Source of the DNA: Candidatus Sumerlaeota bacterium
GTDB lineage: Bacteria > Sumerlaeota > Sumerlaeia > JAFGJS01
Length of the DNA: 64,000 nt
Direction: 5' to 3'
Assembly (NCBI GenBank): GCA_016928995.1
Contig: JAFGJS010000151.1
Location: 1 to 64,000, forward strand
Part shown: positions 1 to 64,000 of the stretch, piece after piece
Position numbering within the stretch: the stretch's first letter is position 1
Layout of the letters: every line of letters starts with the position of its first letter
The notes under the pieces: generated by a model
The model's database searches: none
What the model saw: only the letters and a program-made list of their open reading frames with translations
Told to the model about the DNA's origin: nothing
Made by a program: the position numbers and the translations under genes

Positions 1-235
1 AACATTATCGCCAATTCTTTCATTCTTGAAGAAGTCACATAGCAGATTCACATTTCATATCGCAAACAATTTTCGACAAAATCCGCACGGACTACTCGTT
101 TATGTTTATCGATCCTTTGCGCGTTTTGCTTGCATCCTCGGCATGAGCCGGCGAAAATGACGCTCAATGTGCTGGACGCGCTTTCTGAGAAGATGCGTTT
201 TTGTTTTGGCATTTCAGCAGCGGAGCATCCCCATC
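1..235. other. Upstream region of the first gene
   Basis: No convincing gene, RNA gene or promoter was seen in these bases. They are more AT-rich than the coding sequence that follows, as expected of an intergenic region. The previous gene must end before the window starts. Confidence 0.4.
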
Positions 236-1981
236 ATGCCGCAATTCATCATCACGGCGGGTCCGGGTCAGGGCCAGCGTTTTGAGATTCAAAAACCATT
301 GATTTCCATCGGCCGCAGCCCGTCGAATACGTTGACGCTGAACGACAAACGCATGTCGCGGTTTCATGCGGAGGTCGTACAGCGCGACGGCAAGTATTAT
401 ATTCGTGATCTGGGCAGCAAAAACGGCACGCTGGTCAATCAGAAGCCGGTGCGCCAGGAAATGCCGTTGTGTTACGGCGATGAGATTGAATTCGGCGAAA
501 TCATCCTGACCTTTTGCCAGTCGGAGAGCGAGTCTCGTCCGCCGCGCGAGGCGACCGTGATCCTGGATAATTCCAGCTGGGGCAGCCTGCGCAAGGAAGT
601 TCCGGCGCAAATCAAAATTCCCACCACGCTGGCCGAGCTGCAAACGCGTTTCAATAAATCGAAGCAGGAGCCGGACGCCGTCGCGAGCCATCGGCTTGAT
701 GTGCTGAGCAAGGTGCTGGAAGGCATCCGTTCGATTCTTGATCTGAATGAATTGCTGGGCGCCGTGCTGGACAGCGTGATGCAGGTTTTCAAACCGGATC
801 GCGGCGTGATTCTGCTTTACGACAAGAGCGGCAAAAATCTTGAGCCGCGTTCGCAGCGCAATATCGACGGCGTCAGTGACGACTTTGCCATCAGCCGCAC
901 TATTGTGGACCAGGCGATTGAAAAAAAGGCATCGGTGCTGGTGGCCGACACCAAGCTGGACGACCGTTTCAACGTCGCACAGAGCATCATTCAAAGCAGC
1001 ATCCGCACGGCGATTTGTTCGCCGTTGATCTGCAAGGACGACGTGGAAGGCGCGCTATACATTGATACGCAATCGAGGCTGCTGAGCTACAACGAAGGCG
1101 ATCTGGACCTGCTGAATAACATCGCCGGACTCGCAGCCGTCAGCATCGCCAACGCCCGTCTGCACGAGCACATGGTGCAGCAGGCCAAGATGCAGCAGGA
1201 ACTGGAGATCGCCAGTCAAATCCAACGAACGCTGATCTGCCACGAGATTCCGCAGCCGCAGGGTTTTGAGATCGCCGCCGCGACGCTTTCCGCGCGCGAG
1301 GTGGGCGGCGATTTTTACGATTTCATTCCGATTGGCGATTCGCACCTTGGCGTGACGCTGGCGGATGTGTCCGGCAAGGGCGTGCCCGCCGCGATTCTTG
1401 CTTCCTCGTTGCGCTCCGCGTTGCAGGTTAAGGCGCGCGATTCACGGCAGGACATCAAGGAAATCATCCAGGACATCAACCGGATGACCTACCGCGACAC
1501 AATGGAAAACATGTTCGCCACGCTCTTTTTTGCGATCATCGACATTGAACAGAAAACGATGAATTTCATCAACGCCGGCCACGACGCGCCGTTTCTACTG
1601 ACTCCCGACGGCCAGGTGCGCGAACTGGAAGCTGGCGGCACGGTGGTCGGGATCTTTGAAGATACGCTTTGGGACAGCGATCAGGCTCTTCTGCCGCCGG
1701 GTTCGGCGCTGGCGATTTTCTCCGACGGCGTCACGGACATTCGCAACGCAAAAGGGGAGATGTTCGACCGCAACCGGCTCCAGAAAGTCCTGCAGAAGAG
1801 CCTGACACTGACCGCACATCAGATCATGGAGCGCGTCAGCGAACAGGCCTTTGAGTTCAAAGGCGACGCCGCTCAGTTCGACGACTTCACCCTGATGATC
1901 ATCAAATCGTTGCCCGCCGCTAACGATTTCCAAGAGCAGCAAGAAACCGAAACCATCGAGCATAAAGCGCTCCGCCAATAA
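236..1981 (+). CDS. FHA-GAF-PP2C (RsbU/SpoIIE-type) serine phosphatase
   Basis: A 581-residue cytoplasmic signalling phosphatase. Residues 1-95 form an FHA phosphothreonine-binding domain (GRSPSN, SRFHAEV and LGSKNGT). Residues 160-310 look like a GAF sensor domain. Residues 345-560 form a PP2C/SpoIIE phosphatase with the metal-binding GGDFYD and LADVSGKGVPAA motifs and a late FSDGVTD. Such enzymes dephosphorylate STAS anti-anti-sigma proteins in partner-switching pathways; the substrate here is not known. The frame is open from 167, but the ATG at 236 (MPQFIITAG) starts directly on the FHA fold and is preferred. No membrane segments. It stands alone and faces away from the next gene. Confidence 0.9.
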   Translation: MPQFIITAGPGQGQRFEIQKPLISIGRSPSNTLTLNDKRMSRFHAEVVQRDGKYYIRDLGSKNGTLVNQKPVRQEMPLCYGDEIEFGEIILTFCQSESESRPPREATVILDNSSWGSLRKEVPAQIKIPTTLAELQTRFNKSKQEPDAVASHRLDVLSKVLEGIRSILDLNELLGAVLDSVMQVFKPDRGVILLYDKSGKNLEPRSQRNIDGVSDDFAISRTIVDQAIEKKASVLVADTKLDDRFNVAQSIIQSSIRTAICSPLICKDDVEGALYIDTQSRLLSYNEGDLDLLNNIAGLAAVSIANARLHEHMVQQAKMQQELEIASQIQRTLICHEIPQPQGFEIAAATLSAREVGGDFYDFIPIGDSHLGVTLADVSGKGVPAAILASSLRSALQVKARDSRQDIKEIIQDINRMTYRDTMENMFATLFFAIIDIEQKTMNFINAGHDAPFLLTPDGQVRELEAGGTVVGIFEDTLWDSDQALLPPGSALAIFSDGVTDIRNAKGEMFDRNRLQKVLQKSLTLTAHQIMERVSEQAFEFKGDAAQFDDFTLMIIKSLPAANDFQEQQETETIEHKALRQ

Positions 1982-2003
1982 AAAAGCGGGGCTTCTTACG
2001 CAG

Positions 2004-2597
2004 TCAAGGGATGTAATGGTCACGTATGGACTTAGCCACAGCGCGACCCATCGCCTTGCAGCCTTTCGCCGTCGGATGCACGCCGTCCGAGCCGATGTAT
2101 TCATCGATATGCGGATACACGACGGAGTAAAGGTCGTTGATCGGCACGCCCTCGGACTCCATCAGCGCTTTCGCCGCCTTGTTGTACTTGATGACATCAT
2201 TGTTGTCCCACCACCACATGCCCGGCACGACGGGCATGGGCTTCACCGGCGTCGTGAGGGCGAAGATGATTTTCGGCGTATAGTCGCGCAGCCGGTTCAG
2301 GATGAACCTGAGATTCTCGACATACATATCCACCGGCATTTGCTCCGGGCTGCGATTCGGGTTGTGCCCCAGGTCGTGCAAGCCGTTGTTCCAGTGCACG
2401 ATTTGCGGCGTCGCTGTTTCCTTGATCCAGATGTCTAGCGTGCTCAGCGTGTATAAAGCATACTGGCAGTTATCCCAGGGACCGATCACGTAGGCATCGT
2501 CGCCCAGTTCCACGGTGGCGTACGGCTGGTAAAACTGACGGATCGAATCCCCCAGACACATCACGAGCTGCGGTGTTGATACGACCGGCAAGGCCAT
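2004..2597 (-). CDS. SGNH/GDSL-family hydrolase
   Basis: A 197-residue esterase or lipase of the SGNH fold. The nucleophile block is CLGDSI near residue 15, a block III-like WNNGLHDLG lies near residue 70, and the Asp-His pair is in DGVHPT near residue 172, so the catalytic set is complete. No signal peptide is visible, which suggests a cytoplasmic enzyme, perhaps acting on acetylated sugars; the substrate cannot be read from sequence. The start has an AAAGGA ribosome site eight bases upstream. It lies 47 bases downstream of the phosphofructokinase gene on the same strand and may be cotranscribed with it. Confidence 0.8.
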   Translation of the reverse strand: MALPVVSTPQLVMCLGDSIRQFYQPYATVELGDDAYVIGPWDNCQYALYTLSTLDIWIKETATPQIVHWNNGLHDLGHNPNRSPEQMPVDMYVENLRFILNRLRDYTPKIIFALTTPVKPMPVVPGMWWWDNNDVIKYNKAAKALMESEGVPINDLYSVVYPHIDEYIGSDGVHPTAKGCKAMGRAVAKSIRDHYIP

Positions 2598-2644
2598 TTG
2601 AATCGTCCTTTCTCAGCGCAGGGCTTGATAGCTCGCTGGACGAT

Positions 2645-3754
2645 TCAGTCGCCCAAATTCAAGCCAATCAAGCGCGCCGTTTGGATCATCGCATGATCCA
2701 GTGGAATTGTTTTCTTTTTCCCCGCCACTTGCTCCAGCGCAACAGGTTCCAGATGGTCCCCCTTAACGCCGATCATCACGCCAAAAGTCCCGTCAGCCAT
2801 CAACCGGGCGGCCTTGACGCCTAATTGCGTCGCCAGAATCCGGTCCGTCGGCGTCGGAATGCCTCCGCGTTGAATATACCCCAGCGTAGTGATCCGGGTT
2901 TCCATCTCCAGCCGGTCTTCCAGCATTACCGCCAATTCACGACTAGCCAGATGACGGCCTTCTTCATGCGCCAGAGATTTCGACACCTTCTTAGTATGTA
3001 TCTTTTGCTTTTTCTTGCCAACAGAATCTAACGTAATTGCGCCTTCGGCCACGCTGACCAGGCTGAAACGGCGTCCCCGGCTGCGTCGGTGCTCCAGAGC
3101 CGCAACAATGCTGTCGATATGAAAGGGAATTTCAGGGATCAGGCAAACATCCGCTCCACCGGCCAGACTTGCGCCAAGCGCCAGCCATCCCGCATTGTTC
3201 CCCATGATGTCAACCAACATGATTCGATGATGACTGGACGCAGTCGTATGCAGCCGGTCGATCGCCTCCGTTGCGATCGTCATCGCCGAATCATAGCCGA
3301 AAGTGACGTCCGTTTCGGCCACGTCATTGTCGATTGTTTTTGGTAGTGTTACGATATTTAAACCGGCCTGTTTCAGATGAAGGGCGTTCTTTTGCGTGCC
3401 GCCGCCGCCAATGCACACCAGGCAGTCGATCCCCAGACGGCGGTACGTCTCCACGCATGCGCCGGTCATATCGCGAAACGTGCCGTTTTGGGCGGGGTAC
3501 TTGTTCGGCTTGATTCGGCTGGTTCCCAGCACAGTCCCGCCGCTTGTCAACAGCCCGATCAGATCGCGGTCCGACATATGCACGATGCGGTTTTCGATCA
3601 ATCCGGTGAATCCGTTCAGAACGCCGATGACCTCCGCGCCGAATGCGTCGCGCGCCGCCTTGGCCACGCCGCGAATGGCGGCGTTCAGCCCAGGGCAATC
3701 CCCGCCGGATGTCAGGATGCCGATGGTTTTCACCTGGCTTGGTTGATAAGGCAT
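2645..3754 (-). CDS. pfkA: 6-phosphofructokinase (PfkA family)
   Basis: A 369-residue enzyme that phosphorylates fructose 6-phosphate in glycolysis. Family signatures are the N-terminal SGGDCPGLNAAIRG, PKTIDND near residue 138, and MGNNAGWLA. At the donor site Gly119 (E. coli position 104) suggests ATP, while Lys139 (position 124) is seen in PPi enzymes and in the long ATP enzymes of the X clade. The usual metal-binding Asp (E. coli 103) is Gly118 in the run IGGGGTQ, which is unusual. The frame is open to 3820, but the ATG at 3754 has GAGGA seven bases upstream. Family assignment is firm; phosphoryl donor is uncertain. Confidence 0.9.
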   Translation of the reverse strand: MPYQPSQVKTIGILTSGGDCPGLNAAIRGVAKAARDAFGAEVIGVLNGFTGLIENRIVHMSDRDLIGLLTSGGTVLGTSRIKPNKYPAQNGTFRDMTGACVETYRRLGIDCLVCIGGGGTQKNALHLKQAGLNIVTLPKTIDNDVAETDVTFGYDSAMTIATEAIDRLHTTASSHHRIMLVDIMGNNAGWLALGASLAGGADVCLIPEIPFHIDSIVAALEHRRSRGRRFSLVSVAEGAITLDSVGKKKQKIHTKKVSKSLAHEEGRHLASRELAVMLEDRLEMETRITTLGYIQRGGIPTPTDRILATQLGVKAARLMADGTFGVMIGVKGDHLEPVALEQVAGKKKTIPLDHAMIQTARLIGLNLGD

Positions 3755-3855
3755 GCTTTTATCCTCAACATCATTGATTTCGCTCTTGGGTATTATGCAA
3801 ATCACATTGCCAGAAAACAATCGTTAAATCAAAGAGGCGTCGTACATGCAGATGC

Positions 3856-5775
3856 CTATTCCTCATAATCCCAAAGGCGGGCTGTTTCCAGAGTCTCCTG
3901 TAGTATAATCGCCCGTTCTTCATCGGTAAAATCATTTTGGTAATAATCGGGCGGCGAGATCTGTGATGCGAAATAATCAATAATCGGTTCAGCGCCGGGG
4001 AGTTCGAGATGCTCGAACATCGCTTGCATTTTTTTAGCGGGCGCGGCGCAAAGGTCTTCATAACGGATGATCATCGTCGATTCCCGCAGTGCTGTGTTGT
4101 GCTCCAGCCTTTGATGCAGCCACCTGTACAGCACGCTCCAATAGCGCGCCCAGCCGCGGATCGATTGATGCGGATCGCCCCAAAAATCGAGGATTTCCCG
4201 CATGACTTGCGCGTCGCCGGTGTTGATGGGCCGCACATCGAGGCCGAATTCGAAATGTCCGGCTCGCTGCAAGTGGCGCAGGACCGCCGGATTTTTTTGC
4301 TCCATCCGGCAGAAAAGTTTATGCTGTTTGATCAGGCTGGACAGGTGCTGCTCCGGGCGCCTGATTGCCAGCACGAAACGCGCGTCAGGGAAGAGTTTCA
4401 GCAAGTACTCCAGCCGCGTGATGTTATAATTCCCCTTCGCCGCATAGCGCGGCGCCTTGCGCAACATCAGCATCTTTTGAAGATGCCTGCGATAGAACTC
4501 TTCAAACTTTGCGTTGTATGTCGAGGCGTCCTTCACGGAAGATTTCCGGATCGCATGCGCATCGGAAAAGAATGCCATCCAAAGCATCTCTTCCATCGCC
4601 TCCGGACTGTCCGATGTGATCTGGATGCGGTCTTTGTGCGTTCGTTCGGCCGGCATTTGCTTCTGGCGCGGCAGACCGCGCAGCATCGCATTCCAGACGC
4701 AAGGCGTGAAGAGGAATGGAAAGTCGCTATACCGGTGCGTGGCCACGTCCGGATGACGCGACACGATCTCAAGCAGGATCGTCGTCCCGGCGCGCGCAAG
4801 CCCGGTGATGTAGATCGGACGGTCGATGGGATGTTGGTCGAGTCTGCGGCGCAGCCAGCGCGTCTCAAGATTTCCCAGTTGCATAAAAGCGGGACGATTG
4901 CCGCAAACCAAGGCGCCGAGAAGCTGTTGATCGAACGGCACATCGGCTTCATCCGTAGACTTTGCCTCGGCCGAGGCTTTGCGGCGCTTCCGCGATGATG
5001 AAACGCGCAGGGCGATTGCGCCAATGATGAATGGAGTGAAGAGCCAGAATTCCCAACCGCGCATCCAAAGCGGCCCCAACTGAGTGAGTTCGCGACGCGT
5101 CAGGTCAAACTCAATCTTGTCGTACTCAGCCCACGCCGGATCGTCGGACAGGAAGCCGTTGGGATTGCCGATGAGGACATTCCACCAGCGCCGCCGGTGA
5201 ATCACGTTCACCGGCTTTTTCGCGGATATGCTCAACTGCACTCCTATGTCATCCGCTACCCAATCGAATCGCTCCGAGTCCGGCGACTCGTTTGCTTTTA
5301 TGAGCAAGGTTCGCTCAACCGGCGCCGAGTCTTCGATCGGGTAGAACACAGCGTTCAGCGTCTGATCGGGCATCGGAGGTTGATAGGTGTAAGAGTCGCT
5401 CAGCCAAACCAGCAGCATCAGGAATGGAATCGCGGAGACCAGCGTCGGCAGCAGCGCGATTCCGGCTTGGCGCAAAGAGAGCGTCAATGTATGTCCGATG
5501 TTGGCAAGCAGGCCGCGAAAGTCATGATCGCCGTCGATTAACTCGCTGCGCAGCCGTTTCAATTCCGCGCTGATATTGTCCAGCGCCGCTGTCGGCGCCA
5601 GCCATTCATAGAGGAAGTTACAGAGCCAGGCCAACGCTACAGCCCAAAGAATCATCGTCAGCCATACCGGCAGGAGCAGCTGCAACAGCGTTGCCGCAAG
5701 ATCGAATACGGGATTCAATAGATTGAAAAAGCCCATTCGCGCTCCGATGGCGGGGATCAGGAAATCACCAGTCAT
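3856..5775 (-). CDS. Membrane-anchored sulfotransferase
   Basis: A 639-residue protein. The N-terminal 260 residues carry hydrophobic segments (about 25-55, 105-125 and 235-255) around a charged extramembrane part. The C-terminal half is a sulfotransferase domain. YITGLARAGTTILLE near residue 320 is the 5'-phosphosulfate loop that binds PAPS, and IIRYEDLCAAP near residue 575 is a conserved downstream motif. It should transfer sulfate from PAPS to a sugar, lipid or protein at the membrane. Its start overlaps the stop of the upstream small membrane gene by four bases, so translation is probably coupled. The acceptor is unknown. Confidence 0.8.
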   Translation of the reverse strand: MTGDFLIPAIGARMGFFNLLNPVFDLAATLLQLLLPVWLTMILWAVALAWLCNFLYEWLAPTAALDNISAELKRLRSELIDGDHDFRGLLANIGHTLTLSLRQAGIALLPTLVSAIPFLMLLVWLSDSYTYQPPMPDQTLNAVFYPIEDSAPVERTLLIKANESPDSERFDWVADDIGVQLSISAKKPVNVIHRRRWWNVLIGNPNGFLSDDPAWAEYDKIEFDLTRRELTQLGPLWMRGWEFWLFTPFIIGAIALRVSSSRKRRKASAEAKSTDEADVPFDQQLLGALVCGNRPAFMQLGNLETRWLRRRLDQHPIDRPIYITGLARAGTTILLEIVSRHPDVATHRYSDFPFLFTPCVWNAMLRGLPRQKQMPAERTHKDRIQITSDSPEAMEEMLWMAFFSDAHAIRKSSVKDASTYNAKFEEFYRRHLQKMLMLRKAPRYAAKGNYNITRLEYLLKLFPDARFVLAIRRPEQHLSSLIKQHKLFCRMEQKNPAVLRHLQRAGHFEFGLDVRPINTGDAQVMREILDFWGDPHQSIRGWARYWSVLYRWLHQRLEHNTALRESTMIIRYEDLCAAPAKKMQAMFEHLELPGAEPIIDYFASQISPPDYYQNDFTDEERAIILQETLETARLWDYEE

Positions 5776-6029
5776 TCTTGTTTGTCGATGAACCGCGGGG
5801 TAACGCCAGCGTCATCGCCGCCATCTTCAGTGTCCGGTTCAGGATTCATCCGCTCGCGCCGTTTGCGGAGAAACAGCCGCAAGGGATACAGCGCGACCAA
5901 GAGCACTGCGATGATCACCCCGGCCAGCAGCGCGATGACATAACCGAAGAACTGAAGGCCGACTCCCGGCCCGACGTAGCCCAGCAGACACATGCTGATG
6001 AGCGGGGAAAGCAATACAGAGGAAAGCAT
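5772..6029 (-). CDS. Small membrane protein coupled to the sulfotransferase
   Basis: An 85-residue protein with one or two hydrophobic segments (about 5-25 and 27-48), a basic stretch (LRKRRER) and an acidic C-terminal tail. No known family was recognised. AAGGA lies nine bases before the ATG. The ATGA overlap with the sulfotransferase start suggests that the two products work together, for example with this protein as a membrane partner. That role is inferred from position only. Confidence 0.65.
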   Translation of the reverse strand: MLSSVLLSPLISMCLLGYVGPGVGLQFFGYVIALLAGVIIAVLLVALYPLRLFLRKRRERMNPEPDTEDGGDDAGVTPRFIDKQE

Positions 6030-6095
6030 AAGCTCAGTCCTTGTCTGAATCGATCGATTGGTGAAATTAATTCTGCCAGAGCCCTTTCGCCAGCA

Positions 6096-7475
6096 TTATT
6101 GTCCGGTCGAGCTGTGTTGTTGTTCTGAATCGCTGAGCGCGCTGGAAAGCTGAAGGAAAGGCAATTCCTCCGCCGTGAATCTTTTCGCGCCGCATATGAT
6201 GGCGATCCAGGACTTCCCTTCTTGCTCCACGCGATAAGGACTATGATACTCCCAGACAATCTCGCCGTCGTGAGTGATTTCGAAAATCCGCCCACGGTGC
6301 GATTCATCGATTAGTAAATTCTCATTAGGCAGCAGTTGCTGGCATCCGCGCCCATCCGAATCAAAGGGATGCTCAGCGCTGCCGTGATATTCCCATTCAA
6401 TTTTATTCGTTTTAGGATTATATTCAACAATCCGCGACCGTCCTTCTTCGCCTCCTTCTCCTTTTCTGCCGAGATTGTCAAATATCAATATGTTCCCATT
6501 ATCCAAAATATCGGGATCATGCTGTAGTATCCATGAATTCTGTGCGAACCATGTCACTGCTTTTGTCTTTGGATCGACAACAACCAGTGCGTCTATCTCG
6601 CGAATGGAAACAAGCAATTGCCCTTCTTTGGCGAAAGGAAATACTTCGCTTTCATGCTTGGTGATATAGCGCACTTTGTTACAATGAAGAACGTCTCCTC
6701 CTATGTCGTTTGATGAAACCTGAGTCCATGTGAAAGGCGAACGCTCCATTGCATCAAACATGGGTATACGCATTAACTCACGTCCATCTTCGGGTGTAAG
6801 CTGCACGAGGAAATCCGTCAGCATGAGATTTCTGGAAGGGATGAATTGTTGCGTCATTGTGTATATCTTGCCGTCTTCCCCGAGATCCAAATCGTGATGC
6901 ACATGCTCGGAATATTTCCAGATGACTCTGGAATCTTTATCAAGTTTCGCTAATCCATATCCATAGGGGGTTTCCGCATGCGCCTCGTAGAGCACAAGGA
7001 TGTCGCCGTTGGGAAAGAGATGGAAGTTCCGATACTGGATATACTTTTCAGGCACGGGATGTTCGAGATGTACGGGATCCGGCCATACATCATAGAACGG
7101 CCTGTTCCAACGGTACAACACGTTCCCCTGCATGTCGATCAGTTGAATCTCCGTGGAATGCCCCGAGCAAAAGACTGTGTATCCGTTGTAACAAGCCTTC
7201 GGCTGATAGATCGTCACTTCTCTTTTATCATGATCGACCGGAAAGTAGAAATCATTCAGCCTTCCCATCGAAAGCATTTTATGTCGTGAATGCTCCGCTT
7301 TCATTCCAACGAAGGCACGGTCAAATGGGGAATCCAAATAAAACGGAAAAATTTTAAAATAAACGCTGAACGCGCCGCCAAGATATAAGAGAAAGCCAAG
7401 ACTGAGCAGAGAACAGGCATAAATGAATTGGTCGAGCCATGGGCGTTGATTTTTTTGCTTTTGTTTGTTGGTCAT
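6096..7475 (-). CDS. Arylsulfotransferase-like (ASST-type) membrane protein
   Basis: A 459-residue protein with one N-terminal membrane segment (about residues 15-40) and a probable outside beta-propeller. Repeated His-rich blade motifs are visible: HLFPNGDILVLYE, HHDLDLGEDGKIY and HDPDILDNGNILIFDN. These match the PAPS-independent arylsulfotransferase family (Arylsulfotran_2). Known members move sulfate between phenolic compounds in the periplasm; whether this one is catalytic is not certain. A GTG at 7496 extends the frame, but the ATG at 7475 has AAGG five bases upstream. Base composition is AT-richer than in its downstream-strand paralogue (33% GC in 6481-6540), which may indicate transfer. 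Confidence 0.75.
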   Translation of the reverse strand: MTNKQKQKNQRPWLDQFIYACSLLSLGFLLYLGGAFSVYFKIFPFYLDSPFDRAFVGMKAEHSRHKMLSMGRLNDFYFPVDHDKREVTIYQPKACYNGYTVFCSGHSTEIQLIDMQGNVLYRWNRPFYDVWPDPVHLEHPVPEKYIQYRNFHLFPNGDILVLYEAHAETPYGYGLAKLDKDSRVIWKYSEHVHHDLDLGEDGKIYTMTQQFIPSRNLMLTDFLVQLTPEDGRELMRIPMFDAMERSPFTWTQVSSNDIGGDVLHCNKVRYITKHESEVFPFAKEGQLLVSIREIDALVVVDPKTKAVTWFAQNSWILQHDPDILDNGNILIFDNLGRKGEGGEEGRSRIVEYNPKTNKIEWEYHGSAEHPFDSDGRGCQQLLPNENLLIDESHRGRIFEITHDGEIVWEYHSPYRVEQEGKSWIAIICGAKRFTAEELPFLQLSSALSDSEQQHSSTGQ

Positions 7476-7502
7476 CTTAACCTTGCTTTGCTTCACATTG
7501 TA

Positions 7503-8849
7503 TTACGGATTCAATGAATTTTTTTGTGCATCGAGCTGCTGGAGAAACGGCAGTTCCTCAGCCGTAAAGCGTTGTCCGGAACACAGGTTCGGCGCATAGG
7601 ATACGCCGTTGAACACTAACTCCGTTTCGCTGTAATATTCCCACACAATTTCCTTTTCGCGGGTGACTTCCAGCATTCGTCCCTCATCGGAAACTGTAAT
7701 CAACACATTGCCGTTGGGCAAGGGTTGCTGGCATCCGCGAATTTCCGAATAGAGCGGCTCTTCCGCTGTGCCTCGGAATTGCCAGACGATATCGCCTTTG
7801 CGCGGATCATAAATCAAGACGCGAGAAAACATGCCTTCCTTTTCCAGGCCTCGGTTGTCAAAAAGGATGATGTCGCCTGTGTCTAAAATGTCCGGATCAT
7901 GTTGCCTGGCCCAAAATTGTTGCGCGGCCCAGCGCAAATTGCGGCTTTTCGGATCCAGAATCACCAAAGTGTTAAGTTCACGAAATGAAATCAACAGGTC
8001 GCCTGGTTCGGCGAATGGCAGCACGGCGGCTTGTTTCCGGGTGATGTACTTGATGGAGTTCGCATGCAGGCAGTCGCCGGTTTTATTTTCCAGCGGGAAA
8101 TCGAAGCGGGATTGCACCAGCGCGTCATAAAGCGAAATGCGGTCGATCTCCTGTCCATCCGAATTCAGAACTACGGCGTATTCCGCCAGGATCGGCAATT
8201 CAATGCCGGATGATTGTGGCGGGTCAATATATTTTTGAGTCAGGCAATAAATGTCGCCGTCTTCGCCGATGTTCAGATCGTGATGCGCGTAATCCGCGAA
8301 ACTCCAGATCAGCCGTGAATTCAAATCGATTTTGGCGATCCCGTAGCCATACGGCGTGTCGCCGTATCCTTCATACACCGCCAGAACATCGCCGTTGGGC
8401 AGCAGATGAGCCTGATGGAAGGTGATGTTGTGTTGATGCACGGGATGCTCGATATGTTTTGGCTCCGGCCAAACCTTGTGAAACGGCAGCGACCAGGAGT
8501 GCGCCATTTTTCCATTCATATCGAGCAACACCGCTTTCGGCGAACTGATCACGGTGCAAAAAGTATAGCCGGGCCACGTTTTTTCCGGCACATGACGCGT
8601 CACGCCGGTCGTAGCGTGAGCCTTGGCGTAAAAATTACCCAGTCGGGGCGCGCCTTTCGCGGATCGCCATTTCGTTTTTTGGGCTTCGATTCCAATGAAC
8701 GCTTTATTGAGAATGGAATAAGGGAAGATTTGAAAAAAGACCGTCGATGCGCCGGCAAGATAAGCAAGGCAGAAAATCCCTGCGATAAACATACCGCGAA
8801 ACCATGCGTCCAATCGGTCGGTTGATGACGAGTGAGATTTTTGCGACAT
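7503..8849 (-). CDS. Arylsulfotransferase-like (ASST-type) membrane protein, paralogue
   Basis: A 448-residue paralogue of the next gene on this strand, with the same layout: an N-terminal membrane segment and a propeller with HLLPNGDVLAVYE, HHDLNIGEDGDIY and HDPDILDTGDIILFDN. The tandem pair, 27 bases apart, probably arose by duplication followed by divergence or by replacement of one copy, since composition differs between them. The frame is open to 8975, but the ATG at 8849 has AGGAG six bases upstream. With the nearby PAPS-type sulfotransferase it hints at a sulfate-transfer function. The substrate is unknown. Confidence 0.75.
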   Translation of the reverse strand: MSQKSHSSSTDRLDAWFRGMFIAGIFCLAYLAGASTVFFQIFPYSILNKAFIGIEAQKTKWRSAKGAPRLGNFYAKAHATTGVTRHVPEKTWPGYTFCTVISSPKAVLLDMNGKMAHSWSLPFHKVWPEPKHIEHPVHQHNITFHQAHLLPNGDVLAVYEGYGDTPYGYGIAKIDLNSRLIWSFADYAHHDLNIGEDGDIYCLTQKYIDPPQSSGIELPILAEYAVVLNSDGQEIDRISLYDALVQSRFDFPLENKTGDCLHANSIKYITRKQAAVLPFAEPGDLLISFRELNTLVILDPKSRNLRWAAQQFWARQHDPDILDTGDIILFDNRGLEKEGMFSRVLIYDPRKGDIVWQFRGTAEEPLYSEIRGCQQPLPNGNVLITVSDEGRMLEVTREKEIVWEYYSETELVFNGVSYAPNLCSGQRFTAEELPFLQQLDAQKNSLNP

Positions 8850-9320
8850 GGGCGCTCCTGTTTGTTCAATCAATGCGTCTCTTATCGATAGCAAACCATT
8901 TATCCATGATGGAAAACAAATATGCAAGCATCGATAGAAAGGCCAGTTTTTGTTGCATATGCCTGACAATTGCAAATAAATATCCGTTCAGAGCTGAAAA
9001 AAACGCAAAAAAGACTTGATTTTCATCAGAGCCATGCATCTATATTATAACTGTTTGAACGTGAGTTGCACACACATTGCCGGTTTCCGTTTTTCTTTAC
9101 CACACAGGACGGCAAGCCTTTCTTCCATTCCCAAATTAAATTCCGCGTGAATGAAGCTGAAAGAGCGCCTTAATAAGGATAATACACCGGATTGGATTAC
9201 GGCTTGCTTTGATGGAGCGCCGCCCTCGAGTGAATGGGCAGTATCGCTTCATTGAGAATCCCCGAAGGCGGCTGATCAAGGCTTCGGCGCAGGACGCGCC
9301 GCATAAACGAACGGATACGC
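8850..9320. other. Divergent intergenic region before polA
   Basis: This 471-base tract separates the leftward arylsulfotransferase-like genes from polA. It is AT-rich and holds the promoter candidate at 9016-9046. Short open frames here overlap polA in other frames and look like chance. No RNA gene was recognised. Confidence 0.5.
9016..9046 (+). promoter_or_regulatory. Candidate sigma-70-type promoter for polA
   Basis: TTGATT and TATATT are separated by 19 bases in an AT-rich stretch. The spacing is longer than the usual 17. It would give a leader of about 270 bases before polA. The call rests on motif match only. Confidence 0.35.
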
Positions 9321-12041
9321 ATGGCGGATCAAAAACGGCTTTACCTCATCGACGGCCACTCGCAGATATACAAGGCTTTTTATGCGATTCGCAATCTGTC
9401 GAATTCGCAGGGAACGCCGGTGAACATGGTGTTCGGCTTCTCGCAGATTCTGCAGCGTGTGCTGAAGGAGTTTGAGCCGGAGTATATCGCGGTGATTTTC
9501 GATTCGCCGGGGAAGACATTCCGCAATGAGATCTACGCGGATTACAAGGCGAATCGGCAAGCGCCGCCGGAAGACCTGAGCGCGCAGATTCCGCTTGTGA
9601 TGCGCATGCTGGACGCCTTCGGCGTGCCGCGGATGGCCAGGGAAGGATTCGAGGCCGACGATCTGCTGGCCACGCTGGCCCGGGAAGGCGCGCAGCAAGG
9701 CTGCGAGGTTTACATCATTTCGTCCGACAAGGATTTGTTTCAACTGGTCAATGAACGCGTGAAGGTCATCAATATCCAAAACGACAAGTTCACGATCATT
9801 GGCGCGGACGAAGTGAAAGAAAAGATGGGCGTGCCGCCGGAGCAGATGCTCGATCTGCAAGGGCTGACCGGCGATCCGGTGGACAACATCCCCGGCGTGC
9901 CGAAGGTCGGACCGAAAACGGCGCTGAAACTGCTGGAGCAATTCGGTTCGTTGGACGCCGTGCTGGAGCGAGCGGAGGAAATCACCAGCAAGGCCCTGCG
10001 CGAACGGATCATCGAGCACGCGGAGCAAGCGCGCATTTCGCGCCACCTGGCCGCGCTCGACGATAGCGTGGAATTGGAACTTGGACCGGAGGAGCTTATT
10101 CGCGGCGCGGAAGACCGGGCGGAACTCGCCCGCTTCTTCGCTGAAATGGAATTCCGGCAGTGGATGCGGCAATATCCGTTGGAGGGTGAATTGCCGCCGG
10201 AGGAAGCGGCGCAGATCGGACCGTCTGTCTTCGATACGCGGCATTATGAAATCGTGGACAGCGAAAAGGCGCTGAAACGCTGGGTGGAACGTCTGCACTG
10301 CGATAAGTCGCTGGCGTTCGACACGGAAACCGACGGCCTTGATCCATTTTCGTGTCCACTGGTGGGTATCTCGCTGTGTAATGAACCGGGACACGCGATC
10401 TACATTCCGGTCGGCCACGCCACGCTGAGCGAGGATCAACTCGAGCTTAAGCAGGTTTGCGTGGCGCTCGGTCCGGTGATGGCGGATCCAAAAACGCCGA
10501 AGGCGGCGCATAACGCGAGCTTCGATCTGAAGACGCTGGAGCGTCACGGCATGCCGGTGCGAGGACTGGTGTTCGACACGATGATCGCCGCGTTTTTGCT
10601 TGAGAGCGATCGTCGCATCGGACTGAAAGCGCTGGCGCGTGAGTTGCTGAACATTCAGATGACCGAAATCGAGGAATTGATCGGCTCCGGCAAGAACCAG
10701 TGCAACATGAGCGACGTGGAAATCCAGCGGGCCGGAATGTACGCCTGCCAGGACGCCGATGCCACCCTCCGGCTGATGCAACTGCTCAAGCCTGCGATCG
10801 ACAGTTCGCCGATGCAGGAATTGTTCTATGACATTGAAATGCCGCTGATCGAAGTGATCCACCGCATGGAGGTGGAAGGCGTCCGCATCGATGCGGAGCA
10901 CTTCAAGCGGCTTTCGCAGGAATTCCAGGCCGAACTGGAAAAACTGGCCGAGGCGATCTACAAGGAATGTGGCCGGACGTTTACGATCAATTCTCCCAAG
11001 CAGGTCGGGGAGATTTTGTTCGACGAACTGAAACTCTCCACGCAGGGAGTGAAAAAGGGCAAGACCGGCGCATATTCAACGGATGTGTCGGTGCTCGAAA
11101 AACTCAAACATGAACATCCGCTGCCCGCGATGCTGCTGGAGTATCGCAAGTTTGAGAAACTGAAAAGCACCTATGTCGATCCGCTGCCCACGATGCGCAA
11201 CCGGAAAACTGGCCGGCTGCACACGCAGTTCAGCCAGACCGGCGCGGCCACCGGCCGCCTGAGCAGCAGCCATCCGAATTTGCAGAACATCCCGGTGCGC
11301 AGGGAAGAAGGCCGTAAAATCCGCCGCGGCTTTTTGCCATCGGCTCTGGGACGCGTGCTGCTTGCGGCGGATTACAGTCAAATCGAATTACGTGTGTTGG
11401 CGCATATGTCTCAGGATGCGACACTTATCGACGCTTTTCGCCAGGGCGACGATATTCATGCACTCACCGCGCAAAAGATTTTCGGCGTCGGCGCCGATAA
11501 GCAGGATAAGGCCATGCGCAGCCAGGCCAAGGTGGTCAATTTCGGCATTATTTACGGAATGTCGGCCTTCCGCCTCTCCAATGAACTGGAGATTCCACGC
11601 GACCGGGCGGCGCAATTCATCGAGGAATACTTCAAAGCCTATCCTGGGGTCCAAGCCTGGACGGAACAGATTGTGGAGCAGGCGCGCGAGCAGGGCTGGG
11701 TGGAGACGCTGACCCGCCGCCGCCGCTATTTGCGCGACATCCATTCGCGCAACCACAACCTGCGCGCGCAGGCCGAGCGGATCGCGGTCAACACGCCGAT
11801 CCAGGGCACCGCCGCCGACATGATCAAACTGGCGATGGTCAAGATGGACGCCGCGCTGGGCGACTATGCCGCCGAATGCAAAATGATCCTGCAGGTGCAC
11901 GACGAACTGATCTTTGACTTACCGGAAAGCGCAGTGGACGCATGCAAACCGTTGATCGTCGCGGCGATGGAAAACGCATTGCCACTCGACGTCCCGGTCA
12001 AAGTTGATGTCGCTGTCGGCGCCAATTGGGAAGAGGTGTAA
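9321..12041 (+). CDS. polA: DNA polymerase I
   Basis: A 906-residue polymerase for gap filling, Okazaki-fragment processing and repair. Residues 1-290 are the 5' nuclease domain. Residues 300-490 are the 3'-5' exonuclease, which keeps its metal ligands (FDTETDG, HNASFDLKTL, and Tyr/Asp in YACQDAD), so proofreading should be active. Residues 500-906 form the polymerase with motif A DYSQIELRVLAH, motif B KVVNFGIIYGMS and motif C QVHDELIF. Length and motifs are normal for full-length Pol I. A weak ribosome site precedes the ATG. coaE follows on the same strand after a repeat. Confidence 0.97.
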   Translation: MADQKRLYLIDGHSQIYKAFYAIRNLSNSQGTPVNMVFGFSQILQRVLKEFEPEYIAVIFDSPGKTFRNEIYADYKANRQAPPEDLSAQIPLVMRMLDAFGVPRMAREGFEADDLLATLAREGAQQGCEVYIISSDKDLFQLVNERVKVINIQNDKFTIIGADEVKEKMGVPPEQMLDLQGLTGDPVDNIPGVPKVGPKTALKLLEQFGSLDAVLERAEEITSKALRERIIEHAEQARISRHLAALDDSVELELGPEELIRGAEDRAELARFFAEMEFRQWMRQYPLEGELPPEEAAQIGPSVFDTRHYEIVDSEKALKRWVERLHCDKSLAFDTETDGLDPFSCPLVGISLCNEPGHAIYIPVGHATLSEDQLELKQVCVALGPVMADPKTPKAAHNASFDLKTLERHGMPVRGLVFDTMIAAFLLESDRRIGLKALARELLNIQMTEIEELIGSGKNQCNMSDVEIQRAGMYACQDADATLRLMQLLKPAIDSSPMQELFYDIEMPLIEVIHRMEVEGVRIDAEHFKRLSQEFQAELEKLAEAIYKECGRTFTINSPKQVGEILFDELKLSTQGVKKGKTGAYSTDVSVLEKLKHEHPLPAMLLEYRKFEKLKSTYVDPLPTMRNRKTGRLHTQFSQTGAATGRLSSSHPNLQNIPVRREEGRKIRRGFLPSALGRVLLAADYSQIELRVLAHMSQDATLIDAFRQGDDIHALTAQKIFGVGADKQDKAMRSQAKVVNFGIIYGMSAFRLSNELEIPRDRAAQFIEEYFKAYPGVQAWTEQIVEQAREQGWVETLTRRRRYLRDIHSRNHNLRAQAERIAVNTPIQGTAADMIKLAMVKMDAALGDYAAECKMILQVHDELIFDLPESAVDACKPLIVAAMENALPLDVPVKVDVAVGANWEEV

Positions 12042-12065
12042 AGCGAACTTTCTGCGATTGTATTT

Positions 12066-12151
12066 TTCACACGAAGACATAAAGGCACAAAGATTGATCC
12101 TTGATGTTGAAAAAGTAATAGAACTTTGTGCTTTCTGTGCCTCTGTGTGAA
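12066..12151. repeat. Imperfect inverted repeat of the CACAGAGGCACAAAG type
   Basis: The left arm (12066-12092) and right arm (12124-12151) are near reverse complements, beginning TTCACAC and ending GCACAAAG, with a 31-base loop. It fills the gap between polA and coaE. The arms resemble the outer arms of the palindrome at 47190-47385, so this is probably one copy of a dispersed intergenic repeat. It may fold in RNA. Confidence 0.7.
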
Positions 12152-12183
12152 TTGAAAAATCTATTAACTCGATTGGCATTGGA

Positions 12184-12801
12184 TTGTTTATCCTCGGACT
12201 CACAGGGAGTTTTGGCGCGGGGAAGAGCACCGTTTCGCAGATGCTGGCGGAGCGCGGGGCGCTGATTTCGGACGCCGACGCGCACGCGAAACACGCCGTG
12301 AGAAAAGGCACGAAAGCGCTCAGGGAACTTAAGAAATTGATGGGACCGGAAGTCATGCTGCCGGATGGCACGCTTGATCGCAAAGCCGTGCGCGAACGCA
12401 TTTTCGAAGACGAAGCCCTGCGCAAAGCGGTGGAAGCGATCATTCATCCCGCGGTGAAAAAACTGCGCGACAAGGAAGTCAAGCAGGCCCGCAAGGACGG
12501 AGTGGAGATCATCGTGCTGGACATTCCGCTGCTGTTCGAAAACGGACTGGAACAGGAAGCGGATAAAGTGGCCGCCGTGGTTTGCGACGAGACGCAGATC
12601 ATCCTGCGCCTGCAGGCGCGAGACGGCTTCAGCGAAGCGGAAATCCGCCAGCGCTGGGCCGCGCAGATCTCGCAGGAAGACAAATGCGGCCTGGCGGATT
12701 GCGTGATCGACAACAGCAAGTCGCTCGAAGAGACCGCGCTTCAGGTGGACGCCCTACTGCACCGCATCCGCGAAGGCAATTGGCGCAAAGATCCTGACTG
12801 A
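12184..12801 (+). CDS. coaE: Dephospho-CoA kinase
   Basis: A 205-residue cytoplasmic kinase for the last step of coenzyme A synthesis, phosphorylating the 3' hydroxyl of dephospho-CoA. It begins with the P-loop GLTGSFGAGKST, followed by SDADAHAKHAV and a later DIPLLFE motif. These are family hallmarks at the expected positions. The best start is TTG at 12184; no upstream in-frame ATG is available. It is downstream of polA, a common bacterial neighbour. Confidence 0.93.
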   Translation: MFILGLTGSFGAGKSTVSQMLAERGALISDADAHAKHAVRKGTKALRELKKLMGPEVMLPDGTLDRKAVRERIFEDEALRKAVEAIIHPAVKKLRDKEVKQARKDGVEIIVLDIPLLFENGLEQEADKVAAVVCDETQIILRLQARDGFSEAEIRQRWAAQISQEDKCGLADCVIDNSKSLEETALQVDALLHRIREGNWRKDPD

Positions 12802-12884
12802 TGAAAATCACAACCGGACGGTACGCGATCATCATAGCTATATGCATCACCTACGGCAGATCTGGTGAGGAAGGATAAAATGAC

Positions 12885-13547
12885 ATGGCATCCTATTCAG
12901 GCATCTATGTGCATCATCCCGACCATCATGCAGTGGCAAGGCTATTGGAAATTTTAGAACGCAGAAAGCGTTTGAGAAAACTCAAGGTCTCCGAAAGGGC
13001 GTATGAAGGATTCGAGTCGGATGAACTCAGTGGATTCATTTATCGAGCTTATTATATCAATCCACCTTGGCAGGATTGGATTCATGTCGTCGGATCGATC
13101 AGTCTTAATGAATCGCTATTGTCTGATGATATGAATAGCGTCGCCGACTATCTCTCACGAGAGTTATCTTGCCAAGTCCTTGCGTTGTCTTGGCAGACAA
13201 CTGTTGGTCAAGAATGCATGCGGTTAATCGATCACGGAAAAACAAGAAGGCGCATTGCATACGCTGAAGGAGGCGAAATTCTATTCATCGACGAAGGAGA
13301 ACAATTGGATTTTGAAGCGAGTCTCCAAAAAAAGAAAGAAGCGGGATTGCTGCAAGAGGATCTCGATGAAATAGAATCTGGGCCTGAAAATTTAAAGAAA
13401 GTATATTTACTGCCGGATTGCAGGGAATTTGCTGAAGGAGCTGGATTGCTGATGGACGAATACAGCCCTGAAGGGATGCAAATCATCATCGAAAGCAAAC
13501 TAAAATTCTGGCCGTTTCGTTGTCCCTATGATCGGGGAAATACATAA
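12885..13547 (+). CDS. Hypothetical protein
   Basis: A 220-residue soluble, charged protein with no signal peptide, no membrane segment and no recognised domain. The C-terminal half is rich in Glu and Lys and may be helical. AAGGA lies nine bases before the ATG. It sits between coaE and rho, which are usually stable neighbours, and its GC content is lower than theirs (24 of 60 in 13381-13440). This suggests a later insertion or a fast-evolving gene. Confidence 0.65.
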   Translation: MASYSGIYVHHPDHHAVARLLEILERRKRLRKLKVSERAYEGFESDELSGFIYRAYYINPPWQDWIHVVGSISLNESLLSDDMNSVADYLSRELSCQVLALSWQTTVGQECMRLIDHGKTRRRIAYAEGGEILFIDEGEQLDFEASLQKKKEAGLLQEDLDEIESGPENLKKVYLLPDCREFAEGAGLLMDEYSPEGMQIIIESKLKFWPFRCPYDRGNT

Positions 13548-13590
13548 GAACTAAGAAAACAAATATATATCACACACATGGAGAAACACT

Positions 13591-14838
13591 GTGGACGTAG
13601 CAACGCTGCAAAAAAACAAGATCTCGGAACTGACCAAGATCGCCAAATCCCTCAAGATCGAGGGATACTACAATCTGCGCAAGCAGGACCTGATCTTCCG
13701 CATCCTGCAAGCCAATGCGGAGCAGGAAGGGCACATGTTCGGCGAAGGACTGCTGGAAATCCTGCAGGACGGCTTCGGCTTTCTGCGCTCGCCGAATTAT
13801 AACTACCTGCCAGGCCCGGACGATATCTATGTCTCGCCGTCGCAGATTCGCCGCTTTTCGCTGGCTAAGGGCGACATGGTGAGCGGCATGGTCCGCCCGC
13901 CAAAAGACAACGAGCGCTATTTCGCGCTGCTCAAGGTCGAAGCGGTCAACGGCGAATCGCCGGACAAGGCCAAGGACCGCACGCTGTTCGACAACCTGAC
14001 GCCGCTTTTTCCCACGAAACGTTTCCTGCTGGAAACCGAACCGAAAAATATGATCGGCCGCGTGATCGACCTGCTCAGCCCGATCGGCTTCGGCCAACGC
14101 GCGCTGATCGTGGCGCCGCCCAAGACCGGCAAGACGATCATGATGCAGTCCATCGCCAATTCGATCACAGCGAACCATCCGGACGTGACGCTGATGGTGC
14201 TGCTGATCGACGAGCGCCCGGAGGAAGTGACCGATATGCGCCGCAGCGTCAATGGCGAGGTCATCGCTTCGACTTTCGATGAGCCGCCGGAACGCCACAC
14301 CCAGGTGGCCGAGCTGGTCATCGAAAAGGCCAAGCGTATGGTGGAGCATGGCAACGACGTGGTGATCCTGCTCGACTCGATCACGCGGCTGGCCCGCGCG
14401 TACAACATCGTCAATCCATCCAGCGGCAAGCTGCTTTCCGGCGGCATCGACGCGCACGCGCTGCACAAGCCCAAACGCTTCTTCGGCGCCGCGCGCAACG
14501 TGGAGGAAGGCGGCAGTCTGACCATCGTGGGCACCGCGCTGGTGGACACCGGCAGCAAGATGGACGACGTGATCTTCGAGGAATTCAAAGGCACGGGCAA
14601 CAGCGAGATCAACCTGGACCGCAAGCTGGTCGAGCGCCGCACCTTCCCGGCTATCGACATCAATCGCTCCTCGACGCGCCGCGAGGAACTCCTGCTGGAT
14701 CAGACCGCTTTGCAACGCATGTACCTGCTGCGCAAGGTGTTACAGGAGATGACGGTCGTCGAGGCGATGGAGTTCCTGCAGGATCGCCTGAAAAAAGTCG
14801 ACACCAATCAAGAATTCCTTGACACCATGAGCCAATAA
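13591..14838 (+). CDS. rho: Transcription termination factor Rho
   Basis: A 415-residue hexameric RNA-dependent ATPase that ends transcription. The N-terminal helical part (about 1-45) is followed by the cold-shock-like RNA-binding domain (GFGFLRS near residue 67). The ATPase has Walker A APPKTGKT, Walker [17 protein letters not shown], and the Q-loop/R-loop region near [11 protein letters not shown]. It lacks the long acidic or basic insert of some Rho proteins. The start is GTG at 13591, with GGAG about eight bases upstream. rpmE follows, a common arrangement. Confidence 0.97.
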
Positions 14839-14852
14839 TCGTCGAATACCGC

Positions 14853-14877
14853 TCCCTTTGGTCGGAAATCAAAGGGA
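14853..14877 (+). promoter_or_regulatory. Stem-loop in the rpmE leader
   Basis: TCCCTTTG and CAAAGGGA pair over eight perfect bases with a nine-base loop, 15 bases after the rho stop and 26 bases before the rpmE start. No U-run follows, so it is not a standard terminator. L31 leaders are known autoregulatory sites in several bacteria, so such a role is possible here. Confidence 0.4.
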
Positions 14878-14902
14878 TATCAAGCAAAAGAGGCCCAAAA
14901 TC

Positions 14903-15118
14903 ATGAAGCGAAACCTTCATCCCGCATACGGCGCATGCAAAGTGAGTTGCGCCTGCGGCAACACCTTTGAAACGCGTTCGACCAAGAAGGAAATCAAAGT
15001 CGAAATCTGCTCAGCCTGCCATCCCTTCTTCACCGGCAAGCAGAAATTCGTCGACTCCGCCGGCCGCGTGGATAAATTCAAAAAACGCTACGGCGACCGC
15101 GCCGCCGCCAAGAAATAA
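14903..15118 (+). CDS. rpmE: 50S ribosomal protein L31
   Basis: A 71-residue large-subunit ribosomal protein. It is the zinc-binding form: Cys residues occur in CKVSCACGN and in [10 protein letters not shown]. The frame is open from 14858, but [10 protein letters not shown] at 14903 is the family start, with AAGAGG nine bases upstream. It follows rho and ends at a strong hairpin. The zinc form is the one made when zinc is plentiful. Confidence 0.96.
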
Positions 15119-15144
15119 GCAAAACCACATCATTCGGAATAACA

Positions 15145-15180
15145 AATCAGCCCGGCGAAACCCCCTTCGCCGGGCTGATT
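15145..15180 (+). terminator. Intrinsic terminator after rpmE
   Basis: A perfect 15-base-pair stem (AATCAGCCCGGCGAA with its complement) encloses a six-base loop and is followed by a short T-containing run (ACGTTTCT). It lies 27 bases after the rpmE stop. The U-tract is weak but the stem is very stable. Confidence 0.8.
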
Positions 15181-15226
15181 ACGTTTCTCCCAGCAATAAT
15201 ACCATTGAATCGAAGCACTACTGCTC

Positions 15227-15257
15227 TTGACAAATACGGTCTTGCCCGGCATAAAAT
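15227..15257 (+). promoter_or_regulatory. Candidate promoter of the type IIG gene
   Basis: A perfect TTGACA is followed 19 bases later by TAAAAT, just after the rpmE terminator and about 75 bases before the restriction-methylase start. The spacer is long for sigma-70. Confidence 0.5.
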
Positions 15258-15330
15258 TAAATGCCCCATTAGCCGGAAGAGATGAACTGCACGTAAGATA
15301 AGCTGCGCGATTCCAGACATCGAGGCGAAA

Positions 15331-18273
15331 ATGGCTAAGACTCTCGAGCAAAGCAAAGATGAAGTAGCCAGTCTGGTTCAATTCTTCAAAAAAAATCACA
15401 AGGCGTTCCTCTCCGCATCATTTAAAGAGGCGGAAATCCGGTCGCAGCTCATCGATCCGCTGTTCATCGCCTTGGGTTGGAACGTGCGTAATGAAGGGCC
15501 GGAACGCGTTGCGCCGCAGAATCGTGAAGTGGTGATCGAGCCATCGCTTGAAGTCGAGGGCAACCGCAAATCGCCGGATTACGCCTTTCGCATCGGACAC
15601 ACGCCAAAATTCTACGTCGAAGCGAAAAAGTGCGGCGTTAATATCAAGAGCGATCCAACGCCTGCTTTCCAACTCCGCCGTTACGCCTGGAATGGCAAAC
15701 TCCCGCTTTCGATCCTGACGGATTTCGAGGAACTGGCGGTGTACGACTGCACCAGCCGCCCATACCCCAGCGATAAAGTGAGCAAAGGCCGCATCCAGTA
15801 TTACAACTTTGAACAATACCCCGATTGCTGGGGGGAAATCTGGAAAATCTTCTCCCGCGAAGCAGTTTGGTCGGGATCGTTCGACCAATTCACCGAAACC
15901 AAACGCGGCCGGCGCGGCACATCCGAAGTGGACGCCGAATTCCTCAAGGAAATTGAAACATGGCGCGACGTGCTCGCGCGCAACATCGCCCTGCGCAACG
16001 CTGGTCTTTCGATTGATGATCTGAACCGCGCCGTGCAACTCACCATCGACCGCATCATCTTTCTGCGCATGGCCGAAGACCGCAAACTGGAGCGCGAAAG
16101 AAGCCTGCTCGATCTGGCCGGCAAAACCGGCATCTACAAGCGCTTCATCAAGGATCTGTGCCAGCCCGCCGACGACCGCTATAACTCCGGCCTGTTCGAT
16201 CTTAAGACTGACCGCCGTTTCAACAGTTTGGAAATCGACGATAAAGTGCTCAAGCCGATCCTGCAAAGCATTTATCCCGAGCACGATTCCCCTTACATGT
16301 TCGACGTGATGCCGGTGGAGATACTCGGCACGGTCTACGAACGCTTTCTCGGCAAGGTGATCCGCCTCACCGCGGGCCATCACGCCAAAATCGAGGAAAA
16401 ACCCGAAGTGCGCAAGGCGGGCGGCGTCTATTACACCCCGGCCTATATCGTCGATTACATCGTGCAGCAGACCGTGGGAAAACAGATTGAAGGCAAAAGT
16501 CCCCGGCAACTGCGCGGCGAGGGGAGCGGCAAGAATGCGCAGCCCTTGCGTGTGCTCGACATGGCCTGCGGCTCCGGCTCGTTTCTCCTCGGCGCCTATC
16601 AATGCCTGCTCAATGACTATCTCAAGTGGTACACCGAGAACTCGCCGGAAAAGCACAAGCAAGCCGTATGGCAGAAGAAATCCGCACAGGTAGGCGGCGA
16701 GCAGGAATGGCGCCTGACCATTCAGGAAAAGAAACGCATCCTCACCACGCACATCTTCGGCGTGGACATCGACGCCCAAGCCGTGGAAGTCACCAAACTG
16801 TCGTTGCTACTGAAAGTGCTGGAAGGCGAGGACGACGAATCGCTCGGCAGCCAGATCGACTGGATCGAAGCGCACGAACGTGCATTGCCCAACCTGGATC
16901 AGAATATCAAGTGCGGCAATTCGCTGATCGGCCCCGATTACTTCACCGGCGACATGTTCCCCGACGCCGAGGAACTCAAACGCATCAATCCCTTCGACTG
17001 GCAGCACGAATTTCCCGCCGCCATAAACTCCGGCGGCTTCGACTGCATCATCGGCAATCCGCCATATGGTGCCCAGTTTAATGATGATGAAAAAAAATTT
17101 CTTCTCAATAATTATTCCGCCCAAAACTATCAACTCGACTCCTACCTATTATTTATTGAAAAGGGATTACGATCATTACTGAAGGATTTCGGACGTCTTG
17201 GCTACATTATGCCAAATCCTTGGCTTACTAATATTCTGCAAAGGAATGCTCGAAAATTTGTGGCAGATGAATCTCGAATTGTGGAAATTGTTCATTTTCA
17301 ATTTCCAGTTTTTCCAAAGGTCACAGTAGATTGCCAGATTGTTATTTTAGAAAAACATAATCCCTCTGATTGGAATCCAAAAACAATTATTGCACTTACA
17401 AAACCCATGTTTTGCGAACAAACGCAGAATCCTATGATGAATAGCATCATCCATGATCAAAATGTGTGGCGATCTAATAATGGCGATGTGATAAATATTT
17501 TTCTTGGCAAGGAAGAGATGGCACTTGCTGCTAGGATACGCAAGATTTCTGAACCTCTATCCAATTGGTGTAAAATTACCGTAGGCATCAAACCTTATCA
17601 GAAGGGCAAGGGCGTACCCCCCCAAACAAAAAATACTGTTCAAAATCGACCGTTCGATAGTGATAAAAAGCTAGATCCAACGTTTCGGTGTTACTTACGT
17701 GGATCTGATATACAGCGATATCTCATTCAACCTGTCAAAGAACGCTATCTTAAATATGGATCTTGGTTAGCAGAACCTCGGCCATCTGCAAACTTCGATG
17801 CAGAAAAAAAAATTGTTATGCGGCAGACAGGAGACTCACTTGTCGCAGCGCTAGACACAGAGCAGTATCTATGTCTGAATAATATGCATGTCATTGTACC
17901 TTATGTTAATGCTCCTTCGATTTTCTATTTGATTGGGATTATCAACTCAAGATTATTGAATTGGTACTATCAAACTCTTAATCCCGAAAAAGGAGAGGCT
18001 CTAGCTGAAGTCAAGAAGAGCAATGTTGAACGATTGCTTATCAGGCAGATTGATCGTAATTTCCCAGCAATAGTCAAGCAACAGGATCATATCATTGAAC
18101 TGGTGAAGGCGATGCTAGCACTGCACAAGCAGTTGGCGAAAACAAATGGAGAATCCGAACAACGTATCCTGCAACGTCAGATCGACGCCACAGACCGCGA
18201 GATCGACCGGCTGGTTTACGAGCTGTATGAACTGACGCCCGAGGAAATCGCCATCGTCGAAGGAAACAATTAA
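15331..18273 (+). CDS. Type IIG restriction-modification enzyme (Eco57I-like)
   Basis: A 980-residue single-chain endonuclease plus adenine N6-methyltransferase. An N-terminal PD-(D/E)XK nuclease is suggested by PDYAFRI near residue 83 and FYVEAKK near 96. The methylase has motif I VLDMACGSGSF near 408 and motif IV IIGNPPYG near 573. The C-terminal 350 residues should hold the target-recognition domain. From just after NPPY (about 17065) to about 18115 the DNA turns AT-rich (33% GC in 17101-17160 against 52% in 16861-16920) and then reverts. This suggests that the specificity part was exchanged. No separate specificity gene is present. Confidence 0.88.
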   Translation: MAKTLEQSKDEVASLVQFFKKNHKAFLSASFKEAEIRSQLIDPLFIALGWNVRNEGPERVAPQNREVVIEPSLEVEGNRKSPDYAFRIGHTPKFYVEAKKCGVNIKSDPTPAFQLRRYAWNGKLPLSILTDFEELAVYDCTSRPYPSDKVSKGRIQYYNFEQYPDCWGEIWKIFSREAVWSGSFDQFTETKRGRRGTSEVDAEFLKEIETWRDVLARNIALRNAGLSIDDLNRAVQLTIDRIIFLRMAEDRKLERERSLLDLAGKTGIYKRFIKDLCQPADDRYNSGLFDLKTDRRFNSLEIDDKVLKPILQSIYPEHDSPYMFDVMPVEILGTVYERFLGKVIRLTAGHHAKIEEKPEVRKAGGVYYTPAYIVDYIVQQTVGKQIEGKSPRQLRGEGSGKNAQPLRVLDMACGSGSFLLGAYQCLLNDYLKWYTENSPEKHKQAVWQKKSAQVGGEQEWRLTIQEKKRILTTHIFGVDIDAQAVEVTKLSLLLKVLEGEDDESLGSQIDWIEAHERALPNLDQNIKCGNSLIGPDYFTGDMFPDAEELKRINPFDWQHEFPAAINSGGFDCIIGNPPYGAQFNDDEKKFLLNNYSAQNYQLDSYLLFIEKGLRSLLKDFGRLGYIMPNPWLTNILQRNARKFVADESRIVEIVHFQFPVFPKVTVDCQIVILEKHNPSDWNPKTIIALTKPMFCEQTQNPMMNSIIHDQNVWRSNNGDVINIFLGKEEMALAARIRKISEPLSNWCKITVGIKPYQKGKGVPPQTKNTVQNRPFDSDKKLDPTFRCYLRGSDIQRYLIQPVKERYLKYGSWLAEPRPSANFDAEKKIVMRQTGDSLVAALDTEQYLCLNNMHVIVPYVNAPSIFYLIGIINSRLLNWYYQTLNPEKGEALAEVKKSNVERLLIRQIDRNFPAIVKQQDHIIELVKAMLALHKQLAKTNGESEQRILQRQIDATDREIDRLVYELYELTPEEIAIVEGNN

Positions 18274-18274
18274 T

Positions 18275-18310
18275 GGATGTCCGGCGTGTGGAATCGAATA
18301 GAGGACATCC
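18275..18310 (+). terminator. Hairpin after the type IIG gene
   Basis: GGATGTCC and GGACATCC form a perfect eight-base-pair stem one base after the stop codon, with a 20-base loop and no U-run. It may be a weak terminator or an mRNA 3' end signal. Confidence 0.35.
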
Positions 18311-18664
18311 GATTCAGCATTCGCAAAACTGAACTCACACAGCCGATAGCGGCTGCGCCGCGTTCCAGGGATGTGGAATAAACTTTTGAGAGATGCGCGA
18401 TACGAGATCATTCAAAGCAAATACTTCTCCAGGTTCTTCCCATTTTAGTGTGGATTTAATACGCCCCCCTGGTTTGGCGCTCAATCGATGAAAGGAATGC
18501 AGGCATGAATCAAGATCGCTGGTTCTTGGCGGTTATCATGGCCTGATTGATCCGTGAAAAGGCCCCCCGAAATTTTGCGGATCAGTATATAAGTGGCAAA
18601 TCCACACCAAAAGGGGAAGAACCGCAATTTTTATAGGTGTTATTGCTTTGCTGGATACCCTCTT
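18311..18664. other. Non-coding tract between the type IIG gene and the ATPase gene
   Basis: No supported gene. A short inverted repeat (TGATCCG at 18548-18554 with CGGATCA at 18578-18584) encloses a run of six C; it could be the end of a lost mobile element, but no transposase remnant is visible. The tract adjoins the TACTCG palindrome. Confidence 0.4.
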
Positions 18665-18773
18665 TCGTACTCGTACTCAGCGTAGCGGCACTCGTACTCG
18701 ATATAATCGCTTTTGCGTCAGTTTGAAACGGATTTTCGAGTACGAGTACGCGTACAAGTACGAGTGCGATAAT
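18665..18773. repeat. Palindromic TACTCG repeat
   Basis: Two arms are built from GTACTC units and their complement GAGTAC. The inner parts pair perfectly over 11 bases (CTCGTACTCGA at 18691-18701 with TCGAGTACGAG at 18736-18746). The outer parts pair imperfectly. The loop of 34 bases is unrelated. It looks like a dispersed extragenic palindrome; only one copy was seen in this window. Confidence 0.7.
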
Positions 18774-18851
18774 ATACTCATAGCTTTTCAACAGAACGAG
18801 ATGGTCTATCTTCCGCATTCGCCCCGCCGAAATCAAGAGGCATAAAGCAAG

Positions 18852-18880
18852 TTGACGCCGCGCACATCAGACGCTAGAAT
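18852..18880 (+). promoter_or_regulatory. Sigma-70-type promoter of the ChlI-like gene
   Basis: TTGACG and TAGAAT with the ideal 17-base spacer lie 36 bases before the ATG. AAGGA then sits eight bases before the start. This is the best standard promoter in the window. Confidence 0.65.
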
Positions 18881-18915
18881 GTTCGCTTGATATTGTTCAA
18901 AAAGGAATCGGCGTC

Positions 18916-20388
18916 ATGCCACAAGCGAAAACACTCGGCGAATTGAAACGCGGCGGCTACCAGCCGCTGACCGTGCGCGAGGAATTGCGCAAAAATATGA
19001 TCCAGGCGTTGCGCGAGCAGCGCGGCGTGTTCGACGGCATCGTCGGCTTTGACGACACGGTGATCCCGCAGCTCGTCAACGCCGTGCTGGCGAAGCACGA
19101 CATCCTGCTGCTTGGTCAGCGCGGACAGGCCAAAACCCGCCTGCTGCGCGGATTGATCAACCTGCTCGATCCGGAAATCCCGGTGATCGACGGCGCGCCG
19201 ATCTTCGAGGATCCGCTGCGCCCGATCACGCCGACCGGCAAGCGGCTCGCCCACGAAGCCGGCGACGACCTGCCGATCCGCTGGGTGGAGCGCAAGGAGC
19301 GCTACAACGAGAAACTCGCCACGCCCGACGTGTCCATCGCCGACCTGATCGGCGACATCGACCCGATCAAAGCGATGAGCAAGAAGATCGACTTCGACAA
19401 CGAAGAGGTGATCCATTACGGCTTGACGCCGCGCAGCAACCGCTGCATCTTCGCGATCAACGAACTCCCCGACCTTCAGCCGCGCATTCAGGTTGGTCTG
19501 CTGAACATCCTCGAGGAACAGGACTTCCAGATCCGCGGCTTCCCGATCCGCATGGAGATCGACGTGCTGATGGCCTTCACCGCCAATCCTGAGGACTACA
19601 CGAATCGCGGCAACATCATCACGCCGCTGAAGGACCGCATCGAGGCGCAAATCCTGACGCACTATCCGCGCACCCGCGAGGAAGGCGTGGCCATCGTCAA
19701 GCAGGAATCCTGGAGCGCGCGCGACGGCGAGATCGACCTGCAAGTGCCGGAGCTGTTCCTCGAATTGATCGAGCAGATCGCCATCGAGGCGCGCACCAGC
19801 GATTACACGGACCACAACAGCGGCGTAAGCGCGCGCATGCCGATCACACTGCTGGAGACGGTGCTCAGCAGCATGGAGCGCCGCGCCACGCTCAACGGCG
19901 AGGACGCTGTCACGGCTCGCATTTGCGACCTGTACGCCGCGCTGCCGGCGATCACGGGCAAAATCGAGCTGATCTACAAGGGCGAACAGGAGGGCATCGC
20001 GCAGGTGGCCGAACACCTCGTGGGCAAGGCGATCAAGGAGCGCTTCAACGAGCAGTTCGTGCCGAATTACAAACGCGGCCGCGATCCGCGCCATGAATTT
20101 CTGCAATTCGAGAAGATCGTCAGCTGGTTCGAAACCGGACGCCGCCTCGACCTTGACGACAACATGCCGCGCAAGGCGCTGATCGACGCCCTCGCGCAGA
20201 TCCCCAAGCTGCAGAATATCGCGGGATCAGCCTTCCCTGACATGAAGGACGGTCAGTTGGCCAGCGCGATGGAATTCATCCTGGAGGGATTGGTACATAA
20301 CTTCCGGCTGAGCAAATTCAAACTCGTCACCGGCACCCGCTACATGGACGAACTCACCACCCTCTCCGATGAAGGCCTGGAAGCTTAG
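18916..20388 (+). CDS. ChlI/MoxR-like AAA+ ATPase
   Basis: A 490-residue AAA+ protein related to the magnesium chelatase I subunit. Walker A is GQRGQAKT near residue 76. A Walker B-like IFAINELPDL is followed by VGLLNILEE and a sensor-like TANPEDYTN. Such ATPases usually act with a vWA-domain partner to insert metals or remodel proteins. No vWA gene is adjacent, and no bacteriochlorophyll or cobalamin genes are present, so chelatase activity is not supported. It is transcribed alone from its own promoter and faces rfbB tail to tail. Confidence 0.8.
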   Translation: MPQAKTLGELKRGGYQPLTVREELRKNMIQALREQRGVFDGIVGFDDTVIPQLVNAVLAKHDILLLGQRGQAKTRLLRGLINLLDPEIPVIDGAPIFEDPLRPITPTGKRLAHEAGDDLPIRWVERKERYNEKLATPDVSIADLIGDIDPIKAMSKKIDFDNEEVIHYGLTPRSNRCIFAINELPDLQPRIQVGLLNILEEQDFQIRGFPIRMEIDVLMAFTANPEDYTNRGNIITPLKDRIEAQILTHYPRTREEGVAIVKQESWSARDGEIDLQVPELFLELIEQIAIEARTSDYTDHNSGVSARMPITLLETVLSSMERRATLNGEDAVTARICDLYAALPAITGKIELIYKGEQEGIAQVAEHLVGKAIKERFNEQFVPNYKRGRDPRHEFLQFEKIVSWFETGRRLDLDDNMPRKALIDALAQIPKLQNIAGSAFPDMKDGQLASAMEFILEGLVHNFRLSKFKLVTGTRYMDELTTLSDEGLEA

Positions 20389-20416
20389 CAATCATCCGAT
20401 TCATCAAGCGGAGCAA

Positions 20417-21451
20417 TCACTGCATCTTTGAGGCGTAGTTTTTTTCGTAGTATTGCTGGTATTCGCCGGACATGACGTTTTGCCACCAGGGCTGGCGGGA
20501 TTGGTACCAAGCGACGGTTTGCGCGAGGCCTTCGGCGAAATCGATCCGCGGTTTCCAGTCGAGTTCGCGCTCCGCCTTGGAGGGATCGATAGCGTAGCGC
20601 CGGTCATGACCGGGGCGGTCCTTGACGAAGGAAATTAGGCTTTCCGGCTGGCTTAAAATTTTCAGCAACTCTTTGACGATCCCGATGTTCGGCCATTCGT
20701 TGCGGCCGCCGATGTTGTACGTTTCGCCCGGGCGGCCGCGTTCCGTCGCGGCCAGCACGGCACGGCAGTGGTCGCTGACGTGAATCCAGTCACGCACGTT
20801 CATGCCGTCGCCATAGACCGGGAGTTTTTCGCCGCTCATCGCCTTGATGATCATCAGCGGAATGAGTTTTTCCGGGAATTGATACGGACCGTAGTTGTTC
20901 GAGCAGCGCGTGATGATCACCGGAAAGCCGTAGGTGTGGAAATAGGAGCGGCAGAGCAGATCGCCGCCGGCCTTCGATGCGGAATACGGACTGTTTGGCG
21001 CGAGCGGCGTCTCCTCGGTGAAGGCGCCGTCCGGTCCGAGCGAGCCGTAGACCTCATCGGTGGAGATCATCACGAAGCGCTTGACGCCGCATTGCATCGC
21101 CGCTTCCAGCAGGCATTGTGTGCCGAGGACGTTAGTCCGCACGAACTCAGCGGCGGAAAGGATGCTGCGATCCACGTGCGACTCGGCGGCGAAATGGATG
21201 ATCGTATCCACGGCATGCGCCTGCAGCGTCTGGCGCAGCAGCTCGCCGTCGCAGATGTCGCCCTTGACGAACGTATAGTTGGGATTCTGCTCAAGATCGG
21301 ATATACTCTCCAGGTTGCCCGCATAGGTCAGGGCGTCGTAATTCACCATGCGCGCGCCGGGCCGCTCATCGAGCATCATCCGGACGAAATTAGAGCCGAT
21401 GAAACCCGCGCCGCCGGTGATCAAAACGGAATGGATGCTATGCTCGCTCAT
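20417..21451 (-). CDS. rfbB: dTDP-glucose 4,6-dehydratase
   Basis: A 344-residue extended short-chain dehydrogenase that makes dTDP-4-keto-6-deoxyglucose for deoxyhexoses such as rhamnose. The NAD site is TGGAGFIGSNF near residue 13. STDEVYG and the catalytic YSASKAGGD follow. Length is normal. It overlaps the end of rfbA by 14 bases, so the two are translationally coupled, and it is the last gene of an rfbC-rfbA-rfbB operon. The dTDP-4-dehydrorhamnose reductase gene (rfbD) is not in this cluster. Confidence 0.95.
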   Translation of the reverse strand: MSEHSIHSVLITGGAGFIGSNFVRMMLDERPGARMVNYDALTYAGNLESISDLEQNPNYTFVKGDICDGELLRQTLQAHAVDTIIHFAAESHVDRSILSAAEFVRTNVLGTQCLLEAAMQCGVKRFVMISTDEVYGSLGPDGAFTEETPLAPNSPYSASKAGGDLLCRSYFHTYGFPVIITRCSNNYGPYQFPEKLIPLMIIKAMSGEKLPVYGDGMNVRDWIHVSDHCRAVLAATERGRPGETYNIGGRNEWPNIGIVKELLKILSQPESLISFVKDRPGHDRRYAIDPSKAERELDWKPRIDFAEGLAQTVAWYQSRQPWWQNVMSGEYQQYYEKNYASKMQ

Positions 21452-22343
21452 GATGCTCCCGGCCGTCTCTGGAAATGATCATGTCATGCTCAACGCCGCG
21501 CAGATAATCCGAATATTCGCATTTCGGCATGGATTCGATCAAGGCGACAAATTGCGCATCGGTGATGAAATTCTTGCGCCGGGCGGCCTCTTCCGGACAG
21601 CCGACCTTCGTGCCCTGACGGTCCTCGATGATCGCGATGAAGTTGCTCGCTTCTTGCAGGCTGGAACTGGTGCCGGTGTCCAGCCAGGCGACGCCGCGCT
21701 CCATCACGGAAACTCTCAGTTCGCCGCGCCGCAGATATTCCAGGTTAACGTCGGTGATTTCCAGTTCGCCGCGCGCCGACGGCTTCAAATTCTCGCAAAT
21801 GCTGATCACGTTGTTGTCGTAGAGGTACAGGCCCGGCACGGCGTATTGCGACTTGGGATGCTTCGGCTTTTCCTCCAGGCTGATCGCCGTGCCGCTGTCG
21901 TCGAACTCCACCACGCCGTAACGCTCCGGATCCTTCACGCGATAGGCGAAGATCAAACCGCCCGATTGGAACTGATCGACGACCTGCGGCAGATTAGGAT
22001 GCCCGTGAAATAAATTGTCGCCCAGAATCATGCAGATGGGTTCGTCGCCGATAAAATCACGCGCGATCAGAAACGCCTGGGCGATCCCCTTAGGCTCCGG
22101 CTGCACCTTGTACGTGATCGAGACGCCCCACTGTCCACCGTCGCCTAGCAGCGCCTGGAATCGCGGCGTGTCGTCTGGAGTGGAAATCAGGCAGATCTCG
22201 CGGATGCCGCATTGCATCAGCGTGGTCAAAGGATAATAGATCATCGGCTTGTCATACACGGCCTGCATCTGCTTGCTGGCCACGAGCGTCAAGGGATACA
22301 GCCGCGATCCCGCGCCTCCTGACAGAATGATCCCTTTATCCAT
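21438..22343 (-). CDS. rfbA: Glucose-1-phosphate thymidylyltransferase
   Basis: A 301-residue nucleotidyltransferase that makes dTDP-glucose from dTTP and glucose 1-phosphate. The substrate loop is LSGGAGSRLYP near residue 7, followed by SKQMQAVYDKPMIYYPL and ILGDNLFHG. The usual LAGG is LSGG here, a mild change. It is the second gene of the operon, 30 bases after rfbC. The C-terminus extends slightly beyond the common length. Confidence 0.94.
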   Translation of the reverse strand: MDKGIILSGGAGSRLYPLTLVASKQMQAVYDKPMIYYPLTTLMQCGIREICLISTPDDTPRFQALLGDGGQWGVSITYKVQPEPKGIAQAFLIARDFIGDEPICMILGDNLFHGHPNLPQVVDQFQSGGLIFAYRVKDPERYGVVEFDDSGTAISLEEKPKHPKSQYAVPGLYLYDNNVISICENLKPSARGELEITDVNLEYLRRGELRVSVMERGVAWLDTGTSSSLQEASNFIAIIEDRQGTKVGCPEEAARRKNFITDAQFVALIESMPKCEYSDYLRGVEHDMIISRDGREHHERA

Positions 22344-22373
22344 GATTCAAGCCTTTCTTTCGCCGGGCTTCGC

Positions 22374-22922
22374 TCATCTTGAAGCCATCGAGTCTTGATA
22401 CAGCCGGAAACTCTGGGCTTTCTGATCGCGTTCAGAGATGATCGGATCGGCCGCCGGCCATTCGACGCCGATCTCCGGATCATCCCATTTGATCTGGTCT
22501 TCCAGTTCCGGATCGTACACCGTGCTGCATTTGTACGTCACCTTGGCGGTGTCGCTCAAAACGACGTAGCCATGCGCGAATCCCGCCGGGATGTAAAACA
22601 TCAAATTGTTTTCCGCGATGAGTTCCAGCCCATGCCATTGGCCGAAGCTGGACGAATCCGTGCGCAAATCAACCGCGACGTCCCAGATGCGTCCATGCAC
22701 GCATGAAACCAGTTTGGCCTGGCCCTTGCCGCGCTGGAAATGCAAGCCGCGAAGCACATTGCGCGAGGAAACGGCGAGATTGTCCTGGCGCCAGACGGTG
22801 TTCAAGCCCAGCCGGGTGAATTCGTCCAGATTATAACTTTCGAAAAACAGGCCGCGCGGATCACGAAAAACCGTTGGAATGACGATGTAGAGTCCATCAA
22901 TGCCGCATCGCTCTAATTTCAT
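22374..22922 (-). CDS. rfbC: dTDP-4-dehydrorhamnose 3,5-epimerase
   Basis: A 182-residue cupin epimerase acting on dTDP-4-keto-6-deoxyglucose. The motif VLRGLHFQRG with the catalytic His is near residue 58, and GFAHGYVVLS near 118 is also typical. Length is normal. It leads the three-gene dTDP-sugar operon. The product feeds surface polysaccharide or flagellin glycosylation; which of these cannot be told from here. Confidence 0.94.
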   Translation of the reverse strand: MKLERCGIDGLYIVIPTVFRDPRGLFFESYNLDEFTRLGLNTVWRQDNLAVSSRNVLRGLHFQRGKGQAKLVSCVHGRIWDVAVDLRTDSSSFGQWHGLELIAENNLMFYIPAGFAHGYVVLSDTAKVTYKCSTVYDPELEDQIKWDDPEIGVEWPAADPIISERDQKAQSFRLYQDSMASR

Positions 22923-23109
22923 AACCCGCTGATCCTATCGTTGGAGTCGTTATGTGAAGCGCCGCCCGAAATCATGCGCCGCATGCTCTCAGACTGTCTG
23001 CCTGATATGCTTTGCACGAACATGAATGTCCAGCAAAATTCGGCGGATTGATGGAGATATGAATAGAATTCACATCCAGCCGCGAGTGCGGCGTGAGGCG
23101 TGAAGTGGA

Positions 23110-24321
23110 TTATATCGACGGAATGTCGGCGATGTCCATGTAATCGAGTTCCATGTCGATCTCGGTGTTGTTGGCGTAGATTTCCTTCACGGAATCCAGG
23201 TCGTATTTGAAGTCTGGATCAGAGCGTTCAATGGCGACAATCGTGAAATCATCATTCAAATTCTTGAATTGCGCGAATTCAACCACGTTGTGCTGAATCC
23301 ACTTGATCTGATCTTCAATCGGCCACAAACGCGTGGAACGGCACAGCTCAATCAGGCGCTGAATGCCGTATAGTTCGCGCGAAGGATTCATCGCTTCAAT
23401 CACTCCGTCGGTGAAGAGGATGACGCGATCGCCAGGCGCCAATTCCACGGCGCATTCCTCGTACTCGTAATCGCTCAGATCCATGACCTTGACCGGAATG
23501 CCCAGCGCGTCTTTGAGTTCGGTGATCTCGCCGTCTTGCGCATGCACATGAAGCGCGTAGGGCTGTCCGGCGGATGAATACTTCAGCATGTTGTTTCCGC
23601 GATCCAGCACGGCGTAAAACACCGTCACGAAGTCGTCCGTCGGCACCAGCTTGTGCATCATCAGGTTGATGCGTTTCATGATCCCCGCGGGCGAAATGGA
23701 GCATTTCGCGAAGGTTTGCATCAATGCGCGGATGATCGCCATCACCACCGAAGCGCGTCCGCCATGGCCGCTGACATCCGCCACAACCACGCCCAGCGTG
23801 GAGGGATTAACCGGAATGAAATCGTAATAATCGCCGCTGGCCCAGCCGCTGGGCTGATACAGCATGGAGAAATGATAGCCCTCGAATGGAGGCGATTTGC
23901 GGGGAAGCAGGGATTGCTGCAATTTGCCCACGGACTCCATCTCCAAGTCCGTGTGATTCAACATGTCTTTCAACATCTCGTTGATCGAATCCATGCGATG
24001 CTGACGCTTTTGCGAAGCCTCTTGCTGCTCTTGCCACGTTCGTTGCGATTCAACCTGGATGGTCGTCAGCTTTTCCTCGAGTTCCTGACTTTGTTGCTTC
24101 AGTTCTTCGTTCTTGACGCACAAGTCGTTATTCATCGATCGAAGGCGTTTGCGGCAACGACACGACAGCATCACCGCGACAGCCCCGGACAGCGCTCCCA
24201 ATAAACAGGCGGTAAAAGCAGCCCAGCCATCTAAAGCCGCCGCCGCCGGAAACAGCGCAAAGGATACGGCCACGCTAACGATTAAAGGCATATTGCGCCG
24301 TTCTTCTGCATCGTGCGTCAC
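23110..24321 (-). CDS. Membrane-anchored RsbU-like PP2C phosphatase
   Basis: A 403-residue protein with two N-terminal membrane segments (about 12-30 and 34-52), a coiled coil (about 60-135), and a SpoIIE/PP2C phosphatase domain (about 170-380). Metal-site motifs are WASGDYYDF, VVADVSGHGG and FTDGVIEAM. It should dephosphorylate a STAS-type protein. The start is GTG at 24321 with GGAGGG seven bases upstream. It lies 39 bases downstream of fliS in the same direction, which links it to flagellar expression. A regulatory role in motility is inference. Confidence 0.85.
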   Translation of the reverse strand: MTHDAEERRNMPLIVSVAVSFALFPAAAALDGWAAFTACLLGALSGAVAVMLSCRCRKRLRSMNNDLCVKNEELKQQSQELEEKLTTIQVESQRTWQEQQEASQKRQHRMDSINEMLKDMLNHTDLEMESVGKLQQSLLPRKSPPFEGYHFSMLYQPSGWASGDYYDFIPVNPSTLGVVVADVSGHGGRASVVMAIIRALMQTFAKCSISPAGIMKRINLMMHKLVPTDDFVTVFYAVLDRGNNMLKYSSAGQPYALHVHAQDGEITELKDALGIPVKVMDLSDYEYEECAVELAPGDRVILFTDGVIEAMNPSRELYGIQRLIELCRSTRLWPIEDQIKWIQHNVVEFAQFKNLNDDFTIVAIERSDPDFKYDLDSVKEIYANNTEIDMELDYMDIADIPSI

Positions 24322-24360
24322 GGCTGGTCACCCTCCATCGTCAATTTGCGCCTCCATGCA

Positions 24361-24819
24361 TCAAGCCATCATGGCCATCGACTGCGATCGCCCATTCATC
24401 GAGCCATAACGCTGACTCGCGCCAGCCGCGTTCTCCGCCGCTGTGGCGCCGGGATTATCTTTCGCGATGCCGCGCCAGCCTTCCAGCAATTCCGCCAGCA
24501 GGCCGCGCGCTTCGCGCAGTTTCTCCGCGTCGCGATGAATCGTTCCATCATTCACGATGTCGCGGATATAGTCGTATAGTTTCGCCAGATTGGCGGCGAT
24601 CTCCCCGCCTTGTTTGAAATCGAGAGCGCTGTGAAGGTAATTCAGGATGTCTTGCGTGTTGGACATGCGCTTGCTCCAGTCGCATTCGTCCAGCTCGCCA
24701 TCCAGGTGCATCGTCGCCTGGTTTAAGTTGCTGATCGCCTTCTCATAGAGCAGCACGACCACGTACACGCGATCCGCCGTTTGGACGCTCGTTCGATGGT
24801 ATGTTTGATATCCAGTCAT
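24361..24819 (-). CDS. fliS: Flagellar export chaperone FliS
   Basis: A 152-residue helical chaperone that binds flagellin in the cytoplasm and prevents early polymerisation. MTGYQTYHRTSVQTAD at the start and VVLLYEKAISNLNQA are typical. The C-terminal 30 residues are a flexible Ala/Ser/Met-rich tail. The frame is open to 24858, but the ATG at 24819 matches the family start and has AAGGATG upstream. It follows fliD as in most flagellar operons. Confidence 0.88.
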   Translation of the reverse strand: MTGYQTYHRTSVQTADRVYVVVLLYEKAISNLNQATMHLDGELDECDWSKRMSNTQDILNYLHSALDFKQGGEIAANLAKLYDYIRDIVNDGTIHRDAEKLREARGLLAELLEGWRGIAKDNPGATAAENAAGASQRYGSMNGRSQSMAMMA

Positions 24820-24883
24820 TGTTTTCATCCTTGAAATTTGATTGAGATCTTCATCCATGAAGATCTTGAGAGATTCATTGCTG

Positions 24884-27121
24884 TCATTTGTTTTTATTCG
24901 TTGTCAGCAAGCTGAACTGTTGCTGGAGATACGTCATCTGCGTTTCATATTGCGCCAGCATCAGCTCCAGATTGGAGAATTGCCTGCGCAACAGCTCCGC
25001 CTCATTGTCCAGCCGCTCTTGGACTTTCGTGATCTGATCGTTGATGTTATCGACCGAGGTGTTCAGCCCGTCGATTTTCTTCGCGATAATCCCGTCCGAT
25101 GCCTCGGTGTAATCCTCCAGAAAACTCACGAACTGCTGCGCAATGCCCATCGTCACCGTGATGGTGCCGATATTTTCCGGTTCTGTCGAAGTGATCGTGA
25201 ACGTCAAACCCTCGGCGTCCGTCCCTTCGTTGCCTTTCAACAGCTGCCCCGTGCCTCTGGCCGCTTCGCCGTTGATCGTTCCGGCCACATCCTCGCCTTC
25301 CGCGGTGATTTTCACCGTGCCGATGCCTAACTGCGAACTTGTGTCTCCGGCGCGGTTGGATTTGACGGTGAATTCCTCCACGCTGCCGTAATTCGTGGTG
25401 TAGATGCGCAGGACGCCTGGGTTGTCTTCGCTTTCTTCGGCGGTCATCGCCACGTTCTGATCGGCGAATTCCTCATTCAGTGCGTCGATGACTTCGTCCA
25501 GCGTCATGCCTTCCTGAAAGATGATGCTGAATTCCTCATCGCCGTAGGTGAAGGTCAGCGTCTCCGATTGCGTGATGCCGCCCGCGTCGATCGCCTGGTT
25601 GCTGAGCACTTCGGCCTGCTGGGCGGCCTGCGTGATCCGGATCGTATAGTCGCCGGCTTTCGCGGCCGTCGTGGCTTTGCTCAGCGAGATATTTTCCGAT
25701 TGGGATTCCAGCGCCGCGGAAAAAAGTTTGACCACATCGTCAAAATTATCTTCGAGCGCTTCATTCAGCTCCGCCGCGTTGATCGTCAACATGCCGTCGT
25801 TTCCGAGGGTGATGCCGATCTGCCCTAAATTGTTGTATGCCGATTCGTTGTCAGTTCCCAGGCCGCCGGAGATCATCGATTGCAGCGCGCTCTGGACCGA
25901 GCGAGTGGTGGCGTCGCCAAACAGCGCCGCCGCCGTGTCCGACTCGACATCGTATGCTGTCAGTTGATCAGTGGCGGCGATCAGAGAGTTGTATGCAGTC
26001 ACAAACGATCGGATCGCGGCGGTGACGTCTTCCGTGCTTGTGTCGATGGTGATCGTTCCAGTCGATTCCGAAACCTCAAACAGGTTCAGCGTCACGTCCT
26101 CCAGCACGTCGGTGATTGTGTTGGAACTGCGCGACACTTGCACGCCGTCCACTCTCAGGATGGCGTTTTTCGCCTGCTGCAGCTCGGGCACGAAAACGTC
26201 GATAGTGAAACTGTCTCCATTCGCGAAATCCGTCGTTCCCGCGGCGAAATTAACGGTTAAACCGTTGCCGATGTCCACAGGATCGGTGGACGTCGTGTAT
26301 TCCGTGTCCTCGAAAGTCAGCCCGCCGTCGAAGGAAACACGAAATGTGGCCGCGTCGATCGCGCCGCCGCTCGTAAGTTCCACGAGTACGTTGGCCGACT
26401 CGCTGCCGGTGTATGAGCCGCCGGCAGCGAGCGAACCGTCAAAAGTATTTTCCGCATTGGCCACTGGAGCTTCAATGGTCGTCGTGCTGAAATTCAGATC
26501 GGTGTCGTTGTTCTCGATGATCAGCCTGTTTTCCAAACCCGTGTCCGTCGTGCTCAGCACCAGGCGATAGGGATTCGTCGAACTGCCGTCGTTGATGATG
26601 CTCGCCTTCAGGCCGTAATCAGCGTCGTTGATCAGGTCCGCAAGCTCTTCCAGGGTCGTGCCGTCCTCAACATTGATCGAGCGCAACGTGCCGGACGATC
26701 CGATCCTGAACTGGAACGTCCCGTCGCCGCTGATCACAGAGGTTTCGTCCAAGTCGGCGAAGCCTTGCGCGCCGACCTTGCTCCCCTGAGCCAGTTGCAT
26801 CACTTTGATCGTATGCGTGCCTTCCTCCGCATTGTCCGCAACCGAGACACCGAACGCGTCTTCATCCGTGTTCGAGACAGTCTTCTCAATATTGCTCGCG
26901 ATGTCATTGAGCGCATTCATCGCGCTCTGCAATGATGTCAGTCTTAAATTCAAAGTCTGAAGCGCGCTGACGCGGCTCTCGTAGGTGAGTTGCTTGTTCT
27001 CGAGGATGTCCACCTGCCCCGAGCTGGCTTGAGTCAGCTGGGTGATCAGGCTGTCATAGTCGATGCCTGAAATCAATCCCGTGGATGCACTGACTGTCCC
27101 GGTGTATGAGATGCTTGCCAT
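24884..27121 (-). CDS. fliD: Flagellar filament cap protein FliD
   Basis: A 745-residue hook-associated protein 2, which caps the filament and helps flagellin assembly outside the cell. The N-terminal FliD domain has GLISGIDYDSLITQL near residue 16. The C-terminal coiled coil ends with FSNLELMLAQYETQMTYL. It is longer than many homologues. Flagellin-IN-like segments recur: THTIKVMQLAQ near residue 115 and DYTIRITQAAQQ near 500. The second lies inside the C-terminal domain. GAGGGAG lies nine bases before the ATG. fliS and the phosphatase gene follow. Confidence 0.92.
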   Translation of the reverse strand: MASISYTGTVSASTGLISGIDYDSLITQLTQASSGQVDILENKQLTYESRVSALQTLNLRLTSLQSAMNALNDIASNIEKTVSNTDEDAFGVSVADNAEEGTHTIKVMQLAQGSKVGAQGFADLDETSVISGDGTFQFRIGSSGTLRSINVEDGTTLEELADLINDADYGLKASIINDGSSTNPYRLVLSTTDTGLENRLIIENNDTDLNFSTTTIEAPVANAENTFDGSLAAGGSYTGSESANVLVELTSGGAIDAATFRVSFDGGLTFEDTEYTTSTDPVDIGNGLTVNFAAGTTDFANGDSFTIDVFVPELQQAKNAILRVDGVQVSRSSNTITDVLEDVTLNLFEVSESTGTITIDTSTEDVTAAIRSFVTAYNSLIAATDQLTAYDVESDTAAALFGDATTRSVQSALQSMISGGLGTDNESAYNNLGQIGITLGNDGMLTINAAELNEALEDNFDDVVKLFSAALESQSENISLSKATTAAKAGDYTIRITQAAQQAEVLSNQAIDAGGITQSETLTFTYGDEEFSIIFQEGMTLDEVIDALNEEFADQNVAMTAEESEDNPGVLRIYTTNYGSVEEFTVKSNRAGDTSSQLGIGTVKITAEGEDVAGTINGEAARGTGQLLKGNEGTDAEGLTFTITSTEPENIGTITVTMGIAQQFVSFLEDYTEASDGIIAKKIDGLNTSVDNINDQITKVQERLDNEAELLRRQFSNLELMLAQYETQMTYLQQQFSLLTTNKNK

Positions 27122-27189
27122 TTCGAATCGCTCCCTCTTGCGTCCCCGCCCTCAACTTCGCTGAAAATCATCCATTTATCCGTATATTT

Positions 27190-27217
27190 TTATCGTCACT
27201 CTTGGACGCTTTGTTTA
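27190..27217 (-). promoter_or_regulatory. Candidate sigma-28 promoter of fliD
   Basis: On the minus strand TAAA is followed by 16 bases and then GACGATAA, one mismatch from the consensus GCCGATAA. The spacer is one base longer than ideal. It lies about 70 bases before the fliD start. Confidence 0.4.
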
Positions 27218-27328
27218 GTGTTTTTTGGCAAATAATGCTCCCGTTCGCGATTGCGCAATCGCGTTCAAAACCCGCTCAATGCTGAGTTTACGGATTTTTA
27301 TGCGAAACACACCGTGCGAAGAAAGCGA

Positions 27329-27365
27329 CAGGAGACCGGATGCCGGTCAGGAATCCGGCCTCCTG
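27329..27365 (-). terminator. Hairpin downstream of flaG
   Basis: A 13-base-pair stem with one mismatch (CAGGAGACCGGAT with ATCCGGCCTCCTG) encloses an 11-base loop, 25 bases after the flaG stop. On the minus strand it is followed by TCGCTTTCTTC, a weak U-rich run. Confidence 0.5.
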
Positions 27366-27389
27366 TATTTTACCAGGTGTCCACGCGCA

Positions 27390-27851
27390 TCAGCCCTCTT
27401 GGTCGAACAGCACGCCCTTCTGCGGTGATAAGTTGGCCGTATCCAACGACTCGGCTATCCGCAATAGTTCTTCGGGCGGTATCTGCCGCACGACTTCTTC
27501 GGTTTCAGCGTCGATCACTTTGACAATGATCATACCTTTGTCTGCGTCCACCGAAAAAGAAATGCGGTTGTTCGACATTCGGTCCTGGATCGCAGCTTGA
27601 ACGTTCTCCCGCACTTGTTGAATGGCCTCGTTGAAGCTCGCCGTCTCAGTCGCCGTTACTGCTGCGGCCGATTCCTTGGCCGCTGTAATCGCCTTTGAGA
27701 CGCTTTCCATCGCAGAAGAAACCTGAGGCTGCGTCGCCACGTCGCGCATGGCTACATCGCCATTTTGGCTCAACGCCTGCGAGGTCGGTAGAACCGGCGT
27801 CCGCATCGGTTGTGTCCGTGTTATTCCAGTCATTTCGATCATCGGACTCAC
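27390..27851 (-). CDS. flaG: FlaG family protein
   Basis: A 153-residue protein of the FlaG family. The conserved C-terminal part reads SVDADKGMIIVKVIDAET followed by VVRQIPPEELLRIAESL. The N-terminal half is low-complexity and rich in Ala, Thr and Val. FlaG affects filament length in other bacteria; its biochemical role is not settled. It sits between a flagellin gene and fliD, a standard position. Confidence 0.85.
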   Translation of the reverse strand: MSPMIEMTGITRTQPMRTPVLPTSQALSQNGDVAMRDVATQPQVSSAMESVSKAITAAKESAAAVTATETASFNEAIQQVRENVQAAIQDRMSNNRISFSVDADKGMIIVKVIDAETEEVVRQIPPEELLRIAESLDTANLSPQKGVLFDQEG

Positions 27852-27922
27852 CTCCCTCGGCCTATCCCATTAAGACGTTTCATTGCATTAACGCCTATCA
27901 GGGGATACGGCTGACGGCTTCA

Positions 27923-29329
27923 TTACTGAAGCAGCGTCAGCGCGGCCTGGCTGGTCACATTCGCCTGAGCCAGGATCGAGGTGCCGGCCTGCTGCAGAAT
28001 CTGCGCGCGAGTTAATTTCGCCGTTTCTGAAGCAAAGTCGGTGTCGCGAATCCGGGACTCGGATGCGGACAGGTTCTCCGCGGTCGTCTGCAAGTTGGCG
28101 ATGGTCGATTCCAGACGGTTCGTCAGAGCGCCCAGGCTGCCGCGTTGCGAGCTGACCTGTTTCAACGCCGCGTCGATCGTGGTGATGGCGCTGGACGCGT
28201 CGGTCTGAGTCAAGACGCTCACGCTGTTGACTGCGGAGTTGGTGTCCACGGCCACTGTGCCAGCGGTTAAGCCGGCGTCCGCCGGCGAGGTGCCGCCGAT
28301 GGCGATGCTGTCGGCGCTGGTCAGCGTGACGGTGCCTGTGGTCACTGCCGCCGTAACGCCTGTGATCGTGGCGCCGGTGCCAGCCGCGGTGATCTGAATG
28401 TTCCGGCCGTCCTCGGCGGTCAGCACGAGCTGATTGGAGCTGTCCAGCGAAGCCGTCACGCCGGTCTGGTTCGACACGGCGTTGATCGCATCGCGCAACG
28501 CTCCGTCTGAATCATCAGCCGCCACAACAATCGGATCGGAGCCGGAGCCAAAGGTCACGCCGTTGATCGTGATGTTGTTCGTGCCGTTCAGTGTGCCGCC
28601 GGCGATCGCACCGCCCGTCACGCTGTTTTCGTTCACCGTGGCGGTGACGCCCGTCTCGCCTTCCACGCTGTTGATCGCATTCGCGACCGCGATCGCGGAA
28701 AACGTGGCATTCGCCGTGCTCACGCCGTCTGAGGTGGTGCCCCCGACATCCGTGCCGTTGATCAGCAAGTCGCCCGAGGAAAGCGCGGCGGTCATCGCCG
28801 TGCTTGTCACGGACGCCGTGGCGCCGATCGCGCTGGCCCGGAAGTCGCCGATGGTAATGTCCACCGTTTGACCCGCAAATGCGCCGATCTGCAGCGTACC
28901 GGCGAACGCGCCGTTCAGCAGGGTGCTGCCGTTGAACTGAACCGTCGTGGCAATGCGATCCATTTCCGAGATCAGCTGGGTCACTTCCTCTTGGATCGAG
29001 GAGCGGTTCGAGGAACTGTTCGTGTCCGAGGAGGCCTGCACCGCCAGTTCGCGCATGCGTTGCAGTAGATTCACCGTCTCGTTCACAGCGCCTTCAGCCG
29101 TTCCAATCAAGCTGATGCCGTCCTGAGCGTTGCGCACGGCCTGATCCAGACCGCGGATGTTCGAACGTAGGCTCTCGGAAATGGCCAACCCTGCGGCGTC
29201 ATCTCCCGCACGGTTGATTCGAAGACCGGAACTGAGGCGTTCAAGGGATTTCGACAAGAGTTTTGTCGAGCTGTTCAGGTTACGTTGAGCATTCAAGCTC
29301 GTAACGTTAGTGTTGACGTAAAGTGACAT
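27923..29329 (-). CDS. fliC: Flagellin (copy 1)
   Basis: A 468-residue filament subunit exported by the flagellar type III system. The conserved N-terminal D0/D1 region contains NTNVTSLNAQRNL and LSSGLRINRAGDDAAGLAIS. The C-terminal D1/D0 region ends with ILQQAGTSILAQANVTSQAALTL after SLGALTNRLES. The central 250 residues are variable, rich in Thr, Ala and Gly, and probably surface-exposed. GGAGGA precedes the ATG. A strong sigma-28 promoter lies about 210 bases upstream. Confidence 0.95.
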   Translation of the reverse strand: MSLYVNTNVTSLNAQRNLNSSTKLLSKSLERLSSGLRINRAGDDAAGLAISESLRSNIRGLDQAVRNAQDGISLIGTAEGAVNETVNLLQRMRELAVQASSDTNSSSNRSSIQEEVTQLISEMDRIATTVQFNGSTLLNGAFAGTLQIGAFAGQTVDITIGDFRASAIGATASVTSTAMTAALSSGDLLINGTDVGGTTSDGVSTANATFSAIAVANAINSVEGETGVTATVNENSVTGGAIAGGTLNGTNNITINGVTFGSGSDPIVVAADDSDGALRDAINAVSNQTGVTASLDSSNQLVLTAEDGRNIQITAAGTGATITGVTAAVTTGTVTLTSADSIAIGGTSPADAGLTAGTVAVDTNSAVNSVSVLTQTDASSAITTIDAALKQVSSQRGSLGALTNRLESTIANLQTTAENLSASESRIRDTDFASETAKLTRAQILQQAGTSILAQANVTSQAALTLLQ

Positions 29330-29536
29330 TTTTACTATCCTCCGTGATAGTTGTAGAAAAACCTGGCATCCTTGCCAGGGCGCTTATGATCCCAAGCGCG
29401 GGGATCGATAATGTTGATGCTGCCGGACGCTCATCGCGCCGCTCGTGCCGGCGGCCTGTTCTGTCTTGAGTATACGGCCTCCTTTCAGAACTCCTTTTTT
29501 ACTCGATGGACCGCCCACATCGGGCTTTCATAGATT

Positions 29537-29563
29537 TTATCGGCAAACCCAAGCCGAACTTTA
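29537..29563 (-). promoter_or_regulatory. Sigma-28 (FliA) promoter of flagellin copy 1
   Basis: On the minus strand TAAAGTTC is followed by exactly 11 bases and GCCGATAA. This matches the enterobacterial sigma-28 consensus TAAAGTTT-N11-GCCGATAA at 15 of 16 positions. It directs transcription toward the flagellin start at 29329, with a leader of about 200 bases. Confidence 0.85.
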
Positions 29564-29674
29564 GCCGTAAAGAGGTTTTTTTTCACCAACGCAGCTCAAC
29601 CAACCTGTTTTGACACCTGGTATGTCAATGAACATGGGGGCGCCGTGGCGCCCGATGATCCCGCTCAACAAATG

Positions 29675-29718
29675 GCAAGGATGACTGACGCTGCTTCAAA
29701 CGGGCCAATCATCCTTGC
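29675..29718 (-). terminator. Hairpin downstream of flagellin copy 2
   Basis: GCAAGGATGA and TCATCCTTGC pair perfectly over ten bases with a 24-base loop, 29 bases after the stop of flagellin copy 2. Only a few T residues follow on the minus strand, so terminator function is moderate. Confidence 0.4.
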
Positions 29719-29747
29719 GGCTTGAGGGGAATTTTGATGAAGCTCTC

Positions 29748-31193
29748 TTAGCCTTGCAGCAAGGTCAGCACTGCCTGCGGCGTCGTATTGGCCTGCGCCA
29801 GAATCGCCGTGCCGGCCTGTTGCAGGATTTGATTGCGCGTCAATTCCGCGGTTTCCGTGGCGTAGTCCGCGTCGCGGATGCGCGAATCCGAAGCGCTCAG
29901 ATTCTCCGTTACCGTCTGCAGGTTGGACACCGTCGCCTCCAGGCGGTTAGTGATCGCGCCCAGTTCCGCGCGGAAACTGTTCACCTGGCGCAAAGCCGCA
30001 TCCACGATGCGGATCGCCGTATTGGCGCTGCTTTGGGACGTCACGGTGACCGAGTTGATCGCCGTGTTCAGATCCACCGCCACGCCGCCTGCGACCAGGC
30101 TCGTGCCGGCGTAAGTCAGATTCGCGCCAGCCAGGCTGAACGATTCATCGGCGATCAGTGTCAATCCCGCCCCATAAATCGTGTCTATATCGCCATTGGC
30201 CGCGGCCAACCCCAGTTCGTCGGCGATTGAACCCGTTGTGATGACTCGTACATTACGACCATCCTTGGCCGTCAGGATCAGCTCTCCGCTGGCGTTCACG
30301 GTCGCTTCCACGCCCGTTGTATTCGACACCGCGTTGATCGCCTGCCGCAATGCGCCGTCTGAATCGGCGGCCGCCACGTTAGCGATGATCGGAATGCCAT
30401 TGATGGTTAAGGTGTTCACTGTGCCGTCGATATTGATCGCCTGAATACCGGCGGCCAGATCGCCGGTGATCACGTTCTCGTTGACTAGCGCTTCCACGCC
30501 CGTATCGGCGTAAATCGCATTAATGGCGTTCGCCTTGGCGATCGCGCTTGTGGATGGATTCGCCGCCGCCGGCGTGATGCCGTCATCCGCGGAAATCCCG
30601 ACGTCGAAGCCGTTGATGATCATATCGCCATCCGCCAACGCGTTCGCCGTGTCCACGGCGCCGCCGTCCACTTGGGCTGTGGCCCCTAGCGTCGAACCGC
30701 GCATATCGCGGATGTTGATCTCAATCGTCTGATCCGCCTGCGCGCCCACATGAAGTTTTTTGCCGATAAAAGTGCCGTCCAGCAGCTTCGCACCGTTGTA
30801 CTCAAATTGATTCGCGATGCGCTCAATCTCCTCGATCAGTTGCTCCACCTCCAGATTCAGCGAGGCGCGGTTTTGCGGCGAGTTCGTGTCATTCGCCGCC
30901 TGGATCGACAGCTCGCGGATACGTTGTAAGTCGTTCGTCACTTCCGCAACGGCGCCTTCAGCCGTAGCCACCAGGCTAATGCCGTCGTTTGAGTTTCGCA
31001 CAGCCTGCTGCAATCCGCGAATCTCACTGCGTAAACTTTCGCTGATCGCAAGTCCCGCTGCATCGTCGCCAGCCCGGTTGATGCGAAGTCCGGATGATAG
31101 ACGCTCCAATGATTTGCTCAAAGCGTCTGTCGAACCGTACAGATTTCGTTGCGCGTTCAAACTCGCAATGTTTGTGTTGACCACCAGAGCCAT
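29748..31193 (-). CDS. fliC: Flagellin (copy 2)
   Basis: A 481-residue flagellin related to copy 1. The N-terminal domain has NTNIASLNAQRNL and the same LSSGLRINRAGDDAAGLAIS run. The C-terminal end contains ILQQAGTAILAQANTTPQAVLTL. The central region differs from copy 1. AAGGAGGA lies eight bases before the ATG, a very strong ribosome site. Two flagellins in one cluster may give a composite filament. No sigma-28 site as good as that of copy 1 was found upstream. Confidence 0.95.
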   Translation of the reverse strand: MALVVNTNIASLNAQRNLYGSTDALSKSLERLSSGLRINRAGDDAAGLAISESLRSEIRGLQQAVRNSNDGISLVATAEGAVAEVTNDLQRIRELSIQAANDTNSPQNRASLNLEVEQLIEEIERIANQFEYNGAKLLDGTFIGKKLHVGAQADQTIEINIRDMRGSTLGATAQVDGGAVDTANALADGDMIINGFDVGISADDGITPAAANPSTSAIAKANAINAIYADTGVEALVNENVITGDLAAGIQAINIDGTVNTLTINGIPIIANVAAADSDGALRQAINAVSNTTGVEATVNASGELILTAKDGRNVRVITTGSIADELGLAAANGDIDTIYGAGLTLIADESFSLAGANLTYAGTSLVAGGVAVDLNTAINSVTVTSQSSANTAIRIVDAALRQVNSFRAELGAITNRLEATVSNLQTVTENLSASDSRIRDADYATETAELTRNQILQQAGTAILAQANTTPQAVLTLLQG

Positions 31194-31575
31194 GGTACTA
31201 GTCCTCCTTGGATTCGGTTATTCCGCTCTTCCTTGTGATATTTGGTTCCGGGGGTTTCGCTGGAGCTGGGACTTTGCACTCAACATGCCGCATTTCACCT
31301 TGCCGTAGCGAATCCCTGAAATTTTTTGCCGTTGGCAATTTGCAAGGCCCTCTAGCGCAAACGCCGTTCCAATCCATGCCAAACTGGGATCAAACCGCAT
31401 AATATCCAATACATGGCGCTCTGATTATTGGACTTAAATATCCGAGATTCATGCTGATGTGGATATGATGTAATTTTGACAAGGCGGCAAAAAGAGCTGA
31501 AAATGGAAAAACTTGCCGGTTTCGGGATCGTTACGCTTAAGGATATTGATGGAGGCTGCGCCTTCAATAGATGCT
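31194..31575. other. Region upstream of flagellin copy 2
   Basis: This 382-base gap should hold the promoter of flagellin copy 2. The only sigma-28-like site seen is weak (minus strand, TGAA-N15-TCCAATAA, at 31425-31451). A 71-codon open frame here looks random. No RNA gene was recognised. Confidence 0.4.
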
Positions 31576-32694
31576 TTAAATGCGGCTTAATACGTTTTCG
31601 TAGACCTTCTTCACGCGCATAATCATATTTTCCGCGCTGAATTGGGACATTGCACGCGCCCGGGCCTGTTCGCCCATCTCACGGCGCAAGTCGTCATTCT
31701 GTAATAGACGGTTCAGGCAATCGCGCAAAGCCAGGGCATTGGCCGGTTCACAGGTGAACCCCGTGACGCCGTCCACATTCACAAACGGCACGCCCGTGTC
31801 CAAACGGCAGCTCACCACGGGAGTTCCGCTGGCCATCGCCTCGATTTGCGAAAGTCCGTACGCCTCGCTGCGCAAATGGGACGGCAGACAAAAAACATCC
31901 GCCGCCTGCAGATGATCCGCGACCGCCTGATCCGGCAATCCTCCCAGCAACAGGACTTTGCGCCGCAATCCCAGCGTGGCGATCTGCCTTTCCAGTTTTT
32001 CGCGCTCAGGCCCCTCGCCGATCAGCAGGCAGGTGGCGTCCACACCGCTCATAGCCTCGATCAGGTAATCCAATCCTTTATAATAGCGCAGACAGCCCAC
32101 AAACAGAATCAGCGGACCGCCGTGACGTAAGCGGATCGCTCCGGCGCGCTGCATGCGCTCGGGACTGTCGGCAAAGGGCTTCAGGTCGATCCCCAGCGGA
32201 ATCACGTTGCACTTGTGCTTGAAGCGCCGCAGCCACTTGGAACTCTCAAGGTAATGAGGCGATGTCGGCAGGATCATATCCGTCCCCGCCATGAACAGAT
32301 ACTGAAACGGGGCGTAGAGTTTCCCCATCCATTTCTGGCGCACGATGTCGCTGTGATACGTCGCCACGACGCGCCCCTTGGCTCGCGAGACCATCCAGGC
32401 CAGTTCTCCGGTCGGATTCGGCATATGGAAATGCACGATGTCCGCCGGCCAATCACGGATCAGCTGCGGAAACATCGGCGCCACAGGCGCGGACGCCAGG
32501 CGGCGCCGGCAGGGGGCCTTCACGATCTCCACGGCGCCGTAATGCTCGATTGAAAGCTGATTTTCGCGGTTCGCCACCAGCACACGCACCTGGTATTCGT
32601 CGCTGATGCCGCGGCAAAGCAGGTTGAGATGCTTTTCGATCCCGCCGACGATGGGCGGATAAAAATCCTTATAGATATGCAACACTCGAGGCAT
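31576..32694 (-). CDS. GT4-family glycosyltransferase
   Basis: A 372-residue GT-B glycosyltransferase of the GT4 type, which moves a sugar from a nucleotide donor. The N-terminal loop is DFYPPIVGGIEKHLNLL. The C-terminal donor site has LLIGEGPEREKLE and SEAYGLSQIEAMASGTPVV with the conserved Glu-x7-Glu. It is probably cytoplasmic and may build a surface glycan or glycosylate flagellin. The frame is open to 32787, but the ATG at 32694 (MPRVLHIYKD) is the family start and avoids an overlap with the upstream gene. Confidence 0.88.
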   Translation of the reverse strand: MPRVLHIYKDFYPPIVGGIEKHLNLLCRGISDEYQVRVLVANRENQLSIEHYGAVEIVKAPCRRRLASAPVAPMFPQLIRDWPADIVHFHMPNPTGELAWMVSRAKGRVVATYHSDIVRQKWMGKLYAPFQYLFMAGTDMILPTSPHYLESSKWLRRFKHKCNVIPLGIDLKPFADSPERMQRAGAIRLRHGGPLILFVGCLRYYKGLDYLIEAMSGVDATCLLIGEGPEREKLERQIATLGLRRKVLLLGGLPDQAVADHLQAADVFCLPSHLRSEAYGLSQIEAMASGTPVVSCRLDTGVPFVNVDGVTGFTCEPANALALRDCLNRLLQNDDLRREMGEQARARAMSQFSAENMIMRVKKVYENVLSRI

Positions 32695-32740
32695 GTGGTC
32701 AAAGGCCGGCGCTGCTGTCGACGATCTATCCGGGCGGCCG

Positions 32741-33193
32741 CTATTCGGCGCTGTCCGGATGCGCTTCCGGCCGGCTGGCCGCAGCATCGTCTCCGGAACG
32801 TTCGGCGTGCTCCTTGATGATGCGCAGGATCTTATCCTGATCCTGCTCCAGAATGAACACCAGCTTCCGCAGGTTTTGCAACTTGCTCAAGAGATACTCC
32901 AACACGGCGACCAGCGAAACCATCATGAAAAAAAACAAGACATATAGAATATACTGCATCAGCAACTGGCTGCTTGCGCGGGGCGCGAGTTTCAATGTGA
33001 TCGCCGTCAGCAAAAAGCCGATCGTGCTGACGAACAGCGCCAGCAGCAGGAACCGCTCCCACCACTGATCGCTTAAGCGTTCATGCAGGGCCTGATGACG
33101 CTTGATGTTCCGCAGTTCCAGCGCCAGCGAAAGCTCCTGCGCCAGCGTCTTCGGATCACGCGGATAACTGTCGGATTGCTCTTCCTGCGCCAT
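32741..33193 (-). CDS. Small two-helix membrane protein
   Basis: A 150-residue protein with two membrane segments (about 48-70 and 80-103) between a charged N-terminal helix and a helical C-terminal part with an acidic tail. No known family was recognised. The frame is open to 33250, but the ATG at 33193 has AAAGG seven bases upstream. It lies 46 bases before the glycosyltransferase on the same strand, so cotranscription is likely. Confidence 0.65.
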   Translation of the reverse strand: MAQEEQSDSYPRDPKTLAQELSLALELRNIKRHQALHERLSDQWWERFLLLALFVSTIGFLLTAITLKLAPRASSQLLMQYILYVLFFFMMVSLVAVLEYLLSKLQNLRKLVFILEQDQDKILRIIKEHAERSGDDAAASRPEAHPDSAE

Positions 33194-33479
33194 CGTCAAC
33201 CTTTCACGGAATTCAGTTTCAATGGCCCTATTATCGCTGCCCAAATCCAAAAATCAAGCCTGAGTGTGCATGACAGTACTCATCTTGATTCCATGCTTGA
33301 TTGATTCGGTCCTTCCCCATACAATTGGATTCGTTATAAGTGGAGTTAAGTGGGATTTCCCCTCTCAACACAACGCGTAAATGCCCACAATGCCGCTTGC
33401 AATGTGATCCCGGCATGTGCGATGAAACCGCATATGTCGCGGGAAAGGACGCCCACCGGAGGCGCTTTATCATATAGAT

Positions 33480-34949
33480 ATGCTCAAACTCGCTCTATTC
33501 ACCGATATCCATTACATCATCGATTCCAATTCCGGCAAACGCAAGGCGCACATGGGCCGCATCCTGCTGCGCAAGGCCATCCTGCGGATCAACCTGGAAA
33601 TTCAACCGGACCTGACCATCGTGCTGGGCGACTTGATCGACGATGACGCTTCGCCGCAGGCCGAGGCGCAGCTGACTGAACTCGCCCGCGACCTAGGCAA
33701 GCTCGACAGCGGCCTGATCGTCCTGCCGGGCAATCACGATCCCGCGCCCGATGTGTTCTATCGCATCTTGCCGCAACTCCCCGATCCCTGGCTCGACATC
33801 AAGGATTGCCGTATTATTCCCTTTCTGGACGCCGAGGCGCCGGAATGGAACGCTGTGCGGTCCGCTGACGATCTGCGCCGCATGCGGCTCGCGCGCAAAG
33901 GCTTCGATGGGACGATCATCGCCTTGCAGCACGTTCCGCTCTCGCCGCCGGAATTAGAGCTTTGCCGCTTCAACCTGACCAATGCGGCGGATGTGATTGA
34001 GATCATGCGAGGAAACAATATTCAGCTGGTCCTTGGCGGGCATGAGCATGACGGCTTCGATCATGAGCAGGACGGCATCCGCTATTTCTGCGCCGGAGCG
34101 CTATGCGAAGCGCCTTTCCGTTATTATGAGATCGAGATCGATGCAGGACGCACCGAGATCCGCGAACATCAAATCCAGTGGCCCGCGTCGTTGCAGCTCA
34201 TGGATTTGCACAGCCATACCGAGTTCGCCTATTGCTCACAGGACATGGAACTGGCCCTGACTCCGCTGATCGCTCGCGAGATTGGCCTGGACGGCGTTGC
34301 CATCACGGAACATTCCGGACAGCTCTATTTCAGTCGAGACGACTTCTGGAGCGCTGAATACATTCATCGCGGCATCAAAGGCGCCGCTTCCAAGCATAAT
34401 CGCCGCGACGAATATCTGCGTCAGGCGCGCCAGCTTCGCGCGGATGATGTCTGCATCGGCCTCGAAGTCGATTGCGACGCGCATGGCGATCCCGTGATGC
34501 GGCCGAACGACCGCGAGGACTTCGACGTGTTGCTCGGCGCGCTGCACTACATGCCGATCCACGAGATCCGCAATCAAGATCCGGAAAAAGTGTACGATCT
34601 TTTTCTGGCGCAGATGGAGCGTTTCACCGCTTGCGGGATTGATGTGCTGGCCCATCCGTTCCGCCTGCTGAGTGTGAACGGATTGCCCATCCCTGAGCGC
34701 GTCTGGCGAGCGTTGCTTGAGTTGCTCCGGATCAATCATGTCGCCACGGAACTCAACTTCCATCACATCGCTCCCCAGTCGGAGTATGTCCGCGCCTGCA
34801 TCGACGCCGGCGTAAAAATCACGCTGGGCAGCGACGCGCATCAAATCCATAAAATCGGCGAATTAGGGCCGCATCTGCGCTTGCTCCAGGAGCTCGGCTA
34901 TGATGGAGAGCTCAAGGATATTCTATTCGACCCACGCAAGAATAAATAA
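33480..34949 (+). CDS. Metallophosphoesterase-PHP fusion protein
   Basis: A 489-residue protein with two metal-dependent phosphoesterase domains. Residues 1-235 are a calcineurin-like metallophosphoesterase with Asp9/His11, GD (50-51), GNHD (84-87), a lone His151 and GHEH (187-190). Residues 241-489 are a PHP domain with HSH (244-246), TEH near 278, EVDCDAH near 329, AHPF near 391 and SDAH (451-454). Both metal sites look complete. The pair may act in sequence on a nucleotide or phosphosugar, but the substrate is unknown. This domain order is uncommon. No clear ribosome site at the usual distance. Confidence 0.85.
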   Translation: MLKLALFTDIHYIIDSNSGKRKAHMGRILLRKAILRINLEIQPDLTIVLGDLIDDDASPQAEAQLTELARDLGKLDSGLIVLPGNHDPAPDVFYRILPQLPDPWLDIKDCRIIPFLDAEAPEWNAVRSADDLRRMRLARKGFDGTIIALQHVPLSPPELELCRFNLTNAADVIEIMRGNNIQLVLGGHEHDGFDHEQDGIRYFCAGALCEAPFRYYEIEIDAGRTEIREHQIQWPASLQLMDLHSHTEFAYCSQDMELALTPLIAREIGLDGVAITEHSGQLYFSRDDFWSAEYIHRGIKGAASKHNRRDEYLRQARQLRADDVCIGLEVDCDAHGDPVMRPNDREDFDVLLGALHYMPIHEIRNQDPEKVYDLFLAQMERFTACGIDVLAHPFRLLSVNGLPIPERVWRALLELLRINHVATELNFHHIAPQSEYVRACIDAGVKITLGSDAHQIHKIGELGPHLRLLQELGYDGELKDILFDPRKNK

Positions 34950-35055
34950 AAAAATAAGGTCATCTAAAAATTTGAGTCATAGCTAAAAACTTCCGTTCAT
35001 TCAGGCGTCCATGCGGATGATGCTAAAGTTCAGAGCGCCTTGTGGCGAAAAGCAG

Positions 35056-35086
35056 TTGACAAACCGGCGCCCTTCCGCCGCAAAAT
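35056..35086 (+). promoter_or_regulatory. Candidate promoter of topA
   Basis: A perfect TTGACA is followed after 19 bases by CAAAAT, about 55 bases before the topA start. The long spacer is the same as at the candidate before the type IIG gene. Confidence 0.35.
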
Positions 35087-35140
35087 GCTCGCCTTGTTAC
35101 GAAATGACATCATGAAAATCGCAAAAGAGGTTTTTTCTGC

Positions 35141-37495
35141 ATGAGTCCCACTGCACGTAAGTCCCTTGTAATCGTCGAATCGCCAGCCAAAGCCAAAACC
35201 ATCGAAAAATATCTCGGCAAGGATTTCATCGTCGAAGCGTCCATGGGTCATGTGATGGATCTGCCGCGCAGCAGTCTGGGGCTGGATCCAGATAAGGACA
35301 TGACGCCCGAGTATGTGGTGATTGAGAAGAAGGACAAGTTCATCAACAAGATCAAAAAAGCGGCTCGCACGGCCAAGGCGGTTTACCTGGCGCCTGACCC
35401 GGACCGCGAAGGCGAGGCCATCGCCTGGCATATCGCCAGCGTAATCAAAGACCAAGACATCGTCTATCGCGCGACGTTCAACGAAATCACCCGCGACGCC
35501 GTGCGGCAGGCGATTGAAAATCCGGGCCGGCTGAACAAGCATTTATTCGAAGCGCAACAGGCGCGGCGCGTGCTCGACCGCCTCGTGGGCTATAAAATCA
35601 GCCCGTTGCTGTGGAATAAAATCCAACGCGGACTCAGCGCCGGACGCGTGCAATCCGTCGCCGTGCGTATGATTGTGGAGCGCGAAGCGGAAATCAAAGC
35701 CTTCGAGCCGGTAGAGTATTGGACCATTGACGCGCTCGTTTGCCGGACCGAAGAGGCTAAAGCCAAAAAACCGCATTACTTTAAAATGCGCCTGGCGCAG
35801 ATCGACGGCAAAAAAGCCGAGATCGGCGATGAAAAGGAAGCGGCTAAAATCCGCGAGGAGGCGCTCAAGGCCGATTGGATTATCAGCAAAATCGTCGAGC
35901 GCGAAACCAAGCGCTCGCCCGCCGCGCCCTTTATCACCAGCACATTGCAACAAGAGGCCGCGCGCAAGCTGCATTTCTCCGCCAAACAGACCATGATGCT
36001 GGCGCAGCGTCTTTATGAAGGCATCGAAATCGACGAAAGCGAAGGCGAATCGGTGGGTTTCATCACTTATATGCGCACCGACTCGACGCGCGTCGCCGAC
36101 GAAGCCACTAAGGCCGCGCGGAAATATATCTCCGAAAAATATGGCAAGGAATACGCCCCGGCCAAAACGCGAGTCTATAAAACCAAAAAAGGCGCCCAGG
36201 ACGCTCACGAGGCGATCCGGCCCACCTCCATGGAGCGCGAGCCGGAATCCGTGCGCGAGACGCTGGAGGCGATCGATAAAAAACTCTACAAACTCTATGT
36301 GCTGATCTGGAACCGCTTCGTGGCCAGTCAAATGGCCGACGCAACGTTTGACTCCAAGCGTATTGAGGCGATGGCCGGCAAACGTCTGCTTTTCCGCGCA
36401 TCCGGACAGACGCTCAAATTCCCCGGCTTCCTCGCGGTATACGAGGAAGGCATCGACGAGGCGCAAAGCCCCGAAGACGCTGATCCGGACGCGGAAAACC
36501 TGCCGATGGATCTGGCGAAAGGCGGCGCCCTGACGCAAAAAGAAAGCGACCTGATGGCCAATCAGCACTTCACCAAGCCGCCGCCGCAGTTTACCGAAGC
36601 GACGCTGGTCAAGGAGCTGGAAAGCCAGGGCATCGGCCGGCCGTCCACCTATGCGTCGATTATCTCGGTGATCCAGGACCGCAAATTCGTCAATCGCGAT
36701 CAGCAAAAGCGCTTCTCCCCCACGCCGCTGGGGAAAATCATCACGGAAATGCTGACGGCGCATTTCTCGAAAATTCTCGATGTGAAATTCACGGCTTTAA
36801 TGGAAGAGCAGCTCGACGACGTTGAAACGGGCAAGGTGAACTGGTCCACTCTCGTCGAAAACTTCTGGCGGGAGTTTAAGGTGACGCTCGAAGCGGCGCA
36901 AGCCAACATGCGCAATCTCAAGCGCGAAGTGGAGAAGACCGACGAGAAGTGCGACAAATGCGGCGAGGGAACCATGGTCATCCGCTGGGGCCGCAATGGA
37001 CGCTTCCTGGCCTGCGATCAATATCCGAAATGCCGCAACACCCGCCCGTATCTGGAAGACGGCGAAAAGCCGCAAGAGCTTAAATTCGCCAAGCAGCTCT
37101 GCGGCGAATGCGGCGCGAAGATGTACATCAAAACCGGAAAATGGGGGCGCTTCGCCGCATGCTCGCGCTATCCCGATTGCAAAACCATTGAGCCGCTCAA
37201 GACGATGGTCAAGTGCCCCGAAGACGGATGCGACGGCGATCTGGTTGAACGCACATCCAAGCGCGGCAAGGTCTTCTACTCCTGCACGAATTATCCCAAG
37301 TGCGAATTCGTATCCTGGGAAAAACCGATGCCCTTCGAATGCCCCGGATGCAAGAATCCCCATCTGCTCCAGGGACGCAAGGGCGGCAAGGGCTTCGTGC
37401 ACTGCCCGAAATGCGACTATTATGTACCGCTGGATGATTTCCTGAAAGAGCACAGCAGTCATGCTCACGACGAGGAAGGCGGCGAAGAAGCATGA
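35141..37495 (+). CDS. topA: DNA topoisomerase I
   Basis: A 784-residue type IA topoisomerase that relaxes negative supercoils. The TOPRIM domain has [16 protein letters not shown] at residue 10 and [13 protein letters not shown] near 86. The active-site Tyr lies in [12 protein letters not shown] near 308. The C-terminal region carries four Cys-pair ribbons: CDKCGEG, CGECGAK, a CPEDGCDGD motif and CPGCKNP. The last three residues overlap the hslV start. Length is normal for a bacterial TopA with zinc ribbons. Confidence 0.97.
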
Positions 37496-38034
37496 GCGAG
37501 TCCATGGCATTCCGCGGCACGACCATCCTGGCGCTGCGCAAGGACGGCAAGACCGTCGTCGCCGGCGACGGGCAGGTGAGCCTGCAGCAGACCGTGATGA
37601 AACGCAAGGCGCGCAAGGTCCGCCGGATGCACAACGACCAGATCATCTGCGGCTTTGCCGGCGCCACGGCGGACGCCTTCACGCTGTTCGAGCGGCTTGA
37701 AGGCAAACTCAACGAGCATAGCGGAAACCTGCTTCGCGCATGCGTGGAACTGGCCAAGGACTGGCGCACCGACCGCTACCTGCGCCGCCTGGAAGCGATG
37801 CTCATCGCCGCCAGCAAGGACCAGCTGCTCGTGCTTTCCGGCAACGGCGATGTGATCGAGCCGGACGAGGACGTGGCGGCGATTGGCTCGGGCGGAGCTT
37901 ATGCGCTGGCCGCGGCTCGCGCATTGATGGCGCATTCCACGCTCGACGCCGAAGGTATCGCGCGCGAAGCCATGCGCGTGGCCGCCGACATTTGTGTCTA
38001 CACCAATCACGAAGTCACCGTCGAAATCCTTTGA
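37492..38034 (+). CDS. hslV: ATP-dependent protease subunit HslV
   Basis: A 180-residue proteasome-like peptidase. The N-terminal nucleophile is Thr10 in [16 protein letters not shown], exposed after removal of a short propeptide. [15 protein letters not shown] and the later [16 protein letters not shown] are typical. HslV needs the ATPase HslU, whose gene usually follows directly, but no hslU is present here; the next gene is HU. The start overlaps the topA stop by four bases, so translation is coupled. Confidence 0.95.
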
Positions 38035-38372
38035 TCCTCCGCGGTCGCAAAAAAAAACGACGTCATAATTCCGATTTTCCTTCTCTAGCGTCTGACATCA
38101 CGCGGCGCGCCAAAAAACGTGTTCATGCATTCGATCCGCGAAATCCGCAGCAAGCTCCCGTCATCCTGCGCTGGCGGCGCAGAAAAAAAAGCAATTTCCT
38201 GAAATCCACTATTGACGCGGAGATAAGCATGTGCTTCTATTCGCGACAGGAAACAAACAAGCGACTTGCGTATGCGGGGCGAGAGGCGCCCCCGGCGCCG
38301 GCTGCGATTTCCGAAGATTAGGCAGCAATCATAATAAGGAAAGTTCTCACAACAAAATTCAAAGGAGAGTGT
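38035..38372. other. Intergenic region before the HU gene
   Basis: This 338-base tract holds the candidate HU promoter at 38212-38240. A long open frame entering it from hslV in another frame is a shadow. There is no trace of hslU. Confidence 0.5.
38212..38240 (+). promoter_or_regulatory. Candidate promoter of the HU gene
   Basis: TTGACG and TTCTAT are separated by 17 bases. The -10 match is poor (three of six). It would give a leader of about 125 bases before the HU start. Confidence 0.3.
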
Positions 38373-38645
38373 GTGATGACAAAAGCAGAACTGGTTGATG
38401 CAGTGGCGGCAGGTGCGAACATTTCCAAGGCCGCGGCTCAAAACGCGATCGACAGCACTTTTGTGACAATCGCCAAAGTGCTGAAAAAGGAAAAACGTTT
38501 TTCTGTTCCGCAGTTTGGCACCTTCAAGGTCACCAACCGCAAAGCCCGCAAGGGTCGCAACCCGCAGACCGGCGAAGAGATCAAAATCAAAGCCTCCAAG
38601 GGAGTCTCCTTCAAGGCTTCCCCGACGCTCAAAGAGAAAATCTAA
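38373..38645 (+). CDS. hup: HU-family DNA-binding protein
   Basis: A 90-residue histone-like protein that bends and compacts DNA. It has the family helix AELVDAVAAGANISKAAA, FGTFKVTNRKARKGRNPQTG with the DNA-binding arm, and the closing SFKASPTLKEKI. AAAGGAG precedes the ATG. It is followed by a strong bidirectional terminator. IHF cannot be ruled out, but a single standalone gene favours HU. Confidence 0.94.
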   Translation: MMTKAELVDAVAAGANISKAAAQNAIDSTFVTIAKVLKKEKRFSVPQFGTFKVTNRKARKGRNPQTGEEIKIKASKGVSFKASPTLKEKI

Positions 38646-38681
38646 TCCGGATATTCATGAGCGTAGAGTTGTACAAACAAA

Positions 38682-38708
38682 GCGGCAGCGCCATTCAGGC
38701 GCTGCCGC
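38682..38708. terminator. Bidirectional terminator between hup and the vWA gene
   Basis: A perfect 11-base-pair GC-rich stem (GCGGCAGCGCC with its complement) has a five-base loop. T-rich bases follow on both strands (TTCTTTATC on plus, TTTGTTTG on minus). It lies between the convergent HU and vWA/GATase-like genes. Confidence 0.85.
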
Positions 38709-38729
38709 GGTTCTTTATCAATCGATTGA

Positions 38730-41084
38730 TCAAAGCGTGACTAGTTTGCGCGTGAGCCATTCAACGCCGAACAGCAAAATCAGCAGCCCCCAAAGCCACG
38801 GAGAATCCCAGAGCGGCACGTTGTACTGCCGCGTCTCCAGTTTTTGCTCTTCAATCTTGCGGCGCAGCAATTCGCGAATCTCCTGCGCGCCGCTGAGCGT
38901 CTCGCCGCCGGTCAGCTGCGCCAATTGTTTCATCGTCTCTTCATCGGGCAGCGGATTCTCGTATTCCTTGCTGAGTTGCAGAATCCGCACTGGCAGTTCG
39001 TCCTCGCCGATCTGATCGCCCCGCGCGCTGTAGGCCGTAAAGACGACCTTCGCCTCTTCCCAGTCGAAAGCCTCAGGAACCTTCACGAATCCGGCGTGCT
39101 CGGCATTTTCCGGATCGAACTCCAATTCCGTTTCCTGTTCATGCGCGCCTTCGCCATCGAAACGGGCGGTCACCCGTCCGGCGCCGCTGTCTTCTCCGCC
39201 GGGCAAAATGAGTTGCGCACGCACGCGAATCGCTTCGCCCGGTTTGTACGTGATCGCTTCCGTGTTGCCGATCACCGGCGATCCTCGCCGCGCCATGCTG
39301 TTTTCCGCCAGCCAGCGCACGGTGTTGACCCAAAACTGGCGATAATACTTGTTGCCTTCCTTATGATCGGCCGGGCCGCCCTCGCCCCATTCGGTCTGGT
39401 AATTCACGCCCCAGCCGCCCGCCGCGTCGGACATGAACGCCATGGAGCGTCCCTTGCCGTACGGCTGCACGCAAATCAACGGCATATCCTGCTCCACATC
39501 ATTCACTTGCTGCGACGCCAGTTCAGGCGACTGCTCAGAGAATCTGCCTTGCGTGGGAGATGAGCGGTCGGACATGGTCATCAGCACCGTGGCCGCGGGT
39601 TTGGCGCGGCGCACGATGTTCGTGCCGCGAAATAACGGATGCTTGTCGAGAATTATGTCATTCTCTGCCGGATCCGGATCCATGCGCCAGATCGGATGAT
39701 TGCGCACGGATTGCGGAATCTCGACATAGGTCGTTCTTTCGCGCAGAAATCCGCCCATGTGGACGTCCATCGCCACGGGAATCATCTTCTCCCAGATCGT
39801 GCGGTCCCATTGCCCGGAGCCAAAGCTCGTATGTCCGCCGATCATGCAGAAACCTCCGCCGCGCTCCGCCACCAGATCGCGAATCGCCTCCAGCTGCTCG
39901 GTTGTGAAGACGAAACGGCCGATGTCCGAACAGATCACAACGTCGTAGCGGAAAATCTCTTCGCGCGTCGGAGGAAATACTCGGCTCACATCGTGCACAT
40001 GCTCTAATTTGCCGCCGACATCATATTGATTTTGCAACCGGTAAACATCCACTTCGATCTCTTCAGTCTCCAACAGCGGCAACTCGATGAATTCATATTC
40101 CTCGCGCTGCCAAATGGGATCGAGGTGGTTCGAGCCTTCCATGTATAACACGCGCATCTTGGGATCGCTGGCTTCCACGTTGAAGCCGAATGAATTGTCA
40201 ACCAGCGTCATTTCGTCCGGCACGCTGCTGAGTTCCAACTGGTAGTCTTGGAAATTGGTGTCGATCAGCACTTCAAATCCAACCTCTTGCGGGCTGTCAT
40301 TGACCTGCAGATCCGCGGTTTCCAGGGATCGCCTCGCCCCTTTCTTGCGCAACGTCAGCGTGATCGTGCCCGTGCTGACGCCATCGCAACGCACCTGCAC
40401 GCGCACCGGCACGCGAGTGCCCAGCGGCGCCTGGCGCTGCGCGAAGCAGTTCACAATCGCCGCATTGGGCAACGGCTTGTCCGAGCCGGTCAGGCAGGTG
40501 GAAATCGGTATCGCCTTGGCGCGCGCCAAACGCACCGCTTCGCCAAGCTGCTCCTTGTCCTGCGTGCGTCCGTCGCTGAACACCAGCACGTTCGCCACGC
40601 CCATGTCGCTGGCGGCGTTCAGCAGGCGCTGCAACACATACGCCAGCTTCGTCGAACTACCCTCCGCCTTGGTCCAGTCAAATGGCTGATCCACCGGATC
40701 CTGGTCCGGGAAAAAAAGATCGTCGTCAAAACGGAAGAGATGAATCCGTGCGGAAAGATCGTTGTCGTTCAGCGCAGGGGCGACTCGTTCCCGCGCCATC
40801 TCCAGACGCGACTGAGGCGTCTCCAGCCCCATGCTCAGCGAAGTGTCCACCAGCACAATCTGCTTGTCCCGCTTTTCGGGCAGCTCACCTTCCTCTTTGC
40901 GCACCGGATCGGCCAAAATCACCAGCACCACAATCAGCGCGGCCAGCCGCAGCAGGAAAATCCACGCGCGCATGAATGGCGATTGAAGCGACGTGCTGCG
41001 CAAGGTGAACCATCCCAGCAAGGCGATGCAGAGCAATACGAGAGCGGCATAGATGTAGGGATGAAGCGTCAGATTCCAAATCAT
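38730..41084 (-). CDS. vWA and GATase-like membrane protein
   Basis: A 784-residue membrane protein at the end of the moxR cluster. Two N-terminal membrane helices (about 12-30 and 40-60) are followed by a vWA domain with the metal site LVDTSLSM near 77 and VLVFSDGRTQ near 167. A glutamine-amidotransferase-like domain follows (about 330-600; MIGGHTSFGSGQW), then a last membrane helix near 755. Proteins of this form occur with MoxR and DUF58 in many bacteria; the function is unknown. It is 21 bases after the 1388-residue gene. Confidence 0.8.
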   Translation of the reverse strand: MIWNLTLHPYIYAALVLLCIALLGWFTLRSTSLQSPFMRAWIFLLRLAALIVVLVILADPVRKEEGELPEKRDKQIVLVDTSLSMGLETPQSRLEMARERVAPALNDNDLSARIHLFRFDDDLFFPDQDPVDQPFDWTKAEGSSTKLAYVLQRLLNAASDMGVANVLVFSDGRTQDKEQLGEAVRLARAKAIPISTCLTGSDKPLPNAAIVNCFAQRQAPLGTRVPVRVQVRCDGVSTGTITLTLRKKGARRSLETADLQVNDSPQEVGFEVLIDTNFQDYQLELSSVPDEMTLVDNSFGFNVEASDPKMRVLYMEGSNHLDPIWQREEYEFIELPLLETEEIEVDVYRLQNQYDVGGKLEHVHDVSRVFPPTREEIFRYDVVICSDIGRFVFTTEQLEAIRDLVAERGGGFCMIGGHTSFGSGQWDRTIWEKMIPVAMDVHMGGFLRERTTYVEIPQSVRNHPIWRMDPDPAENDIILDKHPLFRGTNIVRRAKPAATVLMTMSDRSSPTQGRFSEQSPELASQQVNDVEQDMPLICVQPYGKGRSMAFMSDAAGGWGVNYQTEWGEGGPADHKEGNKYYRQFWVNTVRWLAENSMARRGSPVIGNTEAITYKPGEAIRVRAQLILPGGEDSGAGRVTARFDGEGAHEQETELEFDPENAEHAGFVKVPEAFDWEEAKVVFTAYSARGDQIGEDELPVRILQLSKEYENPLPDEETMKQLAQLTGGETLSGAQEIRELLRRKIEEQKLETRQYNVPLWDSPWLWGLLILLFGVEWLTRKLVTL

Positions 41085-41105
41085 ACGGATTGTTTTTTCC
41101 CTTGG

Positions 41106-44100
41106 TTATTCCTCGTCGTCGCGCAAGTCGTCCGAGAGTTCACGGAAATATCGCTCGACCAGCCGGATATACTTGTCGGGCACATTGTCGTCCTTTTGCG
41201 CCAGGAGCTCGCGTTGGATCACTTCGGCGATGAGCTGCTCCAATCGCTCTTTGGCCGGGCGGAGCGTCTCTTCCGCCAGATCCCGGGAGACCGGCCAGTG
41301 CGGACTGCCCGCCGCATCGCGCTCAAGATTCTCCAGCGCACGATCCAGACGGTCGGCCATTTCGCTTAATTCCTCGTCATTGAAGCTCCGCAGATCGACC
41401 GCGAAATCCTCCAGCCGTTCGAGCAATTCCGTCGGAATTCCGGCATTGCGCCCGACAATGCCGGAATTGTCCAACTGTGGCGGGCGATTGCCCCATCCGC
41501 CGTCGCGCGATTCTTCCGCTTCGCTGCGTTCATTCGAGCCGCCGTTTTGCGCCAGCGCTTCGCTCTCCGCATCCGATTGTCCCTCGCTCTGGCCTTGGGA
41601 TTCCGATTCGCTTTGTTCTTCGGATGGATTTTCACCTTGGCCTTGTTGTCCCTGGCGACCTTGGGCTTCCGCTGCGCTCTCTGCGTTCGATTCCGCAGAC
41701 TCAGCATCGGATTCGGAATCCGATTCCGACTCCGATTCGCCTTGTCCATTGCCCTCTTCTCCGGATTGCCCCTGAGCCTCTGCTTCAGTTTGAGCGGACG
41801 ACTCCGCCGATTCATTCTCTGCTTGTCCGTCCTGAGCCTCTGCGTTTTGGCCTTCGCCGTTTTCAGTTTGCTGTTCGGATTCCTGCTCGCCCTCTTCAGA
41901 CTGCGCCTGGCCGTTATTTTCCATCGCTTGGCTGAGCTGCTGTGCTTCGGCCTGCGCCTCAGCCATGCGCTCCAGCCGGCCCTGGATCAAGCGGTCGCGT
42001 TCGAGCGCGGCGCGCTCCGCCAAACGCCGGAAGCGCATCGCCGCATCCTGATCAAGCTGCGCGGCTTGATCGCTTAAACCCAGCCGACGACGACGCTCCG
42101 CCTGACGTAGCGCCTCACCCAAGCCTTCCAGGTCGATCTCATCGTTCAACTCGCCAAGCCGCCGGCCGACTTCCTGATTTTCGCCGCCCAAGCGCTCCTC
42201 GGCGTAACGCAGCCAGTCCGCCATCGTGTCGGCGTTGTCCGCGAGGCGCTCACGGTTCGGACTCCGTCCGGCGCCGCGATTCTGCTCCTGCTCTTCATCG
42301 CCGCCTGCGCCCTGTTCACGTTGGTCGTTGCCAGCGCCCTGTTCACGCGGCTGTTCCTGTTCGCCGTTGGCGCCTTGTCCTTCCTGGCCTTGATCGCCGC
42401 TGGAATCTTCTTCCGCGCGCTCTTGTTCCGAATCCCCGCCTGCGCCGGGTTGTTGCTGATTTTCAGCGCCACTCGCGCCTTGTTCCTGCTGTTCTTCGCC
42501 GTTCGCGCCGTTTTGCGGTTCCTGCCCTTCAGTTTGCAGGCCGGTTTCGCCTTGATCACCTTCATTCGACTCTGCGCTTTGATTCTCGCCCTGTTCTCCG
42601 GCGTTCTCTCCGCTTTCCTGTTCGCCAGCGTCCTGCTGATTTTCATCGCCTTCGTTTTCTTCGCCGGCTTGCTGTTGTTGGTTGCTGTTTTGCTGCGACG
42701 GACTGCTGCTTTGCAGCTGGTTGCCGCTTTGCTGTGATGCGCTGCTTTGTTGTTGCGACGAACTCTGCGACTGAGACTGACTCTGTGATTGCGACTGACT
42801 TTGCGACTGCGATTGGCTCTGCGACTGTGATTGGGATTGGCTCTGCTGCTGAGAGTTTTGCTGTTGTTCCTGTTCTTGTTGTTCGCGTTCCAATTCCTCG
42901 GCGGCCTGATCGGCCATATTCGAGGTCTGGTTTAACGTCTGCGCAAGGTTCTGCTCTTCCAATCCGCGCAGGTGCTCCGCCAATTGCTGCAGACGATCCT
43001 CCGCGTCGCCCACTCGCGGCCGCGCATCGGCCAGTTGATCATCAGCCAATTCACGGTCAGCCCGGCGCATGAGGCGGTCGATTTCCTCGATGCGCTCCAT
43101 CACCAGCGGCGTGCCGAGAAGTTCATGGTTGCGCAAATCCTCAAGCAACTCGCCCTCGTCCTCGGTCGCAAATTCCTGCTGAGTCTTCGTGCGATTCAGG
43201 CTTCGCGGATCCGGCTCCTGCGCGGCTTGATATTTGTCGAGTTTCTCCCCCACCTGCTGCTCTTCGCCCGATAGCCGTTCGGCTTCCTGCGCCAGATTCG
43301 CGGCGCTGGGCTGCTCAACCGTATCCATCTGGCCCTGCATCTGCTGCTGCTGTTGCTGCTTCAGCAGACGGCGGATTAAATTGCGCCGCACGCGCAGCAG
43401 ACTGGCCAGCGCCGGATCGCTTTGATCCCAGCCTGCGTCCACGTCCAAACGGTCGAATTCCACCGCGGCAAGGTCCATCAAACTGTATGCGTCCTGCAGA
43501 TCGCTCAAAACCTGCTCATCCATACCTTCCTCGGCGCTCAGACGGCCGTGGAGTTCCTCCACATTATCCGAAAGATCCGTCTCCTCCTGCGCCATGTCTT
43601 CGAGCGCTTTGGGCGCGTCACGCTTCTCCTGCTGATAACGGAAGGCATCCGAAACCACCTCGCGCTGGCGTTCAATCGCCTGCTCGATTTCGAACAAATC
43701 CTCCATCGCCTGTTGCATCTGCTCCGGCAGCATGCCCTCTTCGCTCTGCATTTCCTCTATTTCGTACTTGATGCGGAAGGGAATGATGTCGATGGGGAGC
43801 AGATCGCTGACGCCGCGGCGCTCCGTATCCGGCTTATAATCCGTTGCAAAGGAGTATAGCCGCACGTTGTCGTTGATCGTCAGGTTGTGCTTCTCCAGCA
43901 TCGCCTTGGCGATTTCCCGGACGCTGAGTTCCACTTCTCCGTCCGGATCGAACTCCTTGGTCAATAACACTTCCTCGGGCTGATCGCCGATCTTCAGCAT
44001 CACACCAAACTCTTTCAGCCCGAAATCGTCCGAGGCGCGCGCGCGAACCGCGACTTCCGTCAGGGAGGTGGCTTCGACCGTGTCTTGCGGATCGACGATC

Positions 44101-45272
44101 TCTACTTTCGGCGGCTCGTCCTGCAAGCCCTTGATCTTGAACACGGTCTTGTCCAGTTGCAGTTCGTCGGCGTTTTGACCCTCCAGCCAGTAGATCTCCT
44201 CGCCGGCCTTCACTGTGCGTTCAGTGGAAACCCAGTTTTCCTCGATCATCACCGGGGCTGCGGAATCGTCTCCCATGCGCAGTTTGGCTTGCGCCAGGGG
44301 ATGATTCAACCGGAAGCGAATCTTCGCCTTTGTGCCTTCGACAGCCCGGATGTTGCCTTCGCTTTGCTCCTGCGGCTCCAGCCGCGTGTAGTCCGGGTAG
44401 TTCAAGGTTACTTGAATCTCTTCGATGCGCGGCGGCTCCACAAAACGCACTGTCGCGGGTTTGGTTTTGCCGTCGCCCGCCGCCACGTAATATTCGATGG
44501 AGCGCATGCGGTTTTTCAGCGTCCGGACGAACGTCCCGTCCGGTGTATCGGACATGTCCAATTCGCGCCAGTCTTCTTCCGGCTCCATACCGGCGTCACG
44601 CACATACATGCGCACTGCATCCGCCGGCCGGCCGGAAATCGTCGCCGTGATTCGGATCGGATCGCCCTTGCGGAAGGTCTCCCGGTCGCTCTCGGCGGAC
44701 ACGCGCGTGAAGGTGAAGCCAGCCATCGGCGCCGCGACGCGCAACGCCGCCGTGCGGAAATCCTGCCAAGCCGCCAACGTGGATAGCAACACAATCGCCA
44801 GACAACCGAGATAAGCCAGTTTGATTTTCAGATTGCGCCACGGGATCAACCGGACCGTATCCAGCCTCGCGATGCGTTGCCGCGCACGTTCAAGCAAGGC
44901 CTGCGTCAACGTGGAAGAAAGCCCGGCCTGTTCGGCCTCTTGCGGATCGCTCAGCTCCGACGCCGTGCGCAGCATCTGGCCCAGTTCAGGATATCCGCGT
45001 TCGATTTCACTGACCGCCTCGTGCTCGCCGAATTTCCGCGCAGGTCGCAGATAACGCCTTGAAAGCAGCGCCAAACCCGCCGCCGTGAGACCGCCCAGAA
45101 TCAACCAGCGCCACCCAGTGGGCAGTCCGACCAACGCATCCGCCACTGCCGCTACGCCCGCCAGACCAAGGCATGCGATCCCGGTCAGCGATCCGCCTTC
45201 TCCGGCGAAAAAACGCCGCCGCCACGAAATATGATCGCGGACTTTAATATTGATCGCGTCGTTGCGTTTCAT
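41106..45272 (-). CDS. Giant low-complexity membrane protein (DUF4175-like)
   Basis: A 1388-residue protein. The N-terminal part has membrane segments near 30-70 and 150-170. Residues 170-520 look like beta-rich extracytoplasmic domains. The middle and C-terminal parts are helical and very rich in Gln, Glu, Ser and Asn, including a (Ser-Gln)13 run near residues 810-836 and Glu-Ser repeats near 1180-1260. The N-terminal layout suggests the DUF4175 family, found in moxR clusters; this is a tentative match. Its start overlaps the BatA-like stop by four bases. Function unknown. Confidence 0.75.
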   Translation of the reverse strand: MKRNDAINIKVRDHISWRRRFFAGEGGSLTGIACLGLAGVAAVADALVGLPTGWRWLILGGLTAAGLALLSRRYLRPARKFGEHEAVSEIERGYPELGQMLRTASELSDPQEAEQAGLSSTLTQALLERARQRIARLDTVRLIPWRNLKIKLAYLGCLAIVLLSTLAAWQDFRTAALRVAAPMAGFTFTRVSAESDRETFRKGDPIRITATISGRPADAVRMYVRDAGMEPEEDWRELDMSDTPDGTFVRTLKNRMRSIEYYVAAGDGKTKPATVRFVEPPRIEEIQVTLNYPDYTRLEPQEQSEGNIRAVEGTKAKIRFRLNHPLAQAKLRMGDDSAAPVMIEENWVSTERTVKAGEEIYWLEGQNADELQLDKTVFKIKGLQDEPPKVEIVDPQDTVEATSLTEVAVRARASDDFGLKEFGVMLKIGDQPEEVLLTKEFDPDGEVELSVREIAKAMLEKHNLTINDNVRLYSFATDYKPDTERRGVSDLLPIDIIPFRIKYEIEEMQSEEGMLPEQMQQAMEDLFEIEQAIERQREVVSDAFRYQQEKRDAPKALEDMAQEETDLSDNVEELHGRLSAEEGMDEQVLSDLQDAYSLMDLAAVEFDRLDVDAGWDQSDPALASLLRVRRNLIRRLLKQQQQQQMQGQMDTVEQPSAANLAQEAERLSGEEQQVGEKLDKYQAAQEPDPRSLNRTKTQQEFATEDEGELLEDLRNHELLGTPLVMERIEEIDRLMRRADRELADDQLADARPRVGDAEDRLQQLAEHLRGLEEQNLAQTLNQTSNMADQAAEELEREQQEQEQQQNSQQQSQSQSQSQSQSQSQSQSQSQSQSQSQSSSQQQSSASQQSGNQLQSSSPSQQNSNQQQQAGEENEGDENQQDAGEQESGENAGEQGENQSAESNEGDQGETGLQTEGQEPQNGANGEEQQEQGASGAENQQQPGAGGDSEQERAEEDSSGDQGQEGQGANGEQEQPREQGAGNDQREQGAGGDEEQEQNRGAGRSPNRERLADNADTMADWLRYAEERLGGENQEVGRRLGELNDEIDLEGLGEALRQAERRRRLGLSDQAAQLDQDAAMRFRRLAERAALERDRLIQGRLERMAEAQAEAQQLSQAMENNGQAQSEEGEQESEQQTENGEGQNAEAQDGQAENESAESSAQTEAEAQGQSGEEGNGQGESESESDSESDAESAESNAESAAEAQGRQGQQGQGENPSEEQSESESQGQSEGQSDAESEALAQNGGSNERSEAEESRDGGWGNRPPQLDNSGIVGRNAGIPTELLERLEDFAVDLRSFNDEELSEMADRLDRALENLERDAAGSPHWPVSRDLAEETLRPAKERLEQLIAEVIQRELLAQKDDNVPDKYIRLVERYFRELSDDLRDDEE
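42765..42842 (-). repeat. Hexanucleotide repeat coding for (Ser-Gln)13
   Basis: Thirteen tandem six-base units inside the 1388-residue gene encode alternating Ser and Gln. The units use several Ser codons (TCG, TCT, TCA, TCC, AGT and AGC types) and both Gln codons. This pattern argues for selection on the protein rather than a fresh DNA expansion. Confidence 0.85.
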
Positions 45273-47167
45273 GCCCGGCTCCTATCCGCCAGGTAATTCT
45301 CCGCGACCATCAGCCCCAGCAAACCGATGGCCAGAAAAACCCAAAACTCATTTTCACGCTCGCTCTTGAGCGGAGCGACATCTTTGACTTCCTGCTCTTC
45401 CTCGGGCGCATCGGCCAGTTCGGCAAAACCGAGCGACCGGCGAAACTCCGCTTCATCCGCCATGACAATATCCGATTCGCGCGCGTCGGGCGCCACGACA
45501 AACCAGCCATCATTGTCCTTATAGGCTCCGGCGTCGCGCTCGCCGTTCATCCGCAACGCCTCAACGCGCGCCTGGTCCGTCACGTTCTGAATGTCCGCGA
45601 GATAACTAAACGTCTCGCGGATTACCGGCACAAAGATACGCTCCTTGGGCCAATCGCTCCAATCGCGGTCGGCAGGATTGGCAAACGCGATCACGCTCCC
45701 CCGGCCGACGGCCTGTTCGATAATCGCGGGAGCGCCGTTGCTCAAGCGCGCCAGCACATGCGCGTCTTCATCCGGTTCAAGGCGAAACACGTCGCGAAAC
45801 ACAATGCGCGAAAGATCGCCGCTCTCACGCCCGGTGAACAGCTGCAACGCAGGATGCTCCTTGTCCCACTCCGTGATGGTACGCGGCACGGGCACGTCGA
45901 GTTCACGCAACGCGGCGGGAAACACGCCTGCGTCGTAAAACTCGTTGAACATCCGCTCCGACGTGCGGTTGCCGAGAAACCAGACAGCCTTGCCGCCGTT
46001 CGCGAGATAGCGCTTCAATTCCGCAACCTCATCCTTGCCCAGCGCGCCCACGTTGCATAGCGCCACGACGCGGTAGGGCGTCAAATCCTCGATCTCGCGC
46101 CGCACTTCGCACTTCAGTTCCGATTGCCCGTCGCGTCGTTTGCTGATTTTCAGCGCCATCTCAATGTAGTACGTCTCATCCTGAAACATCGTGCTGCCCG
46201 GCGACCCGTTCACCAGCAGCACGGGAAGCGGCTCGCGCACATTGAACACAAAATGCCGTTCGTTATCCGCGGCCCAGGCGTCCTCCGCGTCCACTCGCGC
46301 CACGCCGGTATATTCGCCCGGCTGAACCGGCGTCCAATTCATCCGCACGGCGCCATTGCGCAAGAGCGCGGTCTTTTCAACTTCCACGCCGCCGAGCTGC
46401 AGCGACACTGTGACCTCCTGCGCTTCGGGCGTGGCGCCGAAACACGCCAGCTGCACCTCCACTTCGCCATCACCGCCCAGATACGGCGATAAATTGCGCA
46501 CGTCCGCCACGGCGCAGTTCCAATCGCCAGGTTTTATCGCGGGCATGAGTTCCACGTCCACGTCGAGCGGCCAATCGCCCAGCGGATCGCCGGGCAAACC
46601 CTTGCGCTGCATGTCGGTGAACAGGTAGACTTTGCGTTCCTTGGCCGCGGACAGCTTCAGCCGGTCGCGCGCCCATGCCGACATCGCCGTGTAATCAGTC
46701 GCGCCGGCCGGACGCAAATCAGCGTGCTCCAAGTCTTCCACTTCTTCCACAGCGTCGCTGAACACGGCGACCGTGGCCTTCGCGCCATTCGGCAGTTCCT
46801 TCAGCGTCTTCAGCGCCGCATCGCGCGCCAGCGTGAAATTGCTCACGCCCAGCGCCTCGCCGTTCATGCTGCCCGAGGCATCAATCAACAGCAGCGCGTC
46901 CAGTTGTGCGGAGCTCTCTTCGTCCGGTTTTTCAAAGAACGGCCGCGCGAAAAGGAACGTCAGCAGCGCGACGATCAACAGCCGCGCGGTCAGCAGCAGC
47001 AAGCGCTGCAAACGGCGCCAGGATTTCGTCTCCTGCACGGCTTGTTTCAGGAAACGCAGCGTGCCGATGGTTTCCTGACGGAACCGGCGGCTGCGGATCA
47101 AATGAATGATCACCGGCGCCGCCAGCGCCGAAAGCCCGAACAATATTGCGCCGTTAATAAATCCCAT
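45269..47167 (-). CDS. BatA-like vWA membrane protein
   Basis: A 632-residue protein. The N-terminal BatA domain has two membrane helices (about 4-22 and 56-77; FLFARPFF at the end). The vWA domain has the full metal site LLIDASGSMNG near 95. A GATase-like region near 375 reads VALCNVGALGKDE. The C-terminus has a membrane helix near 615. The frame is open to 47239, but MGFINGAILFG at 47167 is the family start. It overlaps the next gene by four bases and is separated from the DUF58 gene by a long palindrome. Confidence 0.85.
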   Translation of the reverse strand: MGFINGAILFGLSALAAPVIIHLIRSRRFRQETIGTLRFLKQAVQETKSWRRLQRLLLLTARLLIVALLTFLFARPFFEKPDEESSAQLDALLLIDASGSMNGEALGVSNFTLARDAALKTLKELPNGAKATVAVFSDAVEEVEDLEHADLRPAGATDYTAMSAWARDRLKLSAAKERKVYLFTDMQRKGLPGDPLGDWPLDVDVELMPAIKPGDWNCAVADVRNLSPYLGGDGEVEVQLACFGATPEAQEVTVSLQLGGVEVEKTALLRNGAVRMNWTPVQPGEYTGVARVDAEDAWAADNERHFVFNVREPLPVLLVNGSPGSTMFQDETYYIEMALKISKRRDGQSELKCEVRREIEDLTPYRVVALCNVGALGKDEVAELKRYLANGGKAVWFLGNRTSERMFNEFYDAGVFPAALRELDVPVPRTITEWDKEHPALQLFTGRESGDLSRIVFRDVFRLEPDEDAHVLARLSNGAPAIIEQAVGRGSVIAFANPADRDWSDWPKERIFVPVIRETFSYLADIQNVTDQARVEALRMNGERDAGAYKDNDGWFVVAPDARESDIVMADEAEFRRSLGFAELADAPEEEQEVKDVAPLKSERENEFWVFLAIGLLGLMVAENYLADRSRA

Positions 47168-47189
47168 GCGGCATAACCTGATTTTTTTT

Positions 47190-47385
47190 AACGCGGAGAC
47201 GCAGAGTCGCTGAGAACCGATTTTTTTTGACAGGATCAACGGGATGAACAGGATCTAAACTGACTTAAGCATTTTTAACGAGAGGCAATTATAAAAGGAA
47301 AAAGCCTCAAAAAAATCCTGTCAATCTTATCCATCCTGTTAAAATTTTCTTTTCTATTCTTTGCGTCTTTGCGCCTTTGCGTTTT
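47190..47385. repeat. Nested imperfect palindrome inside the moxR cluster
   Basis: Outer arms (47190-47215, CGCGGAGACGCAGAG type, and 47358-47385, TTTGCGTCTTTGCG type) enclose inner arms (47229-47256, CAGGAT type, and 47314-47342, ATCCTG type). At the centre GAGGC and GCCTC form a small hairpin with T/A runs on both sides. It fills the gap between the DUF58 and BatA-like genes. The outer arms resemble the repeat at 12066-12151. Confidence 0.75.
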
Positions 47386-47389
47386 GTAG

Positions 47390-48292
47390 TTAATATCTTG
47401 CGCGGCGGAGCAGGTATTCGATCAGCAGGTTGCGGATCGGTTCATGCGTGCCGCAAGCCAGCCAGTCGATACCCCGCTCCTCGCAACTGCGCTTCAGTCC
47501 CTCGCGCCAATCCGCCACGATCCTGTTGTACGATTCACGCAGCTGCGGGGCGTGCACGCGCAACTTCTCGCCCGACTCCAAATCCTCGAACTCGTATTGC
47601 CCCGTTGTGGGCAGCTCGATCTCCCAGGGGTCGAGCACGTGCAACACCAGCACTTCGTGGCCCATGTACCTCAGGTCGGACAGCCCGTGCAGGATTTCCG
47701 CTTCCTTGTCGAACAGATCGCTGATCAGCACAATGATTCCGCGCCGCTTGCACGTCTCACGCACGTCCTCCAGCGCGGCGCCGATATCGCCCTGGCCCGC
47801 AGATTGAACGCCTTGCAACAACGCTAGAATCTCGTGGAACTGGCCAGGCCTAACACGAGGAGGAACAATATCCTGCACAGTGTTTCCGAGCATGTACGCG
47901 CCCGTGGCGTCGCGGCCCAGCAGCGCCAGAAACGCCAGCGCCGCGGCCGCGCGCGCGCCGTAACGCCACTTCTGCGACCGGCCATGCGCCGTGAACATCG
48001 AGCCTGTCGTGTCCAGCAGCAGATACAAGTTCAGATTCGTATCCGACTTGAACTGCTTGATGTAAAGCCGCTCCGTGCGCGCCCATAGATTCCAATTCAC
48101 ATAGCGCAGATCGTCGCCACGCTGATACTCCCGGTGCGAATCGAATTCCACGCTGAAGCCCAAATACGGACTGCGATGCAAACCGTGCAGCGTCCCTTCC
48201 ACGATCCCATGCGCAGCCAACTCCAGATCCTCCATATCCATGAAGAGATCGGGATCGTCAATCTGCAGTTGCTTGCGGGCCGCGACAGGCAT
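47390..48292 (-). CDS. DUF58-family protein
   Basis: A 300-residue cytoplasmic protein. The DUF58 signature is SHREYQRGDDLRYVNWNLWAR near residue 52, and a vWA-like fold with LYLLLDTTGSMFTA follows near 90. Members accompany MoxR ATPases in all bacterial phyla; the function is poorly known. The start overlaps the moxR stop in TGATG, so translation is coupled. The operon is then interrupted by the palindrome before the BatA-like gene. Confidence 0.92.
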   Translation of the reverse strand: MPVAARKQLQIDDPDLFMDMEDLELAAHGIVEGTLHGLHRSPYLGFSVEFDSHREYQRGDDLRYVNWNLWARTERLYIKQFKSDTNLNLYLLLDTTGSMFTAHGRSQKWRYGARAAAALAFLALLGRDATGAYMLGNTVQDIVPPRVRPGQFHEILALLQGVQSAGQGDIGAALEDVRETCKRRGIIVLISDLFDKEAEILHGLSDLRYMGHEVLVLHVLDPWEIELPTTGQYEFEDLESGEKLRVHAPQLRESYNRIVADWREGLKRSCEERGIDWLACGTHEPIRNLLIEYLLRRARY

Positions 48293-49323
48293 CAGGCTTC
48301 CTCTTTCACGCTTTCCAGAATTTCATCCACGATCTGATCCGCATCCACATTGTCCGCGCGGCTGCGGAAGTTAAGCACCAGACGGTGCCGCAGGATCGGC
48401 TTGGCCAGCGCCTTGACGTCGGCGAAATCGACATGATAGCGACCGTTGACCAGCGCCCGCGCCTTGCCGCCGAGGATCAGATTCTGCGATGCTCGCGGAC
48501 TCGCGCCATATTGCACGTACTTCCCCACCGACTCCAGACGATTGCCGTTCACGCCCGGTCGCGTAGCGCCGGTGAGCCGCACGGCGTAGGAGACCACGTC
48601 ATCCGAAACCGGCACGCCGCGCACGATGGTCTGCAACTGCACAACCTCGTCCGCGCGCATTATCTTATGCACGTCCGGCTCGAAGTTGCTCGTCGTTCCC
48701 TTCACGATGTCCACCTCATCCTGCGGCGAGGTGTAATGCACCTTGATGCAGAACATGAAGCGGTCGAGCTGCGCCTCGGGCAGCACATACGTGCCTTCGA
48801 GTTCGATCGGGTTTTGCGTCGCCAGCACCATGAACGGCGGATTGAGCTGGTACGTCTCGCGGCCGGCCGAGACTTGCCGCTCCTGCATCGCCTGCAGCAA
48901 GGCGGCCTGCGTCTTGGGTGGAGTGCGGTTCACCTCGTCCGCCAGCACCAGGTTGGCGAAAATCGGCCCCGGCAAAAATTTATGATGACGCCGCCCGGTG
49001 TCCGGGTCTTCCTCGATCACATCGGTTCCCGTGATGTCCGAGGGCATTAGGTCCGGCGTGAACTGGATGCGCTGAAACTCCAGGTCCATCGCCCGCGACA
49101 TGGTGCTGGCCATCAGGGTCTTGCCCAGCCCCGGCAGACCGAGCAGCAGGCAATGCCCCCGGCACAGCAGACTGATCATCATCAGCTCCAGCGGCTCGCG
49201 CTGGCCGTACACCGCCTTGCTGATTTCGTTCATCAATTTGTCATGCGCCTCGACCAGCCGCTCGACCAATTTCAGATCGTTCGTTGTCGCTTGCTCCAAT
49301 GTGGCGTCCGTTCTCTCAGTCAT
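48292..49323 (-). CDS. moxR: MoxR-family AAA+ ATPase
   Basis: A 343-residue AAA+ chaperone-like ATPase. Walker A is LGLPGLGKTLMA near residue 58, and Walker B with the following helix is LVLADEVNRTPPKTQAALL near 117. Sensor ATQNPIELEGTY is typical. MoxR proteins are thought to help assembly or metal loading of vWA partners, and four such genes follow here. The frame is open to 49344, but the ATG at 49323 has AAAGGA five bases upstream. Confidence 0.94.
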   Translation of the reverse strand: MTERTDATLEQATTNDLKLVERLVEAHDKLMNEISKAVYGQREPLELMMISLLCRGHCLLLGLPGLGKTLMASTMSRAMDLEFQRIQFTPDLMPSDITGTDVIEEDPDTGRRHHKFLPGPIFANLVLADEVNRTPPKTQAALLQAMQERQVSAGRETYQLNPPFMVLATQNPIELEGTYVLPEAQLDRFMFCIKVHYTSPQDEVDIVKGTTSNFEPDVHKIMRADEVVQLQTIVRGVPVSDDVVSYAVRLTGATRPGVNGNRLESVGKYVQYGASPRASQNLILGGKARALVNGRYHVDFADVKALAKPILRHRLVLNFRSRADNVDADQIVDEILESVKEEA

Positions 49324-49333
49324 TGCCGTCCTT

Positions 49334-49765
49334 TCATATTGCACAATTTACTCTATGCCTTTTTTTTATCAGGAGATATGGGGATGCTGGAGATGAATCA
49401 AGTTCGACTCTTCTGAAATCCGCCCGCATTTTGGCGAAATTGACCAGCAATCCCACTTCTTTTTTTGCCGCTTTCAAGTATGATCTCAACTGCGCATAAT
49501 GCGCTTTATGAAATTCTTCTACCGTCTTTAATTCAACTATCACCGTATCCTCTACCAATAAATCCAACCGATGTTTTCCCACTAAGCGACCTTCATACAT
49601 CACTGGATATTCTTTTTCCGCCTCAAAATAAATTTTACGTTGGCTCAGTTCGATGGTTAGCGCATTGCGATATATGCTTTCCAAAAATCCAGGGCCTAAG
49701 CGCGAATGCACTCGAATCACTGCGTCAATAATCGCCTCCGTCAGTTCAGCATGCTGATATGCCAT
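49334..49765 (-). CDS. GxxExxY protein
   Basis: A 143-residue member of the GxxExxY family. The name motif is in GPGFLESIY near residue 24, followed by a PD-(D/E)XK-like part with HRLDLLVEDTVIVELK. The biochemical role is unknown. The last 20 residues do not look like the family and are encoded across an inverted repeat, so the original stop may have been lost. It lies between a C13-like gene and moxR. Confidence 0.82.
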   Translation of the reverse strand: MAYQHAELTEAIIDAVIRVHSRLGPGFLESIYRNALTIELSQRKIYFEAEKEYPVMYEGRLVGKHRLDLLVEDTVIVELKTVEEFHKAHYAQLRSYLKAAKKEVGLLVNFAKMRADFRRVELDSSPASPYLLIKKRHRVNCAI

Positions 49766-49799
49766 TTATCCCCCAAATCCCCTTCATCCCCATATCTCC
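49372..49799. repeat. 15-base inverted repeat around the GxxExxY gene
   Basis: GGAGATATGGGGATG (49372-49386) and its exact reverse complement CATCCCCATATCTCC (49785-49799) bracket a 428-base unit that holds nearly all of the GxxExxY gene. This may mark the ends of an inserted unit. No target-site duplication was evident by eye. Confidence 0.6.
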
Positions 49800-49818
49800 A
49801 TATACATCGAGCGTTGAT

Positions 49819-50751
49819 TCAGTCGACGTCCGGGTATATCGGGACTTCGTCCGTGGTTTGGATCACCTCGGCCACGGGGCGGCGTTTGAGCGCCATCAAT
49901 CGCGCGCCGCGCGCATCGCGATGCGACGGCCGCGAAGTCGCCTTGCCATCGCCATTGCCGTCCAGCAGGCAATGCTCCGTTTGGAAGAGATTCCCCTCAG
50001 TGTAAATCTCCTCCACTCGCCGCTTGCACTCCAGAAAGATCTCATCCGCGCTGAGCAGTTTGTCGCCATCCAGATCGCTGGACGGAGTCTCCAGCACCAC
50101 GGCCAGCACTCGCGCGAACTCGGTTTCGTTCGCCTTTTCCTCTTCGTTGCTGGCAGTGATGAATATACGGCCCTCAGCGGCGAGTTCCTCGATCATCTTG
50201 CCGCTCAAGGTCATGGTCAAGATCACCGCCAATCCTCCTGCCGGCTTCACTTCAGCCAGCATCTCGGCTAGATCCTTCTCGGAGATGTCCGGTCCCGGCA
50301 GATTATACATCACCCGGCCGCGCGACTGATTGCAATGGCCGAGGAAGATCGCCCAGACCGGCGCCCCGTCGTGCGAGAGTTCCGCCATTCGCGCGGTTTC
50401 CTCGCGCAAGCCGTCCGCGTCGCAAGCGCCCCAGCCTTCGCGCTGCCCCTGATCGTAGCGCACAGTGATGTCCTGCGCCTCGATCTCATAGTACGCGGTC
50501 AGCGCCTTGACATAATCCTCCAGCAGCCCGCGATAAAACGCCTCGCGCTCCTCGTCGCCCGGCGCTCCCATGAAAATCCAGACACGCGGCGCGGCATTGA
50601 GTTGCGAATTTTCTATCGATTGTGTCGTGGGCGCATCCGGAGTCATGGACGGTTCCAGCGGAGTCGCCCACGCTGATCCGCCCCAAATGACTACTGCGCC
50701 AAACATCACCGTCAGCAAAAATCGTATCAAGCCGCTGCTCCCATTCGCCAT
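49819..50751 (-). CDS. Exported caspase/C13-like protein with EF-hand-like motif
   Basis: A 310-residue protein with a signal peptide (about 1-29). The body resembles the caspase-fold C13 family: FLGHCNQ near 139 gives the His, and NLPGPDISEKDLAEML follows. The usual Cys site reads LTMTLSGKM near 180, so the catalytic Cys seems absent and the protein may be a non-enzymatic relative. SSDLDGDKLLSADE near 228 and LLDGNGDGKA near 269 are calcium-loop-like. Similar proteins occur near moxR clusters in other lineages. The family call is moderate. Confidence 0.6.
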   Translation of the reverse strand: MANGSSGLIRFLLTVMFGAVVIWGGSAWATPLEPSMTPDAPTTQSIENSQLNAAPRVWIFMGAPGDEEREAFYRGLLEDYVKALTAYYEIEAQDITVRYDQGQREGWGACDADGLREETARMAELSHDGAPVWAIFLGHCNQSRGRVMYNLPGPDISEKDLAEMLAEVKPAGGLAVILTMTLSGKMIEELAAEGRIFITASNEEEKANETEFARVLAVVLETPSSDLDGDKLLSADEIFLECKRRVEEIYTEGNLFQTEHCLLDGNGDGKATSRPSHRDARGARLMALKRRPVAEVIQTTDEVPIYPDVD

Positions 50752-51037
50752 AGTCGGTTGAGTCCTTGCGCTTTTATCCGGCTTACAATTGATATCATTC
50801 TTTTGGGATCTGAGACTAACTCCGATTCATTCATACGACCAGTCCGCTTCAGCGAAAGTTTGAAGCCAACGAAAGATGATACGAAAAATTTCGCAGTTCG
50901 ATAGATCGCTGGAATCGAAGACTTTGATAATAAACTGAAAACGAACGGGATCGCCGTCTGTGAAATGTTAAAAAATAGCATTCGAACCGGCGATGATTCA
51001 AGCAGGTTTTAGCATCATCGACACCGCGAGACAGCCG

Positions 51038-53224
51038 TCAGGACTTCAATCCCCGGGCGGCAATCTTCCGTTCCCAGCGCGCCGAACCATGACGTGCGGC
51101 GTCCACCACGCTCTGCGGCGCATGCGCCCAAGGCACGCGCAAGACGCTGTCCTGATACACGTTGCTGTTCGCCACATAGATGCTCGTGGCGTCGCTTCCC
51201 GCGCTCAACCGCTTGAGCGGAATCGGATCGGGCAGTTCGTCCGCCACTTCGACATGATCCGGAAAAAAGCGGATCGTTCGGCGAAACCGGCCATCCGCGC
51301 GGCGTTTGCCGGTGATCAGAATCTTCTGGATCGTGGAGCGCAGCAAATTCGGAAAAAATCGCCCGGCGGTTATGTTGAGCAACCGAAACACGACCATGCG
51401 CAGGGGGCTGTTGAGTTTTTGCTGGCGATAACTGAATTCGCCGTCGCAACTGAAAGCCGGCGCGGCGTTGGGATCATGATTCGACGCGGGCGAGACTTCC
51501 AAATTCCGAGCCTTCACTTCGTGAAGTTCATCCATCAAGTGCGAAACAATCACTTTTCCGTTGTCCAACTCGCCGATCAGTCCGGTGTCGCTCGCGAGGC
51601 ATTGAAAACTTTCCGGCGACAACTCTGTACTTTCTTCCGGCGTAGAACCGTCGGGATAAACGCGCGGCATCCATTCCCGGATCTGCGCCTCCAAGGCCAC
51701 GACCAATTTGACTGGAACGCCAGTCTGGCGCTCCAATTCCATGCGCAGTTGCGCATTCAACGGATCGGCCACCGCCGTCAGGAGTTCGCCTTCTTCCATC
51801 ATGCAAATCGGCAGACAGCAATAATGCTCCGCGAGATCCGCAGGCAAGCGCTCCGCCACGCCGGGATCGAGTTCGTCGTCGAATTCATTCAGGTCAGCGA
51901 ACATCAGATCACGATTTTCGCACAGCAGGCGAACCATCTCCTCGCCGCTGACTTCGATGGCGTCCGATTCCTTGAAAATTTCCGCCTGACGCGCTTCCTT
52001 CTCGTATTGATCGTAGAGCGTCTTCGCGTCGAAACGGTTCGTATACGACGCCGCGTCGATCTTTCCGGGCGAGCGTCCGAACACCTTGATTACGCCGCCC
52101 TTGTTCAGGTTCGCCACGGCGTAATACGCGTCCGTCTTGCAGACCGCCAGCCCCGCGTCGGGATGCCATTTGAGGAAATTCTCGCGCGTGTTGATCGGCG
52201 GAAAACGCTGCTCGCCGTTCGCAGGCTGGGACGGCTCATAATAATCATCCCACGCCTGAAGCCAGTTATACACGCAATGGCATAGCATCCGGTCGTCGTC
52301 GTTGTGATAGCGCTTGTCCGCCGCCAACGAGCGTAGAAACTGATCCGCGATCTGCCCGGCTTTTTCCGAATGCCGCGCAATCAGCTCGAAGCCGTGCGGA
52401 TAAAAATGATACGTGTTGCGGCTGCCGTACTCGCCGCCATAGGAGCCGTCCGGATGCATGAAATGCCAGGCGAAATCGACCGCCCGTTTCAGCGGATCGA
52501 GCAACTCATCGTATGGCTCGCCTTGCGCCTCGCTCTTCCGGTGCAGTTTGGCCAGAAAGTCGATCGTGCAGGTATGGTATCCCGGATCCGCGCCTTCGTA
52601 TTCCTGGAACCAGCCCTCTTCCGGATGCTGCCAGGAGAGCGTCAACGCCGCCCGGTCCTCAGCGCACTGCCGGTATTTCTCATCGCCCGTGATGAGATAG
52701 ATATTATACGCAGCCAAAGCCACAAAGGCCTGATGATTGGAGAGTTGTCCGGTTTCCTGATAACGGATGAACAGCTCGCCGCGCCGCTGGAAAAACTCCG
52801 CCAACTCCGGATCGTCCAGTTGCAGCAGTTGATACGCTTCGGTGATCGCGTACGTGGAGAACGCCAGCGCCCCAAGCGCTTGCTCCCACGGGAAATAATC
52901 GTCGCACGAACCATCCTTGTGCGAGCCGCGCATGGCAAAATGCATCCCTGCGACGGCCAGTTCCCGCATCCGCTCCCATTGGCAATACTTGTTACCCGGA
53001 TAGTTGCGCACAAATAGCTGCGCGAAAGGCAGCACGAATTCCTGGCTCATGCCGCAAGGAAAATCGAGCGTGCGGTAATGCCAGTATTCCCGGTCAAAGC
53101 AACCGTAAGACGGGCTGTATGGATTTTTATCGCAAAGCTGCGTCAAATGCGGAACATAATCCAGCGCCAGCGCCGCATACCGGTCGCGCGGCTGCAAAGC
53201 GGCAAAGTGTCGAAGGTGCGTCAT
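51038..53224 (-). CDS. Alpha/alpha-toroid protein with inserted GspE-N/MshEN-like domain
   Basis: A 728-residue protein. Residues 1-345 form repeated helix pairs with Trp/Tyr/His-rich loops, like polysaccharide lyases or glycoside hydrolases of the toroid type. Residues 355-392 and 544-670 look like beta-sandwich parts. Between them, residues 421-522 match a type II secretion ATPase N-terminal (MshEN) domain: VSGEEMVRLLCENRDLMFAD, then VAERLPADLAEHYCCLPI, then LLTAVADPLNAQ. The RLG motif needed for strong c-di-GMP binding is not seen. No signal peptide is visible. The enzyme activity is unknown. Confidence 0.7.
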   Translation of the reverse strand: MTHLRHFAALQPRDRYAALALDYVPHLTQLCDKNPYSPSYGCFDREYWHYRTLDFPCGMSQEFVLPFAQLFVRNYPGNKYCQWERMRELAVAGMHFAMRGSHKDGSCDDYFPWEQALGALAFSTYAITEAYQLLQLDDPELAEFFQRRGELFIRYQETGQLSNHQAFVALAAYNIYLITGDEKYRQCAEDRAALTLSWQHPEEGWFQEYEGADPGYHTCTIDFLAKLHRKSEAQGEPYDELLDPLKRAVDFAWHFMHPDGSYGGEYGSRNTYHFYPHGFELIARHSEKAGQIADQFLRSLAADKRYHNDDDRMLCHCVYNWLQAWDDYYEPSQPANGEQRFPPINTRENFLKWHPDAGLAVCKTDAYYAVANLNKGGVIKVFGRSPGKIDAASYTNRFDAKTLYDQYEKEARQAEIFKESDAIEVSGEEMVRLLCENRDLMFADLNEFDDELDPGVAERLPADLAEHYCCLPICMMEEGELLTAVADPLNAQLRMELERQTGVPVKLVVALEAQIREWMPRVYPDGSTPEESTELSPESFQCLASDTGLIGELDNGKVIVSHLMDELHEVKARNLEVSPASNHDPNAAPAFSCDGEFSYRQQKLNSPLRMVVFRLLNITAGRFFPNLLRSTIQKILITGKRRADGRFRRTIRFFPDHVEVADELPDPIPLKRLSAGSDATSIYVANSNVYQDSVLRVPWAHAPQSVVDAARHGSARWERKIAARGLKS

Positions 53225-53246
53225 CGTGATCCCACTTACAGGCGTA

Positions 53247-53660
53247 TCAATTAGCTAGAAAAGAATATAATCTCGCACGTAATTTATCACATTTTTTTAT
53301 CTCGCATTCCCAGACGACTAACACACTCCACCCTATCTTCTTTAGCGCCTTTCTGTTTGCTTTGTCACGTTCAACGTTCCGCATGAGTTTCGGTTTCCAG
53401 TATTCCTGATTGGATTTTGGCATTCTCGAATCCAAGCATGTTTTCAAATGATGCTGATGCCAAAAACATCCATGCACAAAAATCACTTTTTTCTTTCCAG
53501 CAAAAACAAGATCAGGCTTGCCAGGTAAATTTTTGCGATGAAGCCGGTACCGGAATCCCATGCTAAAAATCAAACGGCGCACAACCATCTCCGGCTTTGT
53601 ATCCTTAGATCGGATTTGCCGCATATTCTCACTACGTCTTTTCGGACTGATTTTGTCCAT
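53247..53660 (-). CDS. vsr: Very short patch repair endonuclease
   Basis: A 137-residue nuclease that nicks beside T:G mismatches left by deamination of 5-methylcytosine. RSENMRQIRSKDTKPE at residue 10, GKPDLVFAGKKKVIFVHGC near 47 and FWHQH are the family core, with the catalytic Asp present. It overlaps the HNH gene by 29 bases and is the third gene of the cytosine methylation operon, where it protects against the methylase's mutagenic effect. Confidence 0.93.
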   Translation of the reverse strand: MDKISPKRRSENMRQIRSKDTKPEMVVRRLIFSMGFRYRLHRKNLPGKPDLVFAGKKKVIFVHGCFWHQHHLKTCLDSRMPKSNQEYWKPKLMRNVERDKANRKALKKIGWSVLVVWECEIKKCDKLRARLYSFLAN

Positions 53661-54243
53661 GATTCATAAATTGGCAAGTTTGTTGCGGAAACTTTTGAAC
53701 GAGCCATTTGAGCACCTGGACTTGATCGGCTCCTTTGGCCCGGCGCACTTGCGCCAATAATTTCAACGCAGAAGGCCGTTCTAATGTTAAGTTCGAGGCT
53801 CCTTCATTACACACTGAACAAATCGCACGCAGATTAGACGGATCATCGGTTCCGCCCTGTGATTTATCCACGATATGACCAATATGCAGCCGCGTTTTAC
53901 GCGTTCTGTCATACGGATGAGGTTCGCCTGCAACAGCGCCGCACATCTGGCAGGTGAAGCCGTTGCGATCCAAAACAAACGCGCGTGTCTCCTTTGATAT
54001 AGCTCGTGCAAATGCGGGTTGTGGCTTGGGATCAAGAAGCAAATACTGACCCGGTTTTAAATCACTCCGGTCATTGTTTGTGAGAATCTGGTAACCTTCT
54101 TCGTTCCTCAACTCTCGTATCCGTCTGGCCCATTCCACTCTGCCACCGCTGACTTCATGCAGTTCATCAGAGTTCATCACTCTGCCAATGTTACTCAAAA
54201 AGTGCTCACGAAGCTTTGTACGAGCGCTTTTATTCTTAGCCAT
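53632..54243 (-). CDS. HNH endonuclease (probable restriction enzyme)
   Basis: A 203-residue protein. The C-terminal half is an HNH nuclease with CQMCGA near residue 113, the core HIGHIVDKSQGGTDDPSNL near 132, and CSVCNEG closing the zinc site. The N-terminal half may bind DNA. It lies between a cytosine methyltransferase and vsr, so it is probably the cognate restriction enzyme. The frame is open to 54294, but the ATG at 54243 has AGAGGA seven bases upstream. Composition is AT-rich compared with the surroundings. Confidence 0.85.
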   Translation of the reverse strand: MAKNKSARTKLREHFLSNIGRVMNSDELHEVSGGRVEWARRIRELRNEEGYQILTNNDRSDLKPGQYLLLDPKPQPAFARAISKETRAFVLDRNGFTCQMCGAVAGEPHPYDRTRKTRLHIGHIVDKSQGGTDDPSNLRAICSVCNEGASNLTLERPSALKLLAQVRRAKGADQVQVLKWLVQKFPQQTCQFMNHGQNQSEKT

Positions 54244-54254
54244 CAATCTATCCT

Positions 54255-55226
54255 CTAACCAGCGATGGAAATAATCTTTGGATGAGCCAGACATTCCTTG
54301 ATCGCGTGAGCGGCAGCATACGCCACAGGTGGAGGAAATGCATTACCCACCTGCCGGTATGCTGGCGTTTTCTTTCCTGCAAATATCCATTGGTCCGGAA
54401 AACCTTGGATTCTCGCCACCATTCGCACGGTTAAACGGGGCATGCCTTTGAAATTCTTGTCGGGAGGAAGATCAGCGATCCCCATGCCATCCACGCCTAA
54501 CGAAGCCCAAGCTCTTTTTGCGCGCGTCGGTCCCAAATCGGGTCCGCCATGTTTTTTTGAACCGCCCACAATCGTGGGCGCAATATCATCCGCTTGTTTC
54601 CGCCATTGATCGGCCATTTTCCAATTTCGCGCTGCCATCAAGTCATATAACAACTCTCCAACACATAAAGGATTCTGGTTTGCGATGGATGGCCATGAAA
54701 AATATTCAGATATATCTTTTCTAATTGCAACGACAACAACTCGTGGCCGCAATTGAGATACTCCAAAATCTGAAGCGTTGAGCAACCGCCAATCCGTACG
54801 ATAACCCAACTTCTCTAACTGCCGCTTGAGATTGGCACGATAATCCTCAAAAACAGCATCCAAAAAGCCACGAACATTTTCCAGCATCACCGCGCGCGGT
54901 CTGCATTCATCCACTAACCGAAGCGCTTCGGGAAATAAATCACGATCATCCGCTCGCCCAAGTTGTTTACCGGCCACGGAAAATGGAGGACATGGCACTC
55001 CCCCCGCTAGCAAATCGATCCCACGATAACGCTCCGCGCTGAATTGACGGATATCATCCTCAATCACATGCCACTTCGGCCGGTTATAGCGCAATGTGTC
55101 GCAACATGGCTTTTCAATCTCAACAAGCGCCTCTGGCTGGAATCCCGCTTGTTCCAGTCCTAAAGCTTGCCCCCCGGCTCCTGCGCAAATCTCAATGCAC
55201 GAGAGATCTAACATCACAATGCTCAT
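54255..55226 (-). CDS. DNA cytosine-5 methyltransferase
   Basis: A 323-residue methylase that adds a methyl group to C5 of cytosine. Motif I is EICAGAGGQALGL at residue 12, motif IV with the catalytic Cys is GGVPCPPFS near 75, motif VI is LENVRGF near 114, motif VIII QLRPRVVVV near 157, and motif X is QVGNAFPPPVA near 294. The target-recognition part is about 185-255. The sequence specificity is unknown. It leads the methylase-HNH-vsr operon and is AT-rich, fitting horizontal gain. Confidence 0.94.
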   Translation of the reverse strand: MSIVMLDLSCIEICAGAGGQALGLEQAGFQPEALVEIEKPCCDTLRYNRPKWHVIEDDIRQFSAERYRGIDLLAGGVPCPPFSVAGKQLGRADDRDLFPEALRLVDECRPRAVMLENVRGFLDAVFEDYRANLKRQLEKLGYRTDWRLLNASDFGVSQLRPRVVVVAIRKDISEYFSWPSIANQNPLCVGELLYDLMAARNWKMADQWRKQADDIAPTIVGGSKKHGGPDLGPTRAKRAWASLGVDGMGIADLPPDKNFKGMPRLTVRMVARIQGFPDQWIFAGKKTPAYRQVGNAFPPPVAYAAAHAIKECLAHPKIISIAG

Positions 55227-55394
55227 TGTCCTATAAAATTATTAAAGTAAGAATGAAGCAACTGTTTACTTTTTTCAATCATTTTATCACAGTACTGACC
55301 TCCGCTGTTGGAATGACAATACCTTTTACTGATTTTTTTTAAGATTGGCGTCGTGTAAGCCGATGAATGGAATAGATCCGGCTCGATTTTCTAA

Positions 55395-55424
55395 TTGATT
55401 TTTACGGACGGCCTCGACTAGGCT
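55395..55424 (+). promoter_or_regulatory. Candidate promoter of the STAS-RsbW pair
   Basis: TTGATT and TAGGCT are separated by 18 bases, about 45 bases before the STAS gene. The motif match is partial. Confidence 0.35.
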
Positions 55425-55467
55425 ATTCCCATAGAGGAGTCTGGATTCAATCCCAAGAGGATTTGTC

Positions 55468-55857
55468 ATGCGGAGGGAGATGTCAGTGAAACCGTTTGAA
55501 ATGACCATTGAGGAGTTGAATGAAAAGCAGAGTTTCCTGAGCTGCCAGGTAAAAGGATATCTGGACGCTCATACGGTGATTCAGTTCGAGGAGAGCCTGA
55601 ATCAAGCGGTGGATCAATCGCAAGTCAAGCAACTGGTCGTGGACCTGGGAGACCTGTACTATATCTCCAGCGCAGGCATCGGCGCACTGATGGGCTTGAC
55701 GCAAAAACTACGCCGTCAAAACGGCGAACTGATTCTGTTGCGTCCCAGCGAGAAGGTGTTCAACATCTTTGAAATGCTGGGTTTTACGCATATTTTCCGA
55801 ATCGTCCAGACGCAGGACGAGGCGATGGACGCGTTAAACGAATCCACGGTTGAGTGA
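55468..55857 (+). CDS. STAS-domain anti-sigma factor antagonist
   Basis: A 129-residue single STAS domain of the SpoIIAA/RsbV type. The conserved phospho-acceptor region is LGDLYYISSAGIGALMGL near residue 62, with Ser present. When unphosphorylated it should bind the anti-sigma kinase next door and free its target. Start choice is open: ATG at 55468 has AGAGG seven bases upstream, while GTG at 55486 has GGAGG nine bases upstream. It is followed at once by the RsbW-like gene. Confidence 0.9.
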   Translation: MRREMSVKPFEMTIEELNEKQSFLSCQVKGYLDAHTVIQFEESLNQAVDQSQVKQLVVDLGDLYYISSAGIGALMGLTQKLRRQNGELILLRPSEKVFNIFEMLGFTHIFRIVQTQDEAMDALNESTVE

Positions 55858-55865
55858 GAGAGCTT

Positions 55866-56435
55866 ATGAAAGTGCTTCAATTAAATCACACGGGCGGCGC
55901 CCCTGAGCAACCGGACAACTGGGAGATTGAATTCCAATGGCCCGCTGATGCCAAGGCTCTGAGCATCATCCGGGACTGTGTGCGGTGCGTGTTGCATGGC
56001 GTGGGTTCCAGCGTGTGCGAAGATGATATGCATAAAATTGAACTGAGCGTGGACGAAGCGTGCACCAATGTCGTTTTGCATGCATACGCGGAGGAGATCG
56101 ACCGCAAGGAATCGGCGCCCTGCTCCATTCGCATCGCCATGCGGCTGTTGCATGACCGGATCGACATCGAGGTTTCCGACAGCGGGCGCGGCGACAGACT
56201 CGGACCGCATCTGGGCTTTGATGAAGCGTCGCTGTCGCTTTATGGTCAAACGGATACGGAAGATTCGTCGGGCGTCAACCGCCCTCATGGCCTGGGCATT
56301 TTCATCATTAAAAAATGCATGGATGAGGTCAGCCTGAATTATCCTCACCCGCGCGGCACACGGCTGCGCATGACCAAATTCATCCATCCCGCCAGTAAAG
56401 ACCGGTCGCCGGCTTCCCCTGCCGAGCTTTACTGA
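55866..56435 (+). CDS. RsbW-like anti-sigma factor serine kinase
   Basis: A 189-residue GHKL ATPase. The N-box is IELSVDEACTNVVLHAYAEE near residue 59, the G1 box IEVSDSGRGD near 100 and the G2-like PHGLGIFIIKK near 138. Partner-switching kinases of this type phosphorylate STAS proteins and hold a sigma factor or other target. A GTG at 55854 extends the frame and overlaps the STAS stop; the ATG at 55866 is preferred. No sigma factor gene is adjacent. Confidence 0.9.
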   Translation: MKVLQLNHTGGAPEQPDNWEIEFQWPADAKALSIIRDCVRCVLHGVGSSVCEDDMHKIELSVDEACTNVVLHAYAEEIDRKESAPCSIRIAMRLLHDRIDIEVSDSGRGDRLGPHLGFDEASLSLYGQTDTEDSSGVNRPHGLGIFIIKKCMDEVSLNYPHPRGTRLRMTKFIHPASKDRSPASPAELY

Positions 56436-56502
56436 ACGCCGCTCATGCCTTGAGCTCCGTTTTATTGCATAGGGACATCCAAAAATATACAGGCTTCGTT
56501 CT

Positions 56503-57231
56503 TCAGGCGTCTGGTTCATCCGGCGCCTGGCGAATCAGAGCGAAAGGGGTTTGCTCGTCGGTCTGGCCGCAAGGATTGTCCTTCATGATTTTCTGGATCA
56601 GCTCTTTATCGATGCCGGGCGTGGCGCCCAAACACCAGGAGCCGCCGATGTCATTGATATCCATCACTGCCGCCTCAAGTCCGCTGGCGGCCTTGACCCG
56701 TTCCGCGACCTGCGCCGGATCCTTCGGCCCCATGATCACGCAATCCGGCTGAAGCGGACTCGTGCCGGCGGCGTCGATCGTGGCGGCTTGCATGCCGGCG
56801 ATACGATAAAAATCCCCTTTACGCCCGATGAGTTTGCCGAATGCGCCAACGGCGGCGGCGAACAGAATGCGCAACGAGCCGCATTCATTAATCGCGCATT
56901 GCATTGAGGAGGGACGCCGCAGACCAGTGCCGTAGGGCACCTTGGCGACAAAGCGCCAAAGGATGCGGGCGAGCAGCCCGATCTTCATCTCGCTTTCCCG
57001 GATCGCGCGGCCTTGTGTGACCGCGACAACCTTTTCGCTGACGCTAATCCAATCGCCCGGCTGCTGCACGGAAGCGGCGTAGCGTTGAATGACCTCGGCG
57101 ATGTCGTCGTCGCAAGTGATTAAATGAGTCTTAACCGGTATGCGCACCCAATTCCGCCCATCCACTTCAATGTTCAGCTTACGTTTCGGATTGGCTTGCG
57201 GCGCGGAATGTTGATCGACGGCGTCAGTCAC
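56503..57231 (-). CDS. CofE-like (F420 gamma-glutamyl ligase family) protein
   Basis: A 242-residue protein resembling coenzyme F420-0:L-glutamate ligase. Family-like parts are PGDWISVSEKVVAVTQGRAI near residue 58 and a late AAVMDINDIGGSWCLG. No other F420 genes are present, so the substrate may differ. A TTG at 57333 extends the frame, but the GTG at 57231 has AGGAG nine bases upstream and gives the family length. It faces the STAS-RsbW genes tail to tail and diverges from the kinase gene. Confidence 0.65.
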   Translation of the reverse strand: MTDAVDQHSAPQANPKRKLNIEVDGRNWVRIPVKTHLITCDDDIAEVIQRYAASVQQPGDWISVSEKVVAVTQGRAIRESEMKIGLLARILWRFVAKVPYGTGLRRPSSMQCAINECGSLRILFAAAVGAFGKLIGRKGDFYRIAGMQAATIDAAGTSPLQPDCVIMGPKDPAQVAERVKAASGLEAAVMDINDIGGSWCLGATPGIDKELIQKIMKDNPCGQTDEQTPFALIRQAPDEPDA

Positions 57232-57491
57232 GGAAGCAATCTCCTGGTCAGAGGGGCATGCAAAACCTTCGCATACCACGATGAACGGCGTCAACTGATT
57301 CTGGAAGATCGCAATGGAATGTTCCGGTTTCAAAGCATCAGCGTCTTCGATCAGCGATCTACGACATCAAATCTCGGCCTTCTCATTTCTCTTTATTTAT
57401 CAGTTGATTTGATTAAAGAACAACGCATTTTTTGCCGTTAGGAAAGAAAAAGCATCCGCCACCGTCTTCATACGACGAGCATAAACGTATC

Positions 57492-60400
57492 ATGGAGAGA
57501 CTTCCAATCGTGCGCAGCAAGTTCTTCAACATGCTGGAATTCCGGCTGGGCGCCAGTTTCGCGGCGCTGGCCATTATCATTGGCGGACTCTTCATGCTTG
57601 CGTTGTTGTATTCGCTGGAAATCAAATTGCGCCAGGATATGATGGACCGCCTGTCCGACGCCGTCAGATTGGCGACTGCAAATCTCAACGTGGAGCTCCA
57701 CGCCACGCTCACGAGCCCTGAACAGGAAGAGAGCGCGGCGTATGAATCCATTCAATCCTATTTGGAAAAAATACATGATAGCAACACCAAGCTGATTTAT
57801 CTGTACACCATGCGCCAGGATCAGGAGGGCATTCCATATTTCGTGGTCGATGCGGATGTGCCGGCCGACAATCGAGTCGAGATCGCCCATTGGGGTGAAC
57901 GTTACGAAGATCCCTCGTCCGAGATGCTCGAGGCATTCACGACGACAGAACCGTATGTGGCGGAAAAAGCGTTCACCACGGATGAATGGGGCACGGTGAT
58001 ATCCGCCTATGCGCCGCTTTACACCCCGGACGGAAAGCGCGACGGGATTCTCGGCATCGATATGCAGGTGAACGATGTCATCGCGTACCAACGCCATTAT
58101 TATCTGATCGTGATCGCGCTTTACTCGATCGCCGTGCTCGCCGCGATCATCTGCGGTATGCTGATGGGACGCTTTTTGGCGCGCCCAATCATCCAACTCT
58201 GCGATGGAGCCGAGGCGCTGACTCGCGGAGAATCAAACCGTCGTTTTGAATGCAAGACAAGCGACGAGCTCGGGCAATTGGCGATGGCTTTGAATGTCAT
58301 GGCCGAACACGCGCAGCTCGAACGCAATGAATTGAATCAAGTGCTGCGGCGGCAAGTGGAGAAACTCTCCAAGGCAAACCAAGCTCTCGAGGAAAACGAG
58401 GGGATGCTCCGGCAGATCACTGCGTCTGCGCAGGACGCCATCATCATGACCGATTCGCAGGGAATTGTGACCTTCTGGAGCCCGGCGGCGGAACGCATTT
58501 TCGGACCGCCAGAGCAGGAGGCCGTCGGCGAAACGCTCCAGTCTTTGATCGTCCCGCCGCAGGAATATGAAGCTTTTCAGCTCTGCTTTCTTTCATACTT
58601 ATCGGACGATGTAAAGATGACTCCTGGAGAGTGCTCACGGCTGCGAAGCATTCATTCCTCCGGACGGCTGCTGACGGTCGAACTTTCCATCGCCCGGCTA
58701 TGGGTGCGCAAACAGCGCTGTCTGCTGGGTATTTTCCGCGACGTGACGGAGCGCGAGGAATATGAAACGCAACTGCGAAATACGAAGGAAGAGGCTGAGT
58801 TTCTCAATCGCGATCTGGAACAGGCGATTGCGCGAGCGAACCAACTGGCATTTGAAGCGGAAGCGGCGAACTGCGCGAAAAGCGAGTTTCTGGCCAATAT
58901 GAGCCATGAAATCCGCACGCCGATGAACGGCATCATCGGCATGTCGAATTTACTGCTGGACACGGAACTCAACAGCGAGCAATTCGATTTCGCGAAAACG
59001 ATCGTGAGCAGCGCCGAATCCCTGCTGCGGTTGATCAATGACATTCTCGACTTTTCCAAAATCGAGGCGGGCAAGCTGGATCTTGAGTATATTGAATTCG
59101 ATCTGCGGAAAACAATCGAAGAAATGTCGGATGCGCTGGCGTTTCGTGCGCACGAGAAAAATCTTGAACTGGTGTGCGTGATCGACACAAAGACGCCATC
59201 CTATCTACAGGGAGATCCTGGACGCTTGCGGCAAATAATCACCAACCTGATCGGCAATGCGATCAAATTCACCCATCAAGGCGATGTGACGTTGAACGTG
59301 GCGGTGCGCGAAGAAAGCGATGATAAAACAGAACTCCTCTTTGAAGTGCATGACACCGGCATTGGCATCCAGGAAGATCAAAGCCGGAAACTCTTCCAAG
59401 CCTTCACCCAGGCAGACTCATCGACGACACGCAAATACGGCGGAACAGGCCTGGGATTGGCCATCTGCCGTCAATTGGCGGAGAAGATGGAAGGCGAAAT
59501 TGGCGCGCGCAACAACGCAGCCGGCGGCGCCACATTCTGGTTTACGGCCCGTTTGCGCAAATTGAGCGCTAAGCGTGTGCAGGAACTCCAGCAAAACTCG
59601 GCCGCGGCAATCTCGTTAAATGACGTTCGCGTTCTATTGGTGGAGACCAGCGAAACGAGCCGCCGCATGTTGCGGTTGTATTTGACCGAATACCAATGCC
59701 AGGTTGATGATGTCAGCAATCCATCCGCTGCGCTTGACAAAATCCGCCAGGCCGTCGCGGACGGGCGGCCGTATGCCATCGCGCTTCTCGCCATGCAACT
59801 GCCGGATATGTCCGGCGATGAACTGGGCGAACAGATCAAGCAGGATCCCGCGATCTGCGGCACGCGTCTGATTTCACTAACCTCTTTCGGCAAACGCGGC
59901 GACGCCAAGCGGCTGGAAAAAATCGGATTCTCCGCCTACTTAACCAAGCCCGTGAAACCATCGCATCTGCGGGAATGTTTGCACGAGGTGCTTAGCGAAA
60001 AGCATGATCAAACCGGCAAGCCTCGTGAACAGCTCATTACGCGGCACTCGCTGCGTGAGAAGTTCGACAAACGATTCCATGTCCTCCTGGCGGAAGACAA
60101 CCTGGTGAACCAACGCGTGGCGGTTAAAGTGCTGGAAAAACTCGGATGCAGCGTCGATGTGGCCAACGACGGTCTGGAAGCGATTGAAGCGCTCAAACGA
60201 CGCGATTATGACGCTGTGCTGATGGACCTGCAAATGCCGCGGCTTAATGGCCTGGAAGCCACTCAACGAATCCGTGATCCGGAAACCGGCGTGCGCAATC
60301 CGCAAATCCCCGTTATCGCCATGACGGCCAGCGCCATGTCCGACGACCGTCATCGATGCCTTGCCGCAGGAATGAACGACTACATCTCCAAGCCATTTAA

Positions 60401-60863
60401 ACCGGATACTCTGCTTGAGAAATTGCAGTGCATCCGATCATCGGCGGCTGTACGCGACTCCTCCGATTCCGAGCGCACGCAAGCGCTGCATGAAAACGCG
60501 GTGGTTTTTCAAAAAGACAAACTGCGCAAGCGGTTGCTTGACGATGAAGAGTTGGTCCGCGAAATCGTGCAGTTATTCCTCAAAGAGTCGCCGCGCTTGA
60601 TCGAATCCTTGCACGACGCCTATGATCAAGGCGATCATCACAAGATGTATGCACTGGCGCATCAAATCGAGGGTTCAGCAGGCAGTATCGACGCGGACGC
60701 CATGCAGCATGCGGCGCATGAATTGAGCACGCTGGCCGCTGATGGCGGCGATCCGCGGAAGATCAAGGCGTCATTCGAAAAACTCATCGCGAATTATTCG
60801 GCGCTGGATGAACACTTAAAGCAATGTGGATATCAATCGGAGCCAACGTCACAAACCGCGTAA
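57492..60863 (+). CDS. Hybrid sensor histidine kinase with HPt domain
   Basis: About 1123 residues. In order: a membrane helix (10-35), an outside sensor domain (40-215), a second helix, HAMP, PAS (about 305-420), HisKA with MSHEIRTPMNG near 470, HATPase, a degenerate receiver (about 711-830), a true receiver with LLAEDN near 864 and MDLQMPRLNG near 910, and HPt with AHQIEGSAGS near 1056. In the degenerate receiver the acceptor Asp is Ala (LLAMQLPDMSG). Start is uncertain: ATG 57492 is used; GTG 57510 has GGAGAG upstream; TTG 57432 is the longest. Confidence 0.93.
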   Translation: MERLPIVRSKFFNMLEFRLGASFAALAIIIGGLFMLALLYSLEIKLRQDMMDRLSDAVRLATANLNVELHATLTSPEQEESAAYESIQSYLEKIHDSNTKLIYLYTMRQDQEGIPYFVVDADVPADNRVEIAHWGERYEDPSSEMLEAFTTTEPYVAEKAFTTDEWGTVISAYAPLYTPDGKRDGILGIDMQVNDVIAYQRHYYLIVIALYSIAVLAAIICGMLMGRFLARPIIQLCDGAEALTRGESNRRFECKTSDELGQLAMALNVMAEHAQLERNELNQVLRRQVEKLSKANQALEENEGMLRQITASAQDAIIMTDSQGIVTFWSPAAERIFGPPEQEAVGETLQSLIVPPQEYEAFQLCFLSYLSDDVKMTPGECSRLRSIHSSGRLLTVELSIARLWVRKQRCLLGIFRDVTEREEYETQLRNTKEEAEFLNRDLEQAIARANQLAFEAEAANCAKSEFLANMSHEIRTPMNGIIGMSNLLLDTELNSEQFDFAKTIVSSAESLLRLINDILDFSKIEAGKLDLEYIEFDLRKTIEEMSDALAFRAHEKNLELVCVIDTKTPSYLQGDPGRLRQIITNLIGNAIKFTHQGDVTLNVAVREESDDKTELLFEVHDTGIGIQEDQSRKLFQAFTQADSSTTRKYGGTGLGLAICRQLAEKMEGEIGARNNAAGGATFWFTARLRKLSAKRVQELQQNSAAAISLNDVRVLLVETSETSRRMLRLYLTEYQCQVDDVSNPSAALDKIRQAVADGRPYAIALLAMQLPDMSGDELGEQIKQDPAICGTRLISLTSFGKRGDAKRLEKIGFSAYLTKPVKPSHLRECLHEVLSEKHDQTGKPREQLITRHSLREKFDKRFHVLLAEDNLVNQRVAVKVLEKLGCSVDVANDGLEAIEALKRRDYDAVLMDLQMPRLNGLEATQRIRDPETGVRNPQIPVIAMTASAMSDDRHRCLAAGMNDYISKPFKPDTLLEKLQCIRSSAAVRDSSDSERTQALHENAVVFQKDKLRKRLLDDEELVREIVQLFLKESPRLIESLHDAYDQGDHHKMYALAHQIEGSAGSIDADAMQHAAHELSTLAADGGDPRKIKASFEKLIANYSALDEHLKQCGYQSEPTSQTA

Positions 60864-60881
60864 AATCGAGGATGCAAAACG

Positions 60882-62087
60882 ATGAAAGTGCTGATAGCGG
60901 AAGATGACATTGTTTCAGGGCAGCTGCTGTCGCGCTTGCTGAAAAAATGGGCGCTGGAGGCGGTTGAAACCCAGGACGGCGCTCAGGCATGGCGCGCGCT
61001 GGAAAACGATCCGGAAATTCAACTGCTCATCACGGATTGGATGATGCCCGAGATGGACGGATTGACGCTGGTGAAAAAGGCGCGCTCCCAGGAACGTGAA
61101 AAATATCTGCATATCATCATGCTGACCGCCAAAAGTTCGCATCAGGATTTGCTGGACGGGTTGAACGCCGGAGCGGACACCTTCTTGAATAAGCCTTTCG
61201 ACGCCGCGGAACTCGAAGCGCACGTGCGTGTGGCCAAGCGAATGGTGGAATTGGAAGATCGAACCATGCGTCAATTGGAGGAGTTGCGCGAAAAAAACAA
61301 TCACATCCGCAACGATCTGGAAGCCGCACGCCGCATTCAGCAAGCCCTTCTGCCGCAAGAAGCGCCATCCGCAGGACGCTACGAGTTCAGCTGGGTCTTC
61401 GATTCCTGCGACGCGGTCGCCGGCGACATGCTGAATATCTTCCCCTTGGATGAAAGTCACGTTGGTTTTTACGTGTTGGATGTGGCGGGGCACGGCGTCC
61501 AAGCCGCGCTGCTCTCCGTCTCGCTCAGCCATCTGCTCGATCCCATGCCTCATCGCGCGGGACTCCTGAAGCGCCGCGTCGAATCTGAGCCGGGCTATGA
61601 AATCGTGGAGCCGAGAAACGTGGCGGATGAGTTGAACTGCCAGTTTGAAAAACTGGGCCACACCGGCGTTTTTTTCACGATGATTTACGGCATCATCGAC
61701 ACGCGCCAGCATGCCTTGACCTATACGCGCACGGGACATCCGCATCCCGTGATCGTCGACAGCGAAGGCGCCCGGTCATTGGGATACTGCGAAGGACTGC
61801 CGATCGGAGTGGATGAGAGCGCGGTTTTCGAGCAAAAAACCATTGAATTCAAACCCGGAGATCAACTGTTTGTCTACACTGACGGCGTGGACGAAATCGC
61901 AGACGCGGAAGGAAACATCCTCGGCGCCGAAGGTGTGCGCCGCCTGTTGAATCAAACGAAAAACCAGCCGATCCGGAAAGCGGTGATGAGTCTGCGCGGC
62001 GCCCTTCAGGAGTACGTCGCTCCCAATCCGCAACTCGACGACATCACGATCCTCGGCATCCGCCTTAAAACCGTGAATGAACCATAG
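60882..62087 (+). CDS. Response regulator with PP2C phosphatase output
   Basis: A 401-residue protein. The receiver domain (1-120) has IAEDD, the acceptor in ITDWMMPEMDG near residue 51 and LNKPF near 103. A coiled linker (125-155) joins it to an RsbU-type PP2C domain with VAGDMLNIF, VLDVAGHGVQAAL and VYTDGVDEIA. It should be phosphorylated by the kinase 18 bases upstream and then dephosphorylate a STAS protein, probably the one at 55468-55857. That link is inferred from gene order and domains. Confidence 0.93.
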   Translation: MKVLIAEDDIVSGQLLSRLLKKWALEAVETQDGAQAWRALENDPEIQLLITDWMMPEMDGLTLVKKARSQEREKYLHIIMLTAKSSHQDLLDGLNAGADTFLNKPFDAAELEAHVRVAKRMVELEDRTMRQLEELREKNNHIRNDLEAARRIQQALLPQEAPSAGRYEFSWVFDSCDAVAGDMLNIFPLDESHVGFYVLDVAGHGVQAALLSVSLSHLLDPMPHRAGLLKRRVESEPGYEIVEPRNVADELNCQFEKLGHTGVFFTMIYGIIDTRQHALTYTRTGHPHPVIVDSEGARSLGYCEGLPIGVDESAVFEQKTIEFKPGDQLFVYTDGVDEIADAEGNILGAEGVRRLLNQTKNQPIRKAVMSLRGALQEYVAPNPQLDDITILGIRLKTVNEP

Positions 62088-62201
62088 CAAAAGCCTTTCG
62101 TTATTGTGACTCGTCGGCTGCAACGATTTTTGCTTGCTTCAAAGTGAGACTCGCGTCAACATTCCATCCAAAGAAATGTGAATCCCAATCGAGTCGCTGG
62201 C

Positions 62202-64000
62202 ATGACCCATTCTGAACAGAACCAGCAGCAACCATCGCCGCAGCCCGATCCCGCCGCAATGAGTCAATCGTCTTCCGCGGCGGAATTGGAACTGGATCGC
62301 GATCAGGACAGCGCGCCGCAGTCAAAAAACGATGCGTTGCGCGGACAAACCGGCGCTCCCTTTGCGCCGTCACAACCGCGTCTTGACGAATCATACGATC
62401 TCCCGCCGCAAGGCGCAAAACCCGCGTTGCAGCTGCCCTTCACGGCGCACCTCACGGCTCTGCTGTTCGCCTTGCTGGCCCTGGGCATGGTGCTGAGCAC
62501 ATATCGCGGCCAGGGCTGGACCTGGGATGAGGCGTATTATCTGAAGCCGTCGCAAAATGCGGTTGAATTCTGGACGCGTCTGTTGCGCGGCGATTTCCGG
62601 GGCGCCTCAATCCGCGAGGCGGCGTTGTTTTATTTCGGCAATCATGTGGATCCCGGCAAGCAATCCACCTATCTCCCGGCGGCGAAGTACGCCGTCCGGC
62701 AAATCGTCAGCGTAAAGCCGGACGTGAATAAGCGGCTCGATCAGGTGACGAACGAAGATATCGACCGGCATCCTGTCCGGCGGCAGGATTTGCAGAAGTT
62801 CTGGAACGGCCAGGGATTCCCCGGCGAACTGGTTGACAATACGCCGGAGGCGCCGCCCCTGACCAAGTACCTGGAGGGATTAAGCCTGCGGCAGCTGCAT
62901 CGAGAACCGCTGCCGCTGTGGATTCCGCGCCTGCCGTCGGCCGTAATGTTCGCCCTGACGCTCTATCTGATTGTCTTGCTGGCCGAGGCTTATTTCAGCC
63001 GTTCGGCCGCGGTTTTCGCCGCCCTTTTATATCTGACGCTCCCGCGTGTGCTCGGACATGCGCACTTCGCCGTCACGGACACCGCCACTGCGTTCATCAT
63101 GCTGCTTTGCGTCTATTGCTTTCTGCGCGGACTGGCTTCATGGCGTTGGGCCGTGGCGTTCGGCGTGGCGCTGGGATTGGCGCTGCTCACGCGCATTCAC
63201 GCCGTTTTGCTGCCTGCCGCGCTGCTGCCCTGGGCGTTGATCTTCCGCCGCAAACAAAGCGTGAACAACCTCTACGCCATGCTGCTGCTTGCGCCGGCCG
63301 TCTGGATCGCGCTCTGGCCTTGGCTCTGGTTCGACACGCCGGAAATAATCATGGATTACGTGCGGTATTTCCTGCAACACTCCCCCACGCGCACTTTTTA
63401 CCTGGGCCAAGTGTGGGGCCAGCAATTCCCGCAAGCGCCGTGGCATTACGCGCCGGTGATGATCGCCGCCACCACGCCGTTGCTCACGCTCACGCTGCTG
63501 GCGTTCGGGCTGCTGCGCGGCGTATTACGATCCTGGCGCGAACCGCATTCGGCGCTCTTCCTGCTCATGATCGCGGTGAATCTGGCGATGTTCATGCGCC
63601 CGAGCGCGGCGAAATACGACGGCGTGCGGCTTTTCCTGCCGGCCTATCCCTGGATGGCGCTGCTGGGCGGCGCGTTCTGCGCCTGGCTGCTGCGGCAGGT
63701 CAGCCTGATGCCGTTGAGCGAAGGCTCGCGCTGGTCGAAGCGCGACCTGGCGACGTGTCTCTTCGGCGCGCTGATCATCATCTCCGGCGCATGCAGCATC
63801 GCGCTGGCCTGGCCGCGATTCCTCTCCTATTACAATGTCATCGTAGCGGCGCAGGACAGCGAACAGCGCTTGCCGTATCACACCCTCGATGGATTTAGCT
63901 CCATTCGAACGATGCCTTTTAATCGCACCGGTTTTGAAACGACCTACTGGTGCGACGCGGTTGATGAGGAAGTCGAACGCTGGTTGCGCGAGGAATTGCC
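62202..64000 (+). CDS. GT-C glycosyltransferase (PMT/ArnT-like), 3' partial
   Basis: An open frame of 599 codons runs off the window. The first 80 residues are polar, Gln/Ser/Pro-rich and probably disordered. A hydrophobic helix follows near 85-105, then WTWDEAYYL near 108 with the Asp-Glu pair typical of GT-C enzymes. At least eight more membrane helices follow (for example near 245-265, 270-330, 345-370 and 425-450). It should transfer a sugar from a polyprenyl carrier on the outer face of the membrane. The start is the ATG at 62202; the ribosome site is weak. Confidence 0.8.
   Translation, partial: MTHSEQNQQQPSPQPDPAAMSQSSSAAELELDRDQDSAPQSKNDALRGQTGAPFAPSQPRLDESYDLPPQGAKPALQLPFTAHLTALLFALLALGMVLSTYRGQGWTWDEAYYLKPSQNAVEFWTRLLRGDFRGASIREAALFYFGNHVDPGKQSTYLPAAKYAVRQIVSVKPDVNKRLDQVTNEDIDRHPVRRQDLQKFWNGQGFPGELVDNTPEAPPLTKYLEGLSLRQLHREPLPLWIPRLPSAVMFALTLYLIVLLAEAYFSRSAAVFAALLYLTLPRVLGHAHFAVTDTATAFIMLLCVYCFLRGLASWRWAVAFGVALGLALLTRIHAVLLPAALLPWALIFRRKQSVNNLYAMLLLAPAVWIALWPWLWFDTPEIIMDYVRYFLQHSPTRTFYLGQVWGQQFPQAPWHYAPVMIAATTPLLTLTLLAFGLLRGVLRSWREPHSALFLLMIAVNLAMFMRPSAAKYDGVRLFLPAYPWMALLGGAFCAWLLRQVSLMPLSEGSRWSKRDLATCLFGALIIISGACSIALAWPRFLSYYNVIVAAQDSEQRLPYHTLDGFSSIRTMPFNRTGFETTYWCDAVDEEVERWLREEL

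Follow-up and report, generated by a model that had tools for sequence, protein, structure and literature searches.

How does a domain of the MshEN type, known from assembly ATPases and some glycosyltransferases, come to sit in the middle of a protein that otherwise resembles a toroid enzyme acting on sugars, and what could it do there? The question is raised by one open reading frame (51038-53224, minus strand, as are all features of the window given below) in the window, that is, the whole stretch of 64,000 nucleotides that was analysed. From the frame itself, its homologues and an HHalign comparison with a Hepar_II_III alignment, its 728-residue product is described here as a heparinase II/III-like toroid and beta-sandwich with an inserted MshEN domain.

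According to the preliminary description, residues 421-522 of this protein (about 51964-51656) read like such a domain and their flanks like one beta-sandwich split in two. The location was right, although the inserted segment proved to be wider, covering residues 383-541 (159 residues, 51602-52078), and the split is borne out by the 29 distinct homologues spanning the site, which have in the alignment only a short beta turn there, of four residues in 27 of them and of six in the other 2. Upstream of the segment lie the first beta-sandwich strands (residues 345-382, 52079-52192, from AF2 strands and the alignment) with KGGVIKVF at their end, the AF2 strands of this part being placed at residues 350-354, 359-363, 367-372 and 378-384; downstream of it the remaining beta-sandwich (residues 542-728, 51041-51601, from the alignment and AF2) begins with CLASDTGLIGEL. 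The joints, GGVIKVF and CLASDTGLIGEL, are two beta-sandwich strands in the AF2 model (378-384 and 540-546). A native origin of the segment within the toroid family is ruled out by its absence from the 29 homologues, and since it is also lacking in the nearest of these, which share 64% and 61% identity with the host part, the insertion arose in the terminal lineage.

Within the segment the ND1/MshEN_C domain takes up residues 424-527 (51644-51955), as delimited by Pfam, by an HMM built for the class (426-525), by AF2 and by Foldseek. The Pfam MshEN model (PF05157) matches residues 447-526 with 53.9 bits, the cut-off being 23.1 (E=1.8e-14), and with 58.3 bits in the whole-genome search; the only NCBIfam matches over the insert are to the MshEN parts of the NfrB and PilB models, and phmmer against the PDB found PilB chains over about residues 429-546. 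The full-protein AF2 model, made from host homologues alone, gave the insert a pLDDT of 30-50, because no alignment rows covered it; a separate model was built for the insert from four MshEN rows, supplied by a scan of viral contigs with an ATPase alignment, since MshEN fragments became misaligned when added to the full alignment. The resulting model of residues 413-538 has a pLDDT of 77, about 80-91 in the core, and consists of helices and three strands, as in the alpha/beta fold of MshEN_C. Its best Foldseek match in the PDB is MshE (5htl, TM 0.68, rmsd 1.8), followed by the GSPII domains of PilF, the N-domain of PilB with PilZ (7lko) and the N-domain of XpsE (2d27), while the ND1 of EpsE in the EpsE/EpsL complex (2bh1) matches more weakly and over fewer residues (TM on target 0.72). 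The predicted fold is thus MshEN, not an unrelated one, and chance or low-complexity similarity is ruled out by the Pfam score together with this fold. Hence the MshEN-type domain in a sugar-active-looking toroid protein, as originally noticed, is upheld by the profile, by the fold and by the homologues without the segment. Of the T2SSE ATPase domain (PF00437), present in seven MshEN proteins of the same genome, no match was found in the 728-residue protein.

With a draft genome in 161 contigs as the source, one may ask whether the arrangement is a chimera made in assembly or binning. The reading frame is, however, intact across both joints; the insert, with GC of 0.570 and GC3 of 0.673, matches the host parts (0.578-0.590 and 0.717); and its identity to the closest MshEN domain of the same genome is no more than 36%, so that a mix-up with that gene does not come into question. 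We regard a chimera as hardly credible.

The genome contains twelve MshEN domains. Among those that were scanned, seven belong to T2SSE ATPases, and one more protein (L083) is PilB by its NCBIfam score; the others are in small proteins on contigs C95 and C141, near a contig start (C88), and in the insert. At L081:4279-5064 and L089:5258-6022 lie small MshEN proteins (about 260 residues) that lack an ATPase domain, the former directly preceding a T2SSE ATPase. Across 39 genomes of the class, the MshEN domain closest to the insert is that of a PilB/GspE-like ATPase of the same genome, on contig C62, which adjoins a PilT-family gene (36% identity, 74 bits, the next one reaching 56). When 37 MshEN domains were placed in a tree, the insert grouped with the C62 domain as its sister (split support 89), on a branch about nine times longer (1.35 against 0.15), and the longer loops of the C62 clade are present in the insert as well. 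By its sequence, the domain seems to have been captured by this lineage from the bacterium's own PilB-like ATPase of the C62 type, after which it diverged and kept its fold. We consider it highly likely that anatomy and origin are as described, an MshEN_C/ND1 domain of such descent in a beta-hairpin turn, the anatomy being solid and the origin well supported. It is a new architecture made from known modules and seen once: a single genome, in draft assembly, carries the insertion, and there is no second example.

Such a capture may have consequences or none. Insertion into a beta turn, an easy site for accepting a domain, would be compatible with a folded passenger that is tolerated on a permissive hairpin tip, has no partner and keeps its fold because the enzyme would suffer if it misfolded. 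About 20% of multidomain proteins contain a domain insertion (PMC13114784), and the singleton character of the insert, its long branch and the loss of half of the clade-conserved positions go in the same direction. On the other hand, when the C62 DNA was drifted neutrally to 36% identity, in a simulation that assumes an intact C62-like ancestor and leaves room for part of the divergence to predate the capture, the MshEN score fell to 11±7.5 bits with a maximum of 41 (300 runs), against 73 for the insert, and even after drift to 60% identity none of the 300 runs reached this value. A score so far above the neutral expectation indicates that the fold was kept by selection, and a mere passenger need not retain family-specific residues such as ADPLN, P460 and P471. 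The insert keeps prolines, glycines and many hydrophobic positions, the DDLRLL helix being changed; among the 47 positions that the ATPase clade conserves it differs at 25, whereas a similar count for C62 gives 11 of 51. On balance we find the passenger doubtful.

The preliminary description tied the enzyme to a second messenger or to a secretion machine, and itself doubted c-di-GMP binding for want of the RLG motif. This motif is indeed absent from the insert, and the doubt can be sharpened, as the entire MshEN_N (ND0) half is missing: the insert starts at about the last helix of MshEN_N, with only about 40 residues before the matching helix, while in MshE both c-di-GMP binding motifs lie in MshEN_N, residues 1-64 (Wang et al., PMC5013675). 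NF053729, the model of the c-di-GMP motif, has no match in the 728-residue protein or in the C62 ATPase, and matches three other ATPases of the genome. With the MshEN_N motifs missing and this model unmatched, c-di-GMP binding by the insert appears unlikely. Were the insert a c-di-GMP sensor controlling the enzyme, in the manner of MshE or NfrB, it would find four GGDEF proteins and other ATPases with MshEN_N motifs of the c-di-GMP type encoded in the same genome, and NfrB itself combines a glycosyltransferase with an MshEN domain (PMC8669469). Against this stand the loss of the half with both 24-residue binding motifs and their lack also in the donor-type C62 ATPase, so we hold such a switch to be very improbable. 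MshE (PDB 5HTL), itself a c-di-GMP receptor, belongs to the same Pfam family as the insert and differs from it by having the MshEN_N half. NfrB likewise joins MshEN to a glycan enzyme; here, however, only residues 425-535 match its NCBIfam model, the 728-residue protein has no glycosyltransferase domain (no match to a GT family) and no c-di-GMP motif, and its MshEN sits in the middle of the host fold.

What is then the host? The alpha/alpha toroid (residues about 1-335, 52220-53224) is defined by AF2 helices and by Foldseek similarity to AGE-type epimerases, PL33, PL8 and GH88; the full-length model matches toroid epimerases, these lyase and hydrolase families and GAGase VII, with TM values limited by the poorly modelled insert. 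HHalign of 22 relatives and the 728-residue protein against 20 Hepar_II_III proteins of the class gave a local alignment of 376 columns with a probability of 96%, while six Hepar_II_III templates gave only 14% over 115 columns, for which reason we speak of remote homology: the host appears to be a remote relative of the heparinase II/III toroid enzymes. In this alignment the Asn-His pair, the YH of ADPGYH and the HPDG motif coincide with their heparinase counterparts. Candidate catalytic residues are Asn163-His164 (52733-52738), invariant in the 22 relatives and aligned to the heparinase II/III Asn-His, and Tyr216 (EYEGADPGYH, 52577-52579), likewise invariant and aligned to the (SPM)YH motif; the beta-sandwich His562 (51539-51541), nearly invariant in relatives (invariant in alignment A1, at least 90% in A2), is a possible fourth one. 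The host part retains 142 of 151 conserved positions, among them all of these four. Direct searches were silent: no match to the Pfam heparinase II/III model (PF07940 and its relatives) was found in the 728-residue protein or the 22 relatives at E up to 1, none to an NCBIfam heparinase II/III family in the 728-residue protein, and none in PDB profile searches with the host sequence, so that outside MshEN the protein has no convincing curated family in Pfam or NCBIfam. The toroid family of the host bears no Pfam or NCBIfam name.

The superfamily comprises PF07940 proteins, polysaccharide lyases such as PL33, and dermatan sulfate epimerase. The likeness to it consists of toroid and beta-sandwich, with Asn-His and Tyr-His motifs that align; in contrast, the host has an extra pair of conserved helices and no apparent signal peptide in its N-terminal sequences, read by eye. 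These two hydrophobic and basic helices (residues 607-637, 51314-51406) have an unusual look for a heparinase-type beta-sandwich and could contact the membrane; R614, G621, R622, Q633 and K634 are invariant, with TGK at 638-640. The simplest reading is a cytoplasmic, membrane-near lyase or epimerase that would act on a lipid-linked or nascent glycan. The glycan turnover proposed initially for this protein we infer at the level of the fold only.

Host homologues occur in 25 of the 39 class genomes (E<=1e-30) and are scattered elsewhere, including Desulforhabdus and a Phyllobacterium megaplasmid, the latter being the one distant full-length homologue in the plasmid collection and carrying no usable annotation; scans of viral contigs for close kin of insert or host gave no match. 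In many relatives the host-type gene directly adjoins genes for GT2 and LPG_synthase_TM that are read in its own direction, a neighbourhood that points to glycan synthesis or modification; in others its neighbour is a methyltransferase, beta-helix or ABC/Wzt-like gene. The recurrent arrangement of GT2, heparinase-like toroid and LPG_synthase_TM, at times with a methyltransferase, was noted at L046-L053 and L060-L074. It could be argued from such neighbours, and from the fast divergence of the insert after capture, that the domain was re-tooled, as an adaptor or an allosteric element, to serve a new partner other than a pilus machine, for instance a glycosyltransferase of the pathway or the LPG_synthase_TM protein. 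But in the genome that carries the insert the cassette is dispersed, the nearest LPG_synthase_TM gene being on contig C119, and we think this re-tooling rather improbable.

There remains the other tie of the preliminary description, to a secretion or pilus machine, which we find plausible because ND1 domains dock on proteins of the GspL/PilM type. The half that was captured corresponds to the ND1 of Llontop et al. (PMC8389850), according to whom GspE and EpsE have ND1 without ND0, ND1 binds the cytoplasmic domain of GspL/EpsL in structures, PilM is the pilus counterpart and is probably bound, and PilZ binds the ND0/ND1 region of PilB in X. citri. The insert resembles this ND1 (EpsE-ND1:EpsL, PDB 2BH1; GspE:GspL, 4PHT) in having no ND0, with moderate Foldseek matches, and differs in its carrier, which is no T2SSE ATPase but a glycan-type enzyme enclosing it. 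As its most likely function we suggest that ND1 on the hairpin tip serves as a protein-protein dock. Through it the enzyme would reach a partner at the inner-membrane platform that resembles PilM/GspL or PilZ, and the modification of glycans would then be placed at, or regulated by, the pilus or secretion machine. Genes for PilM_2 proteins lie on contigs C50, C48 and C73 of the genome and those for PilZ proteins on C129, C100 and C131; adjoining the host gene, no gene for a pilus or for secretion was found.

To the whole of this explanation, a captured ND1 acting as a dock for the enzyme, we give a probability of roughly 0.5. That the docking is specifically on a partner of the pilus or secretion platform is proposed tentatively, by analogy: in T. 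thermophilus PilF binds the platform via PilM and no single GSPII domain is essential (PMC6325625), hence the ND1 docking rule is not universal, and since about every second clade-conserved position has changed in the insert, its partner may differ from that of the ATPase. The boldest version, in which the enzyme would sit on a PilM/GspL-type inner-membrane ring and carry out a surface-glycan reaction at the pilus motor or in competition with it, seems to us unlikely. In the literature that was searched, no paper treats MshEN together with heparinase. In the present case one half of MshEN, without the half that binds the nucleotide, seems to derive from an ATPase of the same lineage, from which it was copied into the middle of an unrelated enzyme, to be conserved thereafter. 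Should it still dock, the fusion would be a natural experiment showing that ND1 is a portable tether, and in a bacterial class that has been little studied it would join the modification of surface glycans to a pilus or secretion machine. Even without docking, the protein clearly exemplifies the capture of a domain at a beta turn, from a donor family that can be traced.

Two further observations concern the gene and its kin. The closest homologue in the class (L017, G008:C789) is apparently broken near its C-terminus, the match being split across two frames, with one TGA within a match. In the window, a C5 cytosine methylase, an HNH nuclease and Vsr form a compact restriction/repair cassette (53247-55226), whose HNH part is IscB-like (partial match to NF040563); it ends 22 bases ahead of the start codon with which the inserted-domain gene opens, and the two are possibly co-transcribed.
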